From assembly GCA_018266735.1 (NCBI GenBank), contig JAFDZT010000007.1, positions 186,001 through 250,000 of the forward strand: a DNA stretch of 64,000 nt, in the 5' to 3' direction. The translations under genes were made by a program, and so were the position numbers. Of this stretch, positions 1 to 64,000 are shown one piece after another. Each line of letters begins with the position of its first letter. The stretch's first letter is position 1. This stretch comes from Bacteroidota bacterium (GTDB lineage: Bacteria; Bacteroidota; Ignavibacteria; Kapaibacteriales; Kapaibacteriaceae). The notes under the pieces were generated by a model. It searched no databases. It had not been told where the DNA came from and saw nothing but the letters and a program-made list of their open reading frames with translations.

Positions 1-559
1 GCAATATCCCGGCGAAGCCGATGCCTGGTACAATCTTGGTGTGGCACAGCAGAATGCAGGCGACGTCGACTCTGCCGTGCGATCGTTCAAGAAGGCCATC
101 GTCATTCGTCCCTCGTTCGCCGATGCCTACTTCAACATGGCCCTGGCCTATGATGCCCGTGGTTTTTCAGAAGATGCCTTGCAGGCGTTTCAACGTGCGG
201 CATTGTTGAAGAAGGACCTGGCCGCAGCGTGCTACAACTCGATCGCCATCATCTATCGTTCCCAGAGCAAGATCGACGAATCGCTGGCTGCCCACAAGCA
301 GGCGATGGCGCTCGCTCCTGACGACCCTCGCGCCTATGTTGCTCTTGGATACACCTACTACATCGCTTCGATGTTCCAGGAAGGCATCGACTTCCTGGAA
401 GGGGCACGGAAGAAGTTTCCGACCGACCTCGACATTCTTACGCCACTGGGACAATGCTATGTGCGGACAGGAAAATTCGAAGAGGCGCGCGCCATCATCG
501 CCACACTCACGCCTGTGAAGCCCTCCGCCGCAGAATCCATTCGAGAGATCATGAAATGA
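1..559 (+). CDS. TPR-repeat protein (5' end outside window)
   Basis: The frame is open from the first bases of the window, so the start lies upstream. At least four tetratricopeptide repeats are visible, each with the usual small/large residue pattern, for example AWYNLGVAQQNAG, DAYFNMALAYDARG, RAYVALGYTYYIA and DILTPLGQCYVRTG. TPR domains are protein-protein interaction scaffolds; no catalytic domain or signal peptide is visible in this part. The stop codon overlaps the start of the next gene (ATGA), which suggests translational coupling with the secreted repeat protein and RqcH downstream. The partner and exact role cannot be read from the fragment. Confidence 0.85.
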   Translation, partial: QYPGEADAWYNLGVAQQNAGDVDSAVRSFKKAIVIRPSFADAYFNMALAYDARGFSEDALQAFQRAALLKKDLAAACYNSIAIIYRSQSKIDESLAAHKQAMALAPDDPRAYVALGYTYYIASMFQEGIDFLEGARKKFPTDLDILTPLGQCYVRTGKFEEARAIIATLTPVKPSAAESIREIMK

Positions 560-3372
560 ATCCACGACCGCTTCGGTGGAACACGTGTATCGTCCTGCTG
601 TTCGCCTTCCTCTCAGTTACATCGCTCTTCGCACAACGCTCGCTCACCGATCCATCGACACGATTGCTCGATTCGGCACTTGCCGTGATGGGCATGCATC
701 GGTATGATCTCAGTATGCCACCGGACCTGATCGTGGCCGACGATCATCGCGTGCGTGCGCATGACCGACTCTTCACGGATCCCCTGGCGGCCTTCGATAT
801 GGCCGACCAAGCCAAGCGTTTGAGCTACGATCGGAGTCCGGACGGGATCGACCAACACGCGGCCTTCATGATGAAGACCGTCGTCCTGGGCGACCACGAA
901 CGTCACGTGTACGAGAGCGCCATGCCTGCCGACACGGTCATCCGTCGCCTTCGCATCGATCCGTCGGTGCCCGCCGGTTTCGTCGGCTCGACCGTCCTGT
1001 TCCAATACGTGAGCGCCTTCCTTCTTGCACACGATGGCGTGCGGGAAGCACATGAGAACTTCCGCGGTAATCCCCTGCTTGCCGACATGTGCGATTCGCT
1101 CTGGATGCTGAGCACCGAAGATGAGCATGGCAGCATTTGGGAATTGCACGACAAGGAAGTGTCGGGCATGGAACGCGCGCGTACGTTCTTTGCCATGGCC
1201 GATCCTGTGAAGATGGTTTCCGTGTACAACCATGGCTGGTCACTGTATCAACAGCTCATGCAGTATGTGCGCATCAGTGGCGGGATCAAGGAACTGCTGC
1301 GCGATAGTGTGCACACGGTCACGCTCAAGACACCCTATGGTCGGATCGCCTTGGGTGGACCCGGCAACGACGTCTACAGCGGCGAGTATGCGTTGATCCT
1401 TGATGTTGGCGGCAACGATGTCTATCACGTGCAGAACACATCGAAGGCCGATGCGTTGGCCATGCCCATTCGATGCATCGTCGATCTCGGTGGCGACGAT
1501 CTCTATGCATCGGGTTCCTATGGGATGGGATGCGGCATCGGTGGTGTCGGGATCGTCATCGACAAGTCCGGGGACGACACGTATTCCACCGGCGACTTCT
1601 CGCTTGCATGCGGTGTCTTCGGTGTTGGCATCGTGCATGACCTTGCCGGGAACGACATGTACACGTCCGGACTGAACAGTCAAGGATGCGGCATCTTCGG
1701 CATGGGCGTCCTTCTCGACGATGCAGGTCAGGACATGTATCGCGCTCATGCACAAGCACAAGGATTCGGTGCAACGCGCGGGTATGGCGTCCTCTCCGAT
1801 CTCGACGGCAACGATCAGTACATCGCTGCAAGTCCATACACCGACGTGCTCCGCTACGAAGCGCACTACACCACGTTCACCCAAGGTGCGGGGCTCGGCT
1901 ACCGTCCGCTTGCCAGCGGTGGCTTCGGTTTCTTGTTCGACCGACATGGCAACGACGTGTATGCGACGGACATCTACGGTCAAGGCACCGGCTACTGGTT
2001 CGCCCTTGGCGCACTGTGTGATGACGACGGTGAAGACCGCTATCAGGCCTATCAGTATGCACAAGGCGCCGGTGTGCACTTTGCAAGTGGGGTGCTTCGC
2101 GACCACCTTGGTGATGATGTGTATGTCTCGCATGGCGTGAGTCAGGGATGCGGACACGACATTGCCTTCGGATCGCTCATCGACGAGGCAGGGAACGACA
2201 ACTACGTTGCCGAGTCGCTCTCGCTTGGCGCTGGCAATGCGAACGCCGTCAGCATTCTGATCGATGAGCGCGGGAACGATTCCTACATCGCCACCAACAC
2301 CACGAACACCATGGGCTTCTCGGACTTCCGTCGGTCCTATGGTATGATCGGTGTGTTCGCCGATGGAGGAGGAACGGACACGTATGGCGGCACGGGGCGG
2401 AACAACTCCACGTCGATCCAGAGTTCGTACGGCGTCTTCGCCGACATGAACGTCACCACCACACGCGCAGGCGCAGCGCCGCAAGCAGAGCCGACGTATG
2501 CATCCGTTCCGCTTGCCAACAGCGCCGACTCGCTCTTCATTCAAGCATCGGCAGCTCCGTTGCGGTTTCAGAACAACGTCAAGCCCGCTCGTGAGCGCCT
2601 TGCCGCCATGGGCCTTGCCGCCCTTCCAACCCTTGCCTCCAACATGGGAACGGAGATGCCGCGCGAGCGACTGACACTCGAAGAAGTGCTGCCGAAGATC
2701 CATGCGCAATCACCCGAGCCCATCAACCGATTGATCGCCGATAGCATTCGCTCGGACGACCCCATCGTTGTGGCTCTGGCATCGACACTTGCCAGCAAGG
2801 TGAAAACATCCACTACCCTTCCCGCCTTGCTTTCCCTTTCGCGTGATTCCGTGTGGCGCATGCGTCGCCTTGCCGGCTTCACCATTGGCGAGATCGGCGA
2901 CACGAATGGCGCGCAGGCATTGCGACTCCTGATCGCCGACGAACATCCGTACGTGCGTGCACGCGCAGCGTATGCGCTTGGGAAGATCGGTGGTACACAA
3001 GCCTTCCGTGATCTACGCACGGTGCTCGAAGACTCGTTGCAGATCGTGCGCTACAGCGCCGTCGAAGGATTGTCGCGCGGCTCTCGCCGGTCCGCCAATG
3101 AGGTGTCCTCATGGTGGCGTGCCCTCACCGATCGTGATGCGCTCATCAGCGGTGTGCGTCTTCTCTCGTGCATCGACACCACCGAGTCCAACGTGCGCGA
3201 GCTTCGATCGTGGCTTGGCGCCACAGCACCAAAGGTCCGCACAACGTTCTTGCAGACACTACCGAGCATGCCGACGTACTGGCAACGACTTTCGCCCGAG
3301 TGGGTCGACCCGGTTCCACCGACCGTGACGAAGAAGAAAAAGAAGAAGAAGAAAACGATGCCCACGCCGTGA
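556..3372 (+). CDS. Secreted protein with 13 G-x-D-x-Y repeats and C-terminal HEAT repeats
   Basis: 938 residues. The ATG at 556 is chosen because it overlaps the previous stop and gives a clean signal peptide (Arg, hydrophobic core, ...SLFAQ). Residues about 265-610 hold 13 copies of a motif G-[NDQET]-D-x-Y, such as GGNDVY, GGDDLY and SGDDTY, spaced about 25-35 residues and separated by Gly-rich hydrophobic stretches like GIGGVGIVID. This resembles a beta-helix or beta-roll with regularly placed acidic side chains. Residues about 740-880 look like PBS-lyase-type HEAT repeats (VWRMRRLAGFTIGEIG, PYVRARAAYALGKIG). The protein ends in an eight-lysine run. I do not recognise a named family for the repeat half; a calcium-binding or surface role is only inference. 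Confidence 0.85.
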   Translation: MNPRPLRWNTCIVLLFAFLSVTSLFAQRSLTDPSTRLLDSALAVMGMHRYDLSMPPDLIVADDHRVRAHDRLFTDPLAAFDMADQAKRLSYDRSPDGIDQHAAFMMKTVVLGDHERHVYESAMPADTVIRRLRIDPSVPAGFVGSTVLFQYVSAFLLAHDGVREAHENFRGNPLLADMCDSLWMLSTEDEHGSIWELHDKEVSGMERARTFFAMADPVKMVSVYNHGWSLYQQLMQYVRISGGIKELLRDSVHTVTLKTPYGRIALGGPGNDVYSGEYALILDVGGNDVYHVQNTSKADALAMPIRCIVDLGGDDLYASGSYGMGCGIGGVGIVIDKSGDDTYSTGDFSLACGVFGVGIVHDLAGNDMYTSGLNSQGCGIFGMGVLLDDAGQDMYRAHAQAQGFGATRGYGVLSDLDGNDQYIAASPYTDVLRYEAHYTTFTQGAGLGYRPLASGGFGFLFDRHGNDVYATDIYGQGTGYWFALGALCDDDGEDRYQAYQYAQGAGVHFASGVLRDHLGDDVYVSHGVSQGCGHDIAFGSLIDEAGNDNYVAESLSLGAGNANAVSILIDERGNDSYIATNTTNTMGFSDFRRSYGMIGVFADGGGTDTYGGTGRNNSTSIQSSYGVFADMNVTTTRAGAAPQAEPTYASVPLANSADSLFIQASAAPLRFQNNVKPARERLAAMGLAALPTLASNMGTEMPRERLTLEEVLPKIHAQSPEPINRLIADSIRSDDPIVVALASTLASKVKTSTTLPALLSLSRDSVWRMRRLAGFTIGEIGDTNGAQALRLLIADEHPYVRARAAYALGKIGGTQAFRDLRTVLEDSLQIVRYSAVEGLSRGSRRSANEVSSWWRALTDRDALISGVRLLSCIDTTESNVRELRSWLGATAPKVRTTFLQTLPSMPTYWQRLSPEWVDPVPPTVTKKKKKKKKTMPTP

Positions 3373-4970
3373 TCCGACATCACTATACGCTAGAGCACGT
3401 TGCGAATGCGCTCTCCTCATTGGCCGGCGCGCACGTGGCCGAGGTGTATACTCAGGAGAAGTTCGCCATTGTGATGCGCCTCGCCGATGATGCATCGGAG
3501 CATGTACTGTCGATAAGTGTCGATCCCACCATGGGCTGTCTCACGATGCACGATGCGGCCAATCGTGCGCGCAAGAACACGCTCGACGTGTTCCCCGCTC
3601 TCTGCGGTCAGCGCCTGGCCATGGTCACCAAGCATCCCGACGACCGTATCATCACGCTCTGGTTCTCAACGCATCAACTGCATGTGCTCTTCTTCAGTGC
3701 GGGTCGTGGCAACATCGTTGCCGTCGAGAATGGAACGATCACCGACGTGCTGCGAGAGCGTGAGTTGATCGGCACGCCTTTCACCATCACACCCTATCGC
3801 CCGACGCCATTCGCCGAGCTGCCACTGAACACGACCATCGAGCGAGCACTTGCATCCTGCGAGTTGTTGCTTGGTCCATACTATGCCCACGAGGTCTGTC
3901 TGCGACTGAACATCGACCCTACGCTGCCACTCAACGCCATGGAAGAAGGTCTTCGCAAGGCGGCATGGGAGCAAGGTGTGAAGGTGCGCGATGAGGCCCG
4001 TGCAACGTCAACGTACTACACGTTGCAACGCTCCACCGACGTGCTCTTTTCGCTGCTTCCATTGCAGGGATATGACGAAGTGCGCACGTCCGACAACATC
4101 TTCATGATGTTGCGCACGGTGATCGGTCGACGTCGATCGATCGAGCGCATCCTGCAACAACGCAAGAAGGCCATCGACGACGTGGAACGTCAGCTCCATC
4201 GAGCACAACGCAGCATTCGCGGTATGACGAGCGATGCGGCCACGGCAGATCGATCCACGCTGTATCGTCACAAAGGATCCCTGCTGCTTTCGCTCCCAGT
4301 TAGTCGCGACACCGGTCGCACAAGCATCGACGTCGAAGACCACGATGGCACCACCCTTACCATCGCCCTCGACGCGAAGAAGACCGTGATCGAGAATGCC
4401 CACGCCTACTTTGCGAAAGCGCGTGCATCGGACGAGGCCGCGCGTGTGCGTGCCATACGCTTGCCGGCACTGCAGAAACAATGCGAACAGCTTGAGCGAC
4501 AGTTGGAGCGTTTGCGAACAGCAACTCTGGATGAGATCGACACCATGACAGCTGCACCCGATTCCAAGAAGAATGCCGCGAATGCGGACGATGTTGTGAA
4601 GAAGTATCGCGTCTTCGTCCTCGACGACGACCACACCGTCTACGTTGGCAAAAGTGCAGCCAACAACGACGAGCTCACCATGCGCTTTGCAAAGCAGAAC
4701 GACCTCTGGTTCCATGCACGCGGTGTGAGCGGCTCGCATGCCATCTTACGTGGACCAGACACGGACCACCCGCCCAAGAAGATCCTGGAGCAAGCAGCTG
4801 CCATCGCTGCCTACTACTCCAATGCACGCAATGCCTCGTACACGCCTGTGGTCTACACGCTGCGCAAGTACGTTCGCAAGCCCAAGGGCGCGAACGTTGG
4901 TGCGGTGACGCTCGAACGGGAACGCGTGATCATGGTCTCGCCGTCGCTTCCCGCCGGTTCTGCTGAGTGA
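3369..4970 (+). CDS. rqcH: RqcH / NFACT-family ribosome quality control protein
   Basis: 533 residues from a GTG that overlaps the previous stop (GTGA). This family binds stalled 60S/50S subunits and recruits tRNA-Ala to add C-terminal alanine tails to the stuck nascent chain. The N-terminal NFACT-N region (IRHHYTLEHVANAL, ITLWFSTHQLHVLFF) is followed by charged coiled-coil segments around residues 250-390. A C-terminal NFACT-R domain (about 405-515) carries the hallmark NDLWFHARGVSGSHAIL. Cytoplasmic. It lies third in a translationally coupled set with a TPR protein and a secreted repeat protein, which is not an obvious functional group. Some members of this family were formerly annotated as fibronectin-binding proteins. 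Confidence 0.9.
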   Translation: MIRHHYTLEHVANALSSLAGAHVAEVYTQEKFAIVMRLADDASEHVLSISVDPTMGCLTMHDAANRARKNTLDVFPALCGQRLAMVTKHPDDRIITLWFSTHQLHVLFFSAGRGNIVAVENGTITDVLRERELIGTPFTITPYRPTPFAELPLNTTIERALASCELLLGPYYAHEVCLRLNIDPTLPLNAMEEGLRKAAWEQGVKVRDEARATSTYYTLQRSTDVLFSLLPLQGYDEVRTSDNIFMMLRTVIGRRRSIERILQQRKKAIDDVERQLHRAQRSIRGMTSDAATADRSTLYRHKGSLLLSLPVSRDTGRTSIDVEDHDGTTLTIALDAKKTVIENAHAYFAKARASDEAARVRAIRLPALQKQCEQLERQLERLRTATLDEIDTMTAAPDSKKNAANADDVVKKYRVFVLDDDHTVYVGKSAANNDELTMRFAKQNDLWFHARGVSGSHAILRGPDTDHPPKKILEQAAAIAAYYSNARNASYTPVVYTLRKYVRKPKGANVGAVTLERERVIMVSPSLPAGSAE

Positions 4971-5010
4971 TCGCGAGTTTGTGATCGCTGTCGCGAGTTT
5001 GTGATCGCTG
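4971..5010. repeat. Perfect 20-bp tandem duplication between rqcH and speA
   Basis: Two identical 20-bp units (TCGCGAGTTTGTGATCGCTG) lie back to back immediately after the rqcH stop. The second copy contributes to a hairpin overlapping the 3' end of speA. Confidence 0.9.
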
Positions 5011-5020
5011 TCGCGATCAC
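5001..5020. terminator. Hairpin between the convergent rqcH and speA 3' ends
   Basis: An 8-bp perfect stem (GTGATCGC / GCGATCAC) with a TGTC loop lies between convergent genes and includes the speA stop codon. There is no good T-run on either side, so it may act as a weak or factor-assisted terminator or as a 3'-end stabiliser. Confidence 0.5.
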
Positions 5021-6912
5021 TCTTCCAAATACGTGTACCCGTACAGTCCGCTTCGATAGATGGCCAGGAATTCCTTGCCTTCGTGAATGGTGATGCGCTT
5101 CTCTTTCACGGACGCACTCACCCATGCTTCCATCGTACGCACGAGCTTCTTGGCGTTGAACTGCACATAGTCCAACACATCGGCCACCGATTCACCATCG
5201 ATCACCTGTTCGACCTCATAGCCCTTGTCGGTGCACACAACGTGCACGGCATTGGTATCGCCGAACAGATTGTGCAGATCGCCAAGGATCTCCTGATAGG
5301 CGCCTACAAGGAACACAGCAAGGTAGTAGGGCTCGTCTTCGCGAAGGTCATGCAAGGGCAGCGAGTGAGCAAGGTCGCGCACGCCGATGAAGTGATCGAT
5401 CTTGCCATCGGAGTCGCACGTGATGTCCTGCAACGTGGCCGATCGCGTAGGCTTCGTGTTCAGGCGATGGATGGGCATGATCGGAAAGAGTTGATCGATG
5501 GCCCATGAGTCCGGCAGCGACTGGAACAGCGAGAAGTTGCAGAAGTACTTGTCGGCAAGCATCTTCGGCAGTGCACGGAACTCTTCCGGCATGGCCTTGA
5601 GATCTGCACTTACGTCGCACACTTGCTGTGCGATGGACCAATACAATTTCTCGGTCTGTGCACGGGAGCGAAGATCGAGCAGGCCCAGCGAGAATCGGTC
5701 AAGCGCTTCTTCGCGCAGTTGTTGGGCATCGTGCCACGACTCCAGCATGTTCCGCGTGTTCAGGCCGTTCAGCAGGTTGTGCATCTCTTGGACGATCTCG
5801 TGGTCCTTCTTCGAGATCTTATCCTTCCGACCCCAGAGCGGCACGCTCGTGGTCTCCAACACGTTGAAGACCAACACCGAGTGGTGAGCCGTGAGGGCAC
5901 GACCAGATTCCGTGATCACATTCGGATGCGGGAGGTTGTGCTTTTGCGCCGCGTCCGCCATCGTGGAGATGGCATCGTTGGCATACTCCTGAATGGAGTA
6001 GTTGATGCTCGAGGCCACCGATGAACGGGAACCGTCGTAGTCGACGCCAAGACCACCACCAATGTCGACGAAGTCCACGGCACAGCCCATGTTCATGAGC
6101 TGCACGTAGAACTGCGACACTTCGCGCAAGCCGGCCTTGATCTTCCGAATGTTCGTGATCTGCGATCCGAGGTGGAAGTGGATCAGCTTCACGCAGTCCA
6201 GCAGGTCGTTGTCGCGCGCATAGTCCACGGCCTCCAGCAATTCCGAAGCATTCAGACCGAACTTGCTGAGATCTCCACCGGACTCTTCCCACTTGCCCGA
6301 GCCGGATGCCGAGAGCTTGATGCGGATGCCGATGTTCGGGCGCACCTTGACGCGTTCTGCAACGGTCTTGATCAGCTTGAGCTCGTTCAGCTTTTCGGCC
6401 ACGATGTAGACGCGCTTGCCCATCTTCTGCGCCAGCAGGGCGAGTTCGATGAACTCCTCATCCTTGTAGCCATTACAAACGATGAGGGCTTCCGAATTGT
6501 CCATGATGGCCAAGACGGCATGGAGCTCGGGCTTCGACCCTGCTTCCAGACCGATGTTGAACTTCTTGCCATGACGTACCAGCTCCTCCACCACCGGGCG
6601 CTGCTGGTTCACCTTGATCGGGTACACGCTGTAGTACTTGCCGTGATAGTCGTATTCCTCGGCCGCCTTCGTGAAGCACCCGGAGATCTTCTCGATCCGG
6701 TCGTCCAGAATGTCGGGGAACCGGAGCAGCACGGGGGCGCTCACGTCGCGAAGCACCAGCTCGTCGACGAGTTCCTTGAGGTCGATCTGAGAGCCCTTTG
6801 CCTTCCGAGGCGCGGCAACCACGTTGCCTTTCGAATTGATGCCGAAGTATCCGATGCCCCACCCTGAGACGTTGTACAATTCCATCGAATCTTCGGTCCG
6901 CCATTTGCGCAT
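5017..6912 (-). CDS. speA: Biosynthetic arginine decarboxylase
   Basis: 631 residues, the usual length for SpeA. This PLP enzyme makes agmatine from arginine, the first step of the agmatine route to putrescine and spermidine. Visible family features are the PLP lysine in YYSVYPIKVNQQ (about K100), HFHLGSQI, the glycine-rich phosphate-binding stretch DIGGGLGVDYDG, and the C-terminal ESGRALTAHHSVLVFN and CTDKGYEVEQV segments. No signal peptide. It is divergently transcribed from the Fur-family gene across about 70 bp. No agmatinase or agmatine deiminase gene is in view. Confidence 0.95.
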   Translation of the reverse strand: MRKWRTEDSMELYNVSGWGIGYFGINSKGNVVAAPRKAKGSQIDLKELVDELVLRDVSAPVLLRFPDILDDRIEKISGCFTKAAEEYDYHGKYYSVYPIKVNQQRPVVEELVRHGKKFNIGLEAGSKPELHAVLAIMDNSEALIVCNGYKDEEFIELALLAQKMGKRVYIVAEKLNELKLIKTVAERVKVRPNIGIRIKLSASGSGKWEESGGDLSKFGLNASELLEAVDYARDNDLLDCVKLIHFHLGSQITNIRKIKAGLREVSQFYVQLMNMGCAVDFVDIGGGLGVDYDGSRSSVASSINYSIQEYANDAISTMADAAQKHNLPHPNVITESGRALTAHHSVLVFNVLETTSVPLWGRKDKISKKDHEIVQEMHNLLNGLNTRNMLESWHDAQQLREEALDRFSLGLLDLRSRAQTEKLYWSIAQQVCDVSADLKAMPEEFRALPKMLADKYFCNFSLFQSLPDSWAIDQLFPIMPIHRLNTKPTRSATLQDITCDSDGKIDHFIGVRDLAHSLPLHDLREDEPYYLAVFLVGAYQEILGDLHNLFGDTNAVHVVCTDKGYEVEQVIDGESVADVLDYVQFNAKKLVRTMEAWVSASVKEKRITIHEGKEFLAIYRSGLYGYTYLEE

Positions 6913-6983
6913 GGGCTATTTCCGGTTAGCGTGGAGAAAAACAGCCCCAAAATTAACGAAAGTGGAGGGCTATCGTATATTAG

Positions 6984-7463
6984 ATGTTCATGGCACAACA
7001 AACCGACATCGAAACGCTCAAACATCAGTTCGCAGAATTCCTGCGGCGGAAGCAATACCGGAACACTCCGGAACGGGGAAAAGTGCTCGATCGGATCGCC
7101 GAAATGGACCGCCATTTCTCGGCCGACGAGCTCTATGTGACCATGAACGCCAAGGGAGATCGGATCTCCCGGGCGACCGTCTATTCCACGCTCGACCTGC
7201 TCACGAAGTGCACGATCCTGATGAAGCACCGCTTCCAGGGCGAAAGCGCACACTACGAGCTGTCGAGCAGAATGCCCGACCACGATCACCTGATCTGCGT
7301 GGAATGCGGACGCATCGTCGAGTTCCGCGAGCGCGGCATCGACGATATCGGTGAACGTGTGGCCCAGGGTCTTGGCATGACGGCCGTCAATCACTCACTG
7401 CAGATCTTCGCTGTGTGCCCCGATCCGGTCACCTGCGAACACAATAAAGGCGACGAAGCATGA
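6984..7463 (+). CDS. Fur-family metal- or peroxide-responsive repressor
   Basis: 159 residues (ATG 6984, or 6990). A winged-helix domain (about 20-90) includes the recognition-helix region RISRATVYSTLDLL. The dimerisation/metal half has PDHDHLICVECGRIVEF (metal-binding His plus the first structural Cys pair, C105 and C108). Two further cysteines near the end (CPDPVTC) are spaced C-x5-C instead of the common C-x2-C. Family members repress iron, zinc or peroxide-stress genes; the sequence does not tell Fur from PerR or Zur. The stop overlaps the topA start (ATGA), so the two are probably cotranscribed. Confidence 0.9.
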   Translation: MFMAQQTDIETLKHQFAEFLRRKQYRNTPERGKVLDRIAEMDRHFSADELYVTMNAKGDRISRATVYSTLDLLTKCTILMKHRFQGESAHYELSSRMPDHDHLICVECGRIVEFRERGIDDIGERVAQGLGMTAVNHSLQIFAVCPDPVTCEHNKGDEA

Positions 7464-9868
7464 AGAATCTCGTGATCGTAGAGTCACCCTCGAAGGCCAA
7501 GACCATCCAGAAGTTCCTGGACGACCAGTACGTGGTCACCTCCTGCATGGGCCACATTCGAGACCTGCCGGGGAACGATCAAGCGATCGACACCAAGGGC
7601 AATTTCGAACCGGTCTACGAGGTATCCGAAGACAAGAAGAAACTGGTCTCCGAACTGAAGAAACAAGCGAAGTCGGCCGACATGGTCTGGCTGGCAAGCG
7701 ACGAAGACCGCGAGGGAGAGGCGATCGCCTGGCACCTCGCAGAGGCTCTCGACCTTCCGGCCGAGAAAACACGTCGGATCGTGTTCCACGAGATCACGAA
7801 GAAGGCCATTCTGAATGCCATCGACCATCCGCGTCAGATCGACCAGCACCTGGTCGACGCACAACAGGCACGTCGTGTACTGGACCGTCTTGTCGGATAT
7901 GGACTCTCACCCGTCCTGTGGCGTAAGGTGCAGAAGAACCTGTCGGCAGGTCGCGTGCAGAGCGTGGCCGTACGTCTCGTGGTCGAGCGTGAGCGCGACA
8001 TTCAGAACTTCACGTCGACAAGTCAGTTCAAGGTCACCGCCACCTTCGATGTGAACGGCAAATCGCTTGTGGCCGAGCTGCCACGTCGGTTCGACACAGA
8101 AGAAGAAGCTCGCGACTTCCTCGAGCGCTGCAAGGGTGCATCGTTCTCCATCACGGCCCTCGAGGTCAAGCCCGCAAAGAAGAGTCCCTCGCCTCCCTTC
8201 ACGACCTCTACCCTGCAACAAGAGGCAAGTCGTAAGCTGGGCTACTCGCTGGCACGAACGATGAAGCTGGCGCAGGACCTGTATGAAGGCGGACATATCA
8301 CGTACATGCGTACCGACTCCGTGAACCTCTCGGAGTTTGCCATCGATGCCGCACGCGCAGAGATCCTCTCATCGTATGGCGATGGCTACTCGAATCCACG
8401 CAACTACACTACGAAGGTGGCCAGTGCGCAAGAAGCGCACGAGGCCATCCGACCAACGGATCTGTCGAAGCGGACCGTGCCCGGGGGCGACCCCGAGAAG
8501 CGGCTCTATGAGCTGATCTACAAGCGCTCACTGGCATCACAGATGTCCGATGCGAAGCTCGAGCGCACGATCGCCACGATCAGCGTGAGCACGCTGCCCG
8601 ATACCCTTACAGCAACCGGCGAAGTGCTGGTGTTCGACGGATTCTTGAAGGTCTATCTTGAATCGACAGATGATGAACAGGATGAAGACAGCTCGAAGAT
8701 GCTGCCACCGCTGAGCGTTGGCGAGCTGCTTCAGCTGGTGCAAATGCAAGCGCAAGAGCGCTATGCACGTCCGCCATCCCGCTACACGGAAGCCTCGCTG
8801 GTGAAGAAGCTCGAAGAGCTTGGCATCGGCCGTCCGTCCACCTATGCACCAACGATCTCCACCATCCAGGCACGCAAGTACGTGGTGAAGGAAGATCGCG
8901 ACGGATGGACGCGTCAAGTACGGTTGTTCACGCTGGTGAACGATCAGATCTCGCGCGTGGTCGAAACGGAGAACACGGGCGCCGAGAAGTCGAAGCTCTT
9001 TCCTACCGACATCGGTATGGTGGTCACCGATTTCTTGACGAAGCATTTCGACAGTATCCTCGACTACAACTTCACGGCCAGTGTCGAAAAGCAGTTCGAC
9101 GAGATCGCCCAAGGTCAGGTGAAGTGGAACGACATGATCCGTGACTTCTACGGTCCGTTCGAAGAACGACTCAAACTCACGAGCGCCACCGCCGAACGTC
9201 AAAGCGGCGAGCGCGAGCTTGGTGTTGATCCAGTGTCGGGACGTCGTGTATCGGTGCGTCTTGGACGCTTTGGTCCGCTTGTGCAGATCGGCGATCAGGA
9301 CGACGAGGACAAACGTCAGAAAGGTCTGCCCGGCACGCTGTCGATCGCGACCATCACGCTCGAACAGGCGATGGAGCTCTTCAAATTCCCACGTCCCATC
9401 GGAGAATTCGAAGGCAGCACGATGGAGGTGAAGGTGGGAAGGTTCGGTCCGTACATCGAACATGCGGGATCGTTCTATTCGATCCCCAAGACCGACGACA
9501 TCCACACGATCGAAGCAGCACGCGGCATTGAGCTGATCCAACTGAAACGTCAGTCCATCATCGACCGCACGATCAAGACCTTCCCCGAAGATCCATCCGT
9601 GAAGGTGCTCAAAGGTAGATGGGGTGCGTTCGTTGTCGTGGGCAAACAGAACGTGCGCATCCCCAAGGGCACCGAGCCAACGTCGCTGACGTTGGAGGAC
9701 TGTCTTGCACTTGCTGCGCAACAGGCACCGAAGGCCTCCCCTTCTGCCGCAAAGAAGGCCGCTGCCAAGAAGCCGGCTGCGAAGAAACCTGCTGCCAAGA
9801 AGGCCGCAAAGAAAACGGCTGCGAAGAAACCGGCAGCGAAGAAGGCCGCTAAGAAAACATCAAGCTGA
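7460..9868 (+). CDS. topA: DNA topoisomerase I with Ala/Lys-rich tail
   Basis: 802 residues. A type IA topoisomerase that relaxes negative supercoils by single-strand passage. The N-terminal Toprim domain begins MKNLVIVESPSKAKTI and contains the acidic DEDREGEAI motif. The catalytic tyrosine is in GGHITYMRTDSVNLS (about residue 281). C-terminal repeats (RRVSVRLGRFGPLVQIG, EVKVGRFGPYIEH) replace the zinc fingers of the E. coli enzyme; I see no CxxC pairs. The last about 45 residues are nearly all A, K and P, like the nearby H1-like protein, and probably bind DNA. Overlaps the Fur-family gene by 4 bp. Confidence 0.96.
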   Translation: MKNLVIVESPSKAKTIQKFLDDQYVVTSCMGHIRDLPGNDQAIDTKGNFEPVYEVSEDKKKLVSELKKQAKSADMVWLASDEDREGEAIAWHLAEALDLPAEKTRRIVFHEITKKAILNAIDHPRQIDQHLVDAQQARRVLDRLVGYGLSPVLWRKVQKNLSAGRVQSVAVRLVVERERDIQNFTSTSQFKVTATFDVNGKSLVAELPRRFDTEEEARDFLERCKGASFSITALEVKPAKKSPSPPFTTSTLQQEASRKLGYSLARTMKLAQDLYEGGHITYMRTDSVNLSEFAIDAARAEILSSYGDGYSNPRNYTTKVASAQEAHEAIRPTDLSKRTVPGGDPEKRLYELIYKRSLASQMSDAKLERTIATISVSTLPDTLTATGEVLVFDGFLKVYLESTDDEQDEDSSKMLPPLSVGELLQLVQMQAQERYARPPSRYTEASLVKKLEELGIGRPSTYAPTISTIQARKYVVKEDRDGWTRQVRLFTLVNDQISRVVETENTGAEKSKLFPTDIGMVVTDFLTKHFDSILDYNFTASVEKQFDEIAQGQVKWNDMIRDFYGPFEERLKLTSATAERQSGERELGVDPVSGRRVSVRLGRFGPLVQIGDQDDEDKRQKGLPGTLSIATITLEQAMELFKFPRPIGEFEGSTMEVKVGRFGPYIEHAGSFYSIPKTDDIHTIEAARGIELIQLKRQSIIDRTIKTFPEDPSVKVLKGRWGAFVVVGKQNVRIPKGTEPTSLTLEDCLALAAQQAPKASPSAAKKAAAKKPAAKKPAAKKAAKKTAAKKPAAKKAAKKTSS

Positions 9869-9877
9869 TCGACCGAT

Positions 9878-12800
9878 CTAGAGCTTGACGAATCGAAGGC
9901 GAAGACCCCGTCCATCGCGTTGCACCATCATGGTGTACACGCCGGCATCGAGGAACGATGTGTCGAAGGCGAACTCCGATGTGCCGCTTGGAAGCGAGAA
10001 GACGGCACGACGTACGCCGCGTGCATCCACAAGGATGGCCTCGCCTCCCTGCCACCCTCCCCGTGCCGTGATCATGCATTGATCCGTAACAGGGTTGGGC
10101 GAGATGGTCACGTCGTCCACGACCTCTTCTTCACGAACACCCACCGTATTCACAACGAACGGTTCCGATGTTGCCGAGCATGCATTCTCGGCCGTTACCC
10201 GCACGCGATAGGATCCCGGCGTGACCACGGTGTAGGTGCGCTGCGTTGCAAATGGAATGGGCGTGTTGGACTCCGACCATTGATAGGCGGCTCCAACAAC
10301 ACTGCACTCAAGCGTGTTCTGCGTGCGGACGATCGATGGCGTGGCCGGTGCAGGTTTCGTGCTCACTACAACGGGTGCAGATGTACCCGTGCAACCTCCG
10401 GGTTCTGTAACGGTGACAGTGTACGAGCCTGCCTTGTTGACCGTGATCTTGCGCGTTGTGGCGCCGGTGGACCATTGATAGGTGTTGTACACGCCGGCAT
10501 CGAGTTCGATGCTTTCGCCGTCGCACAGTGTGGTGGGACCCGACACCGTGATCGTTGGAACGATGACAGAACCGAAGGTGACGTTCATCGTTGCCGATGT
10601 GCCCATACATCCCGTTGACGAGGTCTGCTTACAAGCAACGGTTCCGGTGCCGGTACTACCCCATTGCACCGTGATCGTCGGACTACCTGCACCGCTCCGG
10701 ATGGAGCCATTCGTCACTGTCCATGCATAGGTATCGCCACTTTCCGCCGTCACAGAATACACGGCCGTCGCATTCACGCATGTTTGCGATGGCCCCGTGA
10801 TCTGTGGTGCAGGTGTTCTGCTGAACGTCAACACATAGGGAACGGATTGTCCTTCGCAGTTGAAGGAATTCGTCACACGGACGGTATAGGAACCGGACTT
10901 CGTCACATCGATGGTGCGCGTGGTGGCACCGGTGGACCATAGATACGTAGCGAAGCCGGCACCGGCATCTAGGCGAACGGTCTGTCCTTCGCATGGCGTG
11001 CCCGTATTGGGTGTTGTGATCACGGGCTTCGGAAGATCGATCACGCGGATCAGCAATTGGTCCTTCGTCGAACATCCGTTGTTATCGGTGACCGTGAGCG
11101 AATAGACCTGCGACGAGATGGGAGAGGCGACAGGATTCGGTGTGTTGACAGCGGACAGACCGGCCGATGGTTCCCATAGATAGGAAAGTGGAAGTGCCGT
11201 TGATGCGATGGTGGGCTGGAGTTGGATCGAACTTCCGGCACAGATGATCACGGTGTCTGGACCGGCATTCACCTGCGGCAACGGATTCACCGTGAGCTTC
11301 ACAGTGTCCGCCTGCACGCAGCCGCGAACATCCGTCACCGTGAGCACATACGACGTCGTTGTTGTTGGCGTGGCAATAGGCTTTTGGATGGTGGGATCGT
11401 TCAGTCCGGTTGCGGGCGTCCACTGGAATTGATAGGGCGCAAGACCGCTCGTTACCACGGCATTGAGCGTCTTCGCATCACCTTGACAGAGCGACGTATC
11501 CGCACCGGCGTTCACGATCGGACGCGGGATCACCGTGAGCACCATCGTGTCTGCGCGGACACAGCCGTTCACATCGGTGACCGTGACGGAGAATGTGGTC
11601 GTCGTGGTGATGGTGGCAATGGGATTGGCAACCGTTGAATCGTTCAACACATTGCCCGGTCGCCAACGATAGACGAATGGCGTGTTCCCCGTCGCAACAG
11701 GTGTGGCTCCCAGTGCCTTGGAGGATCCAAGACAGACGGTATCGTCTCGACCTGCATTCACGAGTGGCACACTGAGCGCGACGATCAAATTCGTTTTCAC
11801 GATCTCGTCCGTACCGAACGCATTCGATACACCCATGCGAACCGAATAGGTTCCGGATGTTGTGTAGGTGTGTGTGCAATTCGTGGACGTGTAGTCCACG
11901 ACCCCATCGTTGTTCACATCCCAATTCGTGTTGGTCGGTTCGTTGCTGCTCGTGTTCGTGAACGTCACCGTAAGTGGCGAACAACCGCGCACCACGTTGG
12001 ATGTGAACGAAGCAACGGGAGGTGCCAGGTTGCAGACTCCCGCGCCAACAGCATTCATGGCCGCCGGACCACAGGCATGCGCCACGGTCGACCTGTTCAC
12101 GATGGACCGCCCGCCCGTGCTGTCACTGGCGGCCAATGGCGTCCGACGCTGCTCACCGGCTGCCAGCGCCCAATACATCACCGCTGCTGCGTCGCGCACA
12201 TGACCAAGACCAAGTCCGTGTCCGATCTCATGCAGGGCGACCGTCTCGAAGTCCACCTGCGGTGCCACAGGCGCGCCGGGTCCATACTGCCAATTCGTGG
12301 CGCCGTCCATGATCAGGTCGATATCATCGACGCGCCAATACTGTACACCGCCCTGTGTGCACGCCGCATAGTAGAAGTAACACACACCAAGAACGCCATT
12401 GGGTAACTGACAAGCTGCACCATCGAACGTGATCACATTGATACCGTCGGCACCATTCGTGCACGTGACGTTCGTTGTGCCCGCAGCGATGGCCAGGTTC
12501 GCGCCCGTCTTGCAGCGCCACGTCGACAATGCTCGCCGCACGGCTAGGTTGGCTGCATTCTGCGCTGCCAGTCCTGCGTTGAGTGTGAAGGTGTATCCGT
12601 TCTGTCCGTTATCGTTCACCAACTCCACCGGTGACCACTGATCCACCTGCGCACCAGCCGTGTTCTGATTCGTGAACTGCGCCCAGTTGATGTTGATGGA
12701 TTGTGTTGTTGTGAGGATCTCGTTGCCATCCGTGATCACGCGAACCTTGCCGGTACCGGCCGTCGGATTGTCATCGGCTGTGCATGGCACGAGCACGACG

Positions 12801-13552
12801 ATGATCGTGTCGTTCCACGATTGAATGTGAAACGGCGGCAATGTGCCGAACACCTCGCCACCCTCATCGGCACTTACAAATCGTACCGTGCTGTTCGCAC
12901 CCTTCACACCAAAGCCCGTGCCTTTGATGGTCAGTGCTGTGAGTGTGCCGGCATTGAAGGTGGTCGGGTTCAAGCTGGTAATGGCCAGGGCCTGCGTTGA
13001 TTCGTGCTGCTTGGAGGATCGCATGATCGGTTCGGAGAACATCACGCCACCACCGGGCAAGCTTGGCATACGTCCGCGCACGGCGGAGATCTGAGCGAAC
13101 AGATCCATGTCGGCGACCGTAGTTCCGATGGCATCGACGAACGATCCTTCACGATCGGTCATCACTCCTTGCGGTCCACTCGAGATCACATACGTGTTCG
13201 TTTGTGCGTCGAATGGATCCAGCATCAACACGACATGCTCGCCGCTGTGCACACTGGCATTGGGGATCACGACAAGGCGTTGTTGTTGATAGGTGCCACC
13301 TTCGATGACCACGTCGATCGAAGGCCGCGCAATGGATAGGTCCCATGCGCGCACCACATCGATGTGCCACCGTGTGTGAATGCGATCGTTGATGATCTCT
13401 GTGCTCGACGTGCTCACCACACCCTCGACAACGGCGTGGGCACTACGAAGTCTGTCATGCAGGGGCAAGGGCTTGAGCATGCATCCGCGATGCGCGTGCA
13501 GGGGCAGGAACGTTGCCAGCAGGAGGATCAGGAACAGGTATCCTTGACGCAT
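9878..13552 (-). CDS. Secreted metzincin-type protease with IPT, PKD and Ig-like domains and a T9SS-type C-terminus
   Basis: 1224 residues from an ATG giving a signal peptide (MRQGYLFLILLLATFLPLHA). Going along the chain: an N-terminal domain, an IPT/TIG-like domain (NPTTFNAGTLTALTIKGTGFG), then a matrixin-like catalytic region with LHEIGHGLGLGH (HExxHxxGxxH, about residues 437-447) and a following Met-containing turn (AAVMYW). A PKD domain with WDVNNDGVVDY follows, then several repeated Ig-like modules with [YFW]xWSTGATTRTI[DT]V. The last about 80 residues (VTISPNPVTDQ ... GVYTMMVQRDGRGLRLRFVKL) resemble a type A T9SS sorting domain. Expected to be an outer-membrane-anchored or secreted zinc protease. 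Divergent from the next gene with only about 30 bp between. Confidence 0.9.
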   Translation of the reverse strand: MRQGYLFLILLLATFLPLHAHRGCMLKPLPLHDRLRSAHAVVEGVVSTSSTEIINDRIHTRWHIDVVRAWDLSIARPSIDVVIEGGTYQQQRLVVIPNASVHSGEHVVLMLDPFDAQTNTYVISSGPQGVMTDREGSFVDAIGTTVADMDLFAQISAVRGRMPSLPGGGVMFSEPIMRSSKQHESTQALAITSLNPTTFNAGTLTALTIKGTGFGVKGANSTVRFVSADEGGEVFGTLPPFHIQSWNDTIIVVLVPCTADDNPTAGTGKVRVITDGNEILTTTQSININWAQFTNQNTAGAQVDQWSPVELVNDNGQNGYTFTLNAGLAAQNAANLAVRRALSTWRCKTGANLAIAAGTTNVTCTNGADGINVITFDGAACQLPNGVLGVCYFYYAACTQGGVQYWRVDDIDLIMDGATNWQYGPGAPVAPQVDFETVALHEIGHGLGLGHVRDAAAVMYWALAAGEQRRTPLAASDSTGGRSIVNRSTVAHACGPAAMNAVGAGVCNLAPPVASFTSNVVRGCSPLTVTFTNTSSNEPTNTNWDVNNDGVVDYTSTNCTHTYTTSGTYSVRMGVSNAFGTDEIVKTNLIVALSVPLVNAGRDDTVCLGSSKALGATPVATGNTPFVYRWRPGNVLNDSTVANPIATITTTTTFSVTVTDVNGCVRADTMVLTVIPRPIVNAGADTSLCQGDAKTLNAVVTSGLAPYQFQWTPATGLNDPTIQKPIATPTTTTSYVLTVTDVRGCVQADTVKLTVNPLPQVNAGPDTVIICAGSSIQLQPTIASTALPLSYLWEPSAGLSAVNTPNPVASPISSQVYSLTVTDNNGCSTKDQLLIRVIDLPKPVITTPNTGTPCEGQTVRLDAGAGFATYLWSTGATTRTIDVTKSGSYTVRVTNSFNCEGQSVPYVLTFSRTPAPQITGPSQTCVNATAVYSVTAESGDTYAWTVTNGSIRSGAGSPTITVQWGSTGTGTVACKQTSSTGCMGTSATMNVTFGSVIVPTITVSGPTTLCDGESIELDAGVYNTYQWSTGATTRKITVNKAGSYTVTVTEPGGCTGTSAPVVVSTKPAPATPSIVRTQNTLECSVVGAAYQWSESNTPIPFATQRTYTVVTPGSYRVRVTAENACSATSEPFVVNTVGVREEEVVDDVTISPNPVTDQCMITARGGWQGGEAILVDARGVRRAVFSLPSGTSEFAFDTSFLDAGVYTMMVQRDGRGLRLRFVKL

Positions 13553-13583
13553 GGAATGCCCTCGGTGAAATCTCGGTAACTTG

Positions 13584-15794
13584 ATGTCGAATATAGGAAG
13601 GAGAACGTTGCTGTCGCACGCCGCCGTCATGATCATGCTCTTGCTCTGTCTCGTCCCCTACGGAGGCAAGGCGGCGGGGATCGGTCTGTCCGGTCCCAAG
13701 CATATCTGCGAGGGTTCGAACGCACAGCCCATTACGGCGGACTCCGGCTACAGCAACTATGTGTGGAGCACCGGTGAACGGGGACAAACGATCTATGTGA
13801 CCTCCGGGGGTACGTACGTGGTCTATGCCGTGAACAGGAATGGTGCACTCGATTCCGGTCGCATCGTGATCCGCGACGTCCCCAAGCCGCATCCGTTCAT
13901 CGGGAACGGACGGCAGTATCTGTGCGAAGGCGACGTGGCCGCCCTGCAAGCTCCCGACCTCTTCGTGTGGTATCGGTGGAACACGGGCGATACAACACGC
14001 ACCATCTCCATCACGAAGAATGGTGTGTTTCGCGTGACGGTGATGGACAGCAACGGATGTGTGGGCAGCAGCGACAGCCTGGTGGTCGAGTTCCTTCCCG
14101 TGCCCACATCGGGCATCAACGGCCCGAATGCAGCGTGCAGAGGGTCCGAGGCCACGTATGTGGCGAACAATGTGCCCGGTGCTTCCTATGCGTGGAATGT
14201 GGTGGGAGGAACGATCCTGCAAGGACAGAACACGCGAGCCATACGTGTGCGATGGAATGGAAGCGGACAGGTGGAACTCACTACGTCGTTACCACGACCG
14301 GATGCACAGGTGTGTGCATCGGTGGCACAGTATGCCGTGCGCGTAGGAGCTCGTCTTCGACCCGAGCTGCTCTTTGACCGACGGAACATCTGCGAAGGTG
14401 AATCCACAGAGCTTCGCGTTGGCAACGGTTATCGGTCGTATCAATGGAACACTGGCGACACTACGCCGACGATCCGCGTCAAACGCTCCGGGTTGTATTG
14501 GGTGGACCTTGTCGACTCCAGCGGTTGCACCGGAACCTCGGATACACTGGAGGTCTTCGTCCATCCCCTTCCGTCCGTCGACATCACCGGTCCACGCATC
14601 GTCTGTCCCGGCGAGCGCTTCACCCTCTCTGCCACACCTGGCATTGCCATCTATGCATGGAACACCGGAGATCGCACACCATCCATCGACGTGAACGCCG
14701 CCGGCATGTATCGCGTGATCGCCACAACTCTTGACAACTGTTCGGACACGGCCGACTTCGAGGTCTTGGCCGGTGCTACACCAATGGCCACCATAGCCGA
14801 TCCCGTGGTGCTCGGGCCGACAACGGTGGGAAGCACGGCACGGATCAACGTCGACGTGCAGAACACGGGCACGACTCCGTTCAGCATCATGAACATTTTC
14901 TTCACGCCATCGGTACCACCGATACGTGTGATCGCCCCAACACTTCCGCGCCTTATCGATCCCGGACGCACCGTCACGCTCACGCTCGAATGGTCTCCCG
15001 CGGTTGTCGACACCACCACACTGCGAATGCAGTGCGACCTTCTGTCTGACTGTGCAACCGCTCTCGCAACAAGTATCGTTGCAACGGCCATTGATGCCCC
15101 GCCCCCTGCCACCCTGCTCTTCTCTCTTCCCGACACCACCGTAGCGTCGGGCACAACGGTCGCCCTTCCGATCTCCGTCACGGTGGAAGGGACCATGGAG
15201 GGCGGCGAGGCCATCGACGTCGAAGGGATGATCCGATTCAAACGGTCGCTCTTGATCTCGCGTGGCGTAAGCAACGGACTGTATATCTCCGAAAGCATGG
15301 ACGACACTGTGCGTCGTGTGCAGTTCCGCGTGCTTGATGTCCATCCCGCTCGATCGTCGCACGTCACGGACCTGATCGTCAACACGCTGCTCGACGTGCC
15401 ACCATCAACGTCGCTGAGTTTCGAGTCGATCACCATCTCCCCTGCGGGATCTCATCCTGTGCGCACGCAGGATGGATCGTGTACCATCACGACGTGTTTT
15501 CTCGAAGGCCGGATGGTGCGCTTCCTACAACCACTGCGCATCGAGCGACTCCATGTGGACGATGCAGACGTGATCGAGGTGGACGTGTTCACGCAAGAGC
15601 GCGGGAACCATCGCATCGAGCTTCGTTCCATCGATGGTGCACTTGTCGCACGTGCATCGTTCGATCACGCATCGGATGAGGCCCAAACGCATACAGTCCA
15701 CATGCCGCGAACATCGCTGGCACATGGACTGTATCTGCTGCAACTGTTATCGCCGTTCGGTGTGCGATCTGTGCCGATTTTACTTCACGAATAG
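13584..15794 (+). CDS. Large secreted Ig-like repeat protein
   Basis: 736 residues. The ATG at 13584 is preferred because it places GRR before the hydrophobic signal core ([16 protein letters not shown]); ATG 13629 is an alternative. The N-terminal half has four or five Ig-like modules with the same signature as the protease across the promoter, such as [22 protein letters not shown] and [22 protein letters not shown], so the two genes share repeat ancestry. The middle resembles a choice-of-anchor/cohesin-like domain ([14 protein letters not shown], then [21 protein letters not shown]). The end, [22 protein letters not shown], is consistent with a T9SS-type C-terminal domain. Probably exported and cell-surface; adhesion or binding is inference. 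Its 3' end overlaps glnN by 15 bp. Confidence 0.8.
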
Positions 15795-17954
15795 CATTTC
15801 GCGATATCCCGGAAGTGGCCAGTGCTTGTAGGCCATCACGCGCTCCAATTGGTCGGCGGCCTTGCGAACGGCCAACATGGCCGGCAACACGTTCTCATGC
15901 ATGTGTTCCGCCTTCTCCAGAAGTGTATCGCCTCCGAGCTCCAGATTCATTGCGCGCAAATGCTCGAGCGCATGCGAGAGCTGGTCGGCACCTTGCGAGA
16001 TCTGCTCGATGGTGCGTGTCGTTGCAAGCGATCCGCCATGCAACGCCACGGATGTTTGTGCAAGGTCTTGCAAGTACTGCAGCACGCCGGGAAGGATCTG
16101 CGTTTGCGCCACCCATTCCGTGGTCTCCCCTTCGATGTTCACCGTCTTGAAGTACTGGTCGTACATCACTTCTGCACGAGCTTCGATCTCGCGATGCGAG
16201 AGCACGCCATAGTCGGAGAAGAGCTTCGTGTTCTTCGTGCTTGTAAGGTGCTGAAGGGCGGAAAGGGTTGTCGGCAGATTCAACAGTCCACGCTTTTCTG
16301 CTTCGCGATGCCACTTGGCCGCATAGCCGTCACCATTGAAGATGATGCGCTTATGCGATGCATACACCTCACGCAACGTCTCTTGCAATGCGACCTCGAA
16401 GGATTGCTTCTTCTTGAGTCGTGCTTCGATCGATCGTGAGAGTGCGTCGATCGATTCGGCGACGATGGTGTTCAACACGGTGATCGGGAACGAGACGGAC
16501 TGTGACGAGCCCGGCGCGCGGAACTCGAACTTGTTGCCCGTGAAGGCAAATGGTGAAGTGCGATTGCGGTCACCGGCATGACGTGGGATCGTTGGCAGAA
16601 CCGGTGATCCAAGGCCGAGCAAGCCAGCGCGCTTGGAGGAGCCACCCTTGCCGGACTCGATCCTGTCGTAGATCTCCGTGAGTTGATCACCAAGGAACAT
16701 CGAGATGATAGCCGGCGGTGCTTCGTTGGCACCAAGACGATGATCGTTCGGTGCCGATGCCACACTTGCGCGCAAGAGGTCTTGATGCGTGTCGACGGCG
16801 CGGATCACCGCTGCACAGAAGAACAGGAAGATCATGTTCTCGTGCGGTGTCTCTCCGGGCTCCAGAAGGTTCAGACCTGTGTCGGTGCTCATGGACCAGT
16901 TCACATGCTTTCCGCTTCCGTTCACACCGGCGAAGGGCTTCTCGTGGAGCAAGCAGACCAGACCGAACTTTCGTGCTGTGTTCTTGAGCACCTGCATGAT
17001 GAGCTGCTGATGATCGGCGGCGATGTTGCTGCCCTCGAAGAGGGGCGCTACTTCGTACTGACCCGGCGCCACTTCGTTGTGTCGTGTACGGATCGGAATG
17101 CCCAGCTTGTACAGTTGATGCTCGGCATCGGCCATGAAGCTGAGCACACGGTCCGGAATGGAGCCGAAGTAGTGGTCCTCGAGTTCCTGTCCACGTGGTG
17201 GCTTCGCACCGAACAACGTCCGTCCGCTCATCACCAGGTCGGACCGACGGAAATAGAATTCTTCGTCGATGAGAAAGTACTCTTGCTCCACACCAACGGT
17301 GGACGAGACCTTGGACACATCGTCATGACCGAACAACTTCATCGCTCGCAGTGCGCTTGTGTTCAAGCACTCGAGCGAGCGAAGCAATGGCGTCTTCAGG
17401 TCGAGTGCTTCTCCCGTCCACGATGCAAAGGCCGTCGGAATGCAAAGTGTTGCACCGTTCGTGTGACGCATGATGAAGGCGGGTGAGGTTGGGTCCCATG
17501 CCGTGTATCCACGCGCTTCGAAGGTTGCACGCAGTCCACCGCTCGGGAACGACGAAGCATCGGGCTCACCCTGAATGAGCTCCTTCCCGTGGAATTGCGC
17601 GATCGCATTTCCATCGGATGTGGGCATCACGAAACTGTCGTGCTTCTCTGCCGTGCTGCCCGTGAGGGGTTGGAACCAGTGTGTGTAGTGCGTGGCACCT
17701 TTCTCCAGTGCCCACGTCATCATGGCCAGGGCCACGGTATCGGCAATGGCCGGATCGATGGTACTTCCCTTCTCCATGGTTGCCTGGAGCGACTTCCACA
17801 CCGGCTTGGAGAGCCGCTGTCGGAGCTGATCGGACGTCAGGACATCGTCGGCGAAGACATCCTTGAGCGTCGATGTTGGCAAGGGAGCCGTTGTTGCATC
17901 ATTGCGCCACGTGCGGGCTGCGGAGATCACGTCGAATTCGTGGAAGGAGGACAT
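15780..17954 (-). CDS. glnN: Type III glutamine synthetase
   Basis: 724 residues, the size of GSIII enzymes and much longer than GSI. It makes glutamine from glutamate, ammonia and ATP in the cytosol. The GSIII-specific N-terminus and the catalytic core are recognisable in [72 protein letters not shown] and [23 protein letters not shown]. It lies 37 bp downstream of an Lrp/AsnC regulator on the same strand, so control by that regulator is likely. The intervening stretch holds a short tandem repeat. Confidence 0.95.
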
Positions 17955-17967
17955 AGGAGGAAGTTAT

Positions 17968-17995
17968 AAGTGACGAGTGACAAGTGACGAGTTAT
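17968..17995. repeat. 14-bp tandem duplication between lrp-like gene and glnN
   Basis: AAGTGACGAGTGAC is followed directly by AAGTGACGAGTTAT in the short gap, running into the regulator's stop codon. Possibly a replication-slippage product; no function can be assigned. Confidence 0.7.
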
Positions 17996-18444
17996 GAAGA
18001 GAGAGGCAACGCCAATGATTCCTTGTGGGTACTGAGGACGACGTTGGTGAGGGTGCGCGTGACGCCTTTCCAAAGTTGAATGGCCGATAGGAGTTGCTCG
18101 AGCGCTGCTGTATTTTTAACGCGTACCTTGATCAGGTGCGAAGCGGTGCCGGTGATGGCATGGCATTCCAAGATGTCGGCGCGTTGGCGGCAGCTCTTGC
18201 GGAACGATTCGTAGTGAGAGCTCGAGTCCATGTCGACGAAGATGAAGGCTGTGACGTCGAAGCCGCATTGGGCTGCGTCGAGGACGACGGTGTATCCGTG
18301 AATGAAGCCGGCCTCTTCGAGTTTTCGCACATGATCGCTCACGGTGGGGATGGATGTTCCCACGCTGTCGGCGATCTCGCTCAAGCTGGTCCGCGCATTC
18401 GTCTGGAGGAGTTCGCAGATCTGTCGGTCTAGGTCTTTGAGCAT
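17992..18444 (-). CDS. Lrp/AsnC-family transcription regulator
   Basis: 150 residues. The N-terminal HTH (LDRQICELLQTNARTSLSEIADSVGTSIPTVSDHVRKLEEAGFI) is the classic Lrp/AsnC start, followed by the ligand-binding RAM domain (HGYTVVLDAAQCGFDVTAFIFVD ... ECHAITGTASHLIKVRVKN). These proteins form octamers or hexadecamers and respond to amino acids. It is immediately upstream of glnN on the same strand and divergent from mtgA across 76 bp. Nitrogen- or glutamine-responsive control of glnN is a fair inference but not shown by the sequence. Confidence 0.93.
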   Translation of the reverse strand: MLKDLDRQICELLQTNARTSLSEIADSVGTSIPTVSDHVRKLEEAGFIHGYTVVLDAAQCGFDVTAFIFVDMDSSSHYESFRKSCRQRADILECHAITGTASHLIKVRVKNTAALEQLLSAIQLWKGVTRTLTNVVLSTHKESLALPLSS

Positions 18445-18520
18445 GTTTTTGTCGACGTTTCTTTAGATTCTTAACCTCTGGGCACTGCAAACCTAATTTC
18501 TTTAAGGGATTGGCGCAAGT

Positions 18521-19210
18521 ATGGTGAAAAACTTTTTCGTGTGGACGTGGCGGACGATCGTGGCATTCCTCGTCGGATCCGTGTTGGTCGTGGCCATCTT
18601 CCGCATCGTCCCTCCCGCCATCACGCCCTTGATGGCCATGCGTTTCGTGCAGGCACCGTTCACCGGACATCGCATGACGATGGCGCATTCGTGGATCTCG
18701 TATGGCAATTGCTCGCCCGCCATCTTTCGTGCGGTGCAGAGCGGAGAGGATGGGAAGTTCCTGCGTCACAACGGCATCGACTGGAAGGCCGTGGAGCGCG
18801 CCAAGCATGTGAATGCGGGACGGGTCAAGCGTGGGAAGCCGCCGCTGGGAGCGAGCACGATCACGATGCAGACATCGAAGAACGTATTCCTTGTTCCATG
18901 GCGGTCCATGGTCCGCAAGGCATTTGAAGTGTACTTCGTCTATCTCATCGAAGCGATCTGGGGAAAGCAGCGCATCCTTGAAGTATACGTGAACATGATC
19001 GAGTGGGGCGACGGATTGTATGGGGTGGATGCGGCGTCGCGATACTATTTCCACAAGCCCGCATCGGAGCTCACGAATGCCGATGCTGCGCTGTTAGCGG
19101 CCGTGGTGCCCAATCCACGTCGGTTCCATGCCGATGCACCTTCGGCCTATACGCGCAAGCGTGCGTCGTTTATTGCAGGACGGATGCGAGGGATGCCGCT
19201 TCCGAAGTAG
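18521..19210 (+). CDS. mtgA: Monofunctional peptidoglycan glycosyltransferase
   Basis: 229 residues. One N-terminal membrane segment (about 11-30) anchors a GT51 domain that polymerises lipid II into glycan strands in the periplasm. Key motifs are the catalytic glutamate in AVQSGEDGKFLRHNGID (E76), GASTITMQTSKN, and KQRILEVYVNMIEWGDGLYG. No transpeptidase domain follows, so it is the monofunctional type. It stands alone between the Lrp-type gene and the convergent rluD. Confidence 0.95.
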   Translation: MVKNFFVWTWRTIVAFLVGSVLVVAIFRIVPPAITPLMAMRFVQAPFTGHRMTMAHSWISYGNCSPAIFRAVQSGEDGKFLRHNGIDWKAVERAKHVNAGRVKRGKPPLGASTITMQTSKNVFLVPWRSMVRKAFEVYFVYLIEAIWGKQRILEVYVNMIEWGDGLYGVDAASRYYFHKPASELTNADAALLAAVVPNPRRFHADAPSAYTRKRASFIAGRMRGMPLPK

Positions 19211-19212
19211 TG

Positions 19213-20319
19213 TCATGCCATGGCGGAGGCACGACAGAGATCGATGGCCGCCTGCATATCGGCGGGCAGTTCGCTCTGGACGTCGATGACCTTCTTCGTT
19301 ACGGGATGTGTGAATCCAATGGTCCGTGCATGCAGGGCTTGTCGGTCGAGATGGGCAAGGACGTCTTTTGCCAACTTCCGATAGGCATGATACACACCTT
19401 GAATGGCCTGTTCCCTGCCGCCATAATCCTTATCACCCACCACAGGATGATGCAAGTGGGCCATGTGGACGCGGATCTGATGTGTTCTTCCTGTGCGAAG
19501 CTTCAGTCGCACGAGGGTTGCGCATTCATAGCGCTCGAGGACCGTGTATTCGGTAGCCGCATCCTTGCCGCCTTTGTCGACGACAGCGCGCAGCTTGCGA
19601 TTTCGTGAGTTGTAGCCGATCTGTGATTCGATCAGACCGGAATCGTCGCGCATCACGCCCCAGACGAGGGCCACGTACTCACGATGCACGGTGCGGTCTT
19701 TGAACTGCGTTGCCAATGCAAGCGAGGCGCCATAGTTCTTTGCGACAACGAGAAGGCCGGTGGTATCACGATCGAGACGGTGGACGATACCGGGCCGTAC
19801 TTCGGCCGATGCGAAGATCGATGCCTCCGATGCTTCTTCCGTCGTGTCGACCGATTCATCTTCTTCATCCCATGGCGCAATGTCCGTCGACACGTCGATC
19901 GCCTCGCGGATGCCCATGTGATAGAGCATGGCATTGACGATGGTACCGCTGCGATGTCCGAGTCCGGGGTGGACGGAGATGCCGGCAGGTTTCTCGATGA
20001 CGACGAGATCGTCATCCTCATAGCGAATGTCGAGCGGAATGTCTTCGGGGATCAGTTGGATCGGCGGCATGCGCATCACGGTGCACGTGATCACATCGTG
20101 AGGCTTGATCTTGTAGTTGGCGCGCGATGGAGCACCGTTCACGAGGACGTTGCCCGACTCGATCCCCTTTTGCACCTTGGTTCGGGTGGCATTCTCTACA
20201 GCGTGTGTGAGAAATGCATCGAGTCGCCCCGGCTTTTGCTTTGCCGGGATCGTGAACTCATAGACCTTCTCGATCTTCTCCAGAAAGTCCGAGGGGTTGT
20301 GCGGTGTTGTTGGTTCCAT
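19213..20319 (-). CDS. rluD: RluA/RluD-family pseudouridine synthase
   Basis: 368 residues. The ATG at 20319 is chosen because AAGGAG lies 10 nt upstream; a GTG at 20349 is possible. An S4 RNA-binding domain (RLDAFLTHAVENATRTKVQKGIESG) precedes the catalytic domain with the active-site aspartate in GIVHRLDRDTTGLLVVAKN, plus LKTGRTHQIRVHMAHL-type residues near the end. It converts uridine to pseudouridine in large rRNA; RluD is the best guess within the family. It overlaps the 3' end of lspA by 62 bp. An acidic insertion (PWDEEDESVDTTEEASEASI) lies before the active site. Confidence 0.9.
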   Translation of the reverse strand: MEPTTPHNPSDFLEKIEKVYEFTIPAKQKPGRLDAFLTHAVENATRTKVQKGIESGNVLVNGAPSRANYKIKPHDVITCTVMRMPPIQLIPEDIPLDIRYEDDDLVVIEKPAGISVHPGLGHRSGTIVNAMLYHMGIREAIDVSTDIAPWDEEDESVDTTEEASEASIFASAEVRPGIVHRLDRDTTGLLVVAKNYGASLALATQFKDRTVHREYVALVWGVMRDDSGLIESQIGYNSRNRKLRAVVDKGGKDAATEYTVLERYECATLVRLKLRTGRTHQIRVHMAHLHHPVVGDKDYGGREQAIQGVYHAYRKLAKDVLAHLDRQALHARTIGFTHPVTKKVIDVQSELPADMQAAIDLCRASAMA

Positions 20320-20887
20320 CGTCGTGTTGCTCCTTGGACAGATAGGCACCGTGCTTCAACTCTGCTGCTGTTGGCATGTACTTGCTCACAACGATGAGCA
20401 GGACCACGCCGCACGACACGCATGCATCGGCGATGTTGAAGACGGGATAGTGCGTGTAGATCTCTCCAAACCACGACACATCAGGGATATCCACTTGAAT
20501 GAAGTCCACCACCTTGCCGAACATCAGCGGGTCTTCTCCAAAGATCACGCCGTAGAACATTCGGTCGATCAAATTACCAACGGCCCCTGCGAAGATCAGC
20601 ATCACGGCGATCCGCACAAGAGGATGGAACGATCGAAGGCGACGGAGATACCAGGCTAACAACACAGAGATCACGATGGTGAACAGCGTGAGGAGGATCT
20701 TACCGGCACCAAAACTGATGCCGAAGGCCATTCCCGGATTCTGGACATAGGTGCAGCGAATCGCTTCACCAACCAGCGGGAACGACTCGCCCAGGAACAT
20801 GTTGGTATGCACCCACACTTTCGTGATCTGGTCGATCACGATCAGGAAGGCGGCAAGGAGGAAGGCCCGATTCGCTATCGCATGCAT
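20258..20887 (-). CDS. lspA: Lipoprotein signal peptidase (signal peptidase II)
   Basis: 209 residues. An inner-membrane aspartyl protease that removes the signal peptide from prolipoproteins after lipidation. Four membrane segments are visible. The catalytic aspartates are in GNLIDRMF (D108) and FNIADAC (D154), with the conserved N-terminal DQITKVWV and YVQNPGMAFGI. The hydrophilic tail after residue 180 overlaps the rluD start and is longer than usual. Its gene starts 10 bp after the DksA-like gene ends, so the set H1-like, dksA-like, lspA and rluD probably forms one operon. The window contains likely substrates, such as the DUF4382 lipoprotein. Confidence 0.95.
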   Translation of the reverse strand: MHAIANRAFLLAAFLIVIDQITKVWVHTNMFLGESFPLVGEAIRCTYVQNPGMAFGISFGAGKILLTLFTIVISVLLAWYLRRLRSFHPLVRIAVMLIFAGAVGNLIDRMFYGVIFGEDPLMFGKVVDFIQVDIPDVSWFGEIYTHYPVFNIADACVSCGVVLLIVVSKYMPTAAELKHGAYLSKEQHDDGTNNTAQPLGLSGEDREGL

Positions 20888-20897
20888 GCTACGGCGC

Positions 20898-21755
20898 TCA
20901 CTTCAGAGCGTCTTTGGCCACGATACGATCAACGCCGTCGGACGGACACTTTTGATGGATCTTATAGGAAGCGGAGAGCGTTGTGATCGGCACAGCGAGC
21001 AGTCGCTCTTTTGCGATCAGAATGCCGCACATCCGACAGATACCGTAGGTCTTGTCGGCGATACGCTGCATCGACTCATCCAGCTTGCGGATATAGTCCT
21101 GAATGCGTTGGATCTGCGCATAGGTCTTTTCCTTCTCGATCGCCTCGGATCCTTGCTCTGCCATGTGCATCGAATAGATGGCACTCTCTTCGGCGGCCTC
21201 GCTATTCGTGAGATCTTCAAGACGCTCACGGAGCATACGAAGCTCTTCAAGCGCATCAACTCGAGCCTTCTCGATGATACCCTTGAACATGGTAAGGTCC
21301 TTCTCGGAGTACTTCGTACCCGGCTTCGGAGGGATGGGAACCAATTGCTTTGGCGCTACGGTCTTCTGCATCGGCACAGCTTGCGGGATCGGACCGACCT
21401 TTGCAGGCGTAGGCAAGTTCGTGATGCCACGAAGTTGCGCCTTGGTCTTCCCTTGTGTGCGCGGCTTTGGACCAGCGGTAGTGATGGGCTTTGGGGCAGG
21501 AGCCGGTGCAGGTGCCGGTGCTGCAGGTTGTGCAGCAACGGACTTCTTGGCTGCAGGCTTACTTGCAGGTTTCGCCGCTTCGGGCTTCGGAGCCGATACG
21601 GGCTTTTTTGCCACGGTCTTCGTGGTCGCAGGTGCGGGTTTCTTCGCGGCGGTTGCCTTCTTGGAAACAGAAGCTGCTCCGGCAGCTTTTTTCACTACCG
21701 GAGCAGCAGATTTCACTGTCCCGGAAGACTTCTTGGGAGACTTCTTTGTCGTCAC
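20898..21755 (-). CDS. DksA/TraR-family protein with long Ala/Pro/Lys-rich N-terminus
   Basis: 285 residues if the GTG at 21755 is the start. Residues 1-150 are low-complexity K/A/P sequence. The coiled-coil and zinc-finger part (about 160-280) resembles DksA/TraR (YSEKDLTMFKGIIEKARVDALEELRMLRERLEDLT ... YGICRMCGILIAKERLLAVP). The first CxxC is present, but only one cysteine remains of the second pair (KIHQKC), so the finger is degenerate. DksA acts in the RNA polymerase secondary channel. The frame stays open and K/S/A-rich for about 45 codons upstream of the GTG, up to an A10 run, so the real protein may be longer or fused to the H1-like protein. Confidence 0.85.
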   Translation of the reverse strand: MTTKKSPKKSSGTVKSAAPVVKKAAGAASVSKKATAAKKPAPATTKTVAKKPVSAPKPEAAKPASKPAAKKSVAAQPAAPAPAPAPAPKPITTAGPKPRTQGKTKAQLRGITNLPTPAKVGPIPQAVPMQKTVAPKQLVPIPPKPGTKYSEKDLTMFKGIIEKARVDALEELRMLRERLEDLTNSEAAEESAIYSMHMAEQGSEAIEKEKTYAQIQRIQDYIRKLDESMQRIADKTYGICRMCGILIAKERLLAVPITTLSASYKIHQKCPSDGVDRIVAKDALK

Positions 21756-21874
21756 GTTCCTACTTGATGCTGACTTGGACTTTGCGGGATTACTCTTTGC
21801 CGTACGCTTTTTGGACGCTGAAGATGAAGTCGCTTTCGAAGCCTTCTTAGGACTAGCAGTAGTACGGCTAGGCC

Positions 21875-22123
21875 TTACTTGGCTGCTTTTTTTTTTGCAG
21901 CGGCCTTCTTGGCCGGCTTCTTGGCGGCCTTCTTGGCTGCCTTCTTCGCTGCAGGCTTCTTGGCGGCCTTCTTGGCTGCCTTCTTCGCTGCTGGCTTCTT
22001 AGCCGCGGCCTTCTTTACAGCTGGCTTCTTAGCCGCTGGCTTCTTGGCGGCCTTCTTGGCTGCCTTCTTTGCCGGCTTCTTGGCTGCCGGTTTCTTGGCT
22101 GCTGCCTTCTTTGCTGCTGCCAT
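21875..22123 (-). CDS. Histone H1-like Ala/Lys-rich DNA-binding protein
   Basis: 82 residues made almost entirely of A, K and P in AAKKPAAKKAAKK repeats, starting MAAAKKAAAKKPAAKK. This matches bacterial histone H1-like (Hc1-type tail) proteins that bind DNA non-specifically and may compact the nucleoid. It sits 59 bp downstream of nothing else on its strand but ileS lies beyond its start region in the opposite sense of order, with a terminator between. The last codons contain a run of ten A's just before the TAA stop. The same composition recurs in the DksA-like N-terminus and the topA tail. Confidence 0.8.
   Translation of the reverse strand: MAAAKKAAAKKPAAKKPAKKAAKKAAKKPAAKKPAVKKAAAKKPAAKKAAKKAAKKPAAKKAAKKAAKKPAKKAAAKKKAAK
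21887..21896 (-). other. A10 run, candidate -1 slippage site
   Basis: On the minus strand the H1-like gene reads GCA AAA AAA AAA GCA GCC AAG TAA. A shift of -1 on the ten A's enters a frame that has no stop from the A-run through to the DksA-like coding region at 21755. The ~45 codons in between are Lys/Ser/Ala-rich like their neighbours. A sequencing error in the homopolymer would look the same. Confidence 0.5.
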
Positions 22124-22151
22124 AGGACGTACCTCACAGAAAATTAAACAT

Positions 22152-22177
22152 GAAAACTAGCATACCCCCCGGTATGC
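22152..22177 (-). terminator. Intrinsic terminator after ileS
   Basis: A GCATACC / GGTATGC 7-bp stem with a four-base loop lies just past the ileS stop. On the minus strand it is followed by TAGTTTTCA, a short T-rich stretch. It separates ileS from the H1-like gene. Confidence 0.65.
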
Positions 22178-22182
22178 CACCT

Positions 22183-25100
22183 TCATATGCGCTGAACGCG
22201 CACACTCACCGTTCGACCATTGATGTCGAGTTCGGTATCGAGAGACTGGGAGGATTCCTCGATCCGATCAGCAAGTGTTTCCGTCGAAATGTACGAACGC
22301 ATGGACTGCAGCGCCAACTTCATCTGATCATCCGTGCTGAACAGGATGGTGATCCTGTCCGTCACTTCAAATCCTGAGTCCTTGCGAACTTTTTGGATCT
22401 TACTTACGAACTCACGTGCCAGGCCCTCCTGTTCCAGACCTTCGTCGATCTCCGTGTCCAATGCCACGGTGATCCCCTGGTCCGATGCAACGAGCCATCC
22501 TTCGATGTCCTCGCTTACGATCTCAACGTCTTCGAAATCGATCTGCACGGTTTCGTCATTGATGACGAGTGCCAAAACCGAAGACTGTTCGAGCCTGCGC
22601 ACCTGTTCGGTTGAAAGCGCCTTGATCGCATTCGCAACTGCCTGCGTCAGTCCGCCATACTTCTTCCCGATCACTTTGAAGTTCGGTCGAGCGGAGCGTT
22701 GCACGATGTTCGTGTCGTCGCTCACGTATTCGATGGCCTTCACGTTGATCTCTTCGAGGATGATGTCCTCAACTGTTTGCACTTGTCTGCGAACTGTTGG
22801 TGAATCAACCGGAAGAAGAATGCGACGGAGTGGTTGTCGCGTTTTGATCTTCGCTTTCTCTCTCAAAGAACGGGCAAGAAAAACGATCTGTTGTGCTTGC
22901 CACATTCGGCGTTCAAGATCATTGTCGATCGATCCTGAATCCGACGTTTGCAATATACTACAATGAACACTCACATTGTCAAGGGGTGAACGTAGACGTT
23001 GAAAAATAAATTCACCGAGGAATGGAGTGATCGGTGCGATCATCTGCGCGATGGAGAACAACACTTCATGCAATGTTTGATACGCTGCACGCTTATCGTC
23101 GTCGTACTCACCTTTCCAGAATCGGCGTCGATTGCGACGCACATACCAGTTCGAAACATCGTTGATGGCGAAGTCTTGCACGGCACGACATGCCTTCGTG
23201 TACTCGTACTCATCCATGGCCGTGCGATACTCTGCGAGCACGGTGTTGAGTTTGGAGATGATCCAACGATCGATCTCGGGTCGCTCTGAAAGCGGCACCA
23301 GTGGCGCATCCGACGTGTGTCCGTCGATCTTCGCATACATGGCGAAGAACTCATAGGTGTTCGTGAGCGAGCGGAAGAAATCGGCGATGACGGTCTTCGC
23401 AATGTCCTCTTCATTGAAGAGCTTTGGCTTCCAGATGGGCGAGCTCACCATGAAGAACCAACGCACAGCGTCGGCACCGAAACGCGACATGATGTCGTAG
23501 GGGTCGACGGTGTTGCCCTTCGACTTCGACATCTTCTGTCCGTTCTTGTCGAGCACCAGATCGTTCACCACCACATTCTTGTACGCCACCGAATCGAAGA
23601 GCGCCGTCGAGATATTGTGCAGTGTATAGAACCATCCGCGCGTTTGGTCGATCCCCTCGGCGATGACATCGGCCGGGAAGGACTGCTCGAAGAGCTCCTT
23701 GTTCTCGAAGGGATAGTGAAACTGCGCAAAGGGCATCGAACCGGAATCGAACCATACGTCGATCACTTCCTTCGTGCGACGATACGTCGTACCGTTGCGC
23801 TCGAACACAACGTTATCCACAAAGGGGCGGTGCAGGTCGACAGGGACCCCTGCCTCCTTCACCGGTACTCGCTTCCCACCCTCGGTCTCATAGAGTCCTT
23901 CGGAGAGTTCGGCGACCGAACCCACGGCAAAGACATCCGTGCCGTCTTCGCTCACCCAGAGCGGAAGCGGCGTGCCCCAATACCGATCGCGTGAGAGCGA
24001 CCATTCCTTGACCTCGTCGAGCCAGTTCCCGAAGCGACCGCTGCCGATGTCTTCGGGATGCCAGTTGATGGTCTTGTTGAGCGCGATGAGCTTGTCCTTG
24101 TATTCCGGCGATCGGATGAACCACGAATCACGCGCATAGTAGATCACGGGATTGTCCGTGCGCCAGCAATGCGGATAGGAGTGCAGATAGTCGAATGCAG
24201 CGCGATAGATCTTTCCGTCTTGCTTGAGTTGCTTGACGATGTCGCGATCGCTCCCCTCTTCCTTATGGTCGGCATAGGTGAAGGTCTTCACCACGCGACC
24301 GGCAAAGGCCTTGATCTCGTTGGTGAACCGACCGTGCGGCGTGACGGGCTGCGGAACGGGAAGGTTGTAGCGCTTCGACATTTCGAAGTCGTCCTGACCA
24401 AAGGCTGGGGCAAGGTGGACGACGCCGGAGCCGTCCTCCGTCGACACGAAGTCACCCGCCAACACATGCAGCACATTGGGATACTTCTCGGCATCGAGCA
24501 CCACGTCGGGAAAGATCTGCTCATACGCAGATCCCACAAGATCGGAACCGGGGAAGGTGGCAAGGACCTCGACCTCTCCTTCAAGAATGGAGAGACGTGA
24601 TTCAGCAAGGACGAGCATCTCAGCGACGGAAGATTCACCAACGGTGCGCGTGTTGCGCACGAGCACATACGTGATGTTCGCACCAACGGCCAAGGCAACA
24701 TTGGCGAACAGTGTCCATGGCGTGGTCGTCCACACCATCACGCTTGCACCAACGGCAGCAGCGACGGGCGACGAGGTGATCTTGAGTTTCAGGTAGACGT
24801 TCGGATCGCGTACGTCCTTATAGTTCTGCGAGAGCTCATGCGACGAGAGCGGCGTTCCAAGCGTTGGCGATTGCGGAACGACCTTGTAGCCCTTATAGAT
24901 GAGTCCCTTTGCATGGAACTGCGCAAGAGCCCACCATACCGATTCGATGTAGTCGTTCGTGCATGTGATATAGGCCGAATCCATGTCGAGCCAATAACCC
25001 ATGCGTCGCGTGAACGTGCGCCATCCCATATCGTCGGAGATGTTGCGATACACGAACTCCTTGCACTTGGCATTGAACACGTCAACACCAAGCGCATCGA

Positions 25101-25422
25101 TCTGCGACTTGTCCGTGATGCCGAGTTCCTTCTCGACGGCAAGCTCGACGGGCAGACCGTGCGTGTCCCAGCCACCTTGCCGCCGTACGAGGAATCCCTG
25201 CATGGTCTTGTACCGACAGGCAATGTCCTTAATGGTACGAGCCAACAAATGATGAATGCCCGGCTTTCCGTTCACCGTGGGCGGACCTTCGAAGAAACTG
25301 AAGGTGGGCGCACCGGCACGTTGCTCAAGCGATGTTGTGAAAATGTGTTGGGCATCCCAGAAGGAGAGGATCTCTTCTTCAAGCGCGGGATAGGACAGGT
25401 TGTCAGGGAGTGGTTCGAACAT
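22183..25422 (-). CDS. ileS: Isoleucyl-tRNA synthetase
   Basis: 1079 residues, the size of the longer eukaryote-like/IleS2-type enzymes. A class I synthetase charging tRNA-Ile, with a CP1 editing domain. The HIGH-type motif is GKPGIHHLLART (HHLL) and the KMSKS loop is present as NGQKMSKSKGNTVDPYD. Editing-domain signatures include VWTTTPWTLFANVALAVG and HLAPAFGQDDFEMSKRYNLP. No obvious C-terminal zinc-binding cysteines. The HK gene upstream on the same strand ends 8 bp before this start, so the two may share a transcript. Confidence 0.97.
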   Translation of the reverse strand: MFEPLPDNLSYPALEEEILSFWDAQHIFTTSLEQRAGAPTFSFFEGPPTVNGKPGIHHLLARTIKDIACRYKTMQGFLVRRQGGWDTHGLPVELAVEKELGITDKSQIDALGVDVFNAKCKEFVYRNISDDMGWRTFTRRMGYWLDMDSAYITCTNDYIESVWWALAQFHAKGLIYKGYKVVPQSPTLGTPLSSHELSQNYKDVRDPNVYLKLKITSSPVAAAVGASVMVWTTTPWTLFANVALAVGANITYVLVRNTRTVGESSVAEMLVLAESRLSILEGEVEVLATFPGSDLVGSAYEQIFPDVVLDAEKYPNVLHVLAGDFVSTEDGSGVVHLAPAFGQDDFEMSKRYNLPVPQPVTPHGRFTNEIKAFAGRVVKTFTYADHKEEGSDRDIVKQLKQDGKIYRAAFDYLHSYPHCWRTDNPVIYYARDSWFIRSPEYKDKLIALNKTINWHPEDIGSGRFGNWLDEVKEWSLSRDRYWGTPLPLWVSEDGTDVFAVGSVAELSEGLYETEGGKRVPVKEAGVPVDLHRPFVDNVVFERNGTTYRRTKEVIDVWFDSGSMPFAQFHYPFENKELFEQSFPADVIAEGIDQTRGWFYTLHNISTALFDSVAYKNVVVNDLVLDKNGQKMSKSKGNTVDPYDIMSRFGADAVRWFFMVSSPIWKPKLFNEEDIAKTVIADFFRSLTNTYEFFAMYAKIDGHTSDAPLVPLSERPEIDRWIISKLNTVLAEYRTAMDEYEYTKACRAVQDFAINDVSNWYVRRNRRRFWKGEYDDDKRAAYQTLHEVLFSIAQMIAPITPFLGEFIFQRLRSPLDNVSVHCSILQTSDSGSIDNDLERRMWQAQQIVFLARSLREKAKIKTRQPLRRILLPVDSPTVRRQVQTVEDIILEEINVKAIEYVSDDTNIVQRSARPNFKVIGKKYGGLTQAVANAIKALSTEQVRRLEQSSVLALVINDETVQIDFEDVEIVSEDIEGWLVASDQGITVALDTEIDEGLEQEGLAREFVSKIQKVRKDSGFEVTDRITILFSTDDQMKLALQSMRSYISTETLADRIEESSQSLDTELDINGRTVSVRVQRI

Positions 25423-25430
25423 CCCGCAAT

Positions 25431-26966
25431 TTACGGAACATCTGCGTGAAGGGGTAAACGGATCACGAAGGTCGTGCCGCGTCCCTCTTCACTTGTCACG
25501 CCGATGGTGCCATGGTGTGTGTCGACGATCCACTTGACGATGGACAGTCCGAGTCCTGCGCCTTGCGTTCCGCGCGAGCGTGCCTTGTCGACGCGATAGA
25601 ACCGATCGTAGATGAAGGGCAACTCATCCGCCGGAATGCCGATGCCGGTATCGCGAACGGTCACGACGGCGTCGGTGTCCGTTGTGGTGAGGGTGACGGA
25701 GACGTGGCCCTTCTCGGGTGTGTACTTAACGGCATTCTCCAACACGTTCAGCAATGCCTGATGGAGACGCACCTTATCGCCATCCACAACCACACCGGAG
25801 GCAATGGCACTGTCGACCTCTACATGCTGCTGATCGGCAAGGATGAGCACATCGTCGGTGATGTCGTTGAGCATGGAGGAAAGGTTGACAGGGCGAAGGT
25901 CGATGTGGAACTGACCGGTGTCGGCACGCGAGAGATCGAGAAGTCCCTGTACCACACTTGTGAGTCGCTCCACCTCTTCCAGACAACTGGTGAGCGTTGC
26001 GCGATACTCTTCCGTGCTGAGCGGTTTGCGCATGGCGATCTCGAGCTCGCCCATGAGGATGGCCAGCGGTGTCTTGAGTTCGTGCGATGCATCGGAGGTG
26101 AACTGGCGGATCTGTGCGAACGATGTTTCGAGGCGAGCGATCATCTCGTTGAGGGTCTCGGTGAGTCGCGCGATCTCGTCGTTGGTTGGCGGCATGGGCA
26201 GACGTTGGGCAAGGTTGCGCGCCGTGATCTGTCGGGCCGAGCGCGTGATCACGTCCACCGGACGCAGCGACCGCTGCGCAAGGATGTATCCGGCAAAGAG
26301 CGAGATGAACAACGTCGACGGGAGTGCATAGAGCAGGTAGCCAAAGAGCTTGCGCAACGTGGCATCGACTTCGTCGGCCGGATAGGCCGCCGTGACCTCG
26401 GCCACATCCCCCCGATACATCACCATGCGATACCGTGTGCCACGCATCATGTAATAGGAGTAGATGCGATCGTCGATCACCGTCGCCCCGCGTGCGGAGA
26501 ATTGTTTGAACGTGGGCAGACTATCGACGGTGAGATTCTCCGTCCTCCACACCGTCCGTCCGCTCTGATCCGACACCTGGATGAGATAGTTCGACGAGTT
26601 GAGCAGCATGTGCTCGTACACGGCCGACCACACGGGATCGGTCTCGTTCGTTTCCACCGTGTCGATGGGCGGGATCGGACCCACGAAGTCGCGCAACGAA
26701 CTCTTGCGAAGGAACTCGAAATAGTCGGCCCCCTGCCCCTTGCCACGCTTCTCCTTCTTGACCGGAGTGAGCGGACGTTTGACGGACTGTTGTTCCTTCT
26801 TGATGACGGAGTGGAGGGACTGTGCAACACGCGACAGCGAGGCATCGAGGTTGGTGCTGAGCTCGTTCGATACCGTATAGTAGGCCACCACGGCAAACGC
26901 CATCACCGTCAGTGCAACAAGGGCACTGTACATCAAGGTGAGACGGATGCGCAGGGAAAGGATCAT
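25431..26966 (-). CDS. HAMP-containing sensor histidine kinase
   Basis: 511 residues from ATG 26966. Two membrane segments (about 8-30 and 205-230) flank a periplasmic domain. HAMP (RSLRPVDVITRSARQITARNLAQRLP) is followed by HisKA with the phospho-accepting histidine in FTSDASHELKTPLAILMGE (H295). The HATPase domain has NAVKYTPEKG, DTGIGIPADELPFIYDRFYRVD and GAGLGLSIVKWIVDTHHG. It resembles the OmpR-partner class of kinases. No response regulator gene adjoins it, so it appears orphaned here. The signal is unknown. It is divergent from murI across about 50 bp. Confidence 0.93.
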   Translation of the reverse strand: MILSLRIRLTLMYSALVALTVMAFAVVAYYTVSNELSTNLDASLSRVAQSLHSVIKKEQQSVKRPLTPVKKEKRGKGQGADYFEFLRKSSLRDFVGPIPPIDTVETNETDPVWSAVYEHMLLNSSNYLIQVSDQSGRTVWRTENLTVDSLPTFKQFSARGATVIDDRIYSYYMMRGTRYRMVMYRGDVAEVTAAYPADEVDATLRKLFGYLLYALPSTLFISLFAGYILAQRSLRPVDVITRSARQITARNLAQRLPMPPTNDEIARLTETLNEMIARLETSFAQIRQFTSDASHELKTPLAILMGELEIAMRKPLSTEEYRATLTSCLEEVERLTSVVQGLLDLSRADTGQFHIDLRPVNLSSMLNDITDDVLILADQQHVEVDSAIASGVVVDGDKVRLHQALLNVLENAVKYTPEKGHVSVTLTTTDTDAVVTVRDTGIGIPADELPFIYDRFYRVDKARSRGTQGAGLGLSIVKWIVDTHHGTIGVTSEEGRGTTFVIRLPLHADVP

Positions 26967-27015
26967 GGCGCCAAAGGTACGAAGCGGAAGGTCTTCCTTC
27001 CGTATCTTGAACGCC

Positions 27016-27861
27016 ATGATGGCAGAAGATCAACGACCGATCGGCGTTTTCGATTCCGGAATTGGCGGACTGAGCGTGCTCAAGCACCTCGTGCGCCTGA
27101 TGCCGGGAGAGCGATTCGTGTATCTGGGCGATACGGCCCGGGTTCCATACGGGAACAAGTCTGCGGAGACGGTGCAGGCCTACAGCCTTCAGTGTGCGGC
27201 CTTCCTCCTGCAGCACAACGTGAAGATGATCGTAGTGGCCTGCAACACAGCATCGGCCCTTGCACTGGACGTGTTACGTCGCGACGTGTCGGTTCCCGTG
27301 CTTGGCGTGATCGAGCCTGCCGCAGCCGAAGCAGCACGAGCGACCACATCGCGCATGGTTGGCGTGATCGGCACACGTGCCACGATCTCGTCGAACTCCT
27401 ATGCTCGCGCCATTGAACAGGCCGCGCCTGACAAGAACATCATTGTCCACAGTCAACCATGTCCGCTCTTCGTTCCTCTTGTCGAAGAAGGATGGCTGGA
27501 CACGCCCGCTACACGCCTGATCGCCGGTGAGTACTTGCGTCCAATGGTGGCCAACCACATTGACACACTCGTGCTGGGCTGCACGCACTATCCCCTGCTC
27601 AAGCCTATGCTCACGTCGATGCTGCCCGATGTTCGACTCATCGATTGCGGTGAGTGCACAGCAACAGTAGCAGCAGAGATGAATGGTCCGGTCGACGATG
27701 AACCGATCACGTCAACGCCGTCGATCTACTTCTACTTGACCGACAACACGCCGTCCTTCCCCATTCTCGCACGGCAGTTCCTGGGCATCTCGGTGAACGA
27801 ACCGGTCCGCGTGAGCGTGGACCACCTCACATTGCCACACATCGAACACGAGGAGTCCTAA
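27016..27861 (+). CDS. murI: Glutamate racemase
   Basis: 281 residues (ATG 27016 or 27019). Interconverts L- and D-glutamate to supply the D-Glu of peptidoglycan. The N-terminal RPIGVFDSGIGGLSVLKHL, YLGDTARVPYGNKS, and the two catalytic cysteines in VVACNTAS (C76) and LGCTHYPLL (C189) are all present. No PLP site, as expected of this cofactor-independent family. It heads a run of + strand genes; the ABC permease gene starts 5 bp after its stop. Confidence 0.96.
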   Translation: MMAEDQRPIGVFDSGIGGLSVLKHLVRLMPGERFVYLGDTARVPYGNKSAETVQAYSLQCAAFLLQHNVKMIVVACNTASALALDVLRRDVSVPVLGVIEPAAAEAARATTSRMVGVIGTRATISSNSYARAIEQAAPDKNIIVHSQPCPLFVPLVEEGWLDTPATRLIAGEYLRPMVANHIDTLVLGCTHYPLLKPMLTSMLPDVRLIDCGECTATVAAEMNGPVDDEPITSTPSIYFYLTDNTPSFPILARQFLGISVNEPVRVSVDHLTLPHIEHEES

Positions 27862-27866
27862 CGACC

Positions 27867-28787
27867 ATGTTCATGTTCCTCCTTCGCAAGATCCTGTACG
27901 CCATTCCGGTCCTCGCAGGTGTGGTCGTCCTCACGTTCTTCATCCGTCCTCCGGGTGATCCAGCACGCGTTCTTCTTGGACAGCGCGCAGATTCATCTTC
28001 CGTGGCCGCATTACGTCAGCAACTCGGACTCGACAAACCACTTCCCGTCCAGGTCGGCAAATACATGCTCAACCTTGCACAGGGCAACATGGGTCGCTCC
28101 ATTGCAACGAATCGCGATGTGCTCGAAACGATCGTCGAACGCATTCCTCCGACGGCCCTGCTTGCGTTCACGGCCATGGGCATTGCAACGCTCTTGGGGA
28201 TCGCTCTTGGTGTCGTGGCATCGTTGCGACCGAACTCATGGCTCGACTCCCTCACAATGGGCACGGCACTCTTTGGCATCTCGCTTCCTGCCTTTGTCGT
28301 TGGATTGCTGATGGTGCTGGTATTCGGCATCGTGCTCGACTGGTTCCCGATCTCGGGATACATCGATCGCGGCATTGAGCATCTCGTGTTGCCGATGATC
28401 ACGCTTGCCATTCGACCACTCTCCATTGTTGCCCGAGTGACGCGATCGAGCATGCTCGATGTGCTCGGACAAGATTATGTGCGCACAGCACGCGCCAAGG
28501 GACTGAGCAACACTACCGTCTTCATCCGTCATGCCCTTCGCAATGCATTGAATCCAGTGGTGACCACCGTCAGTGCCTGGTTCGCAGGACTGCTGGCCGG
28601 CACCTACTTCATCGAGTTCATCTTCAACTGGCCGGGTGTTGGCCTTGCCGCCTTCTCCGCCATTGAAAAGCTTGACTATCCCATGATCCAAGGTGTGGTG
28701 CTATTCTCGGCCGTGATCTTCGTGGTCGTGAACACCATTGCTGACATTGTCTATGCATTCATCGATCCGAAGGTGCGACTAGGATGA
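27867..28787 (+). CDS. Peptide-type ABC transporter permease (DppB/OppB family)
   Basis: 306 residues, six membrane segments. The N-terminal MFLLRKILYAIPVLAGVVVLTFFI and the EAA-loop region with DYVRTARAKGLSNTTVFIRHALRNALNPV identify the DppB/OppB permease family for di- or oligopeptide import (nickel or sugar members also exist). Overlaps the DppC-type gene by 4 bp (ATGA). No substrate-binding protein or ATPase gene adjoins; those must be elsewhere. Confidence 0.93.
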   Translation: MFMFLLRKILYAIPVLAGVVVLTFFIRPPGDPARVLLGQRADSSSVAALRQQLGLDKPLPVQVGKYMLNLAQGNMGRSIATNRDVLETIVERIPPTALLAFTAMGIATLLGIALGVVASLRPNSWLDSLTMGTALFGISLPAFVVGLLMVLVFGIVLDWFPISGYIDRGIEHLVLPMITLAIRPLSIVARVTRSSMLDVLGQDYVRTARAKGLSNTTVFIRHALRNALNPVVTTVSAWFAGLLAGTYFIEFIFNWPGVGLAAFSAIEKLDYPMIQGVVLFSAVIFVVVNTIADIVYAFIDPKVRLG

Positions 28788-29830
28788 GCAACAACGAAGT
28801 TGAGAGCCTGAGTCACATCGCGTGGCGTCGGTTGAAGAAGAACAAAGGGTCGGTGCTCGGTCTTGCCGTCCTTGGCATCATGATCGTGATGGCCGTCTTT
28901 GCTCCGTTGATCACGCCCTTCGATCCGACCACGCAGATCCTTGAGTATGCCGTGAAGCCATCCGGCTTTCGTGGCAACGTGATCATGAAGAAGAACATCG
29001 CCGATCCGGATCGTCCGTCCATCATTGCTGTGTCGACGTTCGAGATCCGTGGTGACAGTGTGCATTACAAGGACCCGACGGGAATGCCGTATCGCATTGC
29101 CACGTCGACGCTCGCTGGCACATCGGAATCGGATTGGCATCGACAACCACTGTTCCTGCTTGGTACCGATCGATTCGGTCGCGACATGTTCACACGTCTC
29201 ATCTACGGCATGCGCGTGTCGTTGAGTGTGGGCCTGATCTCGGAGTCCATCGCCCTCACCATTGGCATCCTGCTTGGAGCTCTTGCCGGATTCTATCGCG
29301 GCAAGGTGGACGATGCCATCATGTACGTGACGAATGTGGTGTGGTCGTTCCCGACGATCCTCCTCGTCATCGCCTTCAGCGTCATCCTCGGTCAAGGATA
29401 CTGGCAAGCCTTCGTGGCCATCGGGATCTCGTCGTGGGTCGACATTGCGCGCATCGTGCGCGGACAGTTCTTCTCGATCCGCGAGCAGGAGTACGTTGAA
29501 GCAACACGCGCCTTTGGCTTCGGAACGTTCCGCGTGATCTTCCGACACATGCTTCCCAATGCCGCCGGTCCGATCATCGTGATCGCTACGGCTGGCTTTG
29601 CCACGGCCATCATCAGTGAAGCATCGCTCTCCTTTATCGGACTTGGCGTGCAGCCACCGATGCCGTCGTGGGGACAGATGATCCGCGATGGCTACGGCTA
29701 CATTGCCGTTGGCACCAACTTCGGCATGGCGCTCTATCCATCGTTCGCCATGGCCATTGCCGTGTTCGCCTTGAACCTCTTTGGCGACGGACTTCGCGAT
29801 GCGCTCGATCCTAAGACCATGCAGCGGTGA
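28784..29830 (+). CDS. Peptide-type ABC transporter permease (DppC/OppC family)
   Basis: 348 residues, partner of the preceding permease. Family features are LLGTDRFGRDMFTRLIYGMRVSLSVGL and the EAA loop EQEYVEATRAFGFGTFRVIFRHMLPNAAGP, with a typical C-terminal NLFGDGLRDALDPK. It is about 50 residues longer than most DppC proteins because of an extracytoplasmic insertion between the first two membrane segments (about residues 45-115: VKPSGFRGNVIMKKN ... TSESDWHRQP). Its stop overlaps the holA start. Confidence 0.93.
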   Translation: MSNNEVESLSHIAWRRLKKNKGSVLGLAVLGIMIVMAVFAPLITPFDPTTQILEYAVKPSGFRGNVIMKKNIADPDRPSIIAVSTFEIRGDSVHYKDPTGMPYRIATSTLAGTSESDWHRQPLFLLGTDRFGRDMFTRLIYGMRVSLSVGLISESIALTIGILLGALAGFYRGKVDDAIMYVTNVVWSFPTILLVIAFSVILGQGYWQAFVAIGISSWVDIARIVRGQFFSIREQEYVEATRAFGFGTFRVIFRHMLPNAAGPIIVIATAGFATAIISEASLSFIGLGVQPPMPSWGQMIRDGYGYIAVGTNFGMALYPSFAMAIAVFALNLFGDGLRDALDPKTMQR

Positions 29831-30843
29831 GCATGGACCTGCAAACGATGATCTCGAAGAAGATCTTCCCACCGGTGTTGCTCATCTGTGGTGAAGAAGA
29901 GTATCTGATCGATCATGCGGCCGAGCAGCTCTTTGCCGCCGCCTCCACGCTTGATACCACGGGCATGAACGCCGATATGATGGATGGCGAAGACGTTACC
30001 CTCGATGCCGTCCTTTCCGTTGCACGCTCCTATCCGATGATGTCGGAGCGACGTGTGCTCTGGGTCCGCCGATTCGAAAAGGTGTCGGTAGGGCGGGAAG
30101 GCAAGAAGGGCGATCATCCGTTGTTGCAGTATGTGAAGCAACCGCTCGAGTCGACCTTCCTCTTGCTCACGGCCACCCTTCCACCCGTCAAGAACAAGTC
30201 CACCGCAAAGTTCCCCTGGAATGCCTTGTTCCAGCATGCGTCGGTGATCGAGTATCCGCGCATGCGCGAACATCAAGTGGCCGCATGGGTACGCGATCGT
30301 GTACAGGCACTCGGTCGCACCATCACGCCTGATGCATCGGACTACCTCGTTGCACGGTGCGGCACATCGCTTCGCGACCTCTCGATGGAGCTCGACAAGC
30401 TCACGCTCTTCATGGGCGATCGCACCGATGTGACCGTGGATGATGTGAACGAGATCGCCGGTTCGGGAAAGACCTATACCATCTTTGAATTGCAGAAGGC
30501 CATCGGTCGACGCGACCTCCCTGCCGCCTTGACCATCTGCACGAAGATGATGGAAGCGGAGCGACTGGACATGCTGATCATCACGATGCTCACGCGCTAC
30601 TTCGTTACCCTGTTTCGACTGACCGATGTGCGTGGCGTGATCAATGACAATGGCGAGATCGCACGGACCGTTGGCATCCCACCCTACTTTGTGAACGAAT
30701 ACCTGGATGTGTTGCAGCGCTATCATCCTGTCCACATCGAGGCCGCCATTGCTGCCCTGAGCGCGGCCGATGCCACGATCAAGTCGACATCGACCGACCC
30801 CACCCTCGTGCTGCAATCGATGCTTGTGCGCATCATGAGCTAA
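29827..30843 (+). CDS. holA: DNA polymerase III delta subunit
   Basis: 338 residues from GTG 29827 (overlapping the DppC stop), or 336 from ATG 29833. The delta subunit opens the sliding clamp in the clamp-loader complex. The N-terminal walker-like region PPVLLICGEEEYLIDHAAEQL, the middle FLLLTATLPPVKNKS, and the C-terminal DLSMELDKLTLFMGD and GSGKTYTIFELQKAIGRRDL match the HolA family. Cytoplasmic replisome component; its context after transport genes is typical operon packing with no functional link. Confidence 0.88.
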   Translation: MSMDLQTMISKKIFPPVLLICGEEEYLIDHAAEQLFAAASTLDTTGMNADMMDGEDVTLDAVLSVARSYPMMSERRVLWVRRFEKVSVGREGKKGDHPLLQYVKQPLESTFLLLTATLPPVKNKSTAKFPWNALFQHASVIEYPRMREHQVAAWVRDRVQALGRTITPDASDYLVARCGTSLRDLSMELDKLTLFMGDRTDVTVDDVNEIAGSGKTYTIFELQKAIGRRDLPAALTICTKMMEAERLDMLIITMLTRYFVTLFRLTDVRGVINDNGEIARTVGIPPYFVNEYLDVLQRYHPVHIEAAIAALSAADATIKSTSTDPTLVLQSMLVRIMS

Positions 30844-30867
30844 GCCCTTACAGCTCAACGAAGTTCG

Positions 30868-30875
30868 TATCTTTG
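30868..30875 (+). promoter_or_regulatory. Bacteroidota-type -7 box before the NTF2-like gene
   Basis: TATCTTTG, matching the TAnnTTTG -7 consensus of Bacteroidota-type promoters, lies 6 bp upstream of the start codon. The same GTTCGTATCTTTGC string precedes tRNA-Lys. With so short a leader the transcript may be nearly leaderless. Confidence 0.55.
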
Positions 30876-30881
30876 CCGCCT

Positions 30882-31223
30882 ATGCGTTCTGCATCCGATC
30901 TGGCCCAAGCACAGCTCGACGCCTACAATGCGCGAGACATCGAGTCCTTCTGTGCGGTGTATGCCGACAACGTGGTCTTGTACGACCTCGTGAGCGGCAA
31001 GGCCACGTGTACGGGCATCGACGCCATGCGCGAGCGCTATGGGGCGATGTTCGAGCAACATCCCGGGTTGCACTGCACGCTTGTGCATCGCATGGTGTGC
31101 GGCAACATGGTCATTGACGAAGAGATGGTGGCCGGTCTTCGCAGCGATGGAATGGTCCATGCCATTGCCACGTATGAAACGGCGAACGACCGGATCACAC
31201 GTGCCTGGTTCATCCGAGAATAA
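30882..31223 (+). CDS. NTF2/SnoaL-like small protein
   Basis: 113 residues from ATG 30882. The sequence SASDLAQAQLDAYNARDIESFCAVYADNVVLYDLVSGKATCTGIDAMRERYGAMFEQ is the standard start of a SnoaL-like/NTF2 cone fold (nuclear transport factor 2-like), often of unknown ligand or enzyme activity. No signal peptide. It has its own promoter-like box and is 24 bp upstream of proS. Confidence 0.85.
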   Translation: MRSASDLAQAQLDAYNARDIESFCAVYADNVVLYDLVSGKATCTGIDAMRERYGAMFEQHPGLHCTLVHRMVCGNMVIDEEMVAGLRSDGMVHAIATYETANDRITRAWFIRE

Positions 31224-31247
31224 CAACGAAACGAACGAAAGAACACA

Positions 31248-32960
31248 ATGCGTCAGTCCACACAATTCCTCCCAACGCTCAAGGAAGTTCCGAACGAGGC
31301 ACAGATCCCATCGCATCAATTGATGGTGCGTGCCGCCATGGTCCGTCAGCTTGCTGCAGGCGTCTTCAGCTTCCTGCCCTTGGGCTATCGCGTGCACAAG
31401 AAGATCTGCGACATCGTACGTCAGGAGATGGATGCGATTGGCGGACAGGAATTCCACATGCCGGCCCTCAATCCGATCGAGATCTGGGAACAGACCGGTC
31501 GTGTCGAGGCCATGGGCGACGTGATGTTCCACATCAAGAATCGCGAAGGCCTTGTCCTCGCTCCAACACACGAAGAGATCATCACCTTCCATGCACGTCA
31601 GCACGTGCACTCATATCGCGACATGCCGCAGATCTGGTATCAGATCCAGACGAAGTTCCGCAACGAGCCACGTCCGAAGAGCGGCGTGCTTCGCGGCCGT
31701 CAGTTCACGATGAAGGATGCCTACTCGCTCGATGCGACCACGGAGGGACTCGACGCTGCGTACGACAAGCATGAGCAAGCGTATCGCAACATCTACACCC
31801 GCTGCGGTCTGCGCTTCTTCATCGTTGGTGCCTCCAGTGGCGCCATGGGCGGAAGCAAGTCGCAAGAGTTCATGGTGGAATCACCACATGGCGAAGACAC
31901 CTGCGCCGTGTGCGACGATCTCTCCTATGCAGCGAACATCGAAGTGGCCACGTCCATCCTTGCCGCCATTCCCCGCCTTGCCGAGAACCCTTCCATCGAA
32001 GAGTTCGCAACGCCCGGTGCGAATACCATCGACGATCTCATTCAGAAGTATTCCATTCCCGAAGAGCGGTGCGCGAAGAGCGTGGTCTATGTGGCCGACG
32101 ATCAACCCGTCCTCGTGCTCATGTGCGGCAACGACGAACTCAATGAGTCAAAACTGCAAGGCGTGCTTGGAGCCACGGCGCTCCGTCCGGCAGAGGCAGA
32201 GGAGTTGTTCGCATGGACCGGTGCCCATGCCGGATCGATCGGTCCGATCGGTCTGCGCACACCGATGCGCGTGATCGCCGACCAACGTTTGCAACACGTG
32301 AACGGACTCGTGAGCGGTGCCAACAAAGACGGCTTCCACTTGCGCAACATCGACCTCGATCGTGATGCAACGATCGAAGCCTATCACGACGTGCGCACCG
32401 TGCGTGCCGGAGAGCTCTGCCCGACTGGATGCGGCAAGGAACTTCGCGTGGTGAATGCCATCGAGGTCGGCCATATCTTCAAGCTTGGAACGAAGTACTC
32501 ATCGGCACTTGGCGCCACCTTCCTTGACGAGAACGGCAAGGAACATCCGATCATCATGGGAAGCTATGGCATCGGTATCGAGCGCATCATGGCCTGCTTC
32601 ATCGAGCAGAACCACGACGAGCGCGGTATCACATGGTCCATGTCGCTCGCTCCCTATCACGTGCATCTGCTCGGCCTCGGCATGAAGAAGAGCGAGTCGG
32701 TACGCGCCGTGTGCGAAGAACTCGAGAAGGCCTTTACGGCGGCAGGGATCGATGTGCTGTTCGACGATCGTGATGAATCGCCGGGCGTGAAGTTCAACGA
32801 TGCCGATCTGTTGGGCATGCCGTTGCAGGTGATCGTTGGCGATAAGAACCTTTCGGCCGGAAACATTGAAGTGAAAGTTCGACGGACAGGAGAACGGCGC
32901 ATCGTGGCGCTCGACGACGTGCGCGCCGACGTTCGATCACTCTTGCATGGACTCGCATGA
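31248..32960 (+). CDS. proS: Prolyl-tRNA synthetase
   Basis: 570 residues, the bacterial type with an editing (INS) domain. Class II signatures are present: RQLAAGVFSFLPLGYRVHKKI, motif 2 FRNEPRPKSGVLRGRQFTMKDAYS, and motif 3 GSYGIGIERIMACFIEQ. The editing insert lies around residues 220-390. The anticodon-binding domain ends the protein (LLGLGMKKSESVRAVCEEL). Its stop overlaps the PHP gene start by 4 bp. Confidence 0.96.
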   Translation: MRQSTQFLPTLKEVPNEAQIPSHQLMVRAAMVRQLAAGVFSFLPLGYRVHKKICDIVRQEMDAIGGQEFHMPALNPIEIWEQTGRVEAMGDVMFHIKNREGLVLAPTHEEIITFHARQHVHSYRDMPQIWYQIQTKFRNEPRPKSGVLRGRQFTMKDAYSLDATTEGLDAAYDKHEQAYRNIYTRCGLRFFIVGASSGAMGGSKSQEFMVESPHGEDTCAVCDDLSYAANIEVATSILAAIPRLAENPSIEEFATPGANTIDDLIQKYSIPEERCAKSVVYVADDQPVLVLMCGNDELNESKLQGVLGATALRPAEAEELFAWTGAHAGSIGPIGLRTPMRVIADQRLQHVNGLVSGANKDGFHLRNIDLDRDATIEAYHDVRTVRAGELCPTGCGKELRVVNAIEVGHIFKLGTKYSSALGATFLDENGKEHPIIMGSYGIGIERIMACFIEQNHDERGITWSMSLAPYHVHLLGLGMKKSESVRAVCEELEKAFTAAGIDVLFDDRDESPGVKFNDADLLGMPLQVIVGDKNLSAGNIEVKVRRTGERRIVALDDVRADVRSLLHGLA

Positions 32961-33799
32961 ACAACCTTGTCGACATCGTTGCCGATATGCACTGTCACAC
33001 GACGTGCTCCGACGGACTGCTCACCCCATCGCGACTGATGGAGAAGGCCGAGGCCGTTGGACTGGGTGCCATCTCTATCACGGACCACGACACTCTTGCG
33101 GCCTACGATGTCCTGCGCATGGAAGGCTATAACGGACCCGTGACGTTGATCCCCGGTATCGAAGTATCGTGCACGGAAGACCGACGCGATGTGCACGTGC
33201 TGGGCTACTACATCGATCACAAAGACCCGACGCTCCGTGCATACATCGACTTCTTCAAGACGGATCGTGAGCGTCGCGCTCGCGAGATGGTGGAACGTCT
33301 GCAACGTCTGCGCGTGAACATCTCCTTCGACGAAGTACAAGACCATGCAGGAACGGCTCCCATCGGACGTCCGCACGTTGCCGCCGTCATGGTCCAACGT
33401 GGTTTCTCGAAGAACCTCCAGAATGCCTTCGATGTCTACCTCGACACCGGCAAGCCTGCCTTTGTGTCGAAGGCGCCGTATTCCGTGAAGATGGCCGCCG
33501 ACATGATCCATGGTGCCGGCGGTATCGCCGTGATCGCCCATCCGGGCAAGACCTATCACGATCCGCGACTGTTCTTGGGACTTCGCACCAGTGGCATCGA
33601 CGGCGTCGAGGTCTATCACCCGTCGCATTGGTATGTCACACGCGAGTATTACAAGGCCCTTGCCCTGCAGCACGGACTCTTGATCACGGGCGGCAGCGAC
33701 TACCACGGATCGCGTGAATACGACGAGCGCAATCTTGGCGTGTTCGGTGTGACGCAAGAGCATCTCGATGCCATCAGGGAGAAGATCCATGCCTCGTAG
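32957..33799 (+). CDS. PHP-domain phosphoesterase (RNase AM-like)
   Basis: 280 residues. The metal-binding motifs of the PHP fold are clear: DMHCHTTCSDG, ISITDHDTLAAYD, PGIEVSCTEDRRDVHVLGY, and the closing GGSDYHGSRE. It resembles YciV-type nucleoside 3',5'-bisphosphate phosphatase/5'-3' exonuclease proteins, so a role in nucleotide or rRNA 5'-end processing is likely. ATGA overlap with proS and overlap with the ribH start, so it is translated from a polycistronic message. Confidence 0.88.
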   Translation: MNNLVDIVADMHCHTTCSDGLLTPSRLMEKAEAVGLGAISITDHDTLAAYDVLRMEGYNGPVTLIPGIEVSCTEDRRDVHVLGYYIDHKDPTLRAYIDFFKTDRERRAREMVERLQRLRVNISFDEVQDHAGTAPIGRPHVAAVMVQRGFSKNLQNAFDVYLDTGKPAFVSKAPYSVKMAADMIHGAGGIAVIAHPGKTYHDPRLFLGLRTSGIDGVEVYHPSHWYVTREYYKALALQHGLLITGGSDYHGSREYDERNLGVFGVTQEHLDAIREKIHAS

Positions 33800-34262
33800 T
33801 GTTCACGGCACCTTGCACGGCGCAGGACGTCGCATCGTGATCGTTGCCGCTCGTTGGAATGAGTTCATCGTGAACCGGTTGCAAGAAGGCGCTCTCGAGG
33901 CACTTCGCGCCAACGGCGTGGATGACGCCGATATCACCATCGTGTACTGTCCGGGCAGCTACGAGGTCCCATCCGTGGCCCTCCACGCTGCACAGACCTT
34001 GCGCCCCGATGCCATCATCACCCTCGGTGCCGTGATCCGTGGCGATACACCCCACTTCGAATACGTCTCCGGTCCGGTCTCCACCGGCATTGCCACCGTG
34101 GCCATGCAAACCGGCATTCCCTGCATCTTCGGCGTGCTCACGGTGAACACCGTCGACCAGGCCATGGAGCGCGCAGGGGTGAAAGGCGACAATAAGGGAT
34201 ACGAGGCGGCCGTGGCCGCATTGGAGATGATCTCGATCTACGAACAGATCCGTACACTATAA
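33789..34262 (+). CDS. ribH: 6,7-dimethyl-8-ribityllumazine synthase
   Basis: 157 residues from ATG 33789, which overlaps the PHP gene end by 11 bp. It condenses the ribityl-aminouracil with dihydroxybutanone phosphate in riboflavin synthesis and forms icosahedral or pentameric shells. Diagnostic are VAARWNEFIVNRLQEGAL, CPGSYEVPSVALHAA, LGAVIRGDTPHFEYVS, and FGVLTVNTVDQAMERAG. No other rib genes are in the window. Confidence 0.95.
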   Translation: MPRSVHGTLHGAGRRIVIVAARWNEFIVNRLQEGALEALRANGVDDADITIVYCPGSYEVPSVALHAAQTLRPDAIITLGAVIRGDTPHFEYVSGPVSTGIATVAMQTGIPCIFGVLTVNTVDQAMERAGVKGDNKGYEAAVAALEMISIYEQIRTL

Positions 34263-34289
34263 ATGGGAACTGACTCGTCGGCATTCCGC

Positions 34290-36536
34290 ATGACCACACG
34301 TATCAGCATCCTCTGTGCCTTGCTCCTTGCCGCCGTGACCCTCTCGGCGCAATCGACCATCAGTTTGAGCGACTGGCAAACATTCTCGACCATGCGTACC
34401 GTTCGCGCCGCATCCGTCGATTCCAAAGGTCGTATCTGGGCCGCCACTCCGGGCGGTCTTTTTGTGTACAGCGCCGCCGACAGTTCCATCCAGGAGTATC
34501 GCAACGTTGGCGCGTTGTTGAACCTGGATGTGACGGCCATCCTGTGCGACACGGCCTCGAAGCGCGTCTTCGTAGGATGCTTCGACGGATCGCTCACCAT
34601 CGTCACCGAAGATCTGCAGTTCAAGAACATCACCGACATTCGACGTGCCACCGTCTACCAACGTCGACGGATCAACGACTTCCTGTTGAAGAACGGTCTT
34701 CTCTACATCGCCACCGACTTCGGCATTGTGTCCTTCGACCCCGAGAACGAAGTGTTCCGCGAGACCGTCGATCGTATCGGGCCGTTGCAAGAGAAAACGC
34801 GCGTCACCTCGCTCACGACCTTGCGTGATTCCATTTGGGCCTCGACCGACTCCGGCATCGTCGTGGCACCACTTTCATCTGAAACACTTCGCCTTCCAAG
34901 CGTGTGGAAGTTGTTTGGGACGGCCAATGGCATTCCCGTTCCCGCTGTGTCGTTCGTGCGCGCAACGGCCACGGACCTGTATGCAACTGCCGCAGGCGCA
35001 ATTCTGATCGCCGAAGGCTCGACGTTCCGTACCGTGTACTCGGGCGGTGCAACGCTCGTTGGACTCACGACCACGGCAACCGAGGTCTATGCATCGGAAG
35101 AATCGTTCGTGCGAACGTTGTCGGGTCCGCTCCCTGTCTCCTTCCCCGGTCAAGTGAACGGCCACGCCACCACCACGCGGAACGGACGCACCATCGTGAT
35201 CGCCTTTGTGGTGAACCTTCCGCTTGCCATCGTTGATGGTGCAGACCGACAAGACGTTGTTGTGAACTCACCGCGCACGAATCAATTCTCGCACCTTACC
35301 ATCGATCGAGATGGCTGGCTATGGTCTGCCACCGATGAAGAACCGTTCCGCACGGGACAAGGTGTGATGGCCTTCGACGGGAACACGTGGTACGAGTTCA
35401 CCAAGGAAGCCAACCCCGAGATGGGATCCAATTCCTATCATCGCGTGAATGCACAGCCCGATGGAAGTGTATGGCTTTCCAGTTGGGGGTATGGCATTGT
35501 CGAGGCCAAGAAGGCAGATGGCGGCGTGGTCCTGAAAAAGTGGAACAACACGAACAGTCCCCTCGTGGGCATCAGCAACGATGCGAACTACGTGGTCACG
35601 AGCGATGCCATCACGGATCGCAGCGGCAAACTCTGGATCGTGAATGAACTTGGTGCCGATCGATTGCTCGTGACGCGTGACAAGGATCAGAACTTCGGCT
35701 ACTTCAAGAACTGTTACGATCTGCGCGCAAATCAGTATCGCGTGATCGCGATCGACAACGGCGGAACGAAGTGGATGGCCGGTCCCACCGGCAACGGTCT
35801 CCTTGCCTTCAACGATAAGAACACACCGAACAACGAAGCGGACGATGTCTGCCAGATGCTCCGCTCGTCCAACACGCAACTCCAGGACAATGTGATCCGC
35901 GCCTTGCGTGTCGATAAGAACGGCGCCCTGTGGATCGGTACCGCACGCGGTGTGTCCGTGATCGCCTCGCCGTCCACCGTGTCCAACTCCAGCATTCCCT
36001 TCGTTCGTCGCATCACGGCGCTGTCGGCCCTGAACGTGAACGACATCTTCGTCGACGCCGTCAACAACAAGTGGATCGCCACATCGAATGGCGTCTATGT
36101 TCTGAACGAAGACGGTACGGAAGTGCTCTCCATCATCACCCAGAACAACTCTCCGCTGTTGATGGACAATGTGAAGAGCGTTGTGGTGGACGACCGGACC
36201 GGTCGCGCCTACTTCGGAACGATGAGCGGTTGTTCGTCGGTGCTCACGCAGAGCGTCAAGCCGCTTGACTCCTACGCCATCCGTTGCTATCCGCAGCCAT
36301 TCAAACCCGATGCCGATGGCACGATCATCATCGACGGACTAGCAGCCGATTCCGACGTGCGCATCATGACACCGGCCGGCGAACTTGTTGCCGCCGTGCA
36401 GACGAACGGACGTCAGGCACTGTGGAACGGCAAGGACGTGCAAGGTCGCACCGTCCCACCCGGCGTCTACATCATCCATGCTCTCTCGGCTTCCACCAAG
36501 GAAGCAGCCGTGGGCAAGCTCGCCGTTACGCGTTAA
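34290..36536 (+). CDS. Secreted beta-propeller protein with T9SS-like C-terminus
   Basis: 748 residues from ATG 34290 (an in-frame ATG at 34263 lies right after the ribH stop). Signal peptide MTTRISILCALLLAAVTLSAQ. Repeated propeller blades of the two-component-regulator type (Reg_prop): DSKGRIWAATPGGLFVY, DRDGWLWSATDEEP, DKNGALWIGTARGVSVI and NNKWIATSNGVYVLNEDG. The end (YPQPFKPDADGTIIIDGL ... VPPGVYIIHALSASTKEAAVGKLAVTR) resembles a FlgD-like/T9SS sorting domain. No kinase follows, so this is a stand-alone surface or secreted propeller; the ligand is unknown. Confidence 0.85.
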   Translation: MTTRISILCALLLAAVTLSAQSTISLSDWQTFSTMRTVRAASVDSKGRIWAATPGGLFVYSAADSSIQEYRNVGALLNLDVTAILCDTASKRVFVGCFDGSLTIVTEDLQFKNITDIRRATVYQRRRINDFLLKNGLLYIATDFGIVSFDPENEVFRETVDRIGPLQEKTRVTSLTTLRDSIWASTDSGIVVAPLSSETLRLPSVWKLFGTANGIPVPAVSFVRATATDLYATAAGAILIAEGSTFRTVYSGGATLVGLTTTATEVYASEESFVRTLSGPLPVSFPGQVNGHATTTRNGRTIVIAFVVNLPLAIVDGADRQDVVVNSPRTNQFSHLTIDRDGWLWSATDEEPFRTGQGVMAFDGNTWYEFTKEANPEMGSNSYHRVNAQPDGSVWLSSWGYGIVEAKKADGGVVLKKWNNTNSPLVGISNDANYVVTSDAITDRSGKLWIVNELGADRLLVTRDKDQNFGYFKNCYDLRANQYRVIAIDNGGTKWMAGPTGNGLLAFNDKNTPNNEADDVCQMLRSSNTQLQDNVIRALRVDKNGALWIGTARGVSVIASPSTVSNSSIPFVRRITALSALNVNDIFVDAVNNKWIATSNGVYVLNEDGTEVLSIITQNNSPLLMDNVKSVVVDDRTGRAYFGTMSGCSSVLTQSVKPLDSYAIRCYPQPFKPDADGTIIIDGLAADSDVRIMTPAGELVAAVQTNGRQALWNGKDVQGRTVPPGVYIIHALSASTKEAAVGKLAVTR

Positions 36537-36546
36537 CACAAGCATC

Positions 36547-37647
36547 ATGAAGCCACACTGGTACGATCTGATCGTGGTCTGTGTGGTCGGGATCATGGTG
36601 GCATGGTATGGTGAGATCGAACCCTCAGCCTATGCGATGCACAGTGAGTTGGATCTCGTGCAGTACCAGCGGATGGCCGATGCTGCTCCGCACATCGATC
36701 CCCACGTCCCTGCCCCCTTTGTCTATCGCATCCTTCCCCCGCTTCTTGCCGGAACGCTCGCGCCATTCGTTGGTTCACAGGTGCAAGCATTTCGTTTGCT
36801 GACCATTGCGTCGCTCGTTGGTTGTCTTCTTCTGTTCCGTCGGTGGCTGCTCGGTCGCGGCATCGATGCGCGCACATCGTTGTTCGTCACATGCCTCCTT
36901 GCCGCCTCACCCCATGTGGTCGGCGCCTCCCTCTTCAATCCCTATCAACTCACCGATGCACTGTCGTTGCTGGTGATCATGGCCTCCATCATGGCCGTCG
37001 AACGTGGTGCTTGGTGGCGCTATGCCGTGCTGCTGTGCATTGGTGCGGCCACACGGGAAACGTGCATGCTCATGATCCCCGCTGCAGCGCTTGTGGCATG
37101 GCAACAACGGCTGGTACGTATGGCCCTGGTGGCGTCGGCACCGGCCATCGTGATCTTCTTCGCATTGCGTAGCATGATGTTGCCGGAGAATCAAGGGTGG
37201 GACCTCATCGGCAACTATGATGTGTATTCGTGGAAGCTCGCCGACCCGGTGGCATGGTATCGGTTATGTGTGAACTGCATGATCCCCTTCACGCTCCTGC
37301 CCTTGATCGAACCGGGACGTCTCCCGACGCTCGTTCGGAAGAACCCGCACCTTGCAGTTCTCTTCGTTCTTGTGGTGGTGGCCAGTTTTGCGGGGAAGGA
37401 CGTGGAGCGACTGGTGGCGCCGACGTTCGTGGGGTTCTATGGACTCCTGGCCGTGCGCCTCCACGGCCGGGTACGCGTGGACGCGATCACGGTCGTCGTT
37501 CTCGTGGTGACCGTCCTTCTGGCTGCCCTGCATCCGCTGTATTCGCAGCGTGGACTTGTGGACCGTAGCACCTATATCGGCATCTCCGTCCTCGTTTCCC
37601 TGACCGTTCCCATCTTTCTTGCACTTCGAACGCGTCGCGTTTTCTGA
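36547..37647 (+). CDS. Polytopic membrane protein, GT-C-like
   Basis: 366 residues from ATG 36547, about nine to ten membrane segments. The first large loop contains AMHSELDLVQYQRMADAAP...VPAPFVYRILPPLLAG, the sort of loop seen in dolichyl/polyprenyl-phosphate-dependent GT-C glycosyltransferase-like or DUF2029-type proteins. A TRETCMLMIPAAAL motif lies midway. I cannot assign a substrate; the GT-C suggestion is moderate to weak. Confidence 0.75.
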   Translation: MKPHWYDLIVVCVVGIMVAWYGEIEPSAYAMHSELDLVQYQRMADAAPHIDPHVPAPFVYRILPPLLAGTLAPFVGSQVQAFRLLTIASLVGCLLLFRRWLLGRGIDARTSLFVTCLLAASPHVVGASLFNPYQLTDALSLLVIMASIMAVERGAWWRYAVLLCIGAATRETCMLMIPAAALVAWQQRLVRMALVASAPAIVIFFALRSMMLPENQGWDLIGNYDVYSWKLADPVAWYRLCVNCMIPFTLLPLIEPGRLPTLVRKNPHLAVLFVLVVVASFAGKDVERLVAPTFVGFYGLLAVRLHGRVRVDAITVVVLVVTVLLAALHPLYSQRGLVDRSTYIGISVLVSLTVPIFLALRTRRVF

Positions 37648-37655
37648 GATTTCCC

Positions 37656-37663
37656 TATATTTG
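37656..37663 (+). promoter_or_regulatory. -7 box of tRNA-Leu promoter
   Basis: TATATTTG fits the Bacteroidota-type TAnnTTTG -7 consensus and lies 12 bp before the mature tRNA 5' end. Confidence 0.6.
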
Positions 37664-37675
37664 TAATCCCTCGAT

Positions 37676-37759
37676 GCGGAAGTGGCGAAATTGGCAGACG
37701 CACCATCTTGAGGGGGTGGCGCTCGCAAGGGCGTACGGGTTCAAGTCCCGTCTTCCGCA
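37676..37759 (+). tRNA. tRNA-Leu (anticodon GAG)
   Basis: An 84-nt cloverleaf with a 7-bp acceptor (GCGGAAG / CTTCCGC), D-arm GCG...CGC, anticodon loop TTGAGGG giving GAG, a long class II variable arm (GGCGCTCGCAAGGGCGT), T-loop TTCAAGT, and discriminator A. CCA is not encoded. Confidence 0.97.
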
Positions 37760-37769
37760 CATCGAAACG

Positions 37770-37808
37770 AAAAACGGGTACGACCACATGGTCGTACCCG
37801 TTTTTTTT
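37770..37808. terminator. Bidirectional intrinsic terminator between tRNA-Leu and the DUF4382 gene
   Basis: A 17-bp perfect inverted repeat (core ACGGGTACGACCA / TGGTCGTACCCGT) with a 2-base CA centre has A5 on the left and T8 on the right. It can terminate transcription from both sides: tRNA-Leu on plus, the lipoprotein gene on minus. Confidence 0.9.
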
Positions 37809-37825
37809 GGGGGACGAATGTTCGA

Positions 37826-38533
37826 TCACTTGCGCATCAGTTTGAAGAAGGTCTTCAACCGTAGCTTCAGATCGTTCTTGTTATCGCCGTCACGCGGGTC
37901 GCGGATCTTGCCGCCAACCTTGAGCCACTCCACAGCGTCGAAATCGAACTTCAACGAGGTGGCCGTGGATTCCGTGATCTCGAAGTACGGTTCGGCCTTG
38001 ATGGTCAGGTTCTCCGTGTTGTCGCTTGTCTGCACGAAGTCCGTTGCCACGCCACCATTCCAGACGGTACCTTCGATGATCACCGTGGGACGATCTGTCG
38101 TGGCGAAATCACCGAAGACGGCATCACCAGACCATTTGATCACTTCCGGTGGCGTGAGTCGGTGAGATTCCAGTTTGATGCGATCGTACTTGCCGACAGG
38201 AACGGTGGTTGCGAAGACCGACGTGATCTTGCCACGTTCAAACGTGATCACAGCCGGTCCGGCCTTTACGTCACGTCCACCCGTACCCGAATCGTCGTTG
38301 ATCGCCTGAAGCTTGATGCGCGACAGAAGCAGTCGTACACGGGAGACGCGAACGCTATCGCAGTTCAATGCTTCAGCGTGTTCGCCCTTTATCGTCATGG
38401 ACTGGACGGTGGCTGTTGGGATCGATGTTTCCATCGAGAGCGAGCCTTCGCCTGCAGGGCTTGTGGAAGACTTGCAGGACATCATGCCAATGGCGAGTGC
38501 TCCGACGAGGAGACCCGAAGCGAGTACCTTCAT
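37826..38533 (-). CDS. DUF4382-type lipoprotein
   Basis: 235 residues. The signal ends in a lipobox (ALAIGMMSC), so it is a predicted lipoprotein. The pattern SLSMETSIPTATVQSMTI...VRLLLSRIKLQA...GKYDRIKLESHRL matches DUF4382-like carbohydrate-binding-module-fold lipoproteins common in the FCB group. Function unknown. It reads toward the bidirectional terminator. Confidence 0.75.
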   Translation of the reverse strand: MKVLASGLLVGALAIGMMSCKSSTSPAGEGSLSMETSIPTATVQSMTIKGEHAEALNCDSVRVSRVRLLLSRIKLQAINDDSGTGGRDVKAGPAVITFERGKITSVFATTVPVGKYDRIKLESHRLTPPEVIKWSGDAVFGDFATTDRPTVIIEGTVWNGGVATDFVQTSDNTENLTIKAEPYFEITESTATSLKFDFDAVEWLKVGGKIRDPRDGDNKNDLKLRLKTFFKLMRK

Positions 38534-38565
38534 AGTGGGATCCTAGAATGTGAGTGTTGAGGAGC

Positions 38566-40134
38566 CTATGCTGTAGTGCGACCGGTAGAGTGTGCGAGTG
38601 AACGCAGAGTTCCCTCTACTGCTGTTGTTGCGCTTGCCAGCGCGCTTTCGACGGCGGGCGAAACATCGTTGTCGGTATTGGCAAAGAAGATGTTCCCTTG
38701 TGGTGCAGACGCTAGTTGTGCCGGACCATTGTGCGAGCCGCGCGTCGGGATCACCAGACTATGTCCCCATGCCCATGCATAGATCTCCGTGACGCTCTCT
38801 GCCGTTGCATCGTCGACGTGTTCGAGAAAGGCCCGCACCACATCGGCCACATGCGCTGCGAACGATGCATCGTCTTGCAACGTCGACCGTGCATCGCGCG
38901 GCATCGGTGCATAGATGGAACACACATATCCGTCCGTGCCGCCCTTCCACACTGCCTGCGGATTGATCACATCGGAGAAGAGACGCGACGTGGGCAGATA
39001 CCATGTGTCGATGGTCGACGCATCCACCAATGGTCGTGTTGAGTGCAGGTGAATGGTCGCATACGGCGCATAGGAAAGGCCGCGCATCGCATCGCGCTGT
39101 GCAGCGCTGAGGTCAGGGATGAGAAACGGCGCCATGAACTTCTGTGTGGCCACGATGGCGCGGGCTGCCGTGGTTTCGATCACGGCACCGTTTGCATCTA
39201 CCGAGAGCACGCGAACGCCGGTGCGTGTGTTCTCCACGCGAATGACGACCTCGTTCGTGTGCACGGAATCGCGCATCACGTTGGCCAGTCCACGCGTGAG
39301 TCCACCCATGCCGCCTTCGAACGTATAGCGTTCAACGGTTTCAGTGAGGTCGAACTCCGACGCATAGAAGTTGAGCAGACAGTAGGCGTTCACCGTGTCG
39401 ATGCCGGCACCCATCGATGAACGTGCATAGGCATCAAGCACGGTGGAAAGGAGTGGCGAGTTGTACGTGGCGAGGAAGTCGGCACCCGACATGGCATCGT
39501 AGGCGGCCCACTTCGCCGGAATTGTAGCGGGCAACGGATACGATGGAAGATCGGTGTCGGACATGGCCAACAGATCATCACGGAACCGACGCATGGCCGA
39601 ACGGTCTTGCTCTGAGGTGGCGAAGCGCACGATGTCGGCATCGCGCCAGATGTTCGCATGCAACGTGCCGTTCAACATGTAGCCGTCCGTTGGACACACT
39701 ACATCCGTCACCGAAGCCGACCGCATGAGATCGAGGATCAACGCCGACCGCTCCACGAAGTATACCGAGCCGAGCGACGTAGGAATGCCGGCGACCTGTT
39801 CGGACACGGCAGCACCTCCGATGCGAGGTTCATTCTCGATGAGCGCTACGTGACGACCCTCGGCTCGGAGGAGATGTGTTGCGGCAAGTCCCGAGAGTCC
39901 GCCACCGACCACGACCACATCGCTGTTGCGTCGAACGGTGATCGACGCTGCTGCACCATGGTCGCGCACATACGCATGCGCATCGCGAAACCGTTGCGCA
40001 GACGTTCGAAGGGATGGCGATCGACGTTGCTGTGAGGCGGAAGGACGCGGACGTTCACATGCACCAAGGGCGACCGTGTAGATCGCCCCTGTGCCAAGAA
40101 CTATTGTTCGAATGAAGTCGCGACGTGACGTCAT
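38566..40134 (-). CDS. Tat-exported FAD-dependent amine oxidase-like protein
   Basis: 522 residues. A twin-arginine signal (MTSRRDFIRTIVLGTGA) ends in LGAC, so it may be a Tat lipoprotein. The dinucleotide-binding motif VVVVGGGLSGLAATHLLRAEG and a second FAD stretch (RIGGAAVSEQVAGIP) identify a flavin amine oxidase/NAD(P)-binding Rossmann family. The C-terminal GNIFFANTDNDVSPAVESALASAT is the FAD-contact end. Substrate unknown. It lies 3 bp downstream of the DUF1501 gene, forming a likely operon with DUF1501 and DUF1800. Confidence 0.85.
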   Translation of the reverse strand: MTSRRDFIRTIVLGTGAIYTVALGACERPRPSASQQRRSPSLRTSAQRFRDAHAYVRDHGAAASITVRRNSDVVVVGGGLSGLAATHLLRAEGRHVALIENEPRIGGAAVSEQVAGIPTSLGSVYFVERSALILDLMRSASVTDVVCPTDGYMLNGTLHANIWRDADIVRFATSEQDRSAMRRFRDDLLAMSDTDLPSYPLPATIPAKWAAYDAMSGADFLATYNSPLLSTVLDAYARSSMGAGIDTVNAYCLLNFYASEFDLTETVERYTFEGGMGGLTRGLANVMRDSVHTNEVVIRVENTRTGVRVLSVDANGAVIETTAARAIVATQKFMAPFLIPDLSAAQRDAMRGLSYAPYATIHLHSTRPLVDASTIDTWYLPTSRLFSDVINPQAVWKGGTDGYVCSIYAPMPRDARSTLQDDASFAAHVADVVRAFLEHVDDATAESVTEIYAWAWGHSLVIPTRGSHNGPAQLASAPQGNIFFANTDNDVSPAVESALASATTAVEGTLRSLAHSTGRTTA

Positions 40135-40137
40135 GTG

Positions 40138-41712
40138 TTATCGCAAGAATGCAACAGGCACAACGTTGCGCGTACCATTGACGGTGACCACGCATTCGTA
40201 CACGCCCGACGTCGTGGCCTTGATCGGCATGCGCACGGTTCCCACATCCACACTGCCGGTGAAGACACGTTCGACGTATCGACCTTCGGTACTGTAAAGC
40301 TCAACACTCACCGATGCCGGAACGGTCTGTTGCCATTCAAGTGTGGCCATCGATGCTGTCGGATTCGGATAGGCGCGAACCGTGATGTTCACCGGTTCGT
40401 TGCCGCGATAGGCGTCTTGCACGCTCACAGGATTCGTGAGCACGCCCAACGGCAGGATCCGTTCACCGAAGATGGCCTCGGTATCAGCAGCAGAGCCACC
40501 GAACCATGTTTCCATCACATCGGCGTAAACACGACGGAAGTCGTACTGATACCGCAGATCGCCATTGCCATCAAGGTTCTTCAGATCCGGGTTGTTGCCG
40601 AACACGCCCGACCGTACGCGATTGCCGAAGACGAACTGCACGGACGAAGCACCGTGGTCGGTACCGCGTGAGCCGTTCTCGTAGGGACGGCGACCGAACT
40701 CCGAGGCCGTATAGCCAACGATGCGCTCTGCATGTCCTTGCAAGAGCATGTCCTGCATGAACGTTCCAACGCCCTTTGAGAGGGATTCAAGGAGGAAGGG
40801 ATGCAGACCGGTGAGGTCGACGTTCTGTTGTTGCACGTGCGTATCGAATCCACCCATGTAGACCATGTAGACCTTCGACTTCAGTCCACCGCTGATCAGT
40901 CGTGCAACGAGTTGCATTTGACGGACGAAGCCATTCGTTTGATCGTACGTGGCCATGTTCTTGCCTTTGTCGAAGGCATTCTTCACGCTGGCAGAATAGT
41001 AATCGGACTTCTCTGCGACGAGACGTACGAAGTTGAACTCCTTGCCATAGAACGTGTCGTCGGACATCGGGTCCATATCAGGTGACAGACCTTGCCCAAG
41101 TTCAAAGAACTTGTCGGGATCGGTCAACGCAATACCCACGTCACCCTTGGGACTCTGGAAGAGCATGGACAGCGATCCGCCGATCTGCACGGCAAGCGGA
41201 TCCGGAGGCAACACATCGGGGAATCCCGGCTGCGTGTTGGCAAAGAAGTTGCCAAGCCATCCATAGATCAGCTTCGTGTCTTCCCATGGCTTCGGATTCA
41301 GGCCGCTCAGCCAGATATCCGTCGAACGGAAGTGCGAGAGATTCGGATTTTCATACCCCACGCCTTGGATCACGGCAAGTCGTCCGTCTTCCATCATGCG
41401 ACGGAAGTTGTAGGTGTTCTTGGGATCGAGTGCAGGGTGCATGTAGACCTTGCCAAGCACCGGAACGGTCTTGTCCTTTGGAACGGCGATCTCCGGTCGG
41501 ATATCGTAATAGGCCGAGTCGTCAGCCGGGATGATGGTGTTGAGACCATCGTTCCCTCCGAACAACTGGATCACGATCAGGATCTGATCTCCGTCTGCAT
41601 TCAACGTGTTGAGCAACTGCACCGGAGAGAACGCGCGCAGCGGGATCCCGCCAAGCACTTGCGTTCCGACGGCTGCTGCTGCTGTTGTCTTGAGAAAATT
41701 GCGACGCTTCAT
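40138..41712 (-). CDS. DUF1501 protein with Tat signal and T9SS-type C-terminus
   Basis: 524 residues. A Tat signal (MKRRNFLKTTAAAAVGTQV) starts the protein and the DUF1501 domain follows (ILIVIQLFGGNDGLNTIIP, MHPALDPKN). This family has an alkaline-phosphatase/sulfatase-like fold. The last 75 residues (VRAYPNPTASMATLEW...TSGVYECVVTVNGTRNVVPVAFLR) look like a type A T9SS sorting domain, meaning folded export through Tat and then passage through the outer membrane. It pairs with DUF1800 upstream, as these families often do. Biochemical function unknown. Confidence 0.9.
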   Translation of the reverse strand: MKRRNFLKTTAAAAVGTQVLGGIPLRAFSPVQLLNTLNADGDQILIVIQLFGGNDGLNTIIPADDSAYYDIRPEIAVPKDKTVPVLGKVYMHPALDPKNTYNFRRMMEDGRLAVIQGVGYENPNLSHFRSTDIWLSGLNPKPWEDTKLIYGWLGNFFANTQPGFPDVLPPDPLAVQIGGSLSMLFQSPKGDVGIALTDPDKFFELGQGLSPDMDPMSDDTFYGKEFNFVRLVAEKSDYYSASVKNAFDKGKNMATYDQTNGFVRQMQLVARLISGGLKSKVYMVYMGGFDTHVQQQNVDLTGLHPFLLESLSKGVGTFMQDMLLQGHAERIVGYTASEFGRRPYENGSRGTDHGASSVQFVFGNRVRSGVFGNNPDLKNLDGNGDLRYQYDFRRVYADVMETWFGGSAADTEAIFGERILPLGVLTNPVSVQDAYRGNEPVNITVRAYPNPTASMATLEWQQTVPASVSVELYSTEGRYVERVFTGSVDVGTVRMPIKATTSGVYECVVTVNGTRNVVPVAFLR

Positions 41713-41732
41713 GGTTCACCACATCTCGGTTA

Positions 41733-43298
41733 TTAGCAGAGCTGAAAGTCGGGCGCCTTGGAGATCGCCACGAGGAAATTGCGCACGCGCGCAGCGGCCG
41801 TTGCCTGATCGTTCAGGATCGAAGGCCAGTCGTAGTCGGGAGCACCGCTCAAGAGCGTGTTCTCGTAGTTCTTATACCGCTCGCTTGCGAGCGGTAGCGG
41901 CAACAGATAGGCACAGACGTTCTTCGTGAACTTGTGCACGTCTGTGTAGTCCGGGAACTGCTTGATGAACGTGGTCACCTGGGCATCGGTCATGGCCATG
42001 ATCACGGTGCGTGCGAACTGCCGACGCACCGGATAGGTGTTCGTGCTGATCCAGTAGTGATACCCCGGCCATCCTGCAACGTTCGGTGCATCGTAGATGG
42101 TCTGGTCCATCTTGCTTGTCCACGATGCTCCGTCGTTCACCGTCACGCCAAGCTGACGCATGAGACCGGCCACACATTCGATCGGTGTTTTGATCTGCGC
42201 ACCACGCAAGGCAGGATCGAAGAAGTGCGAGCTCGAGAACAATGCCTTGAGCATTGGACGGATGGCGAAGTTGTTATCGCGGAACACTTTTGCAAGATCA
42301 TCCACGAATTGCGTGTTGGTATCTACGGGAGATGCGTAGACGAAGAACTTGTAGAGCTTCGTTGCGATGAAGCGTGAGACGGCTTCCGGTCTTGCCTCGT
42401 GAATGATCTCCACGAGCTTGAATACCTCTTCCATCTTCACTTGATACTCGGTGTTGTTGTCAGCCGTGCGCGCAGCGATCGACGTACCCAGTACGGTCTT
42501 CTGACCCGCGTCGTGGTCAGTCGGAACGAAGTACGAACTGTAGTATCCGTTGTTCGCCGGCTCGTCGTTGAAGAAGGCGGACTTCCATCCGGTGAGCACA
42601 CGTGCGGCCTCTTTCACATCGCCTTCCGTATACCATCCGATGCCCGTGGTGAAGAGTTCCATGAGCTCGCGCGCATAGTTCTCATTGGGCTTCCCTACCT
42701 TGTTGAGATTCCCGCCAAGGTAGAACACCATGGAGTTGTCGATCGAGACATCGAGGACCAACTGCTTGAAGTCTGCTAGTCTGTCCTTGCGGAACATGAG
42801 GTACTGACGGTAGAGCGACTGCGGTGGGATCATCGTTTCCGAATCAAAAGCGAACTCGGAGATGAAGTGTCCGCTCCAGAACGAAGCGATGCGCTCGACG
42901 GCTTTCGTGTCGGCCGCCATGGCCTTGAGCCACCAGTTCGAGAACGCTGCCATATTGGATCGCCAGGCCGACCAGATCGAGCCTCGCGTCTGCAGGTCGG
43001 CGCCGGCCGGATTCTCCGTCACCGCATCCACCCACGTTCCCGGCTTGGCCGGTTCCGTTTCGGTACTGGATCCGAGGAGTTCCTCCACGACCACGTCGGC
43101 CGTCTTGCCAACATAGCCCGCGGCCTGCTGGACCGTTGCACCGTAGCCAAGCCGGCGCAGGAGGTGATACACCTCATCGAGCGTCAGTGGCGACGTATAG
43201 GGTTCCACTCCTGTTGCGGTCACGAGTGGTGGACCGTCGATCGACTGTCGTTGTGCGCTCGATCGGAGTAAGCTCGTGAAGAGCTCTCGCCTATTCAT
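41733..43298 (-). CDS. DUF1800 protein
   Basis: 521 residues from ATG 43298 (GTG 43304 possible). The DUF1800 pattern is clear: LTLDEVYHLLRRLGYGATVQQA, FWSGHFISEFAFDSETMIPPQSLYRQYLM, NENYARELMELFTTGIGWYTEGDVKEAARVLTGW and FSSSHFFDPALRGAQIKTPIE. It begins MNRRELFTSLLRSS, a weak or remnant twin-arginine leader. DUF1800 and DUF1501 genes commonly pair. Likely periplasmic or surface; function unknown. Confidence 0.92.
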   Translation of the reverse strand: MNRRELFTSLLRSSAQRQSIDGPPLVTATGVEPYTSPLTLDEVYHLLRRLGYGATVQQAAGYVGKTADVVVEELLGSSTETEPAKPGTWVDAVTENPAGADLQTRGSIWSAWRSNMAAFSNWWLKAMAADTKAVERIASFWSGHFISEFAFDSETMIPPQSLYRQYLMFRKDRLADFKQLVLDVSIDNSMVFYLGGNLNKVGKPNENYARELMELFTTGIGWYTEGDVKEAARVLTGWKSAFFNDEPANNGYYSSYFVPTDHDAGQKTVLGTSIAARTADNNTEYQVKMEEVFKLVEIIHEARPEAVSRFIATKLYKFFVYASPVDTNTQFVDDLAKVFRDNNFAIRPMLKALFSSSHFFDPALRGAQIKTPIECVAGLMRQLGVTVNDGASWTSKMDQTIYDAPNVAGWPGYHYWISTNTYPVRRQFARTVIMAMTDAQVTTFIKQFPDYTDVHKFTKNVCAYLLPLPLASERYKNYENTLLSGAPDYDWPSILNDQATAAARVRNFLVAISKAPDFQLC

Positions 43299-43322
43299 GG
43301 GCACACCCTTTGGATAGTGAGT

Positions 43323-45326
43323 TCATCGAAGTATTGGCGTTTTAATGAACAACGAAACCGTTCTACAGTAGTACCGGCCTTCGGGCAACGAATTGTCGTA
43401 AGGCAATTCGGAGGGACCAATGCCGGTCACCGACTCGATCTTCACAAATGGCGCTGTCGTTCGCAGATACTGTTCCACTGCTCGTGCACGCGCCGCCGAG
43501 AGGTCCATGTTATGCGCAAGCTCACCGAGCTTGTCCGTCGATCCCTTGATGGTGGCCACGCTCGTGGGCTTTGCCGACGAGGCGATCACCTTCTTCATCA
43601 TGTCGCGATTCACATCAGAGATGGTACTCTGGTCGAAGTCGAACACGATCAGACTCAATCTACTCACTTCGTACGTACTGACGGACTTGTTCACGGCGAA
43701 TCGGCGGACCGATTCCACGGGCTCGCCGCTCGATTGAAGGATCGTCATCGTTGCCTCAAGCGTGTCACTTTGTCCCATGAGCGGACCGATCTTGTCCGTG
43801 ATCTCTTGCGTCAGATCGAACGTGACCGTCGTCGGTGGCTGTCCAACACCTTGTCTGGTACCCAGCAACACGCCGTCCCGCCGAACGTTCAGCGTCCAGG
43901 AACCCGCGAGTTCCGGATTCTTTACAGCTACGCTGAAATCATGTCGGCGCTGCACCGGCACATACTCATTGAACCGCGTATGCACCACTGGTGCCAGCAG
44001 TGCCGGATCGGCACTGGAGAGCTCCACCTTGCGATTCTCTGCCACACCCTCGGCATAGGCGTCATTGGATGATACGGTGGGCTTCTCCACCGCACGGATC
44101 ACGAAGCGCGAAGCGTCGAGTCCCCAACGGCGACGCATCACGTCTACAACAGCCTTGGCCCTGTCTTCGGCCAACTTCTTGCGCCCTTCCGCCGTGCCGC
44201 CTTCCATACCATCGGTGGTGCCGGTCACGACGAGGGTTGCACGCGACGCGGCCATGCGCTTGCCCACGATGTCGAGCATGCGATAGTAAATGGGCAACGT
44301 TTGCTTTGGCAGTGCTTGCTCGGAGAATGTTTGCGTCGATTCCGTGCTCACGTATCGCGTGCGCACAACTGCCGATGCCGAATCGAAGAACAGATACGGC
44401 AACAACGGGAACGTCTGCGTGACCACCGTCTCGTTGATCTCGAGCGGTTTCGTGGTGAGCGACTGAATGAGCACCGGAGGCACGACCACAGCAGCGACCA
44501 CGGGTGGTGGCGGAGGTGGAGGTGCTTCGACGGGTGGAGGGGGCGGTGGAGGGGGTGGAGGCGGCGGGGGTACCTCGTCGTCGAATTCGAGACGATAGCG
44601 CAAATGGATCCCGCCCGATGCGAACGACTGCGTCCACTCCGTGTTCTTGGCAATGGAGTTCAAGCCACGTCGGTACGAGATCTCGGGTGCAATGGACACG
44701 TTCTTCGAAAGCATGAACTCTGCACCGAGCGTTCCGCTCACACCATACGATGTGTTCGTTTGCGGAATGTCGCCCGAGCCAACGACGCGTTGCTTGAATC
44801 CGCCCGGGAACAACACACTCTCCGGAGAGACCACCTGCTCGGTCTGTGTGAACGTCGATGCCACGATCGGATTCCCGGCATCGCCGCCAACGCGAATGTA
44901 GAATGGCAGGTCTGCGACTGGATGGATGCGGATGCCAAGGTCGACCATCACGTACCCGAGCGAGGCCTTGTACAGATGGTCGCGCACGAACGGAACGTAG
45001 GTGTTGGTAACGGGATCGAGCACTTGAGCGTTATCGGCACTGCGTGCTGTGAGCGAAGCCGGTCGGGATGAATACATCACCGCAGCCGATGCCTCGAGGA
45101 GTCCGTCAAGAAACGGATAGCCGAACGTCAGTCCACCAAAGAACCCATTGGACGTGCCGCTCTCGAACGTGCCACAGTCCGTGGATCCGGCAAGAATGGG
45201 CATCTGGGATGTGTTCCAGATGTAATGATACCCACCCGTGATGCCGATGATGGGAGGCTGCGCCAAAAGCACGGTAGCAGCCAAGAACAGAACAAGCGAT
45301 GTACAAAGCCGGAACGAACGATGCAT
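43323..45326 (-). CDS. Outer-membrane beta-barrel protein with OmpA-like domains and polyproline linker
   Basis: 667 residues. The signal peptide (MHRSFRLCTSLVLFLAATVLLAQ) precedes a barrel-like N-terminal region (about 25-255) with aromatic alternation. A striking proline run (13 and 7 prolines) then leads to OmpA-type domains. One is around IYYRMLDIVGKRMAASRATLVVTGTTDGMEGGTAEGRKKLAEDRAKAVVDVMRRRWGL. The last is DFDQSTISDVNRDMMKKVIASSAKPTSVATIKGSTDKLG...RARAVEQYLR, a peptidoglycan-binding arrangement. It is a paralogue of the + strand gene at 48294-50276. Tethers the outer membrane to the wall. Confidence 0.9.
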   Translation of the reverse strand: MHRSFRLCTSLVLFLAATVLLAQPPIIGITGGYHYIWNTSQMPILAGSTDCGTFESGTSNGFFGGLTFGYPFLDGLLEASAAVMYSSRPASLTARSADNAQVLDPVTNTYVPFVRDHLYKASLGYVMVDLGIRIHPVADLPFYIRVGGDAGNPIVASTFTQTEQVVSPESVLFPGGFKQRVVGSGDIPQTNTSYGVSGTLGAEFMLSKNVSIAPEISYRRGLNSIAKNTEWTQSFASGGIHLRYRLEFDDEVPPPPPPPPPPPPPVEAPPPPPPPVVAAVVVPPVLIQSLTTKPLEINETVVTQTFPLLPYLFFDSASAVVRTRYVSTESTQTFSEQALPKQTLPIYYRMLDIVGKRMAASRATLVVTGTTDGMEGGTAEGRKKLAEDRAKAVVDVMRRRWGLDASRFVIRAVEKPTVSSNDAYAEGVAENRKVELSSADPALLAPVVHTRFNEYVPVQRRHDFSVAVKNPELAGSWTLNVRRDGVLLGTRQGVGQPPTTVTFDLTQEITDKIGPLMGQSDTLEATMTILQSSGEPVESVRRFAVNKSVSTYEVSRLSLIVFDFDQSTISDVNRDMMKKVIASSAKPTSVATIKGSTDKLGELAHNMDLSAARARAVEQYLRTTAPFVKIESVTGIGPSELPYDNSLPEGRYYCRTVSLFIKTPILR

Positions 45327-45351
45327 GGAGGATTCCGAGTGCTCAGCGCAC

Positions 45352-46065
45352 TTAGATGGCAAAAGCCATTCGAAAAAGATCAGCCCATTTCGTGATGACC
45401 AACACCCGAACACCGTAGAAGGTACCAAATCCGATGAGTGTGGCGCCAGAGATCTGCTGAATACGTTTGATGAACACCGGGGTCATCCGTTCTCGAAAGA
45501 GCAGAACGATACGTACCAGCGTGAACAACCACAACACGTTGCCGACACCAAACCCCACCGAGAAGGCAACGTTACTCAAAACGGTCGATTCATAGAGATC
45601 GCTTTTTTGCACGAAGGCCGTCATGGCAGCCAACGACGGGATGAAGGTCGGATTGGCAAGGTTCGCCACGGCAAAGCCGGCGCCCACGAAGAACGGTCCG
45701 TGTGATGCCGCCCTCGACACAATGCTTCCGGCTCGTTTGCTCGGCATGAGGCGTGCCTCGGGAGCTTTCACGCGCATCTGATGCACACCGAACACGATCA
45801 TGAGCACCACAACGAGCACTTGAAAGCCAGGTCGGAACAGCGGCCATTGTGTTCCCCATGCATCCATCATGTCCACAATTGCAGAGGTGGCCATCATGGC
45901 AAGCGCGCAATAGAGCAGATCGAAGATGCCCGCACCGATGGCGAGTTTCATGGCTGGACGCCATCCGTCGTTCACTCCGGTGCGGATGGAGGCCATCCCG
46001 ATAGGTCCGGGCGGAATGGCCAGGACATATCCGATCACAGCACCGAGAATGAGGGCGAGGAACAT
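45352..46065 (-). CDS. LysE-family amino acid exporter
   Basis: 237 residues, six membrane segments. The N-terminal MFLALILGAVIGYVLAIPPGPIGMASIRTGVNDGWRPAMKLAIGAGIFDLLYCALAMM and the central FFVGAGFAVANLANPTFIPSLAAMTAFV are typical of LysE/RhtB-type exporters. The start is set by the end of the divergent APC gene promoter region. The exported substrate cannot be read; the neighbouring permease would work in the opposite direction. Confidence 0.87.
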   Translation of the reverse strand: MFLALILGAVIGYVLAIPPGPIGMASIRTGVNDGWRPAMKLAIGAGIFDLLYCALAMMATSAIVDMMDAWGTQWPLFRPGFQVLVVVLMIVFGVHQMRVKAPEARLMPSKRAGSIVSRAASHGPFFVGAGFAVANLANPTFIPSLAAMTAFVQKSDLYESTVLSNVAFSVGFGVGNVLWLFTLVRIVLLFRERMTPVFIKRIQQISGATLIGFGTFYGVRVLVITKWADLFRMAFAI

Positions 46066-46101
46066 GTGATAATCTACAAAAATGCTTCTATCTTGGGCTT
46101 C

Positions 46102-47559
46102 ATGTCCGACGCACGTTCTTCCGCCTCGCTCCTTCCCACCCTTGGCCTCTTCACCACCACTGCATTGGTGGTCGGCGGGATCATCGGTTCCGGGATCTTC
46201 AAGAATCCCGCATCCATGGCGGCCCTTGTCCGCTCTCCCGAGATCCTCCTCCTGGTCTGGATCGGTGCCGGACTCGTCACGGTGTTCGGCGCGCTTACCA
46301 ATGCAGAGGTCACCAGCATCATTCCGGCAACGGGCGGACAGTATCAGTACTTCCGCACGATGTATGGCGACTTCACAGCATATCTCTACGGTTGGGCCCT
46401 CTTCGCCGTGATTCAGAGCGGCAGCATCGCCTCCATCACCTACGTCTTCAGCTACTACTTCCACACCTTGTGGCCCTTACCGGAATTCCCGCCCGACGTG
46501 GCCACATCGATCGCTCTCCGACTTCCCTTTGGCACCATCTATCCGCTGCAAGAGATCGGCATCAAGCTGCTCACTTGCGGCATTGTGATCCTGCTCACGG
46601 TGGTGAATTATCTGGGAGTGCGGGAAGGCGGCAGGGTGCAAGGATTCTTCACCGTTGCAAAGGTGGCGGCCATTCTCTTCCTCGTGTTCTGCGCCTTTGC
46701 CTTTGGCTCCGGTTCGGTGGCGCACTTCACGCTCGACGCAACAACGGGACCTCCTGTGGGAATGGCCCTCCTGGCCGCTATCGTCCTTACCATGAACAAA
46801 GCGCTCTGGGCCTACGACGGTTGGAACAACATCACCTATGTGGCGGGCGAGATCCGAGAGCCGCAGAAGACCATTCCCCAAGCACTGATGATCGGCACCG
46901 GAACCGTGATCGTGGTGTACATCCTGATCAACCTTGCCTATCTGTACGTGATGCCCATCGATCAGATGGCCACCTCGGAAAGTGTTGCGGCAGATACAGC
47001 GTTGCGTTCCGTTGGTGCATGGGGACTCACCTTCGTGAGCATTGCCGTGATGATCGCCACGCTCGGCACATCGAACGGCACCATCCTTGTGAGCTCGCGC
47101 GTGTACTATGCCATGGCCAAGGAAAAGATGTTCTTTCGTTCCGTCGGCCACGTCCACCCTCGCTTCCATACTCCCTCCCGCTCCCTCATCTGGCAGTGCG
47201 TGTGGACGTGTGTGTTGATCTTCACGGGGACGTTCGACATGCTGACGGAGATGCTCATCTTCGTGAGCTGGGCCTTTTATGCACTCGGGGCCTATGGTGT
47301 GTTCATCTTGCGCAAGCGCATGCCCGATGCAACACGTCCGTACAAAGTGTGGGGCTACCCCTGGGTTCCCATCATCTTCATCACGTTCGCCTTGGTCTTT
47401 CTGGTCTTCAGTATCTGGGCCGACGTGGATAATTACAACACAAGATCGGCCCTTGGGGAAGAACCGATCTTGAATACGGTGTACGGTGCCGTACTGCTGC
47501 TGACCGGCGTGCCGTTCTATTGGCTGTTCAAACGCGTCAGAACATCAGACCAAGCGTAA
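46102..47559 (+). CDS. APC-family amino acid permease
   Basis: 485 residues from ATG 46102, 12 membrane segments. The TM1 signature LFTTTALVVGGIIGSGIFKNPASMA is the glycine-rich break of the APC superfamily (LAT/amino acid-polyamine-organocation type), with TM6-like MNKALWAYDGWNNITYVAGEIREPQKTIPQAL. An importer or exchanger of amino acids at the inner membrane. It diverges from the LysE-family gene across 36 bp, and its 3' end overlaps the next minus-strand gene by 23 bp. Confidence 0.93.
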   Translation: MSDARSSASLLPTLGLFTTTALVVGGIIGSGIFKNPASMAALVRSPEILLLVWIGAGLVTVFGALTNAEVTSIIPATGGQYQYFRTMYGDFTAYLYGWALFAVIQSGSIASITYVFSYYFHTLWPLPEFPPDVATSIALRLPFGTIYPLQEIGIKLLTCGIVILLTVVNYLGVREGGRVQGFFTVAKVAAILFLVFCAFAFGSGSVAHFTLDATTGPPVGMALLAAIVLTMNKALWAYDGWNNITYVAGEIREPQKTIPQALMIGTGTVIVVYILINLAYLYVMPIDQMATSESVAADTALRSVGAWGLTFVSIAVMIATLGTSNGTILVSSRVYYAMAKEKMFFRSVGHVHPRFHTPSRSLIWQCVWTCVLIFTGTFDMLTEMLIFVSWAFYALGAYGVFILRKRMPDATRPYKVWGYPWVPIIFITFALVFLVFSIWADVDNYNTRSALGEEPILNTVYGAVLLLTGVPFYWLFKRVRTSDQA

Positions 47560-48220
47560 CGTTCAGAAAGTTGCGTTCGGGTTCACCTGTGGTCTTGCCC
47601 ACAAGATTGCTCATCACATACTTCACTTCGAAGAACGGGGCCAGGCCACCAAGGTTCAGTTCCAGTCCTGCGCTCAGGCCTGCGCCAAAGCGCGACACCT
47701 TGGGCTCAAGTTCCTGTCCGGGAACAAGGACCGACGTCAAAATGGATTCGTCCGTGGAGGAAAGCAACGTCGTGCTCGTATACGTGTACATGAGCTCTGC
47801 ACCAACATAGGGACGGATGAGCGACGAGAGAAGGAAGTAATCGAAACCGGCATGGATCGGAATGATGTTCGTGGCCGTGTTCACCACAAAGGTCTGTCCG
47901 GTGCCACTGATGGTGGCCGTTTGCGCAGAGTTATTGAACCGGTTGTAGGCGATCCCGCCACAGAAGCTCAGATGCTCCGTCATTCCATAGCGGAAGCGGG
48001 CGCCAAGGCTCATGCCAATGGCCGATGCATCGGAGTACATGCCGGAGACCGAGTTGTTGAAATCGTAGACGTCGGCGATCTTATCGCTGGGGGTGGCAAC
48101 ACCGAATGTTGCGCCGATCTTCAATCCTTCGGGCGATCCGCCGTCTGCTGCACGCATGGGCACAACGACAAGAACAATGGAGAGAAGAACGGTGGCGAGG
48201 AGCGAGGATATGTTGTTCAT
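47537..48220 (-). CDS. Outer-membrane beta-barrel protein
   Basis: 227 residues. Signal peptide MNNISSLLATVLLSIVLVVVPMRAA. Alternating hydrophobic strands such as IGMSLGARFRYGMTEHLSFCGGIAYNRF, IIPIHAGFDYFLLSSLIRPYVGAELMYTYTS, and a final strand ending NFLNVTLGLMF (terminal Phe) point to an eight- to ten-stranded barrel of the OmpW/PorT-like superfamily. Function unassigned. Convergent with the APC gene, divergent from the OmpA paralogue. Confidence 0.85.
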   Translation of the reverse strand: MNNISSLLATVLLSIVLVVVPMRAADGGSPEGLKIGATFGVATPSDKIADVYDFNNSVSGMYSDASAIGMSLGARFRYGMTEHLSFCGGIAYNRFNNSAQTATISGTGQTFVVNTATNIIPIHAGFDYFLLSSLIRPYVGAELMYTYTSTTLLSSTDESILTSVLVPGQELEPKVSRFGAGLSAGLELNLGGLAPFFEVKYVMSNLVGKTTGEPERNFLNVTLGLMF

Positions 48221-48281
48221 GGAGCGCCTCCAACGAATGAGAGCCAAGAATGTTCCACTGACGCAGAAGCGGCGAAAAAGG

Positions 48282-48289
48282 TATTTTTG
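48282..48289 (+). promoter_or_regulatory. -7 box before the second OmpA-family gene
   Basis: TATTTTTG fits TAnnTTTG and lies 4 bp upstream of the ATG at 48294, implying a very short leader. Confidence 0.5.
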
Positions 48290-48293
48290 CATC

Positions 48294-50276
48294 ATGAATC
48301 GAACCCTCCTTGCCCTCGTGGCCCTTCTTTGTTTCGTTCCGTTCTCTTCTGCTCAAGACATCGTCATTCCGCCTGCCCGCATCGGGTTGTATGGTGGACT
48401 GGGGATCGACATGAGCTCGATGAACGGAAAGATCTGGAATTCTTCCTATTTCACGGGCGGACAATTCGGTCCACATGCCAACGACTCGCTCTCCTTTGCC
48501 AACGGAAGCACGACGTTGGCCGGGACCTTCGGTCTGATCGGCGGATTCCCGATCACGCCGACGATCCACTTCACCGGTCGTCTTGGCTACAACAACATCA
48601 ACTCCTCTAGCACGGCCACGCAGAACACCGCGGATGGTGGCACGATCCAGCATAGCATCTCCGGATCTACGTCGCTCCTGGAATTCACACCCGGTGTAGA
48701 GTTCTACAACCTCTTCTCGGGCATCAGCCTGCACCCGCTCGTCGGTCTCGAGTTCGGCATTCCCCTTTCGTCAAGTCTGTCGCAAACGATGGCCTATAAG
48801 AAGTCGCTGCCCAACGGCGATTCGGCCGTGACGCTCAACCTGCCGGACGGACGGGAGGTGCCCAACACCACGATGCGCGCCGCGCTGATGCTTGGACTGG
48901 GCTACACCATGAAGCTCTCCGAGAAGTTCTATCTGCAGCCTGAGCTCACGTATCGTCTGCCCCTCACGAACGTCTCCTCCGACCCGAACTTCACCCCGTG
49001 GAAGGTCGGCCAGATCCGCCTGAGCGTCAACATCTTCTTCGCCATTGCCCCACCGGCCGAGCCTCCTGCCGAGGCGAAGCGCGGCTTCACGGTGGAGATG
49101 GAAAAGATCGTGGCCTACGACCGCGACGGTCGCGAACAGCCCGTCTCCGTCGTGAACGTCGAAGATGTTCGCTACAACGAGATGTTCCCCATGATCCCGT
49201 ATGTGTTCTGCGAAGAGAACAAGAGCGAACCGTCGGACGACATGCAGATGCTCGGCATCGCCCCAGAGAAAGGCGAGTTCAATCCCGAAGGACTTCCGCT
49301 CGATGCCATCGAAGTGAATCGCAACACGCTCAACATCATCGGCGCACGGATGCGCAAGTATCCGCAAGCAACGCTCACGATCATCGGCACTACGGATGGC
49401 AAGGCGGAAGGGAAGACGAAGGACCTGGCAGCGCAACGCGCGAACTTTGCCAAGACGTATCTCGTGACGGCCTTCAACATTCCGGCCGACAGGATCAGCA
49501 CGACAACATCTGCCCTTCCTGCACGACCTTCGACCAGCAACGATCCCGACGGTGTTGCCGAGAACCGACGCATCGAGTTCAAGAGCAACGTGCCCGATGT
49601 GCTCACGCCGCTCACGATCACGGCCGACAATCAGCGCATTGCAACGCCCGACGTGATCGCCTTCCATACGAAGATCACCACATCGGACTCGCTCAACGGT
49701 TGGCAGATGCACATCGGTCAAGCAGGTCGCACATTGCGTGACCTGCGGGGCACCGGACGTCCGGGCGCGCTCACATGGGCCATCAAGCCCAACGAGCTCT
49801 CGGCCGCTCAAGTGCCCATCGACTATGAGTTCACGGCCTCGACGGTTGAGGGCGACACGCAACATGTGAGTGGGTCGATTCCCGTGGATTACATCTCGAG
49901 CGTGAAGAAGCGCACGGAGAATCTTCCGGATCGCACCATCGACAAGTACTCGCTCATCCTCTTCGACTTCGACAAGTCCACCATCAACGAAGACAATCAA
50001 CGCATCCTCGAGCAAATGGTGTTGCCCTCCATCAAGTCCAATTCGAAGGTGGCCATCATCGGCTATACGGACCGGATCGGCAACGACGACTACAACGCCA
50101 AGCTCTCTCGGGAACGTGCAGAGTCGGTTCGCGTGTTCTTAGCATCTCGGGCAAAGGACGCGAGCATCACGGCATCGGGCGTTGGTGAGACCCGACAGAT
50201 CTTCACCAACGACATGCCCATCGGACGTCAACTCTCGCGTACCGTTCAAGTGATCGTGGAAACACCACGTCGCTGA
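48294..50276 (+). CDS. OmpA-family outer-membrane protein, paralogue of 43323-45326
   Basis: 660 residues from ATG 48294. Signal peptide MNRTLLALVALLCFVPFSSAQ, a barrel-like N-terminal half (residues 25-240, LHPLVGLEFGIPL, KFYLQPELTYRLPL), a short AEPPAEA linker in place of the paralogue's long proline run, then two OmpA-like segments. These are LNIIGARMRKYPQATLTIIGTTDGKAEGKTKDLAAQRANF and SLILFDFDKSTINEDNQRILEQMVLPSIKSNSKVAIIGYTDRIG. The sister gene has the same domain order on the other strand 3 kb away, so a duplication is likely. Confidence 0.9.
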   Translation: MNRTLLALVALLCFVPFSSAQDIVIPPARIGLYGGLGIDMSSMNGKIWNSSYFTGGQFGPHANDSLSFANGSTTLAGTFGLIGGFPITPTIHFTGRLGYNNINSSSTATQNTADGGTIQHSISGSTSLLEFTPGVEFYNLFSGISLHPLVGLEFGIPLSSSLSQTMAYKKSLPNGDSAVTLNLPDGREVPNTTMRAALMLGLGYTMKLSEKFYLQPELTYRLPLTNVSSDPNFTPWKVGQIRLSVNIFFAIAPPAEPPAEAKRGFTVEMEKIVAYDRDGREQPVSVVNVEDVRYNEMFPMIPYVFCEENKSEPSDDMQMLGIAPEKGEFNPEGLPLDAIEVNRNTLNIIGARMRKYPQATLTIIGTTDGKAEGKTKDLAAQRANFAKTYLVTAFNIPADRISTTTSALPARPSTSNDPDGVAENRRIEFKSNVPDVLTPLTITADNQRIATPDVIAFHTKITTSDSLNGWQMHIGQAGRTLRDLRGTGRPGALTWAIKPNELSAAQVPIDYEFTASTVEGDTQHVSGSIPVDYISSVKKRTENLPDRTIDKYSLILFDFDKSTINEDNQRILEQMVLPSIKSNSKVAIIGYTDRIGNDDYNAKLSRERAESVRVFLASRAKDASITASGVGETRQIFTNDMPIGRQLSRTVQVIVETPRR

Positions 50277-50303
50277 TCTCCCTGCACTTCCTACGGACCA
50301 CAC

Positions 50304-52217
50304 GTGTATAGGTATCTCGATCTCATCGATTCCCCTGCCGCCCTTCGCGCCTTACCCGAAACGGCATTGCGTGATGTTGCCAATGAAGTACGGGAGTGCT
50401 TGGTGGACACGATCACCAAGGTTGGCGGACACTTCGGGGCGGGCCTCGGTACGGTCGAGCTCACCACGGCATTGCACTACGTGTACAACACGCCGCACGA
50501 CAAGATCGTGTTCGACACCGGACATCAAGCCTACCCACACAAGATCCTCACGGGTCGGCGCGATCAGCTCCCGTCCATCCGTCAGAAGAACGGCCTCTCC
50601 GGATTTCTCAAGATCACCGAAAGCGACTACGATGCCTTCGGTGCAGGACATGCCAGCACGTCCATCAGTGCCGCCCTTGGCATGGCCGCCGCTCGCGACC
50701 AGCTCAAGGAGAACTACAAGGTGGTGGCCGTCATCGGCGATGGTGCGATGACGGGTGGTCTTGCGTATGAGGCCATGAACAATTGCGGTGTGTTGAAGAG
50801 CGACATCCTTGTCGTGCTCAACGACAACAACATGTCCATCGCCCCCAACGTATGGGCCTTGTCGAACTACTTCAGCGAGATCTTCGCCTCACCCACCGGT
50901 CGACGTCTGCGCGAAAGCATCCTCGGCGTCACCGACAAGATGGACAACCTTGGCGATCGCATTCGCGGCATTGCCCATCGCATGGAAAGTGGTGTGAAGG
51001 CCGTGATCACGCCGGGCATGATGTTCGAGGCCTTGGGCTTCCGCTACTTCGGTCCGGTGAACGGACATAACATCAATCAGCTCGTCAAGATGCTGCAAGG
51101 CATTCGCGAGATGAAGGGTCCCATTCTCCTGCACACCATCACGCAGAAGGGCAAGGGCTACGGTCCGGCCGAGCGCGACAGTCAATTCCTCCACGCCATC
51201 GGCAAGGTGGACAAGATCACGGGCAAGTCTCTGAGCAAGCCACCGGCCGTTGCACCGCCACCCACCTATCAGAAGGTTTTCGGCGAGGCCATGGTGGAGA
51301 TCTGTTCCACGAACAAGAAGGTCGTGGGCATCACGGCGGCCATGCCGGATGGAACGGGACTCGATATTCTGCAGAAGCATTTCCCCGACAAGGTCTACGA
51401 CGTCGGCATTGCCGAAGGGCATGGCGTCACCTTCGCCGCCGGTCTGGCCACACAGGGCATCGTTCCCGTGGTGGCCATCTACAGTTCCTTCCTGCAGCGT
51501 GCGTATGATCACATCGTGCACGACTGCGCGATCCAACACTTGCATGTGGTGTTCGCACTCGACCGATCGGGTCTTGTCGGCGCCGACGGTCCCACCCACC
51601 ACGGCGTCCTCGACCTCGGCTATCTGCGCACCATTCAAGGTATGGTGGTGATGGCACCGAAGGATGAGCAAGAACTGCGCGACATGCTCTACACGGCCGT
51701 GTACTCGTATACGGCCGGACCCATTGCCATTCGCTATCCACGCGGGAACGGCGTAGGTGTTCCCATGCGTCCCATGCAACCCGTGGAGATCGGCAAGAGC
51801 GAGACGCTGCGTAGCGGCACCGACGTTGCCATTCTGGCCATCGGCAAGATGGTCTCGCATGCCATGAAGGCAGCAGAGTTGTTGGAGGCGGAAGGGATCA
51901 AGGCAGAGGTCATCAACGCACGCTTTGTGAAGCCGCTGGACACGGCCATGATCGACGATGTGGCACGTCGCATCGGTCGCATCATCACCGTCGAAGACGG
52001 ACAGATCGAGGCCGGCTTCGGCTCGGCCGTTGCCGAGCATCTCGCGCAAGGACACGACCATGCTTGCGACCTCCGCATTCACGGCATCCCCGATGTCTTC
52101 GTGGAACACGGCACGCAGGAAGAGCTCCATGCAGACCTGCAACTCGATGCTGCCGGCATCGCCGCCGTCACGAAGGACTTCCTCAGCGACAGTGTGATGC
52201 GTCACGCCCTGCGCTAA
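50304..52217 (+). CDS. dxs: 1-deoxy-D-xylulose-5-phosphate synthase
   Basis: 637 residues from GTG 50304. A thiamine-diphosphate enzyme joining pyruvate and glyceraldehyde 3-phosphate to start the MEP isoprenoid pathway. The ThDP site GDGAMTGGLAYEAMNNCG, FDTGHQAYPHKILTGRRDQ, and the C-terminal transketolase parts IAEGHGVTFAAGLATQG and FALDRSGLVGADGPTHHGVLDLGYLRTIQGMVVMAPKDEQELRDML are all present. Cytoplasmic. It is the last core gene before tRNA-Lys and the mobile element. Confidence 0.97.
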   Translation: MYRYLDLIDSPAALRALPETALRDVANEVRECLVDTITKVGGHFGAGLGTVELTTALHYVYNTPHDKIVFDTGHQAYPHKILTGRRDQLPSIRQKNGLSGFLKITESDYDAFGAGHASTSISAALGMAAARDQLKENYKVVAVIGDGAMTGGLAYEAMNNCGVLKSDILVVLNDNNMSIAPNVWALSNYFSEIFASPTGRRLRESILGVTDKMDNLGDRIRGIAHRMESGVKAVITPGMMFEALGFRYFGPVNGHNINQLVKMLQGIREMKGPILLHTITQKGKGYGPAERDSQFLHAIGKVDKITGKSLSKPPAVAPPPTYQKVFGEAMVEICSTNKKVVGITAAMPDGTGLDILQKHFPDKVYDVGIAEGHGVTFAAGLATQGIVPVVAIYSSFLQRAYDHIVHDCAIQHLHVVFALDRSGLVGADGPTHHGVLDLGYLRTIQGMVVMAPKDEQELRDMLYTAVYSYTAGPIAIRYPRGNGVGVPMRPMQPVEIGKSETLRSGTDVAILAIGKMVSHAMKAAELLEAEGIKAEVINARFVKPLDTAMIDDVARRIGRIITVEDGQIEAGFGSAVAEHLAQGHDHACDLRIHGIPDVFVEHGTQEELHADLQLDAAGIAAVTKDFLSDSVMRHALR

Positions 52218-52230
52218 GGGTCAATGTTCG

Positions 52231-52238
52231 TATCTTTG
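52231..52238 (+). promoter_or_regulatory. -7 box of tRNA-Lys promoter
   Basis: TATCTTTG in the string GTTCGTATCTTTGC, identical to the box before the NTF2-like gene, lies 23 bp before the tRNA. Confidence 0.6.
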
Positions 52239-52261
52239 CAGTCTTGTTTTTTGACAAGGAT

Positions 52262-52334
52262 GATCCCGTAGCTCAGCTGGTAGAGCATTTGACTTTTAAT
52301 CAAAGGGTCTTGGGTTCGAGTCCCAACGGGGTCA
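52262..52334 (+). tRNA. tRNA-Lys (anticodon UUU)
   Basis: A 73-nt cloverleaf: acceptor GATCCCG / CGGGGTC (one G-T pair), D-arm GCTC...GAGC, anticodon loop CTTTTAA giving UUU, T-loop TTCGAGT, discriminator A, CCA not encoded. Its 3' half is a classic integration target, and foreign DNA begins right after it. Confidence 0.97.
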
Positions 52335-52336
52335 CT

Positions 52337-52382
52337 AGAAACAGCCGCATTCAGCAAGACTGGATGCGGCTGTTTCTTTTTG
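52337..52382 (+). terminator. Intrinsic terminator of tRNA-Lys
   Basis: A 14-bp perfect stem (AGAAACAGCCGCAT / ATGCGGCTGTTTCT) with a 13-base loop is followed by TTTTT. It follows the tRNA by 2 bp. Confidence 0.9.
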
Positions 52383-52594
52383 AGCATTTGAGTTAGTGGT
52401 TTGTAAAGATCGAATGGACGGAATACGTTCCATCAAATATACATCTATTTGCCATCTATTAATTAGAGGGTCTTACTAACTCAATGATGTTGTTGAGTGT
52501 CTCAATTCTCCATTGTAACTATGACAAGAGATTCCCATCCAAGTTCTCAATACAACAGAGTTGTAACCTTTTTTGGGCTTGGATGTTATTCCTA
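52383..52594. other. AT-rich non-coding stretch before the XRE gene
   Basis: About 210 bp with no gene. It contains a duplicated CATCTATT and GGAATACGTTCC with short inverted arms. A TTTG/TTGG element near 52572-52582 could be a -33 region for the XRE promoter. Nothing else was recognised. Confidence 0.5.
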
Positions 52595-52616
52595 GTGTGG
52601 TATATTTGTACCACAC
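52595..52616. promoter_or_regulatory. Palindromic operator over the -7 box of the XRE gene
   Basis: GTGTGGTA - TATTTG - TACCACAC, perfect 8-bp arms, is wrapped around a TATATTTG -7 box (52601-52608), 15 bp ahead of the XRE gene ATG. A dimeric repressor bound here would block its own promoter, as XRE proteins partnered with ImmA-type proteases do. Confidence 0.7.
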
Positions 52617-52631
52617 AATGGGAGCCGCAAC

Positions 52632-53012
52632 ATGTCACAATCAATTTTCGGGACAAAGATCAAGGAGTTACGTCTGGAGTACAAATTTTCATTACGGCGG
52701 TTTTGCCTCGCAATGGACATTGATCCTAGCAACTGGTCGAAAACGGAACGCGGGATCCTGCCACCACCGAGAGATACCGACTTTTTCGAAAAGTTGGCAA
52801 CAGTACTTGAACTCGATCGATTAGACATCAAAGTCATTGAACTACGAGATGTTGCTATAACGGAGTCAGGTTCAATCCCAGACTATGTCATGAGCAACAA
52901 AGAACTGCTCGGCCTCCTTCCCATGTTCTTCCGCACAGTCGGAAACGGACGACCTTCAACTGAAGAACTGGAAAAGATGGTCAAACTAATTCAATCCACA
53001 ATTGAGAAGTAG
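52632..53012 (+). CDS. XRE-family HTH transcription regulator
   Basis: 126 residues. The N-terminal helix-turn-helix (SIFGTKIKELRLEYKFSLRRFCLAMDIDPSNWSKTERGILPPPRDTDFFEKLATVL) is of the XRE/Cro class. The C-terminal part has no obvious second domain. The gene directly precedes an ImmA/IrrE-type protease gene (4 bp gap), a common pairing in which the protease cleaves or displaces the repressor. The palindrome over its promoter suggests autoregulation. Codon use and base composition are AT-rich relative to the chromosome. Confidence 0.9.
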   Translation: MSQSIFGTKIKELRLEYKFSLRRFCLAMDIDPSNWSKTERGILPPPRDTDFFEKLATVLELDRLDIKVIELRDVAITESGSIPDYVMSNKELLGLLPMFFRTVGNGRPSTEELEKMVKLIQSTIEK

Positions 53013-53016
53013 AAAG

Positions 53017-53661
53017 ATGAACGAAGAAAACCTACCTTTCGGTACTCCTGAAACAATGGAGCAGGTGCGTGAACTCGCTGATACATTAAGAACTCTATAT
53101 GATCACACCGACAAAATTCTCGATGTAGAGCTCCTCCTAGAGCGTGACCTTGAAATCACTCTGCTCCCGGTTCCCAGCTTACTTGAGGAAACCGGTGTTG
53201 AAGCAGTGCTTTGTTGGGACCTGAAAAATATCATGGTCGATAAAGCAAGACTTGACGATAGAAAATTCTGTAATCGTTTCCGTTTCTCTCTTGCACATGA
53301 GATCGGACATGCAGTGATGCATCGTAATCTCGTGCATCTAATAAAGCCTGAAAGTATCGACGATTTCATCCTTAATGGCGATAGACTGAATTCAATGTTC
53401 TATGCTATGCTTGAAGCGCAAGCAAATGAATTCGCAGGTCGTTTACTCGTTTCAAAAGAACATCTCGCTAATGAGATCGAATTTCGAAAGCCCTATATAC
53501 AAGCGGCCGTTCGGATGGCGTCAGGCTCACGCAAAATGCTAGTTGATGTTCTTGCTGCTGGCCTTGCTGACAACTTCAAAGTATCAATTGAAGTGATGGC
53601 AATCCGATTAAGAACAGAAGATGTGCTCTTTCCTTACCTCTCATCAACAAACCCGGAGTAA
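53017..53661 (+). CDS. ImmA/IrrE-family metallopeptidase
   Basis: 214 residues from ATG 53017. The zinc-binding HEXXH is in RFSLAHEIGHAVMHRN (residues 94-98), with the third ligand region EAQANEFAGRLLV downstream. Members include ImmA of ICEBs1, which cleaves the ImmR repressor on DNA damage, and IrrE/DdrO systems. With XRE upstream and the beta-family protein 5 bp downstream it is the switch part of a three-gene operon. Confidence 0.9.
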   Translation: MNEENLPFGTPETMEQVRELADTLRTLYDHTDKILDVELLLERDLEITLLPVPSLLEETGVEAVLCWDLKNIMVDKARLDDRKFCNRFRFSLAHEIGHAVMHRNLVHLIKPESIDDFILNGDRLNSMFYAMLEAQANEFAGRLLVSKEHLANEIEFRKPYIQAAVRMASGSRKMLVDVLAAGLADNFKVSIEVMAIRLRTEDVLFPYLSSTNPE

Positions 53662-53666
53662 AATCC

Positions 53667-54719
53667 ATGTACTATCCTGTACTGCAGATACGTGAAGATG
53701 AAATCGGGGCCTTAGCCTCCTTAACTTCAAACATTAAGGAGAGTGTTGTCCCTATCATGGAGCTTGTTGGGGTTGACGCGAAACACGAAGAGTTCCTCAA
53801 GAGCTTTCAGAAGCAATGGAAAAGCAACTACTATTTTGATGTTAGGCCTTACTATTCAGATGCCCGTAGATCTGATGAACACAAGAAGATCCTGTTAAAG
53901 ACCATGTTGCCCAAAAATATCGATGACCCTTGCGACGTGATTCCTGTAATATACTTAGATGAGGGTGAGGACTTCACGTACAATGTTGGTGCATTGGCCG
54001 AGTCGAGGAAACAACGAGTTTGTCTACGACTTACTGCACAAGATCTTGCATCGAAAGACGATCTATCTTCAAGAGTGAAGCGATTCATCAACGATCTAAA
54101 ACGACCTACCAAAATGGTTGATCTCATTTACGACTATAGTCATTATGTGCGTTCTCATGACTTGAATCAAATGGCCAAGAACTTTGTTGCCAACAGAAAT
54201 GCGATCTGGGCAATCGGCGAGTTTTCGAAGGAGATACTGCATGGATCTTGTATGCCGGCTGACATGACAGACATTTCCATAGGCACACACGTTGTGAATC
54301 GATTCGAATACGAACTTTGGAAACTATGTCAAAGTACGTCCACAGGAAAGTCACTGCATTTCAGTGACAGAACCGTCATGTATCCCAAAATGCCACTTGT
54401 TTACGAAAAAGGTCAGTTCGTGAACATGACTGCGTCAGTTAAGTACACTACTAATGACAGCATTCGTATTTATCGCGGTGGGGTACTATTCAAAGGCAAG
54501 CATGGAGGACATCAACAGTACACCGCTCATGCAAAGAGCATTGTTAGTGACAACACCGTGTTTTCCGGTTCTGATTATTGCGAAGGTGACGAAAAAATCT
54601 TCACGTACTCGCAAGAGGTCGTTGGCAAGAAGGGTAAAGTGGGAACTGGAAGTCCCAATTCTTGGCGGCGGGCATCAATGAATCATCACATGACGTTGGT
54701 TGCACTGCAATTGGAGTAG
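53667..54719 (+). CDS. Beta-family (sce7725-like) protein
   Basis: 350 residues. The start MYYPVLQIREDEIGALASLT is the family's usual opening, followed by a TIM-barrel-like progression (VVPIMELVG, VIPVIYLDEG, VDLIYDY, AIWAIGEFSKE) and a C-terminal half rich in aromatic and basic residues (IYRGGVLFKGKHGGHQQYTAHAKSI). Resembles the T4-like beta protein / sce7725 family, of unknown biochemical role and found in mobile or defence-like loci. Encoded 5 bp after the protease. Its last 119 bp overlap antisense with the sce7726-like gene. Confidence 0.75.
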   Translation: MYYPVLQIREDEIGALASLTSNIKESVVPIMELVGVDAKHEEFLKSFQKQWKSNYYFDVRPYYSDARRSDEHKKILLKTMLPKNIDDPCDVIPVIYLDEGEDFTYNVGALAESRKQRVCLRLTAQDLASKDDLSSRVKRFINDLKRPTKMVDLIYDYSHYVRSHDLNQMAKNFVANRNAIWAIGEFSKEILHGSCMPADMTDISIGTHVVNRFEYELWKLCQSTSTGKSLHFSDRTVMYPKMPLVYEKGQFVNMTASVKYTTNDSIRIYRGGVLFKGKHGGHQQYTAHAKSIVSDNTVFSGSDYCEGDEKIFTYSQEVVGKKGKVGTGSPNSWRRASMNHHMTLVALQLE

Positions 54720-55314
54720 AGAATCTCTTCCAAAGCATTTGCCTTGTTGCCGAAATAATACTGTTGGGCTGGACACAGGCAATTATCAATGCATTCAATT
54801 CTTGCTTTGTCATTGATTGAATACCACGTTGATGTCCGATGGCATCACAAACGAGCTCAATTAGTTCACGTTTCCACAGCAGCAACAAACAATCAGAGGC
54901 AGATACATTTGGATTTTTCATTCCTGTTCTTACAACTCTATAACGAAGACCATTGTCTTCGTGAACAGCCCACCATTCAGGTACGATTTTCAAGGCAGCT
55001 TCAGTATGAAGAGGAGAAACAACAATTGTCATCTTGTCAAAAGTTGAAGAGAACGCTTCTGACTGCTTTGGGAGTCTGAACAGAGAGTCCCTATCGGACT
55101 TCAGCTCATATCCTGACAACGATCTCCTATTCACGGTAGCAATGTCTACTCGGTTTTCACCCATTCGAACACCAAACTCATGCACGACGACAGACTTTGT
55201 CCTACGTATAGAACGGTAGATCCTTTTCTCGGATCGTCGTCGTAAGACTGCATCATTCGTCTGCATAAATACCGGCTCGCGCTTGAATTTGAACGATTCG
55301 ATTTTTGGTGGCAT
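54601..55314 (-). CDS. sce7726-family protein
   Basis: 237 residues from ATG 55314 (ATG 55356 possible). The core VVHEFGVRMGENRVDIATVNRRSLSGYELKSDRDSLFRLPKQSEAFSSTFDKMTIVVSPLH...IVPEWWAV is the family signature, and it recalls a nuclease-like fold (the E, D and ExK residues in GVRMGENRVDIA and GYELKSD). The family is named for a Sorangium locus next to sce7725. Here the two partners are convergent with overlapping 3' ends. A restriction-like nuclease role is inference from residue spacing. Confidence 0.75.
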   Translation of the reverse strand: MPPKIESFKFKREPVFMQTNDAVLRRRSEKRIYRSIRRTKSVVVHEFGVRMGENRVDIATVNRRSLSGYELKSDRDSLFRLPKQSEAFSSTFDKMTIVVSPLHTEAALKIVPEWWAVHEDNGLRYRVVRTGMKNPNVSASDCLLLLWKRELIELVCDAIGHQRGIQSMTKQELNALIIACVQPNSIISATRQMLWKRFSTPIAVQPTSCDDSLMPAAKNWDFQFPLYPSCQRPLAST

Positions 55315-55377
55315 GTTCTTTGACAATGGAAGACTCTGATTGAAGCATGACCTCATGGTCGGAAAGGAGGCAATATT

Positions 55378-55557
55378 ATGGCAAGTAATACCGGCAAAGG
55401 TTCACGCATCGGTCCAGTAAAGGGACGGTCACAAGTGAGATCTTCGAATGGACATTATGTCAAACGCGACACAAGTAACGGGCAGTTCATTGATGTCAAG
55501 TCAGATGACAAACCATTCAAGGGTGTATCCAAAGAGCACGGCGGAAGCAAAGACTAA
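55378..55557 (+). CDS. 59-residue basic protein of a conserved small family
   Basis: The ATG has an excellent ribosome site (GGAAAGGAGG, 7 nt ahead). The protein reads MASNTGKGSRIGPVKGRSQ and later VKRDTSNGQFIDVKSD. The tail is DKPFKGVSKEH. I recall this GKGSR.G.VKGRSQ...KRDT..G.F.DVKSD pattern as a widespread hypothetical family in mobile elements. It is Lys/Arg/Ser-rich, without membrane segments; nucleic acid binding is a guess. It starts 63 bp from the divergent sce7726-like gene and probably belongs to that module. Confidence 0.7.
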   Translation: MASNTGKGSRIGPVKGRSQVRSSNGHYVKRDTSNGQFIDVKSDDKPFKGVSKEHGGSKD

Positions 55558-55758
55558 GTAGTCGTATACTTTGATCTTTGAACTTTGTTCCACAATCCTT
55601 CAGAGTCTTTCATTGTCAGAGAACATGCTATTGCGAGTTGAATACTCGTACGGGAAACAACGCAGTGAACCCCGTGATGAACCTAGCGGAGCGCAATATA
55701 AGAGAATTATATTCTGTGCGATTTCTTGCCTGCTGTCTTTACGGGCTTCACAACTACA
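55558..55758. other. AT-rich intergenic between the two cargo modules
   Basis: About 200 bp between the 59-residue protein and the SecB-like gene. I see no supported gene or clear terminator in it. Confidence 0.4.
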
Positions 55759-56199
55759 TTATGTCGTCAGTGGGATAGTAAACATTGGAAGTAAGAACGG
55801 AGCATGCTTACTCGTCAACGTCGTCACGTACATTCCTTCTCTAAGGAATGGAATCAACGTGTAGATCGCATTGTTACGTGCCCACAGTTCAAGTCTTGCG
55901 CTGTCGTATTCATTGCCACGATAAGCGAACCTTCCGATGATAACGTACTCAAAGGTGTACAAAGGCTCATCAAGGTCAAAACCAACTTTAACAGCCAATT
56001 CGACCGTGATTTCCCTCTTCGCTTCATCGATGCTGACGGTTCTGCCTGAGATCTTACATGCGTCCCGAATCGCATCTATATCCTCAGGCGTGCTGACCTT
56101 ATCAGACTTGATCTCAAACGCGACTTTGGACAAGTTGATCTCAACAAGCTGCACATCGCTATGCTCCAAGGCGAGCTCATGTTTCGTTGTTGTACTCAT
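55759..56199 (-). CDS. SecB-like chaperone protein
   Basis: 146 residues. The C-terminal half (YDSARLELWARNNAIYTLIPFLREGMYVTTLTSKHAPFLLPMFTIPLTT) fits the SecB-like core with its ..FPFLRE...L..P..LP pattern, and the N-terminal EHSDVQLVEINLSKVAFEIKSDK the beta-strand opening. Classical SecB holds preproteins unfolded for SecA; SecB-like proteins in islands can be antitoxin chaperones. It is translationally coupled (ATGA) to a membrane protein upstream, which could be its client. No toxin of the known SecB-TA families is adjacent. Confidence 0.65.
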   Translation of the reverse strand: MSTTTKHELALEHSDVQLVEINLSKVAFEIKSDKVSTPEDIDAIRDACKISGRTVSIDEAKREITVELAVKVGFDLDEPLYTFEYVIIGRFAYRGNEYDSARLELWARNNAIYTLIPFLREGMYVTTLTSKHAPFLLPMFTIPLTT

Positions 56200-56696
56200 G
56201 CTGCTGCTGAATATTGGGGTGGTTCTGACTTTACGACTTCAGCCATCTGCTCGTCTTGTTCGATGATCATTGGGATGGCGTATTGAGGTTTAAAAGTGAA
56301 TTGGAACCTGTATGAGTGCAATGACGTGTTGCGATTCATTCGAACTTCAACCAACAAACGATCCCTCGTGAATCCAAATGCAGCATCGATTCCGGTGTCG
56401 ATGAAGTTGAGAGGAACACCTGAATTAACAAGCGATTCATAATCACCGTTAATTGCAGGAAGCGTATCACTATGCGATTCCCTAGCGAATGCTAGAACAT
56501 CAATCGTTCGATTGACAATCGCGATACTAGAACGATGCACAAGCTTGCTCTTAGCCAATCGAACCAACATCAACTGGAAAGATCTTGAAATGAGTGTAAC
56601 AATTGGTCGTAGCAAAGGACCAACTATTACGACCAACACCAACCCTACTATTAGAGCCCATGTTGGGTTACCAAGGAATGAGAACAGGTCGTTCAT
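56196..56696 (-). CDS. Membrane-anchored protein of unknown family
   Basis: 166 residues. One N-terminal membrane segment (NPTWALIVGLVLVVIVGPLLRPIVTLI, about 9-35), then a soluble domain of about 125 residues (SIAIVNRTIDVLAF, LINFIDTGIDAAFGFTRDRLLVEVRMNR region, YRFQFTFKPQYAIPMIIEQ). I do not recognise the family. Coupled to the SecB-like gene below and 18 bp downstream of a small membrane protein gene. Confidence 0.7.
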   Translation of the reverse strand: MNDLFSFLGNPTWALIVGLVLVVIVGPLLRPIVTLISRSFQLMLVRLAKSKLVHRSSIAIVNRTIDVLAFARESHSDTLPAINGDYESLVNSGVPLNFIDTGIDAAFGFTRDRLLVEVRMNRNTSLHSYRFQFTFKPQYAIPMIIEQDEQMAEVVKSEPPQYSAAA

Positions 56697-56714
56697 GTGA
56701 TTACAACTTCATTG

Positions 56715-57050
56715 TCAGTTCAGGTTTTTAGCAATTGATGCTTTCTCAACTTCGAGCGTTTTGCCGACGTTGTTCGCCCAATGCATGATTCGGATTCTTA
56801 CAGCCTCCCATAAGCCAATCCTGTCGAGTATCAAGACGACAAGTGAGACAATCAATTTCAGCCAACCATCAAAGAAGTTGCTCCAGCCTTGAATGTATGG
56901 AAGTGCTGCCGCAGAATCTTTTGAGTGGAATATTGCAACACAGGCCACAAAAGTACTGCAAACAAAATACATAATCACCAATATTGCGGATAGTGTCGTT
57001 ACGGAAGCCCACTGCATCCCCACTGTAGTTTGATCAGGACCTGTGCCCAT
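56715..57050 (-). CDS. Small two-helix membrane protein
   Basis: 111 residues from ATG 57050, chosen because AAGGAG lies 5 nt upstream and it avoids overlapping the integrase. Two membrane segments (VTTLSAILVIMYFVCSTFVACVAIF and WLKLIVSLVVLILDRIGLW) flank a short loop, with a basic C-terminal tail. Family not recognised. First gene of a three-gene minus-strand set with the membrane-anchored and SecB-like proteins; a membrane effector with its chaperone is one possible reading. Confidence 0.7.
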   Translation of the reverse strand: MGTGPDQTTVGMQWASVTTLSAILVIMYFVCSTFVACVAIFHSKDSAAALPYIQGWSNFFDGWLKLIVSLVVLILDRIGLWEAVRIRIMHWANNVGKTLEVEKASIAKNLN

Positions 57051-57099
57051 TACCACTCCTTTCTGGAATTCTCTTCCTTCAGCAATCCCAATTGAACGA

Positions 57100-58197
57100 T
57101 TAAGTAATACTCTCAAGTCCATCCAACACGTTCCGGAGCCGTGTTGTGTCGGAGTATGTGTAGCTGTCGATCGTCGTTTTGATGTCGCTGTGTCGCATGA
57201 GCTTCTGACGATCGGCCATATCGACATTCCCCCGCTTCAACCGGTCTTGGAACGTCTTACGGAACACATGGAAACCTCCGTGCGATTCGATCTCGAGGTC
57301 GACAAATGCTTCGTGCAGCATGCGCGTAAGCGCAGAGCGAGCACCGTTGTTCCAACGAAACAATTCATCACGATTTTTCGGGAGCTTGTCCAGAATCGCG
57401 CGGACTTCACGCGATATGGGGATGAGCTCCGGGTTTCGTCGTGACTTGTTCGGAACGACAAAGGCATCGTCGACAATGTGCGATCGACACATCTTCAACG
57501 CTTCGTTGATTCGTGCTCCCGTTGCTATGAGGAAGCGCAGCAGTAGTGCAAACTCCTTGTACGCTCCCTTGTAGTCTGGGCGTAGTAGTGAATCGTCCTT
57601 GTTCTCGAAATGCCGAATGAGATTCTTGCAGATGTCGTCGGAGTAGATCCGTACGACCTTCTGGCCACCTTTGCGTTTGTACTGCGAAACGTCGGGCAGC
57701 TCGTTGATCATTTTCTTCTTGAATGCCCACCGTACGAAGACAGACAAATTCCGAAGGTGGATGTTCACCGACGTCGGTGCGTACTCCTTGTGCTTCTTCA
57801 CCCACTGCTCGATCTGACGTTCAATGTCGGGTCCGGACATCATGCCGTTCGTGGTCAGGATGCTCCGGATCGACTTGAGATATTGCTTCTTGGTCTGCTC
57901 CTGCTTGTCCGTTGCATCCATGTAGCGCTCAAAGGCCGTGATAGCGTCCTTGTACAGGATTCCGGTGTGCTCTTCCTGCCCTTGCTCTTGCCGAGCCGTC
58001 GGAAGGCCTTTGTGACGGCGATAGACGTCCCAGAGAAGCTCTTCGGCCATCCTGCGGCCGACCTTCGTGTCGGGCAGTCCGGTGGACATGCGCACGCCTT
58101 TGAACTCGATGTAGAGTCTCGAGCAATTGGCCTGTTTGAAGATCGAGCCCGGATAGGACTTGAACTTGCGCGGCTGCTTCTTTGAAACCTCTGGCAC
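57100..58197 (-). CDS. int: Tyrosine-recombinase integrase
   Basis: 365 residues from a GTG with AAGGAG upstream. Catalytic set: R229 (LIATGARINEALKM), H310-x-x-R313 (GGFHVFRKTF), H336 (KLMRHSDIKTT) and Y346 (DSYTY). N-terminal SAM-like core-binding region around 85-165. Such enzymes integrate and excise elements at tRNA sites. It follows the CI-like repressor gene on the same strand with a 6-bp gap, so repressor and integrase share a transcript. It lies about 4.8 kb from tRNA-Lys. Confidence 0.95.
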   Translation of the reverse strand: MPEVSKKQPRKFKSYPGSIFKQANCSRLYIEFKGVRMSTGLPDTKVGRRMAEELLWDVYRRHKGLPTARQEQGQEEHTGILYKDAITAFERYMDATDKQEQTKKQYLKSIRSILTTNGMMSGPDIERQIEQWVKKHKEYAPTSVNIHLRNLSVFVRWAFKKKMINELPDVSQYKRKGGQKVVRIYSDDICKNLIRHFENKDDSLLRPDYKGAYKEFALLLRFLIATGARINEALKMCRSHIVDDAFVVPNKSRRNPELIPISREVRAILDKLPKNRDELFRWNNGARSALTRMLHEAFVDLEIESHGGFHVFRKTFQDRLKRGNVDMADRQKLMRHSDIKTTIDSYTYSDTTRLRNVLDGLESIT

Positions 58198-58203
58198 GGT
58201 TTT

Positions 58204-58653
58204 TTACTCCTTCTCGGCCTTAGCCCCGCCTCGTGCCTTTCGGATCGGCGCGGATTTTCCCACCGGTAGCAATGCGCCGGTGTCCGTGAACTCGCCGACG
58301 TGAGCGCGCTCAGCGTCGAGAGCCGACCTGAGATCGTCTGTCATCAAGTCATCGTCGACGGTGACTGTCACCTCTTTCTTCAGGATCCGCACCGCGATCC
58401 TCTTTCGGAGCTCCTGTCCGGCCGGCGTCGCCGCGAACATCGGACCTTCACCGAGCAAGAGCCAATTGATGTTGAATCCAAACTCGGCAACACGGGCCAA
58501 TACCTCTGCACCGGGGTATCCATTGCCGTGAGTGTACCTGTATAGCTGCGAGGTGGAAGACATTTTCCACTCATAGCACGCTTGTAGTTGCGTGTTAAAA
58601 GTGAGTGATACCAATGCTCCGAACCTACTTGCAAATGTCGTCTTGGGGTCCAT
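58204..58653 (-). CDS. CI-like phage repressor
   Basis: 149 residues from ATG 58653 (ATG 58677 also possible). The N-terminal HTH (TTFASRFGALVSLTFNTQLQACYEWKMSSTSQLYRYTHGNGYPGAEVLARVAEFGFNINWLLLGEGPMF) ends in a NWLLLGEG motif typical of CI/Cro-type phage repressors. The C-terminal tail has no peptidase domain. Divergent from the two related + strand HTH genes; the intergenic stretch holds an inverted repeat. Confidence 0.85.
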   Translation of the reverse strand: MDPKTTFASRFGALVSLTFNTQLQACYEWKMSSTSQLYRYTHGNGYPGAEVLARVAEFGFNINWLLLGEGPMFAATPAGQELRKRIAVRILKKEVTVTVDDDLMTDDLRSALDAERAHVGEFTDTGALLPVGKSAPIRKARGGAKAEKE

Positions 58654-58654
58654 G

Positions 58655-58669
58655 TGGAAAACTTTTCCA
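58655..58669. promoter_or_regulatory. Perfect 15-bp palindrome in the repressor promoter
   Basis: TGGAAAA-C-TTTTCCA lies just before the preferred repressor start. It could be an operator for one of the three HTH proteins. The stretch 58679-58730 also has TTGACA and repeated TGCTG. Confidence 0.5.
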
Positions 58670-58766
58670 TATCGCATCTTGACATGCTGTTGTCAGTATG
58701 CTGATATTTGTACGTTGTTATGAGCATGCGCCGATCGTGCTCAACTATCGGACACAGGAGAGCAAA

Positions 58767-59219
58767 ATGCGAGTAAACGAGAAACCATCCAAGTCCAAAG
58801 TGATTGGACACCCCCGACTGCCCAACGCGGCAGATGACGAAGCACTCATCGAACGGCTAGGACGGGTCTTTGGAATGATCTTCAGGACACGAGCTGATGC
58901 GTCGGTAATTGTTGGCGTGACAACAGGTCAGATCTCCAACTACGTCAAAGGGTCTTTTCTCCCTTCCATTGCCGTGTTCTATCGGCTCGTGCATCTTGGT
59001 ATCAGTGCAGATTGGCTCCTCACTGAATCTGGCACAATGTTCACGAACAATGAAGCCGGAGACCGTCTTTACAAAATGGTCCAGCGCGGAGAGAAGCTCA
59101 CAATTGACGATCACTTTGCTTCATACTTCGCAAGTCAGCAATCACGAACAGAAGTAGCTCCAGCAACGCTCCCAATGAATGCGAGCGAGCCAATAGGTCT
59201 ATTTGGAGCAACAGCGTGA
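58767..59219 (+). CDS. CI/Cro-like HTH protein, second of three
   Basis: 150 residues from ATG 58767, preceded by AGGAG. The HTH region (RADASVIVGVTTGQISNYVKGSFLPSIAVFYRLVHLGISADWLLTESGTMF) parallels the repressor 58204-58653, including the G-[IF]-[NS]-x-[ND]-W-L-L motif. Probably the early lytic or Cro-like counterpart, transcribed rightward. Its stop overlaps the next start (GTGA). Confidence 0.8.
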   Translation: MRVNEKPSKSKVIGHPRLPNAADDEALIERLGRVFGMIFRTRADASVIVGVTTGQISNYVKGSFLPSIAVFYRLVHLGISADWLLTESGTMFTNNEAGDRLYKMVQRGEKLTIDDHFASYFASQQSRTEVAPATLPMNASEPIGLFGATA

Positions 59220-59596
59220 GAAAGGGTCTGACCGAAACTGAGGTCCTAGAATTCCAAACACGAATTCGCACGTTCTTCGAGAAGACATTTGCAAACCAGA
59301 TTGTAGCATGTGTTGTACTGTCAATGAGTGCTCCAAGCCAATTGCGTGGCTATACGAGAATTGGATACACTCCCCATTTTGACGTGCTCGTGTCTATGTC
59401 GCGACTCGGTATCAACCTCAACTGGTTGCTCCTTGGTGTTGGCGAGCAGTGGACCGACAGCCCCAACGCGAAGAAAGTGCAAGCCCTTCTCGCTTCCGGA
59501 TCGAAGATCACGATCGAATACTACTACCGCGAACTCGCCGCACCTGCTACAAGTGCGGCACCATCTCAAACCCAACCCCATAAGGATTTGCCATGA
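59216..59596 (+). CDS. CI/Cro-like HTH protein, third of three
   Basis: 126 residues from GTG 59216. The region VVLSMSAPSQLRGYTRIGYTPHFDVLVSMSRLGINLNWLLLGVGEQWTD again has the paralogous NWLLLG motif. Coupled on both sides by 4-bp overlaps. Three related DNA-binding proteins at one control locus is unusual; tandem duplication is likely. Confidence 0.75.
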   Translation: MRKGLTETEVLEFQTRIRTFFEKTFANQIVACVVLSMSAPSQLRGYTRIGYTPHFDVLVSMSRLGINLNWLLLGVGEQWTDSPNAKKVQALLASGSKITIEYYYRELAAPATSAAPSQTQPHKDLP

Positions 59597-60312
59597 ACAT
59601 CATCGGCAACGGAGGCGTCATTGCGCCTCACCCACCGGCTGCGGCTCCCAGTCAGCCTGTGGAACAACCGGCAACGGACAACGGCACATTGCTCGAGACA
59701 TCGGACGCAAACGTGATCAGCGTCGATCACCAAGTGGCCACAGTCCTCACGTCGGAGATTCATTTGCCGATCCGGTTTCACTTCGGATGTACGGCAATCT
59801 CATTGGCACATCTCGAGGGCAAGTCACCTGCAGAGATCGAAGAGCTGGTACGCGACTACTACATGCGCGTGTTCGCCGCCATGGAGAAGACGACATCGTT
59901 TCATCTTCTGCGCGAGGTGTTCCATCAGGTTCTCACCGATGCTTATCAGGACGTCAGAGCTCAGGATGAACAAGGCAATCTCGCGGTGCAGCTTCTCCTG
60001 CAGATGGATTCCATCGCCTTCCCCAAAGTCGAGCCACAGGCCGGCTCGTACTACGTGGCTAATCAGTCGCGACTCATTGATCCGCCGAAGCCCGCAGACG
60101 AGCTTCTTGCGAAGCTGCAAGGCACGGAAAGCGAAACAACTTCGCCGACCGCCCAATCCAATGGCGACGATATTGCCAACGAAGATCCCCAGACATCAGA
60201 TCAGTTAACCGCCGACGGTGGCGACGCAGAAGCCTCAACCCCGGGTGAAAGCGTCGATGCAACAACAGCACCGAGCACAGGCACCACCTCGGCACCGGAG
60301 GCGGTCAACTGA
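59593..60312 (+). CDS. Unknown protein with acidic Ser/Thr-rich tail
   Basis: 239 residues. The middle (about 50-150) is ordered (IHLPIRFHFGCTAISLAHLEGKSPAEIEELVRDYYMRVFAAMEKTTSF), and the last 70 residues are low-complexity Thr/Ser/Asp/Pro. No family recognised. ATGA overlap with the HTH gene before it. Likely an early-region phage-type protein. Confidence 0.6.
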   Translation: MNIIGNGGVIAPHPPAAAPSQPVEQPATDNGTLLETSDANVISVDHQVATVLTSEIHLPIRFHFGCTAISLAHLEGKSPAEIEELVRDYYMRVFAAMEKTTSFHLLREVFHQVLTDAYQDVRAQDEQGNLAVQLLLQMDSIAFPKVEPQAGSYYVANQSRLIDPPKPADELLAKLQGTESETTSPTAQSNGDDIANEDPQTSDQLTADGGDAEASTPGESVDATTAPSTGTTSAPEAVN

Positions 60313-60313
60313 A

Positions 60314-60595
60314 ATGCGCCGGCAGTGCACCATAGAGGATAGCCTATGGACTCGCCCGTTCGCGGCGAAGTACATCGGAATCTCCGTTAGCAGCTTACAA
60401 AAGCTCATGTTCAATGGTGCACTGCCGTATTGTTATCCCTTCCCCGACAACGAACTCGATGTGCGCCTCTTCCGCGAAGACGTGATCGCCTATCGCGAGC
60501 GCATGCGTGAAGACTCCCTACGGCTGCAGCGCAAGGCTGCGAGCCATTTCACATCGAGGTCACAACTCTACCAACGCAGGAACTACCATGACTGA
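60314..60595 (+). CDS. Excisionase/AlpA-like HTH protein
   Basis: 93 residues from ATG 60314, just after the previous stop. WTRPFAAKYIGISVSSLQKLMFNGALPYCYPFPDNELDVRLFREDVIAYRERMREDSL is a MerR-superfamily winged HTH of the excisionase/AlpA type (Ala/Tyr-x-Gly-[IV]-S, then a wing, then FxxxDVxAY). Likely directs excision or early transcription. Confidence 0.75.
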   Translation: MRRQCTIEDSLWTRPFAAKYIGISVSSLQKLMFNGALPYCYPFPDNELDVRLFREDVIAYRERMREDSLRLQRKAASHFTSRSQLYQRRNYHD

Positions 60596-61130
60596 AGCAG
60601 TCCACACGGATGCGCTATCGGATGCGCATGCCCAGAATGTCCAAAGTGATGATCCCAATGCCGCCACGGAGCCGGAAGGCATCGAAACAGCCCATCCTAG
60701 CCCTGTGATCCACACTCCGATCGACGATGCCGTGTTCATTCCGGCTGCGGGTGCCTTCGTGCATCCCGTGGCACGGCCGGGACACATCGCCTATACCCTT
60801 CTTGTGGTCGATCCGTCCGAGGTGGGCAAGCCACCCATCATCGGCAGCAGCTACATGAAGGTCGCATTTCCCGATCTCAACCTTCCGGAGCAGTTCAATC
60901 TCATGTCGCTGCCCGATCAGGAGCGCATCTGGGACAAGCTCAACGAGATCATCCTCGTGAGAAACGAGTCAGTGGTTCCCATCGAGGCCAAGGGACTGTG
61001 CTTCGTGAGTGAGGAATGGATTCTGGAGCACTATCCGCACATGATTCTCGGGCACGAAAGCGAAGAAAACGGCCCTGAAAGGCCTCAAAACCTCGCAGAA
61101 AGTTCACCACTTGTCACGATTCACCCTTGA
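60588..61130 (+). CDS. Unknown phage-type protein
   Basis: 180 residues from ATG 60588, overlapping the HTH stop by 8 bp. The first 40 residues are acidic and low-complexity; the centre has TLLVVDPSEVGKPPIIGSSYMKVAFPDLNLPEQFNLMSLPDQERIWDKLNEIILV, mainly helical. No family recognised. Confidence 0.6.
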   Translation: MTEAVHTDALSDAHAQNVQSDDPNAATEPEGIETAHPSPVIHTPIDDAVFIPAAGAFVHPVARPGHIAYTLLVVDPSEVGKPPIIGSSYMKVAFPDLNLPEQFNLMSLPDQERIWDKLNEIILVRNESVVPIEAKGLCFVSEEWILEHYPHMILGHESEENGPERPQNLAESSPLVTIHP

Positions 61131-61145
61131 TCGCGGCACAGTAAT

Positions 61146-61185
61146 GCTCAGCCCTGTTCAGCAACGCTCAGTATTGATCAGTATC
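61146..61185. repeat. Four helically phased GNTCAG decamers
   Basis: GCTCAG, GTTCAG, GCTCAG and GATCAG start exactly 10 bp apart (61146, 61156, 61166, 61176), ahead of the preferred start of the next gene. The same motif recurs at 63081-63114. Likely protein-binding sites on one DNA face. Confidence 0.7.
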
Positions 61186-61203
61186 GACGGAAAAGGTGTC
61201 CAG

Positions 61204-61614
61204 ATGTGCCCAGTAATCACGGATGAAGAGGATCCGCGCATGTTCCACGGAGCCCCGAACAGGGAGTCCGGAGACTCTGCACGGGCTTCTGCAAAGAAGA
61301 AGTCGACAAAAGGAACCACTTCAGCAAAGAGTGGAGCTCGTCCGATCACCTTCGTGAACATTCCGAAGCTCAAAGGGCGCGATTTGCGGAAGATGCTCCG
61401 CCTTTCCGGTCACAGCCTTGCGCACTTCTCACGCTACATGGGACGCTCGAGGTCGTGGGCATCGGAAGTGATCGTCCCTCTCTCCAACGTGTCGACCTCA
61501 ACGGTCGAGGGGCTCTACACAATGCTTGGCCACGATCAGTTCTGGACGGTCTACACGCGAGCGACAGGCTGCGATGTGCCGGCCGAGAGCGTGCTTGAAG
61601 GCGAGGACGAGTAG
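61204..61614 (+). CDS. HTH-containing phage-type protein
   Basis: 136 residues if started at ATG 61204; the frame is open to TTG 61111, but the repeats just upstream favour the later start. The C-terminal half (KLKGRDLRKMLRLSGHSLAHFSRYMGRSRSWASEVIVPLSNVSTSTVEGLYTML) has an XRE-like helix-turn-helix. The N-terminal half is basic and Ser/Lys-rich (ARASAKKKSTKGTTSAKSGAR). Confidence 0.65.
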   Translation: MCPVITDEEDPRMFHGAPNRESGDSARASAKKKSTKGTTSAKSGARPITFVNIPKLKGRDLRKMLRLSGHSLAHFSRYMGRSRSWASEVIVPLSNVSTSTVEGLYTMLGHDQFWTVYTRATGCDVPAESVLEGEDE

Positions 61615-61743
61615 ATGATGTACGAACGCACCATAGCCGCCATCGGAAGTCGTACACCTGCACGCAGAACTGCGGCTGCGGCCGCACAACCAACGATACA
61701 AGAGTTTCAACAGCACATCTGTTTGAGGGAAGCACAATGCTAA
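61615..61743 (+). CDS. Possible 42-residue small protein
   Basis: Starts with ATGATG one base after the previous stop and runs into the repeated start-codon array. Begins MMYERTIAAIGSRTPARR; Ala/Arg-rich. Small phage genes of this size occur, but no family match is evident. Low to moderate support. Confidence 0.4.
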   Translation: MMYERTIAAIGSRTPARRTAAAAAQPTIQEFQQHICLREAQC

Positions 61744-61775
61744 AGGAAGCGCAATGCTAAAGGAGGCACAATGCT
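61726..61775 (+). repeat. Triplicated 17-bp ribosome-site-plus-ATG unit
   Basis: The unit GGAAGCACAATGCTAAA (with small changes) recurs three times at a 17-bp period, placing ATGs at 61737, 61754 and 61771, each behind a GGAAG or GGAGG. The first two ATGs open mini-frames of 7 and 9 residues that overlap the next start; only the third leads into the long gene. Confidence 0.85.
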
Positions 61776-62157
61776 ACAAGTAACCGGATTCGGATTGCTC
61801 TCGGTCGCAGGCCAAGAAGAGAGCCGGCGCGACGAACTGCGGGAGTTCTGGACGCGAACGAAGGACGTGGCCATCGGCAGCCTGAGCGACATGCAGCGGG
61901 CAGTAATGCAGCGCCTTGTGAAGGATCTGCCGGAGCACTGCCGCATGGCGAGCTCGCTGCCGGCATTCGACGTCGAGATCGAGCGTACGGACGGTGACCG
62001 AGTTGTGCACCGCGTACAAGCAACGTCGCAGCTGCACGCAAGGCGTACGGCCGTTGCTCGAGAGATGAAGGCACTGAAGCGTGTGCTCACCGTGCGCGTT
62101 GCTCCAATCGATGCGGCGGCCACCGTGGCGCCGGAACACTGGTTCATGCGGCAGTGA
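61771..62157 (+). CDS. Unknown phage-type protein
   Basis: 128 residues from ATG 61771 with AGGAGG 5-6 nt upstream. Sequence such as MQRAVMQRLVKDLPEHCRMASSLPAFDVEIERTDGDRVVHRVQATSQLHARRTAVAREMKALKRVLTVRVAP shows mixed helix and strand and many Arg/Lys; no family recognised. Confidence 0.6.
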   Translation: MLQVTGFGLLSVAGQEESRRDELREFWTRTKDVAIGSLSDMQRAVMQRLVKDLPEHCRMASSLPAFDVEIERTDGDRVVHRVQATSQLHARRTAVAREMKALKRVLTVRVAPIDAAATVAPEHWFMRQ

Positions 62158-62426
62158 GCATGCGGTGACGAAGAACATGGCCATCAGGGAATGAACGCGG
62201 ACCTCCCTCGCCCACGAGTGAGACGCAGTGCGGGCTTCAAAACCTCGCATACCCTTATGGCTTCCCGTGGCATGGTTACAGCCGTGCCGCGGGTTTGATC
62301 GCAGCGCAGCGGTTGCGCGAGGGAGAGAAGGCTAGCACCTCGTCTTCGGTTCGACTCCGGAGGCTGCGGCACTTGACGAGACGGCAATGACGGTTTCCTG
62401 CGACACGACAAATCACGGAGAGATGA
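62158..62426. other. Non-coding control region before the replication-like gene
   Basis: 270 bp with no gene. It holds the 12-bp hairpin described below and a T-arm-like motif (GGTTCGACTCC with a 5-bp stem) that does not extend to a full tRNA. Likely promoter and RNA-control region for the rep-like gene. Confidence 0.5.
62264..62293. other. 12-bp RNA-type hairpin
   Basis: CCCGTGGCATGG pairs with CCGTGCCGCGGG (two G-T pairs) around a TTACAG loop. Not followed by a T-run, so not an intrinsic terminator; it may be an attenuator, an antisense target or an origin element. Confidence 0.55.
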
Positions 62427-63263
62427 ATGGCAGCACGGCGTTATCTGCGCTCGGTCGACTTCTACGACGAGATGGAAGACCTCGGCCTTCTGTGCGACGA
62501 GAAGTACCTCTACGCCTATCTGAGCCTCAACAGGCACATGTCCGTGAGCGGCATCTACGAGATCCAGCGCCGCGTGATCATGGTCGACACGGGTATCTCG
62601 CGTGATCGCATCGATGCGTGCCTGCAGCGGCTCGTAGCGCTCGATCTGATACGCTACGACGCCGGACTCATGTTCGTGCCGCGCATTCACACTGAGCAGA
62701 GCCTGCAGACCCGCAAGGGGTGGCAGTCCATGCTTCGGCGCCTGAGACGCATCCATAAGGATCACCGCTCGGACCTGCCCGGAGCGGAGAATCAAGCCTA
62801 CACGGCCTTTCTCGCCACGCTCGCGGAGTACTACTACGAGATCGATTCGGCAGACGAAATGGACATCGCGGAAGCGGCCGAATCAGGCGAGGATCCGCCG
62901 GAATCTGTGGCCACGGAAGCGGGAGGATCGGGACCGCCGAGAGCAAGTCCGCCAAGTCCGGATGAGTCGTTCGAGAGAGCTGTCGAGGAGGCAAAACGAA
63001 CTCGGCAGGCAACGATTCCGGACACAGAAACGGGTCGGAATCGGGAACCGGAAGAGGATGAAACGGAAGGAATCGACTCCGATCAGCCGTTCAGAAATGA
63101 TCAGAAACGCTCAGAAAACGGGGGTGAATCCCCACCGATCGGAGGAAGTAGCGAGGGCGAGCATCCGCCGGCACCTCGGGATCATCCTCCGGACGTTTCG
63201 ATCGGCGACGGCGAGGAGGCTGAAAACTCCCATGAAATTTTTGAAAAGTCATGGGAAAACTGA
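62427..63263 (+). CDS. Replication-initiator-like winged-helix protein
   Basis: 278 residues. GGAGAG precedes the ATG. Residues 1-110 (RYLRSVDFYDEMEDLGLLCDEKYLYAYLSLNRHMSVSGIYEIQRRVIMVDTGISRDRIDACLQRLVALDLIRYDAGLMFVPRI) match the N-terminal winged-helix of DnaD-like phage replisome organisers (CGIYE-type signature, two-helix then wing). The C-terminal 130 residues are acidic and low-complexity. A repeat array within the gene (63081-63114) and an iteron-like array just after it support a replication role. Confidence 0.7.
   Translation: MAARRYLRSVDFYDEMEDLGLLCDEKYLYAYLSLNRHMSVSGIYEIQRRVIMVDTGISRDRIDACLQRLVALDLIRYDAGLMFVPRIHTEQSLQTRKGWQSMLRRLRRIHKDHRSDLPGAENQAYTAFLATLAEYYYEIDSADEMDIAEAAESGEDPPESVATEAGGSGPPRASPPSPDESFERAVEEAKRTRQATIPDTETGRNREPEEDETEGIDSDQPFRNDQKRSENGGESPPIGGSSEGEHPPAPRDHPPDVSIGDGEEAENSHEIFEKSWEN
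63081..63114. repeat. Second GNTCAG array, inside the rep-like gene
   Basis: GATCAG at 63081, GTTCAG at 63089, GATCAG at 63099 and GCTCAG at 63109, spaced 8, 10 and 10 bp. Same hexamers as the array at 61146-61185. Confidence 0.7.
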
Positions 63264-63423
63264 AAAAGTCACGGGAAAAACGGAAACGGCATGGGAAACC
63301 CGCAACATTCTGGGAATTCTTCGGGACTCCCGCGTAAAACAGTGTTTTTCACGGGAACACCACGGAATTCTATAAAAGTCATGGGAATTCCCGCGTTTTC
63401 GTTCATAAACACACGGAAAAGTC
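63244..63423. repeat. Iteron-like array, candidate replication origin
   Basis: Copies of a GTCA[TC]GGGAA core recur in an AT-rich stretch overlapping the end of the rep-like gene. GGG blocks begin at 63253, 63273, 63293, 63312, 63323, 63353 and 63383, close to multiples of 10 bp, and several are flanked by A-runs (AAAAGTCATGGGAA). A GGGAATTCCC palindrome lies at 63383-63392. Consistent with protein-bound repeats of a replication origin. Confidence 0.65.
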
Positions 63424-63457
63424 TCAAAATTCACGTCACTACTTTAAGATAGTTAAG

Positions 63458-64000
63458 ATGGTTAAGATGGTTAAGTCAGAAAGACAACAGGTTCCGAATT
63501 CCGGAATGGAGGGGTGCGGGGAGGAAAACCAAAACCCGTACCCACCGGATCGCGCTTCCTCCCCGTCCGCCCACCTTGGCACGAGCTCGGAGCAAACCGG
63601 CCTGCCTGAGCCGGACAACGAGGGCGCACCACCGACCCAAGCGGGATCCTCGCAGATGCGCCTTGCCATCGAGGGCGTACCCCGTGAGCCGATCGGCCAC
63701 TGGCGAGCGCTCATGGACCTGCAGGTGGCCGACTGGAAGCCGAACGGGCAGTACACGCCGGAGGGCAACCCCATGCCGCTCGGCACTCCGGCGCCGGCAG
63801 CCGCTCCGGGAGCTACTGCGGCCGCAAAGCCGGCCGTGCTCAACATCCGCGAGATCATCCGCTCGATCGACGGTTGGGTGTGGCCGCTGAAGAACACTCC
63901 CGGGACGTTGCGCGCTCTGCCTCGAGGGACGGTCGACTTCCTCCGGAGGACGCTTGCCGAGTTCGACCGTGAGACGCTCGTTGGTCTCGCGCTGAGCCTC
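63458..64000 (+). CDS. Unknown protein, runs off the window end
   Basis: An open frame from ATG 63458 (or 63467, 63656) with no stop before 64000, at least 181 residues. It begins MVKMVKSERQQV, inside a 9-bp tandem repeat. It continues with a Pro/Ser-rich section and a better-ordered part (MRLAIEGVPREPIGHWRAL from 63656, then WVWPLKNTPGTLRALP). Codon use is GC-rich and protein-like throughout. No family recognised; DNA-binding or structural phage roles are both possible. Confidence 0.6.
   Translation, partial: MVKMVKSERQQVPNSGMEGCGEENQNPYPPDRASSPSAHLGTSSEQTGLPEPDNEGAPPTQAGSSQMRLAIEGVPREPIGHWRALMDLQVADWKPNGQYTPEGNPMPLGTPAPAAAPGATAAAKPAVLNIREIIRSIDGWVWPLKNTPGTLRALPRGTVDFLRRTLAEFDRETLVGLALSL

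Follow-up and report, generated by a model that had tools for sequence, protein, structure and literature searches.

The five genes at 52632-55557 of the window, the 64,000-nucleotide stretch of a Bacteroidota genome analysed here, are best read as an inducible anti-phage cassette carried by a phage-like element integrated at tRNA-Lys. We give this reading, in which the present copy would itself act in defence, a probability of about 0.68. Judged from its genes, the cassette appears to be a CapHP-like switch driving a beta/cII core. Established here are which genes it contains and how they are arranged, their homologies and predicted folds, the conserved palindrome and the conservation of the set as a unit. 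The preliminary description had guessed at an inducible defence or stress module, and inducible defence is still the best reading; it had also named the five genes correctly. Profile matches were obtained for all of them. The features are as follows.

52293..52335, plus strand: attL, the 3' half of tRNA-Lys(UUU), a 43-bp direct repeat
52595..52616, no strand assigned: 22-bp palindrome GTGTGGTATATTTGTACCACAC, candidate XRE operator, 15 bp before the XRE ATG
52632..53012, plus strand: XRE repressor, CapH-like, 126 aa (Pfam HTH_31, 1.5e-5, just below the cut-off)
53017..53661, plus strand: M78/ImmA-IrrE metallopeptidase, CapP-like, 214 aa (PF06114, 4e-11)
53667..54719, plus strand: Beta protein of the PD-lambda-2C / P4 beta family, 350 aa (PF14350, 3.6e-49)
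54601..54719, no strand assigned: tail-to-tail overlap of beta and sce7726, 119 bp, an arrangement kept across phyla
54601..55266, minus strand: sce7726 / cII ('cll') protein, 221 aa from the likely start (NCBIfam NF033832, 1.2e-33)
55378..55557, plus strand: 59-aa basic protein, PADLOC candidate PDC-S38 / phrog_12550 (PDC-S38, 2.4e-24 over residues 1-53)
57100..58197, minus strand: tyrosine integrase of the 51-kb element, a neighbour of the five-gene module but outside it

The cassette and the element that carries it

The 43-bp direct repeat, CTTTTAATCAAAGGGTCTTGGGTTCGAGTCCCAACGGGGTCAC, is perfect and its second copy lies 51.2 kb downstream of attL, at C11:289468-289510 of the contig. The element thus runs for 51.2 kb at tRNA-Lys, from window position 52293 to C11:289510, with the repeat at both ends. 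Between the two copies are the tyrosine integrase and matches to a phage endolysin, a DnaB-like helicase and a DnaA-like replisome organiser. The repeat and the phage-type genes between its copies place the five-gene module as cargo just inside attL, and from this gene content the element appears to be phage-like or prophage-like. A 38-bp tRNA pattern, sought as an empty attachment site, was found in one of five relatives, with 3 mismatches. The element also carries ORFs of 1265-1828 aa, and a GINxNWLLLG-type motif is common to three adjacent repressor-like ORFs at 58204-59596.

The GC content of the module is 0.435, against 0.577 in window positions 1-52000 and 0.570 in positions 58200-64000. 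The AT-rich stretch reported previously is therefore real, but its border fails to single out the five genes because the AT-richness continues to approximately 57.1 kb (GC 0.445) and covers three more genes. These three genes (55759-57053, minus strand) separate the module from the integrase, so the five genes do lie between tRNA-Lys and the integrase, but not by themselves. They were rejected as module members, being without a match in either of the two related loci described below. They encode a SecB-like protein (PADLOC PD-T4-9_C, 1.1e-3) followed by two small membrane-looking proteins, and their sole other relative among 340 genomes is a copy in genome G101 with an internal stop. Promoter and terminator scans gave a signal no higher than in shuffles.

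All five genes were found in the same arrangement in G101, a genome of the same genus (locus L055), and in an Ignavibacteria MAG (locus L149). Identities to the window in L055 and L149, respectively, are 50 and 50% for XRE, 47 and 46% for M78, 44 and 42% for Beta, 48 and 49% for sce7726 and 68 and 59% for the 59-aa protein. The flanks of the two loci differ from those of the window and from each other, although the two loci are not fully independent since they are fairly close to each other (Beta 77% identical). This recurrence is beyond chance and supports the conclusion that, within this lineage, the five genes form a unit. The set is nevertheless modular: beta/sce7726 is nearly invariant, but both the XRE-M78 switch and the 59-aa gene can be found at other places where the pair is missing. 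The interpretation in the preliminary description is thus supported in part.

The Beta/sce7726 core

The Beta protein matches the PADLOC profiles PD-Lambda-2_C (3.4e-35) and beta (1.2e-7). Its earlier label, beta-family (sce7725), is supported as to PF14350 membership but not as to sce7725, as the NCBIfam sce7725 profile gave 15.6 of 60 bits, far under the cut-off. The Beta profile found no match by sequence among solved structures. The predicted model (pLDDT 86) matches TIM barrels throughout, the best match being a designed barrel (Z 13.4, 3.6 Å, 211 aligned). Residues D156, R212 and D234 are kept in 23/24, 24/24 and 24/24 homologues and sit at or just beyond predicted strand ends, which in the model would fit a binding or catalytic pocket. 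These conserved polar residues could equally make Beta an enzyme in its own right.

The sce7726 ORF spans 54601-55356 on the minus strand. The ATG at 55266 (MQTNDAVLR) was taken as the likely start because most homologues begin near NDAVLR, and with this start 111 bp separate sce7726 from the divergent 59-aa gene. The protein matches the PADLOC cll profile (4.7e-20). Its model, made with 25 homologues, has a pLDDT of 88 with low confidence at 189-215 only; about 33 C-terminal residues are disordered and are coded antisense to the end of beta. The preliminary description had pointed to a nuclease-like spacing of E, D and ExK residues, and the structure comparison agrees with this as the model has the order of elements of a PD-(D/E)xK core with the expected residues. 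D41 lies in strand 38-45, E54xK56 in strand 50-56 and Q68xxx[FY]72 in the next helix. E30, D41, E54, K56, S57 and Q68 are invariant in 25/25 sequences; at position 72, 22 of the 25 have Y and 3 have F. The top match with VIA-align, which was also the one Foldseek match below 0.001, was 3dnx (Z 9.8, rmsd 7.7, 139 aligned), a protein without a known function. PaqCI came second (Z 9.5, 3.5 Å, 123 aligned), and further nucleases were SdaI (Z 7.7), Can2 (Z 7.5) and McrBC (Z 6.2), so that, where a matched structure has a named function, it is mostly that of a nuclease with the PD-(D/E)xK fold. With every motif residue conserved, the confident model predicts sce7726 to be a PD-(D/E)xK nuclease.

Beta (PF14350) occurs in 5 of 345 genomes of the phylum, and in all five the next gene is a convergent sce7726. 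Strong Beta/sce7726 pairs were also gathered more widely, from plasmids, phage P4 and both viral and GTDB contigs, made non-redundant at 80% Beta identity and tallied by hand. The genome scan for sce7726 used a two-sequence alignment. All 39 pairs are convergent, and in 37 of them the two genes overlap, by 8-122 bp. For scale, a hand count in 50 kb of E. coli K-12 gave one overlap of at least 8 bp in eight convergent neighbour pairs. L064 was counted among the 39 despite a weak Beta match (9e-5), and L059, with a weak Beta match (E 1e-5) and Beta on the same strand as sce7726, was left out. As the loci were partly gathered via sce7726, the count shows the constancy of the arrangement and not the frequency of Beta without sce7726. 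In a plasmid search started from Beta, sce7726 was annotated at most of the matches. A Beta-only search of viral contigs found nothing. The 119-bp overlap in the window was absent from the preliminary description.

That description also held the pair to be without an established role, which is not the case: the two proteins are beta and cII of gop-beta-cII, Beta is in addition PD-lambda-2C, and both systems have been tested against phage. The P4 gop-beta-cII system gives protection from both lambda and P1, and in it Gop becomes toxic when Beta is missing (PMC9122126). In PD-lambda-2 the toxic B protein is neutralised by A, and defence against lambda-vir requires C, the Beta protein (PMC9519451). 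The order in P4 is gop, beta, then convergent cII and int. The window resembles this in having Beta followed by a convergent cII/sce7726 adjoining an integrase, with the cll and beta profile matches given above, but it lacks gop, has XRE and M78 in the place of gop and PDC-S38 in addition, and shows an overlap where P4 has a 27-bp gap. No match to the gop profile was found over the ten proteins scanned (P4 Gop scores 4.8e-70). E. coli PD-lambda-2 consists of HigB-like A, Xre-peptidase B and Beta C, thus sharing with the window the XRE and M78 functions followed by Beta; however, XRE and M78 are separate genes in the window, and the published definition is without the opposite-strand sce7726. 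The PD-Lambda-2_B profile had no match in XRE or M78 (the Sinorhizobium B protein scores 2.4e-77), and the ORFs listed from the tRNA to XRE, read through by eye, showed none that looked HigB-like. As gop and a fused 2B are missing and nothing HigB-like was seen, the cassette is filed as a variant and as a member of neither system. It probably works as they do.

The genes upstream of Beta vary. Sinorhizobium and L150 have DUF6932 and a fused Xre-M78 matching PD-Lambda-2_B, and in Sinorhizobium PD-Lambda-2 B and C are followed by a convergent sce7726. A type IIG restriction-methyltransferase directly adjoins Beta in G144 (L056:3959-7309), L153 has a PemK-like toxin with Xre-M78, and many phage loci have nothing recognisable. 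Since the upstream genes vary and HigB with Xre-M78 occurs also without Beta, switch and core appear to be exchangeable. On an Acinetobacter plasmid (L194:3001-4432), a relative of the L150 Xre-M78 protein lies beside NDM-1, with a short ORF and IS30 where Beta would be.

The switch and the 59-residue protein

XRE gave a weak match to the PADLOC capH profile (7.5e-4). The M78 protein matched capP (1.4e-13) and contains HExxH as HEIGH, and a search of solved structures by sequence gave no match for it. Once ssDNA activates it, CapP cleaves CapH, and both CapW and CapH with CapP have been described as "controllers of associated/adjacent pathways" (PMC13373217); likewise, PprI binds ssDNA and cleaves DdrO (PMC10904395). 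As judged by sequence, M78 and XRE are similar to CapP and CapH, a switch set off by ssDNA. The split XRE and M78 genes ahead of an immune operon, and the promoter palindrome, are as in the CapH and CapP controllers of CBASS and other systems, except that here the switch would drive Beta and not CBASS, and that the XRE match is weak.

The palindrome directly before XRE is kept in 3/3 loci, as GTGTGGTATATTTGTACCACAC in the window, GTGTGGTATTCTTGTACCACAC in G101 and GTGTGGTATTATTGTACCACAT in L149. It is the single such site in the genome of the window, and the chance expectation in the window is none. A search of viral contigs returned two matches, both without XRE, M78 or beta genes. As a candidate operator, the palindrome fits autoregulation by XRE of xre-immA-beta. 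It was also sought in the intergenic stretch between sce7726 and the 59-aa gene and was absent, so these two genes may be expressed independently of the switch.

The 59-aa protein is a clear member of the PDC-S38 family but here accompanies the beta/sce7726 core. By sequence it had weak matches only among solved structures, and a literature search found no paper naming PDC-S38. The family is present in 17 Bacteroidota genomes at 18 loci, and at 12 of these an M78 gene lies no more than about 2.2 kb away. This nearness was paired by hand from coordinates, and the 17 genomes hold 23 M78 matches only. The probability of its arising by chance is about 1e-29 at a rate near 0.0017, and 7e-17 if the rate is raised tenfold for defence islands. 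Neighbours of the Bacteroidota genes include Pycsar, CBASS and multi-ubiquitin (ubiquitin-like operon) genes; at one further locus there is a WYL regulator. On plasmids PDC-S38 often, but not always, adjoins WYL regulators, XRE with ImmA, Xre-M78 or restriction systems. In viral contigs it is near M78 in 5 of 29 non-redundant loci, a weaker association than in Bacteroidota, and some of the layouts are alike. PADLOC candidate families are chosen for nearness to defence genes, and so the nearness of PDC-S38 to defence is partly by construction, that to M78 less so. A role for PDC-S38 in the switch is a guess. A gene of 137-175 aa, PIN-like by eye, adjoins Xre-M78 fusions near PDC-S38 in L164, L170, L176, L177 and L178, and a DUF2188 gene lies near PDC-S38 at L178:3523-3786 (by eye) and L053:4171-4392 (annotated).

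Proposed mechanism and its alternatives

The scheme that follows is inferred as regards repression, cleavage and its trigger by ssDNA, the nuclease activity, the direction of regulation and the defence provided by this copy. XRE bound to the palindrome at 52595-52616 would hold xre-immA-beta low. Phage attack or DNA damage would give more ssDNA, upon which M78 would cleave XRE, as in CapP/CapH and PprI/DdrO, and the operon would be induced. Beta would then act with sce7726, the predicted nuclease, read from the opposite strand and from its own promoter. Most likely sce7726 would cut the DNA of the phage or of the host, with abortive infection as the outcome, and TIM-barrel Beta would most likely license or restrain it. 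Through their tail-to-tail overlap the two genes would stay linked, and antisense transcription could couple their expression; the 59-aa PDC-S38 protein would be an accessory, perhaps of the switch. Against this scheme, the cassette contains no evident toxin gene, be it Gop, HigB-like or another, so the effector has to be deduced, and sce7726 is the sole gene with a plausible toxic active site. The weak capH match of XRE, the lack of a solved structure matching M78 by sequence, the absence of the palindrome between sce7726 and PDC-S38 and the possible enzyme role of Beta also count against it.

The role of PDC-S38 is where another explanation departs, namely that two neighbours are present, a switch with a Beta/sce7726 defence system and, beside it, an independent PDC-S38 gene. 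PDC-S38 is without Beta in 15/17 Bacteroidota genomes, the phage copies are mostly without M78, and no palindrome lies upstream of the gene; yet it takes the same place in 3/3 five-gene loci, and in Bacteroidota its nearness to M78 is far above chance, which leaves this explanation doubtful though appreciable.

It is unlikely that the cassette is a toxin-antitoxin system in which one protein is a toxin held by another and freed by phage, as in PD-lambda-2 and gop-beta, the toxin being M78, XRE combined with M78, or sce7726, and Beta being the antitoxin or trigger. Beta is indeed the partner common to the two systems, PD-lambda-2B being toxic alone and rescued by 2A (PMC9519451) and Gop being toxic without Beta (PMC9122126). 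However, neither the HigB-like 2A nor Gop was found in the window cassette, XRE and M78 are separate like CapH and CapP and unlike 2B, and a plausible toxic active site is confined to sce7726. Pairs of XRE and ImmA also govern the induction of mobile elements and the five genes lie between attL and int, so the module might control excision or superinfection of its host element as a regulatory or lysogeny module rather than defend. This is very improbable given that L055 and L149 carry the five genes in a different setting, that the integrase of the window has no match in either locus and that the element has CI-like regulators of its own.

If the inducible anti-phage reading is correct, the cassette would link two separately described anti-phage systems via one conserved core. 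It would name sce7726/cII as the likely nuclease for both gop-beta-cII and PD-lambda-2, and a CapHP-type switch would join the list of controllers of the Beta/sce7726 core. A broader proposal, which we put forward tentatively and with the odds somewhat against it, is that gop-beta-cII and PD-lambda-2 are one system, an obligate antisense-overlapping Beta/nuclease core with interchangeable switches (Gop; HigB or DUF6932 with Xre-M78; a CapHP-like pair; a type IIG methyltransferase), and that PDC-S38 accompanies Cap controllers responsive to ssDNA across unrelated immune operons, as a partner so far overlooked. Were the core obligate, the published definition of PD-lambda-2 would be without its nuclease gene. 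The cassette is compact, and the roles of Beta, sce7726 and PDC-S38 would be directly testable in it.
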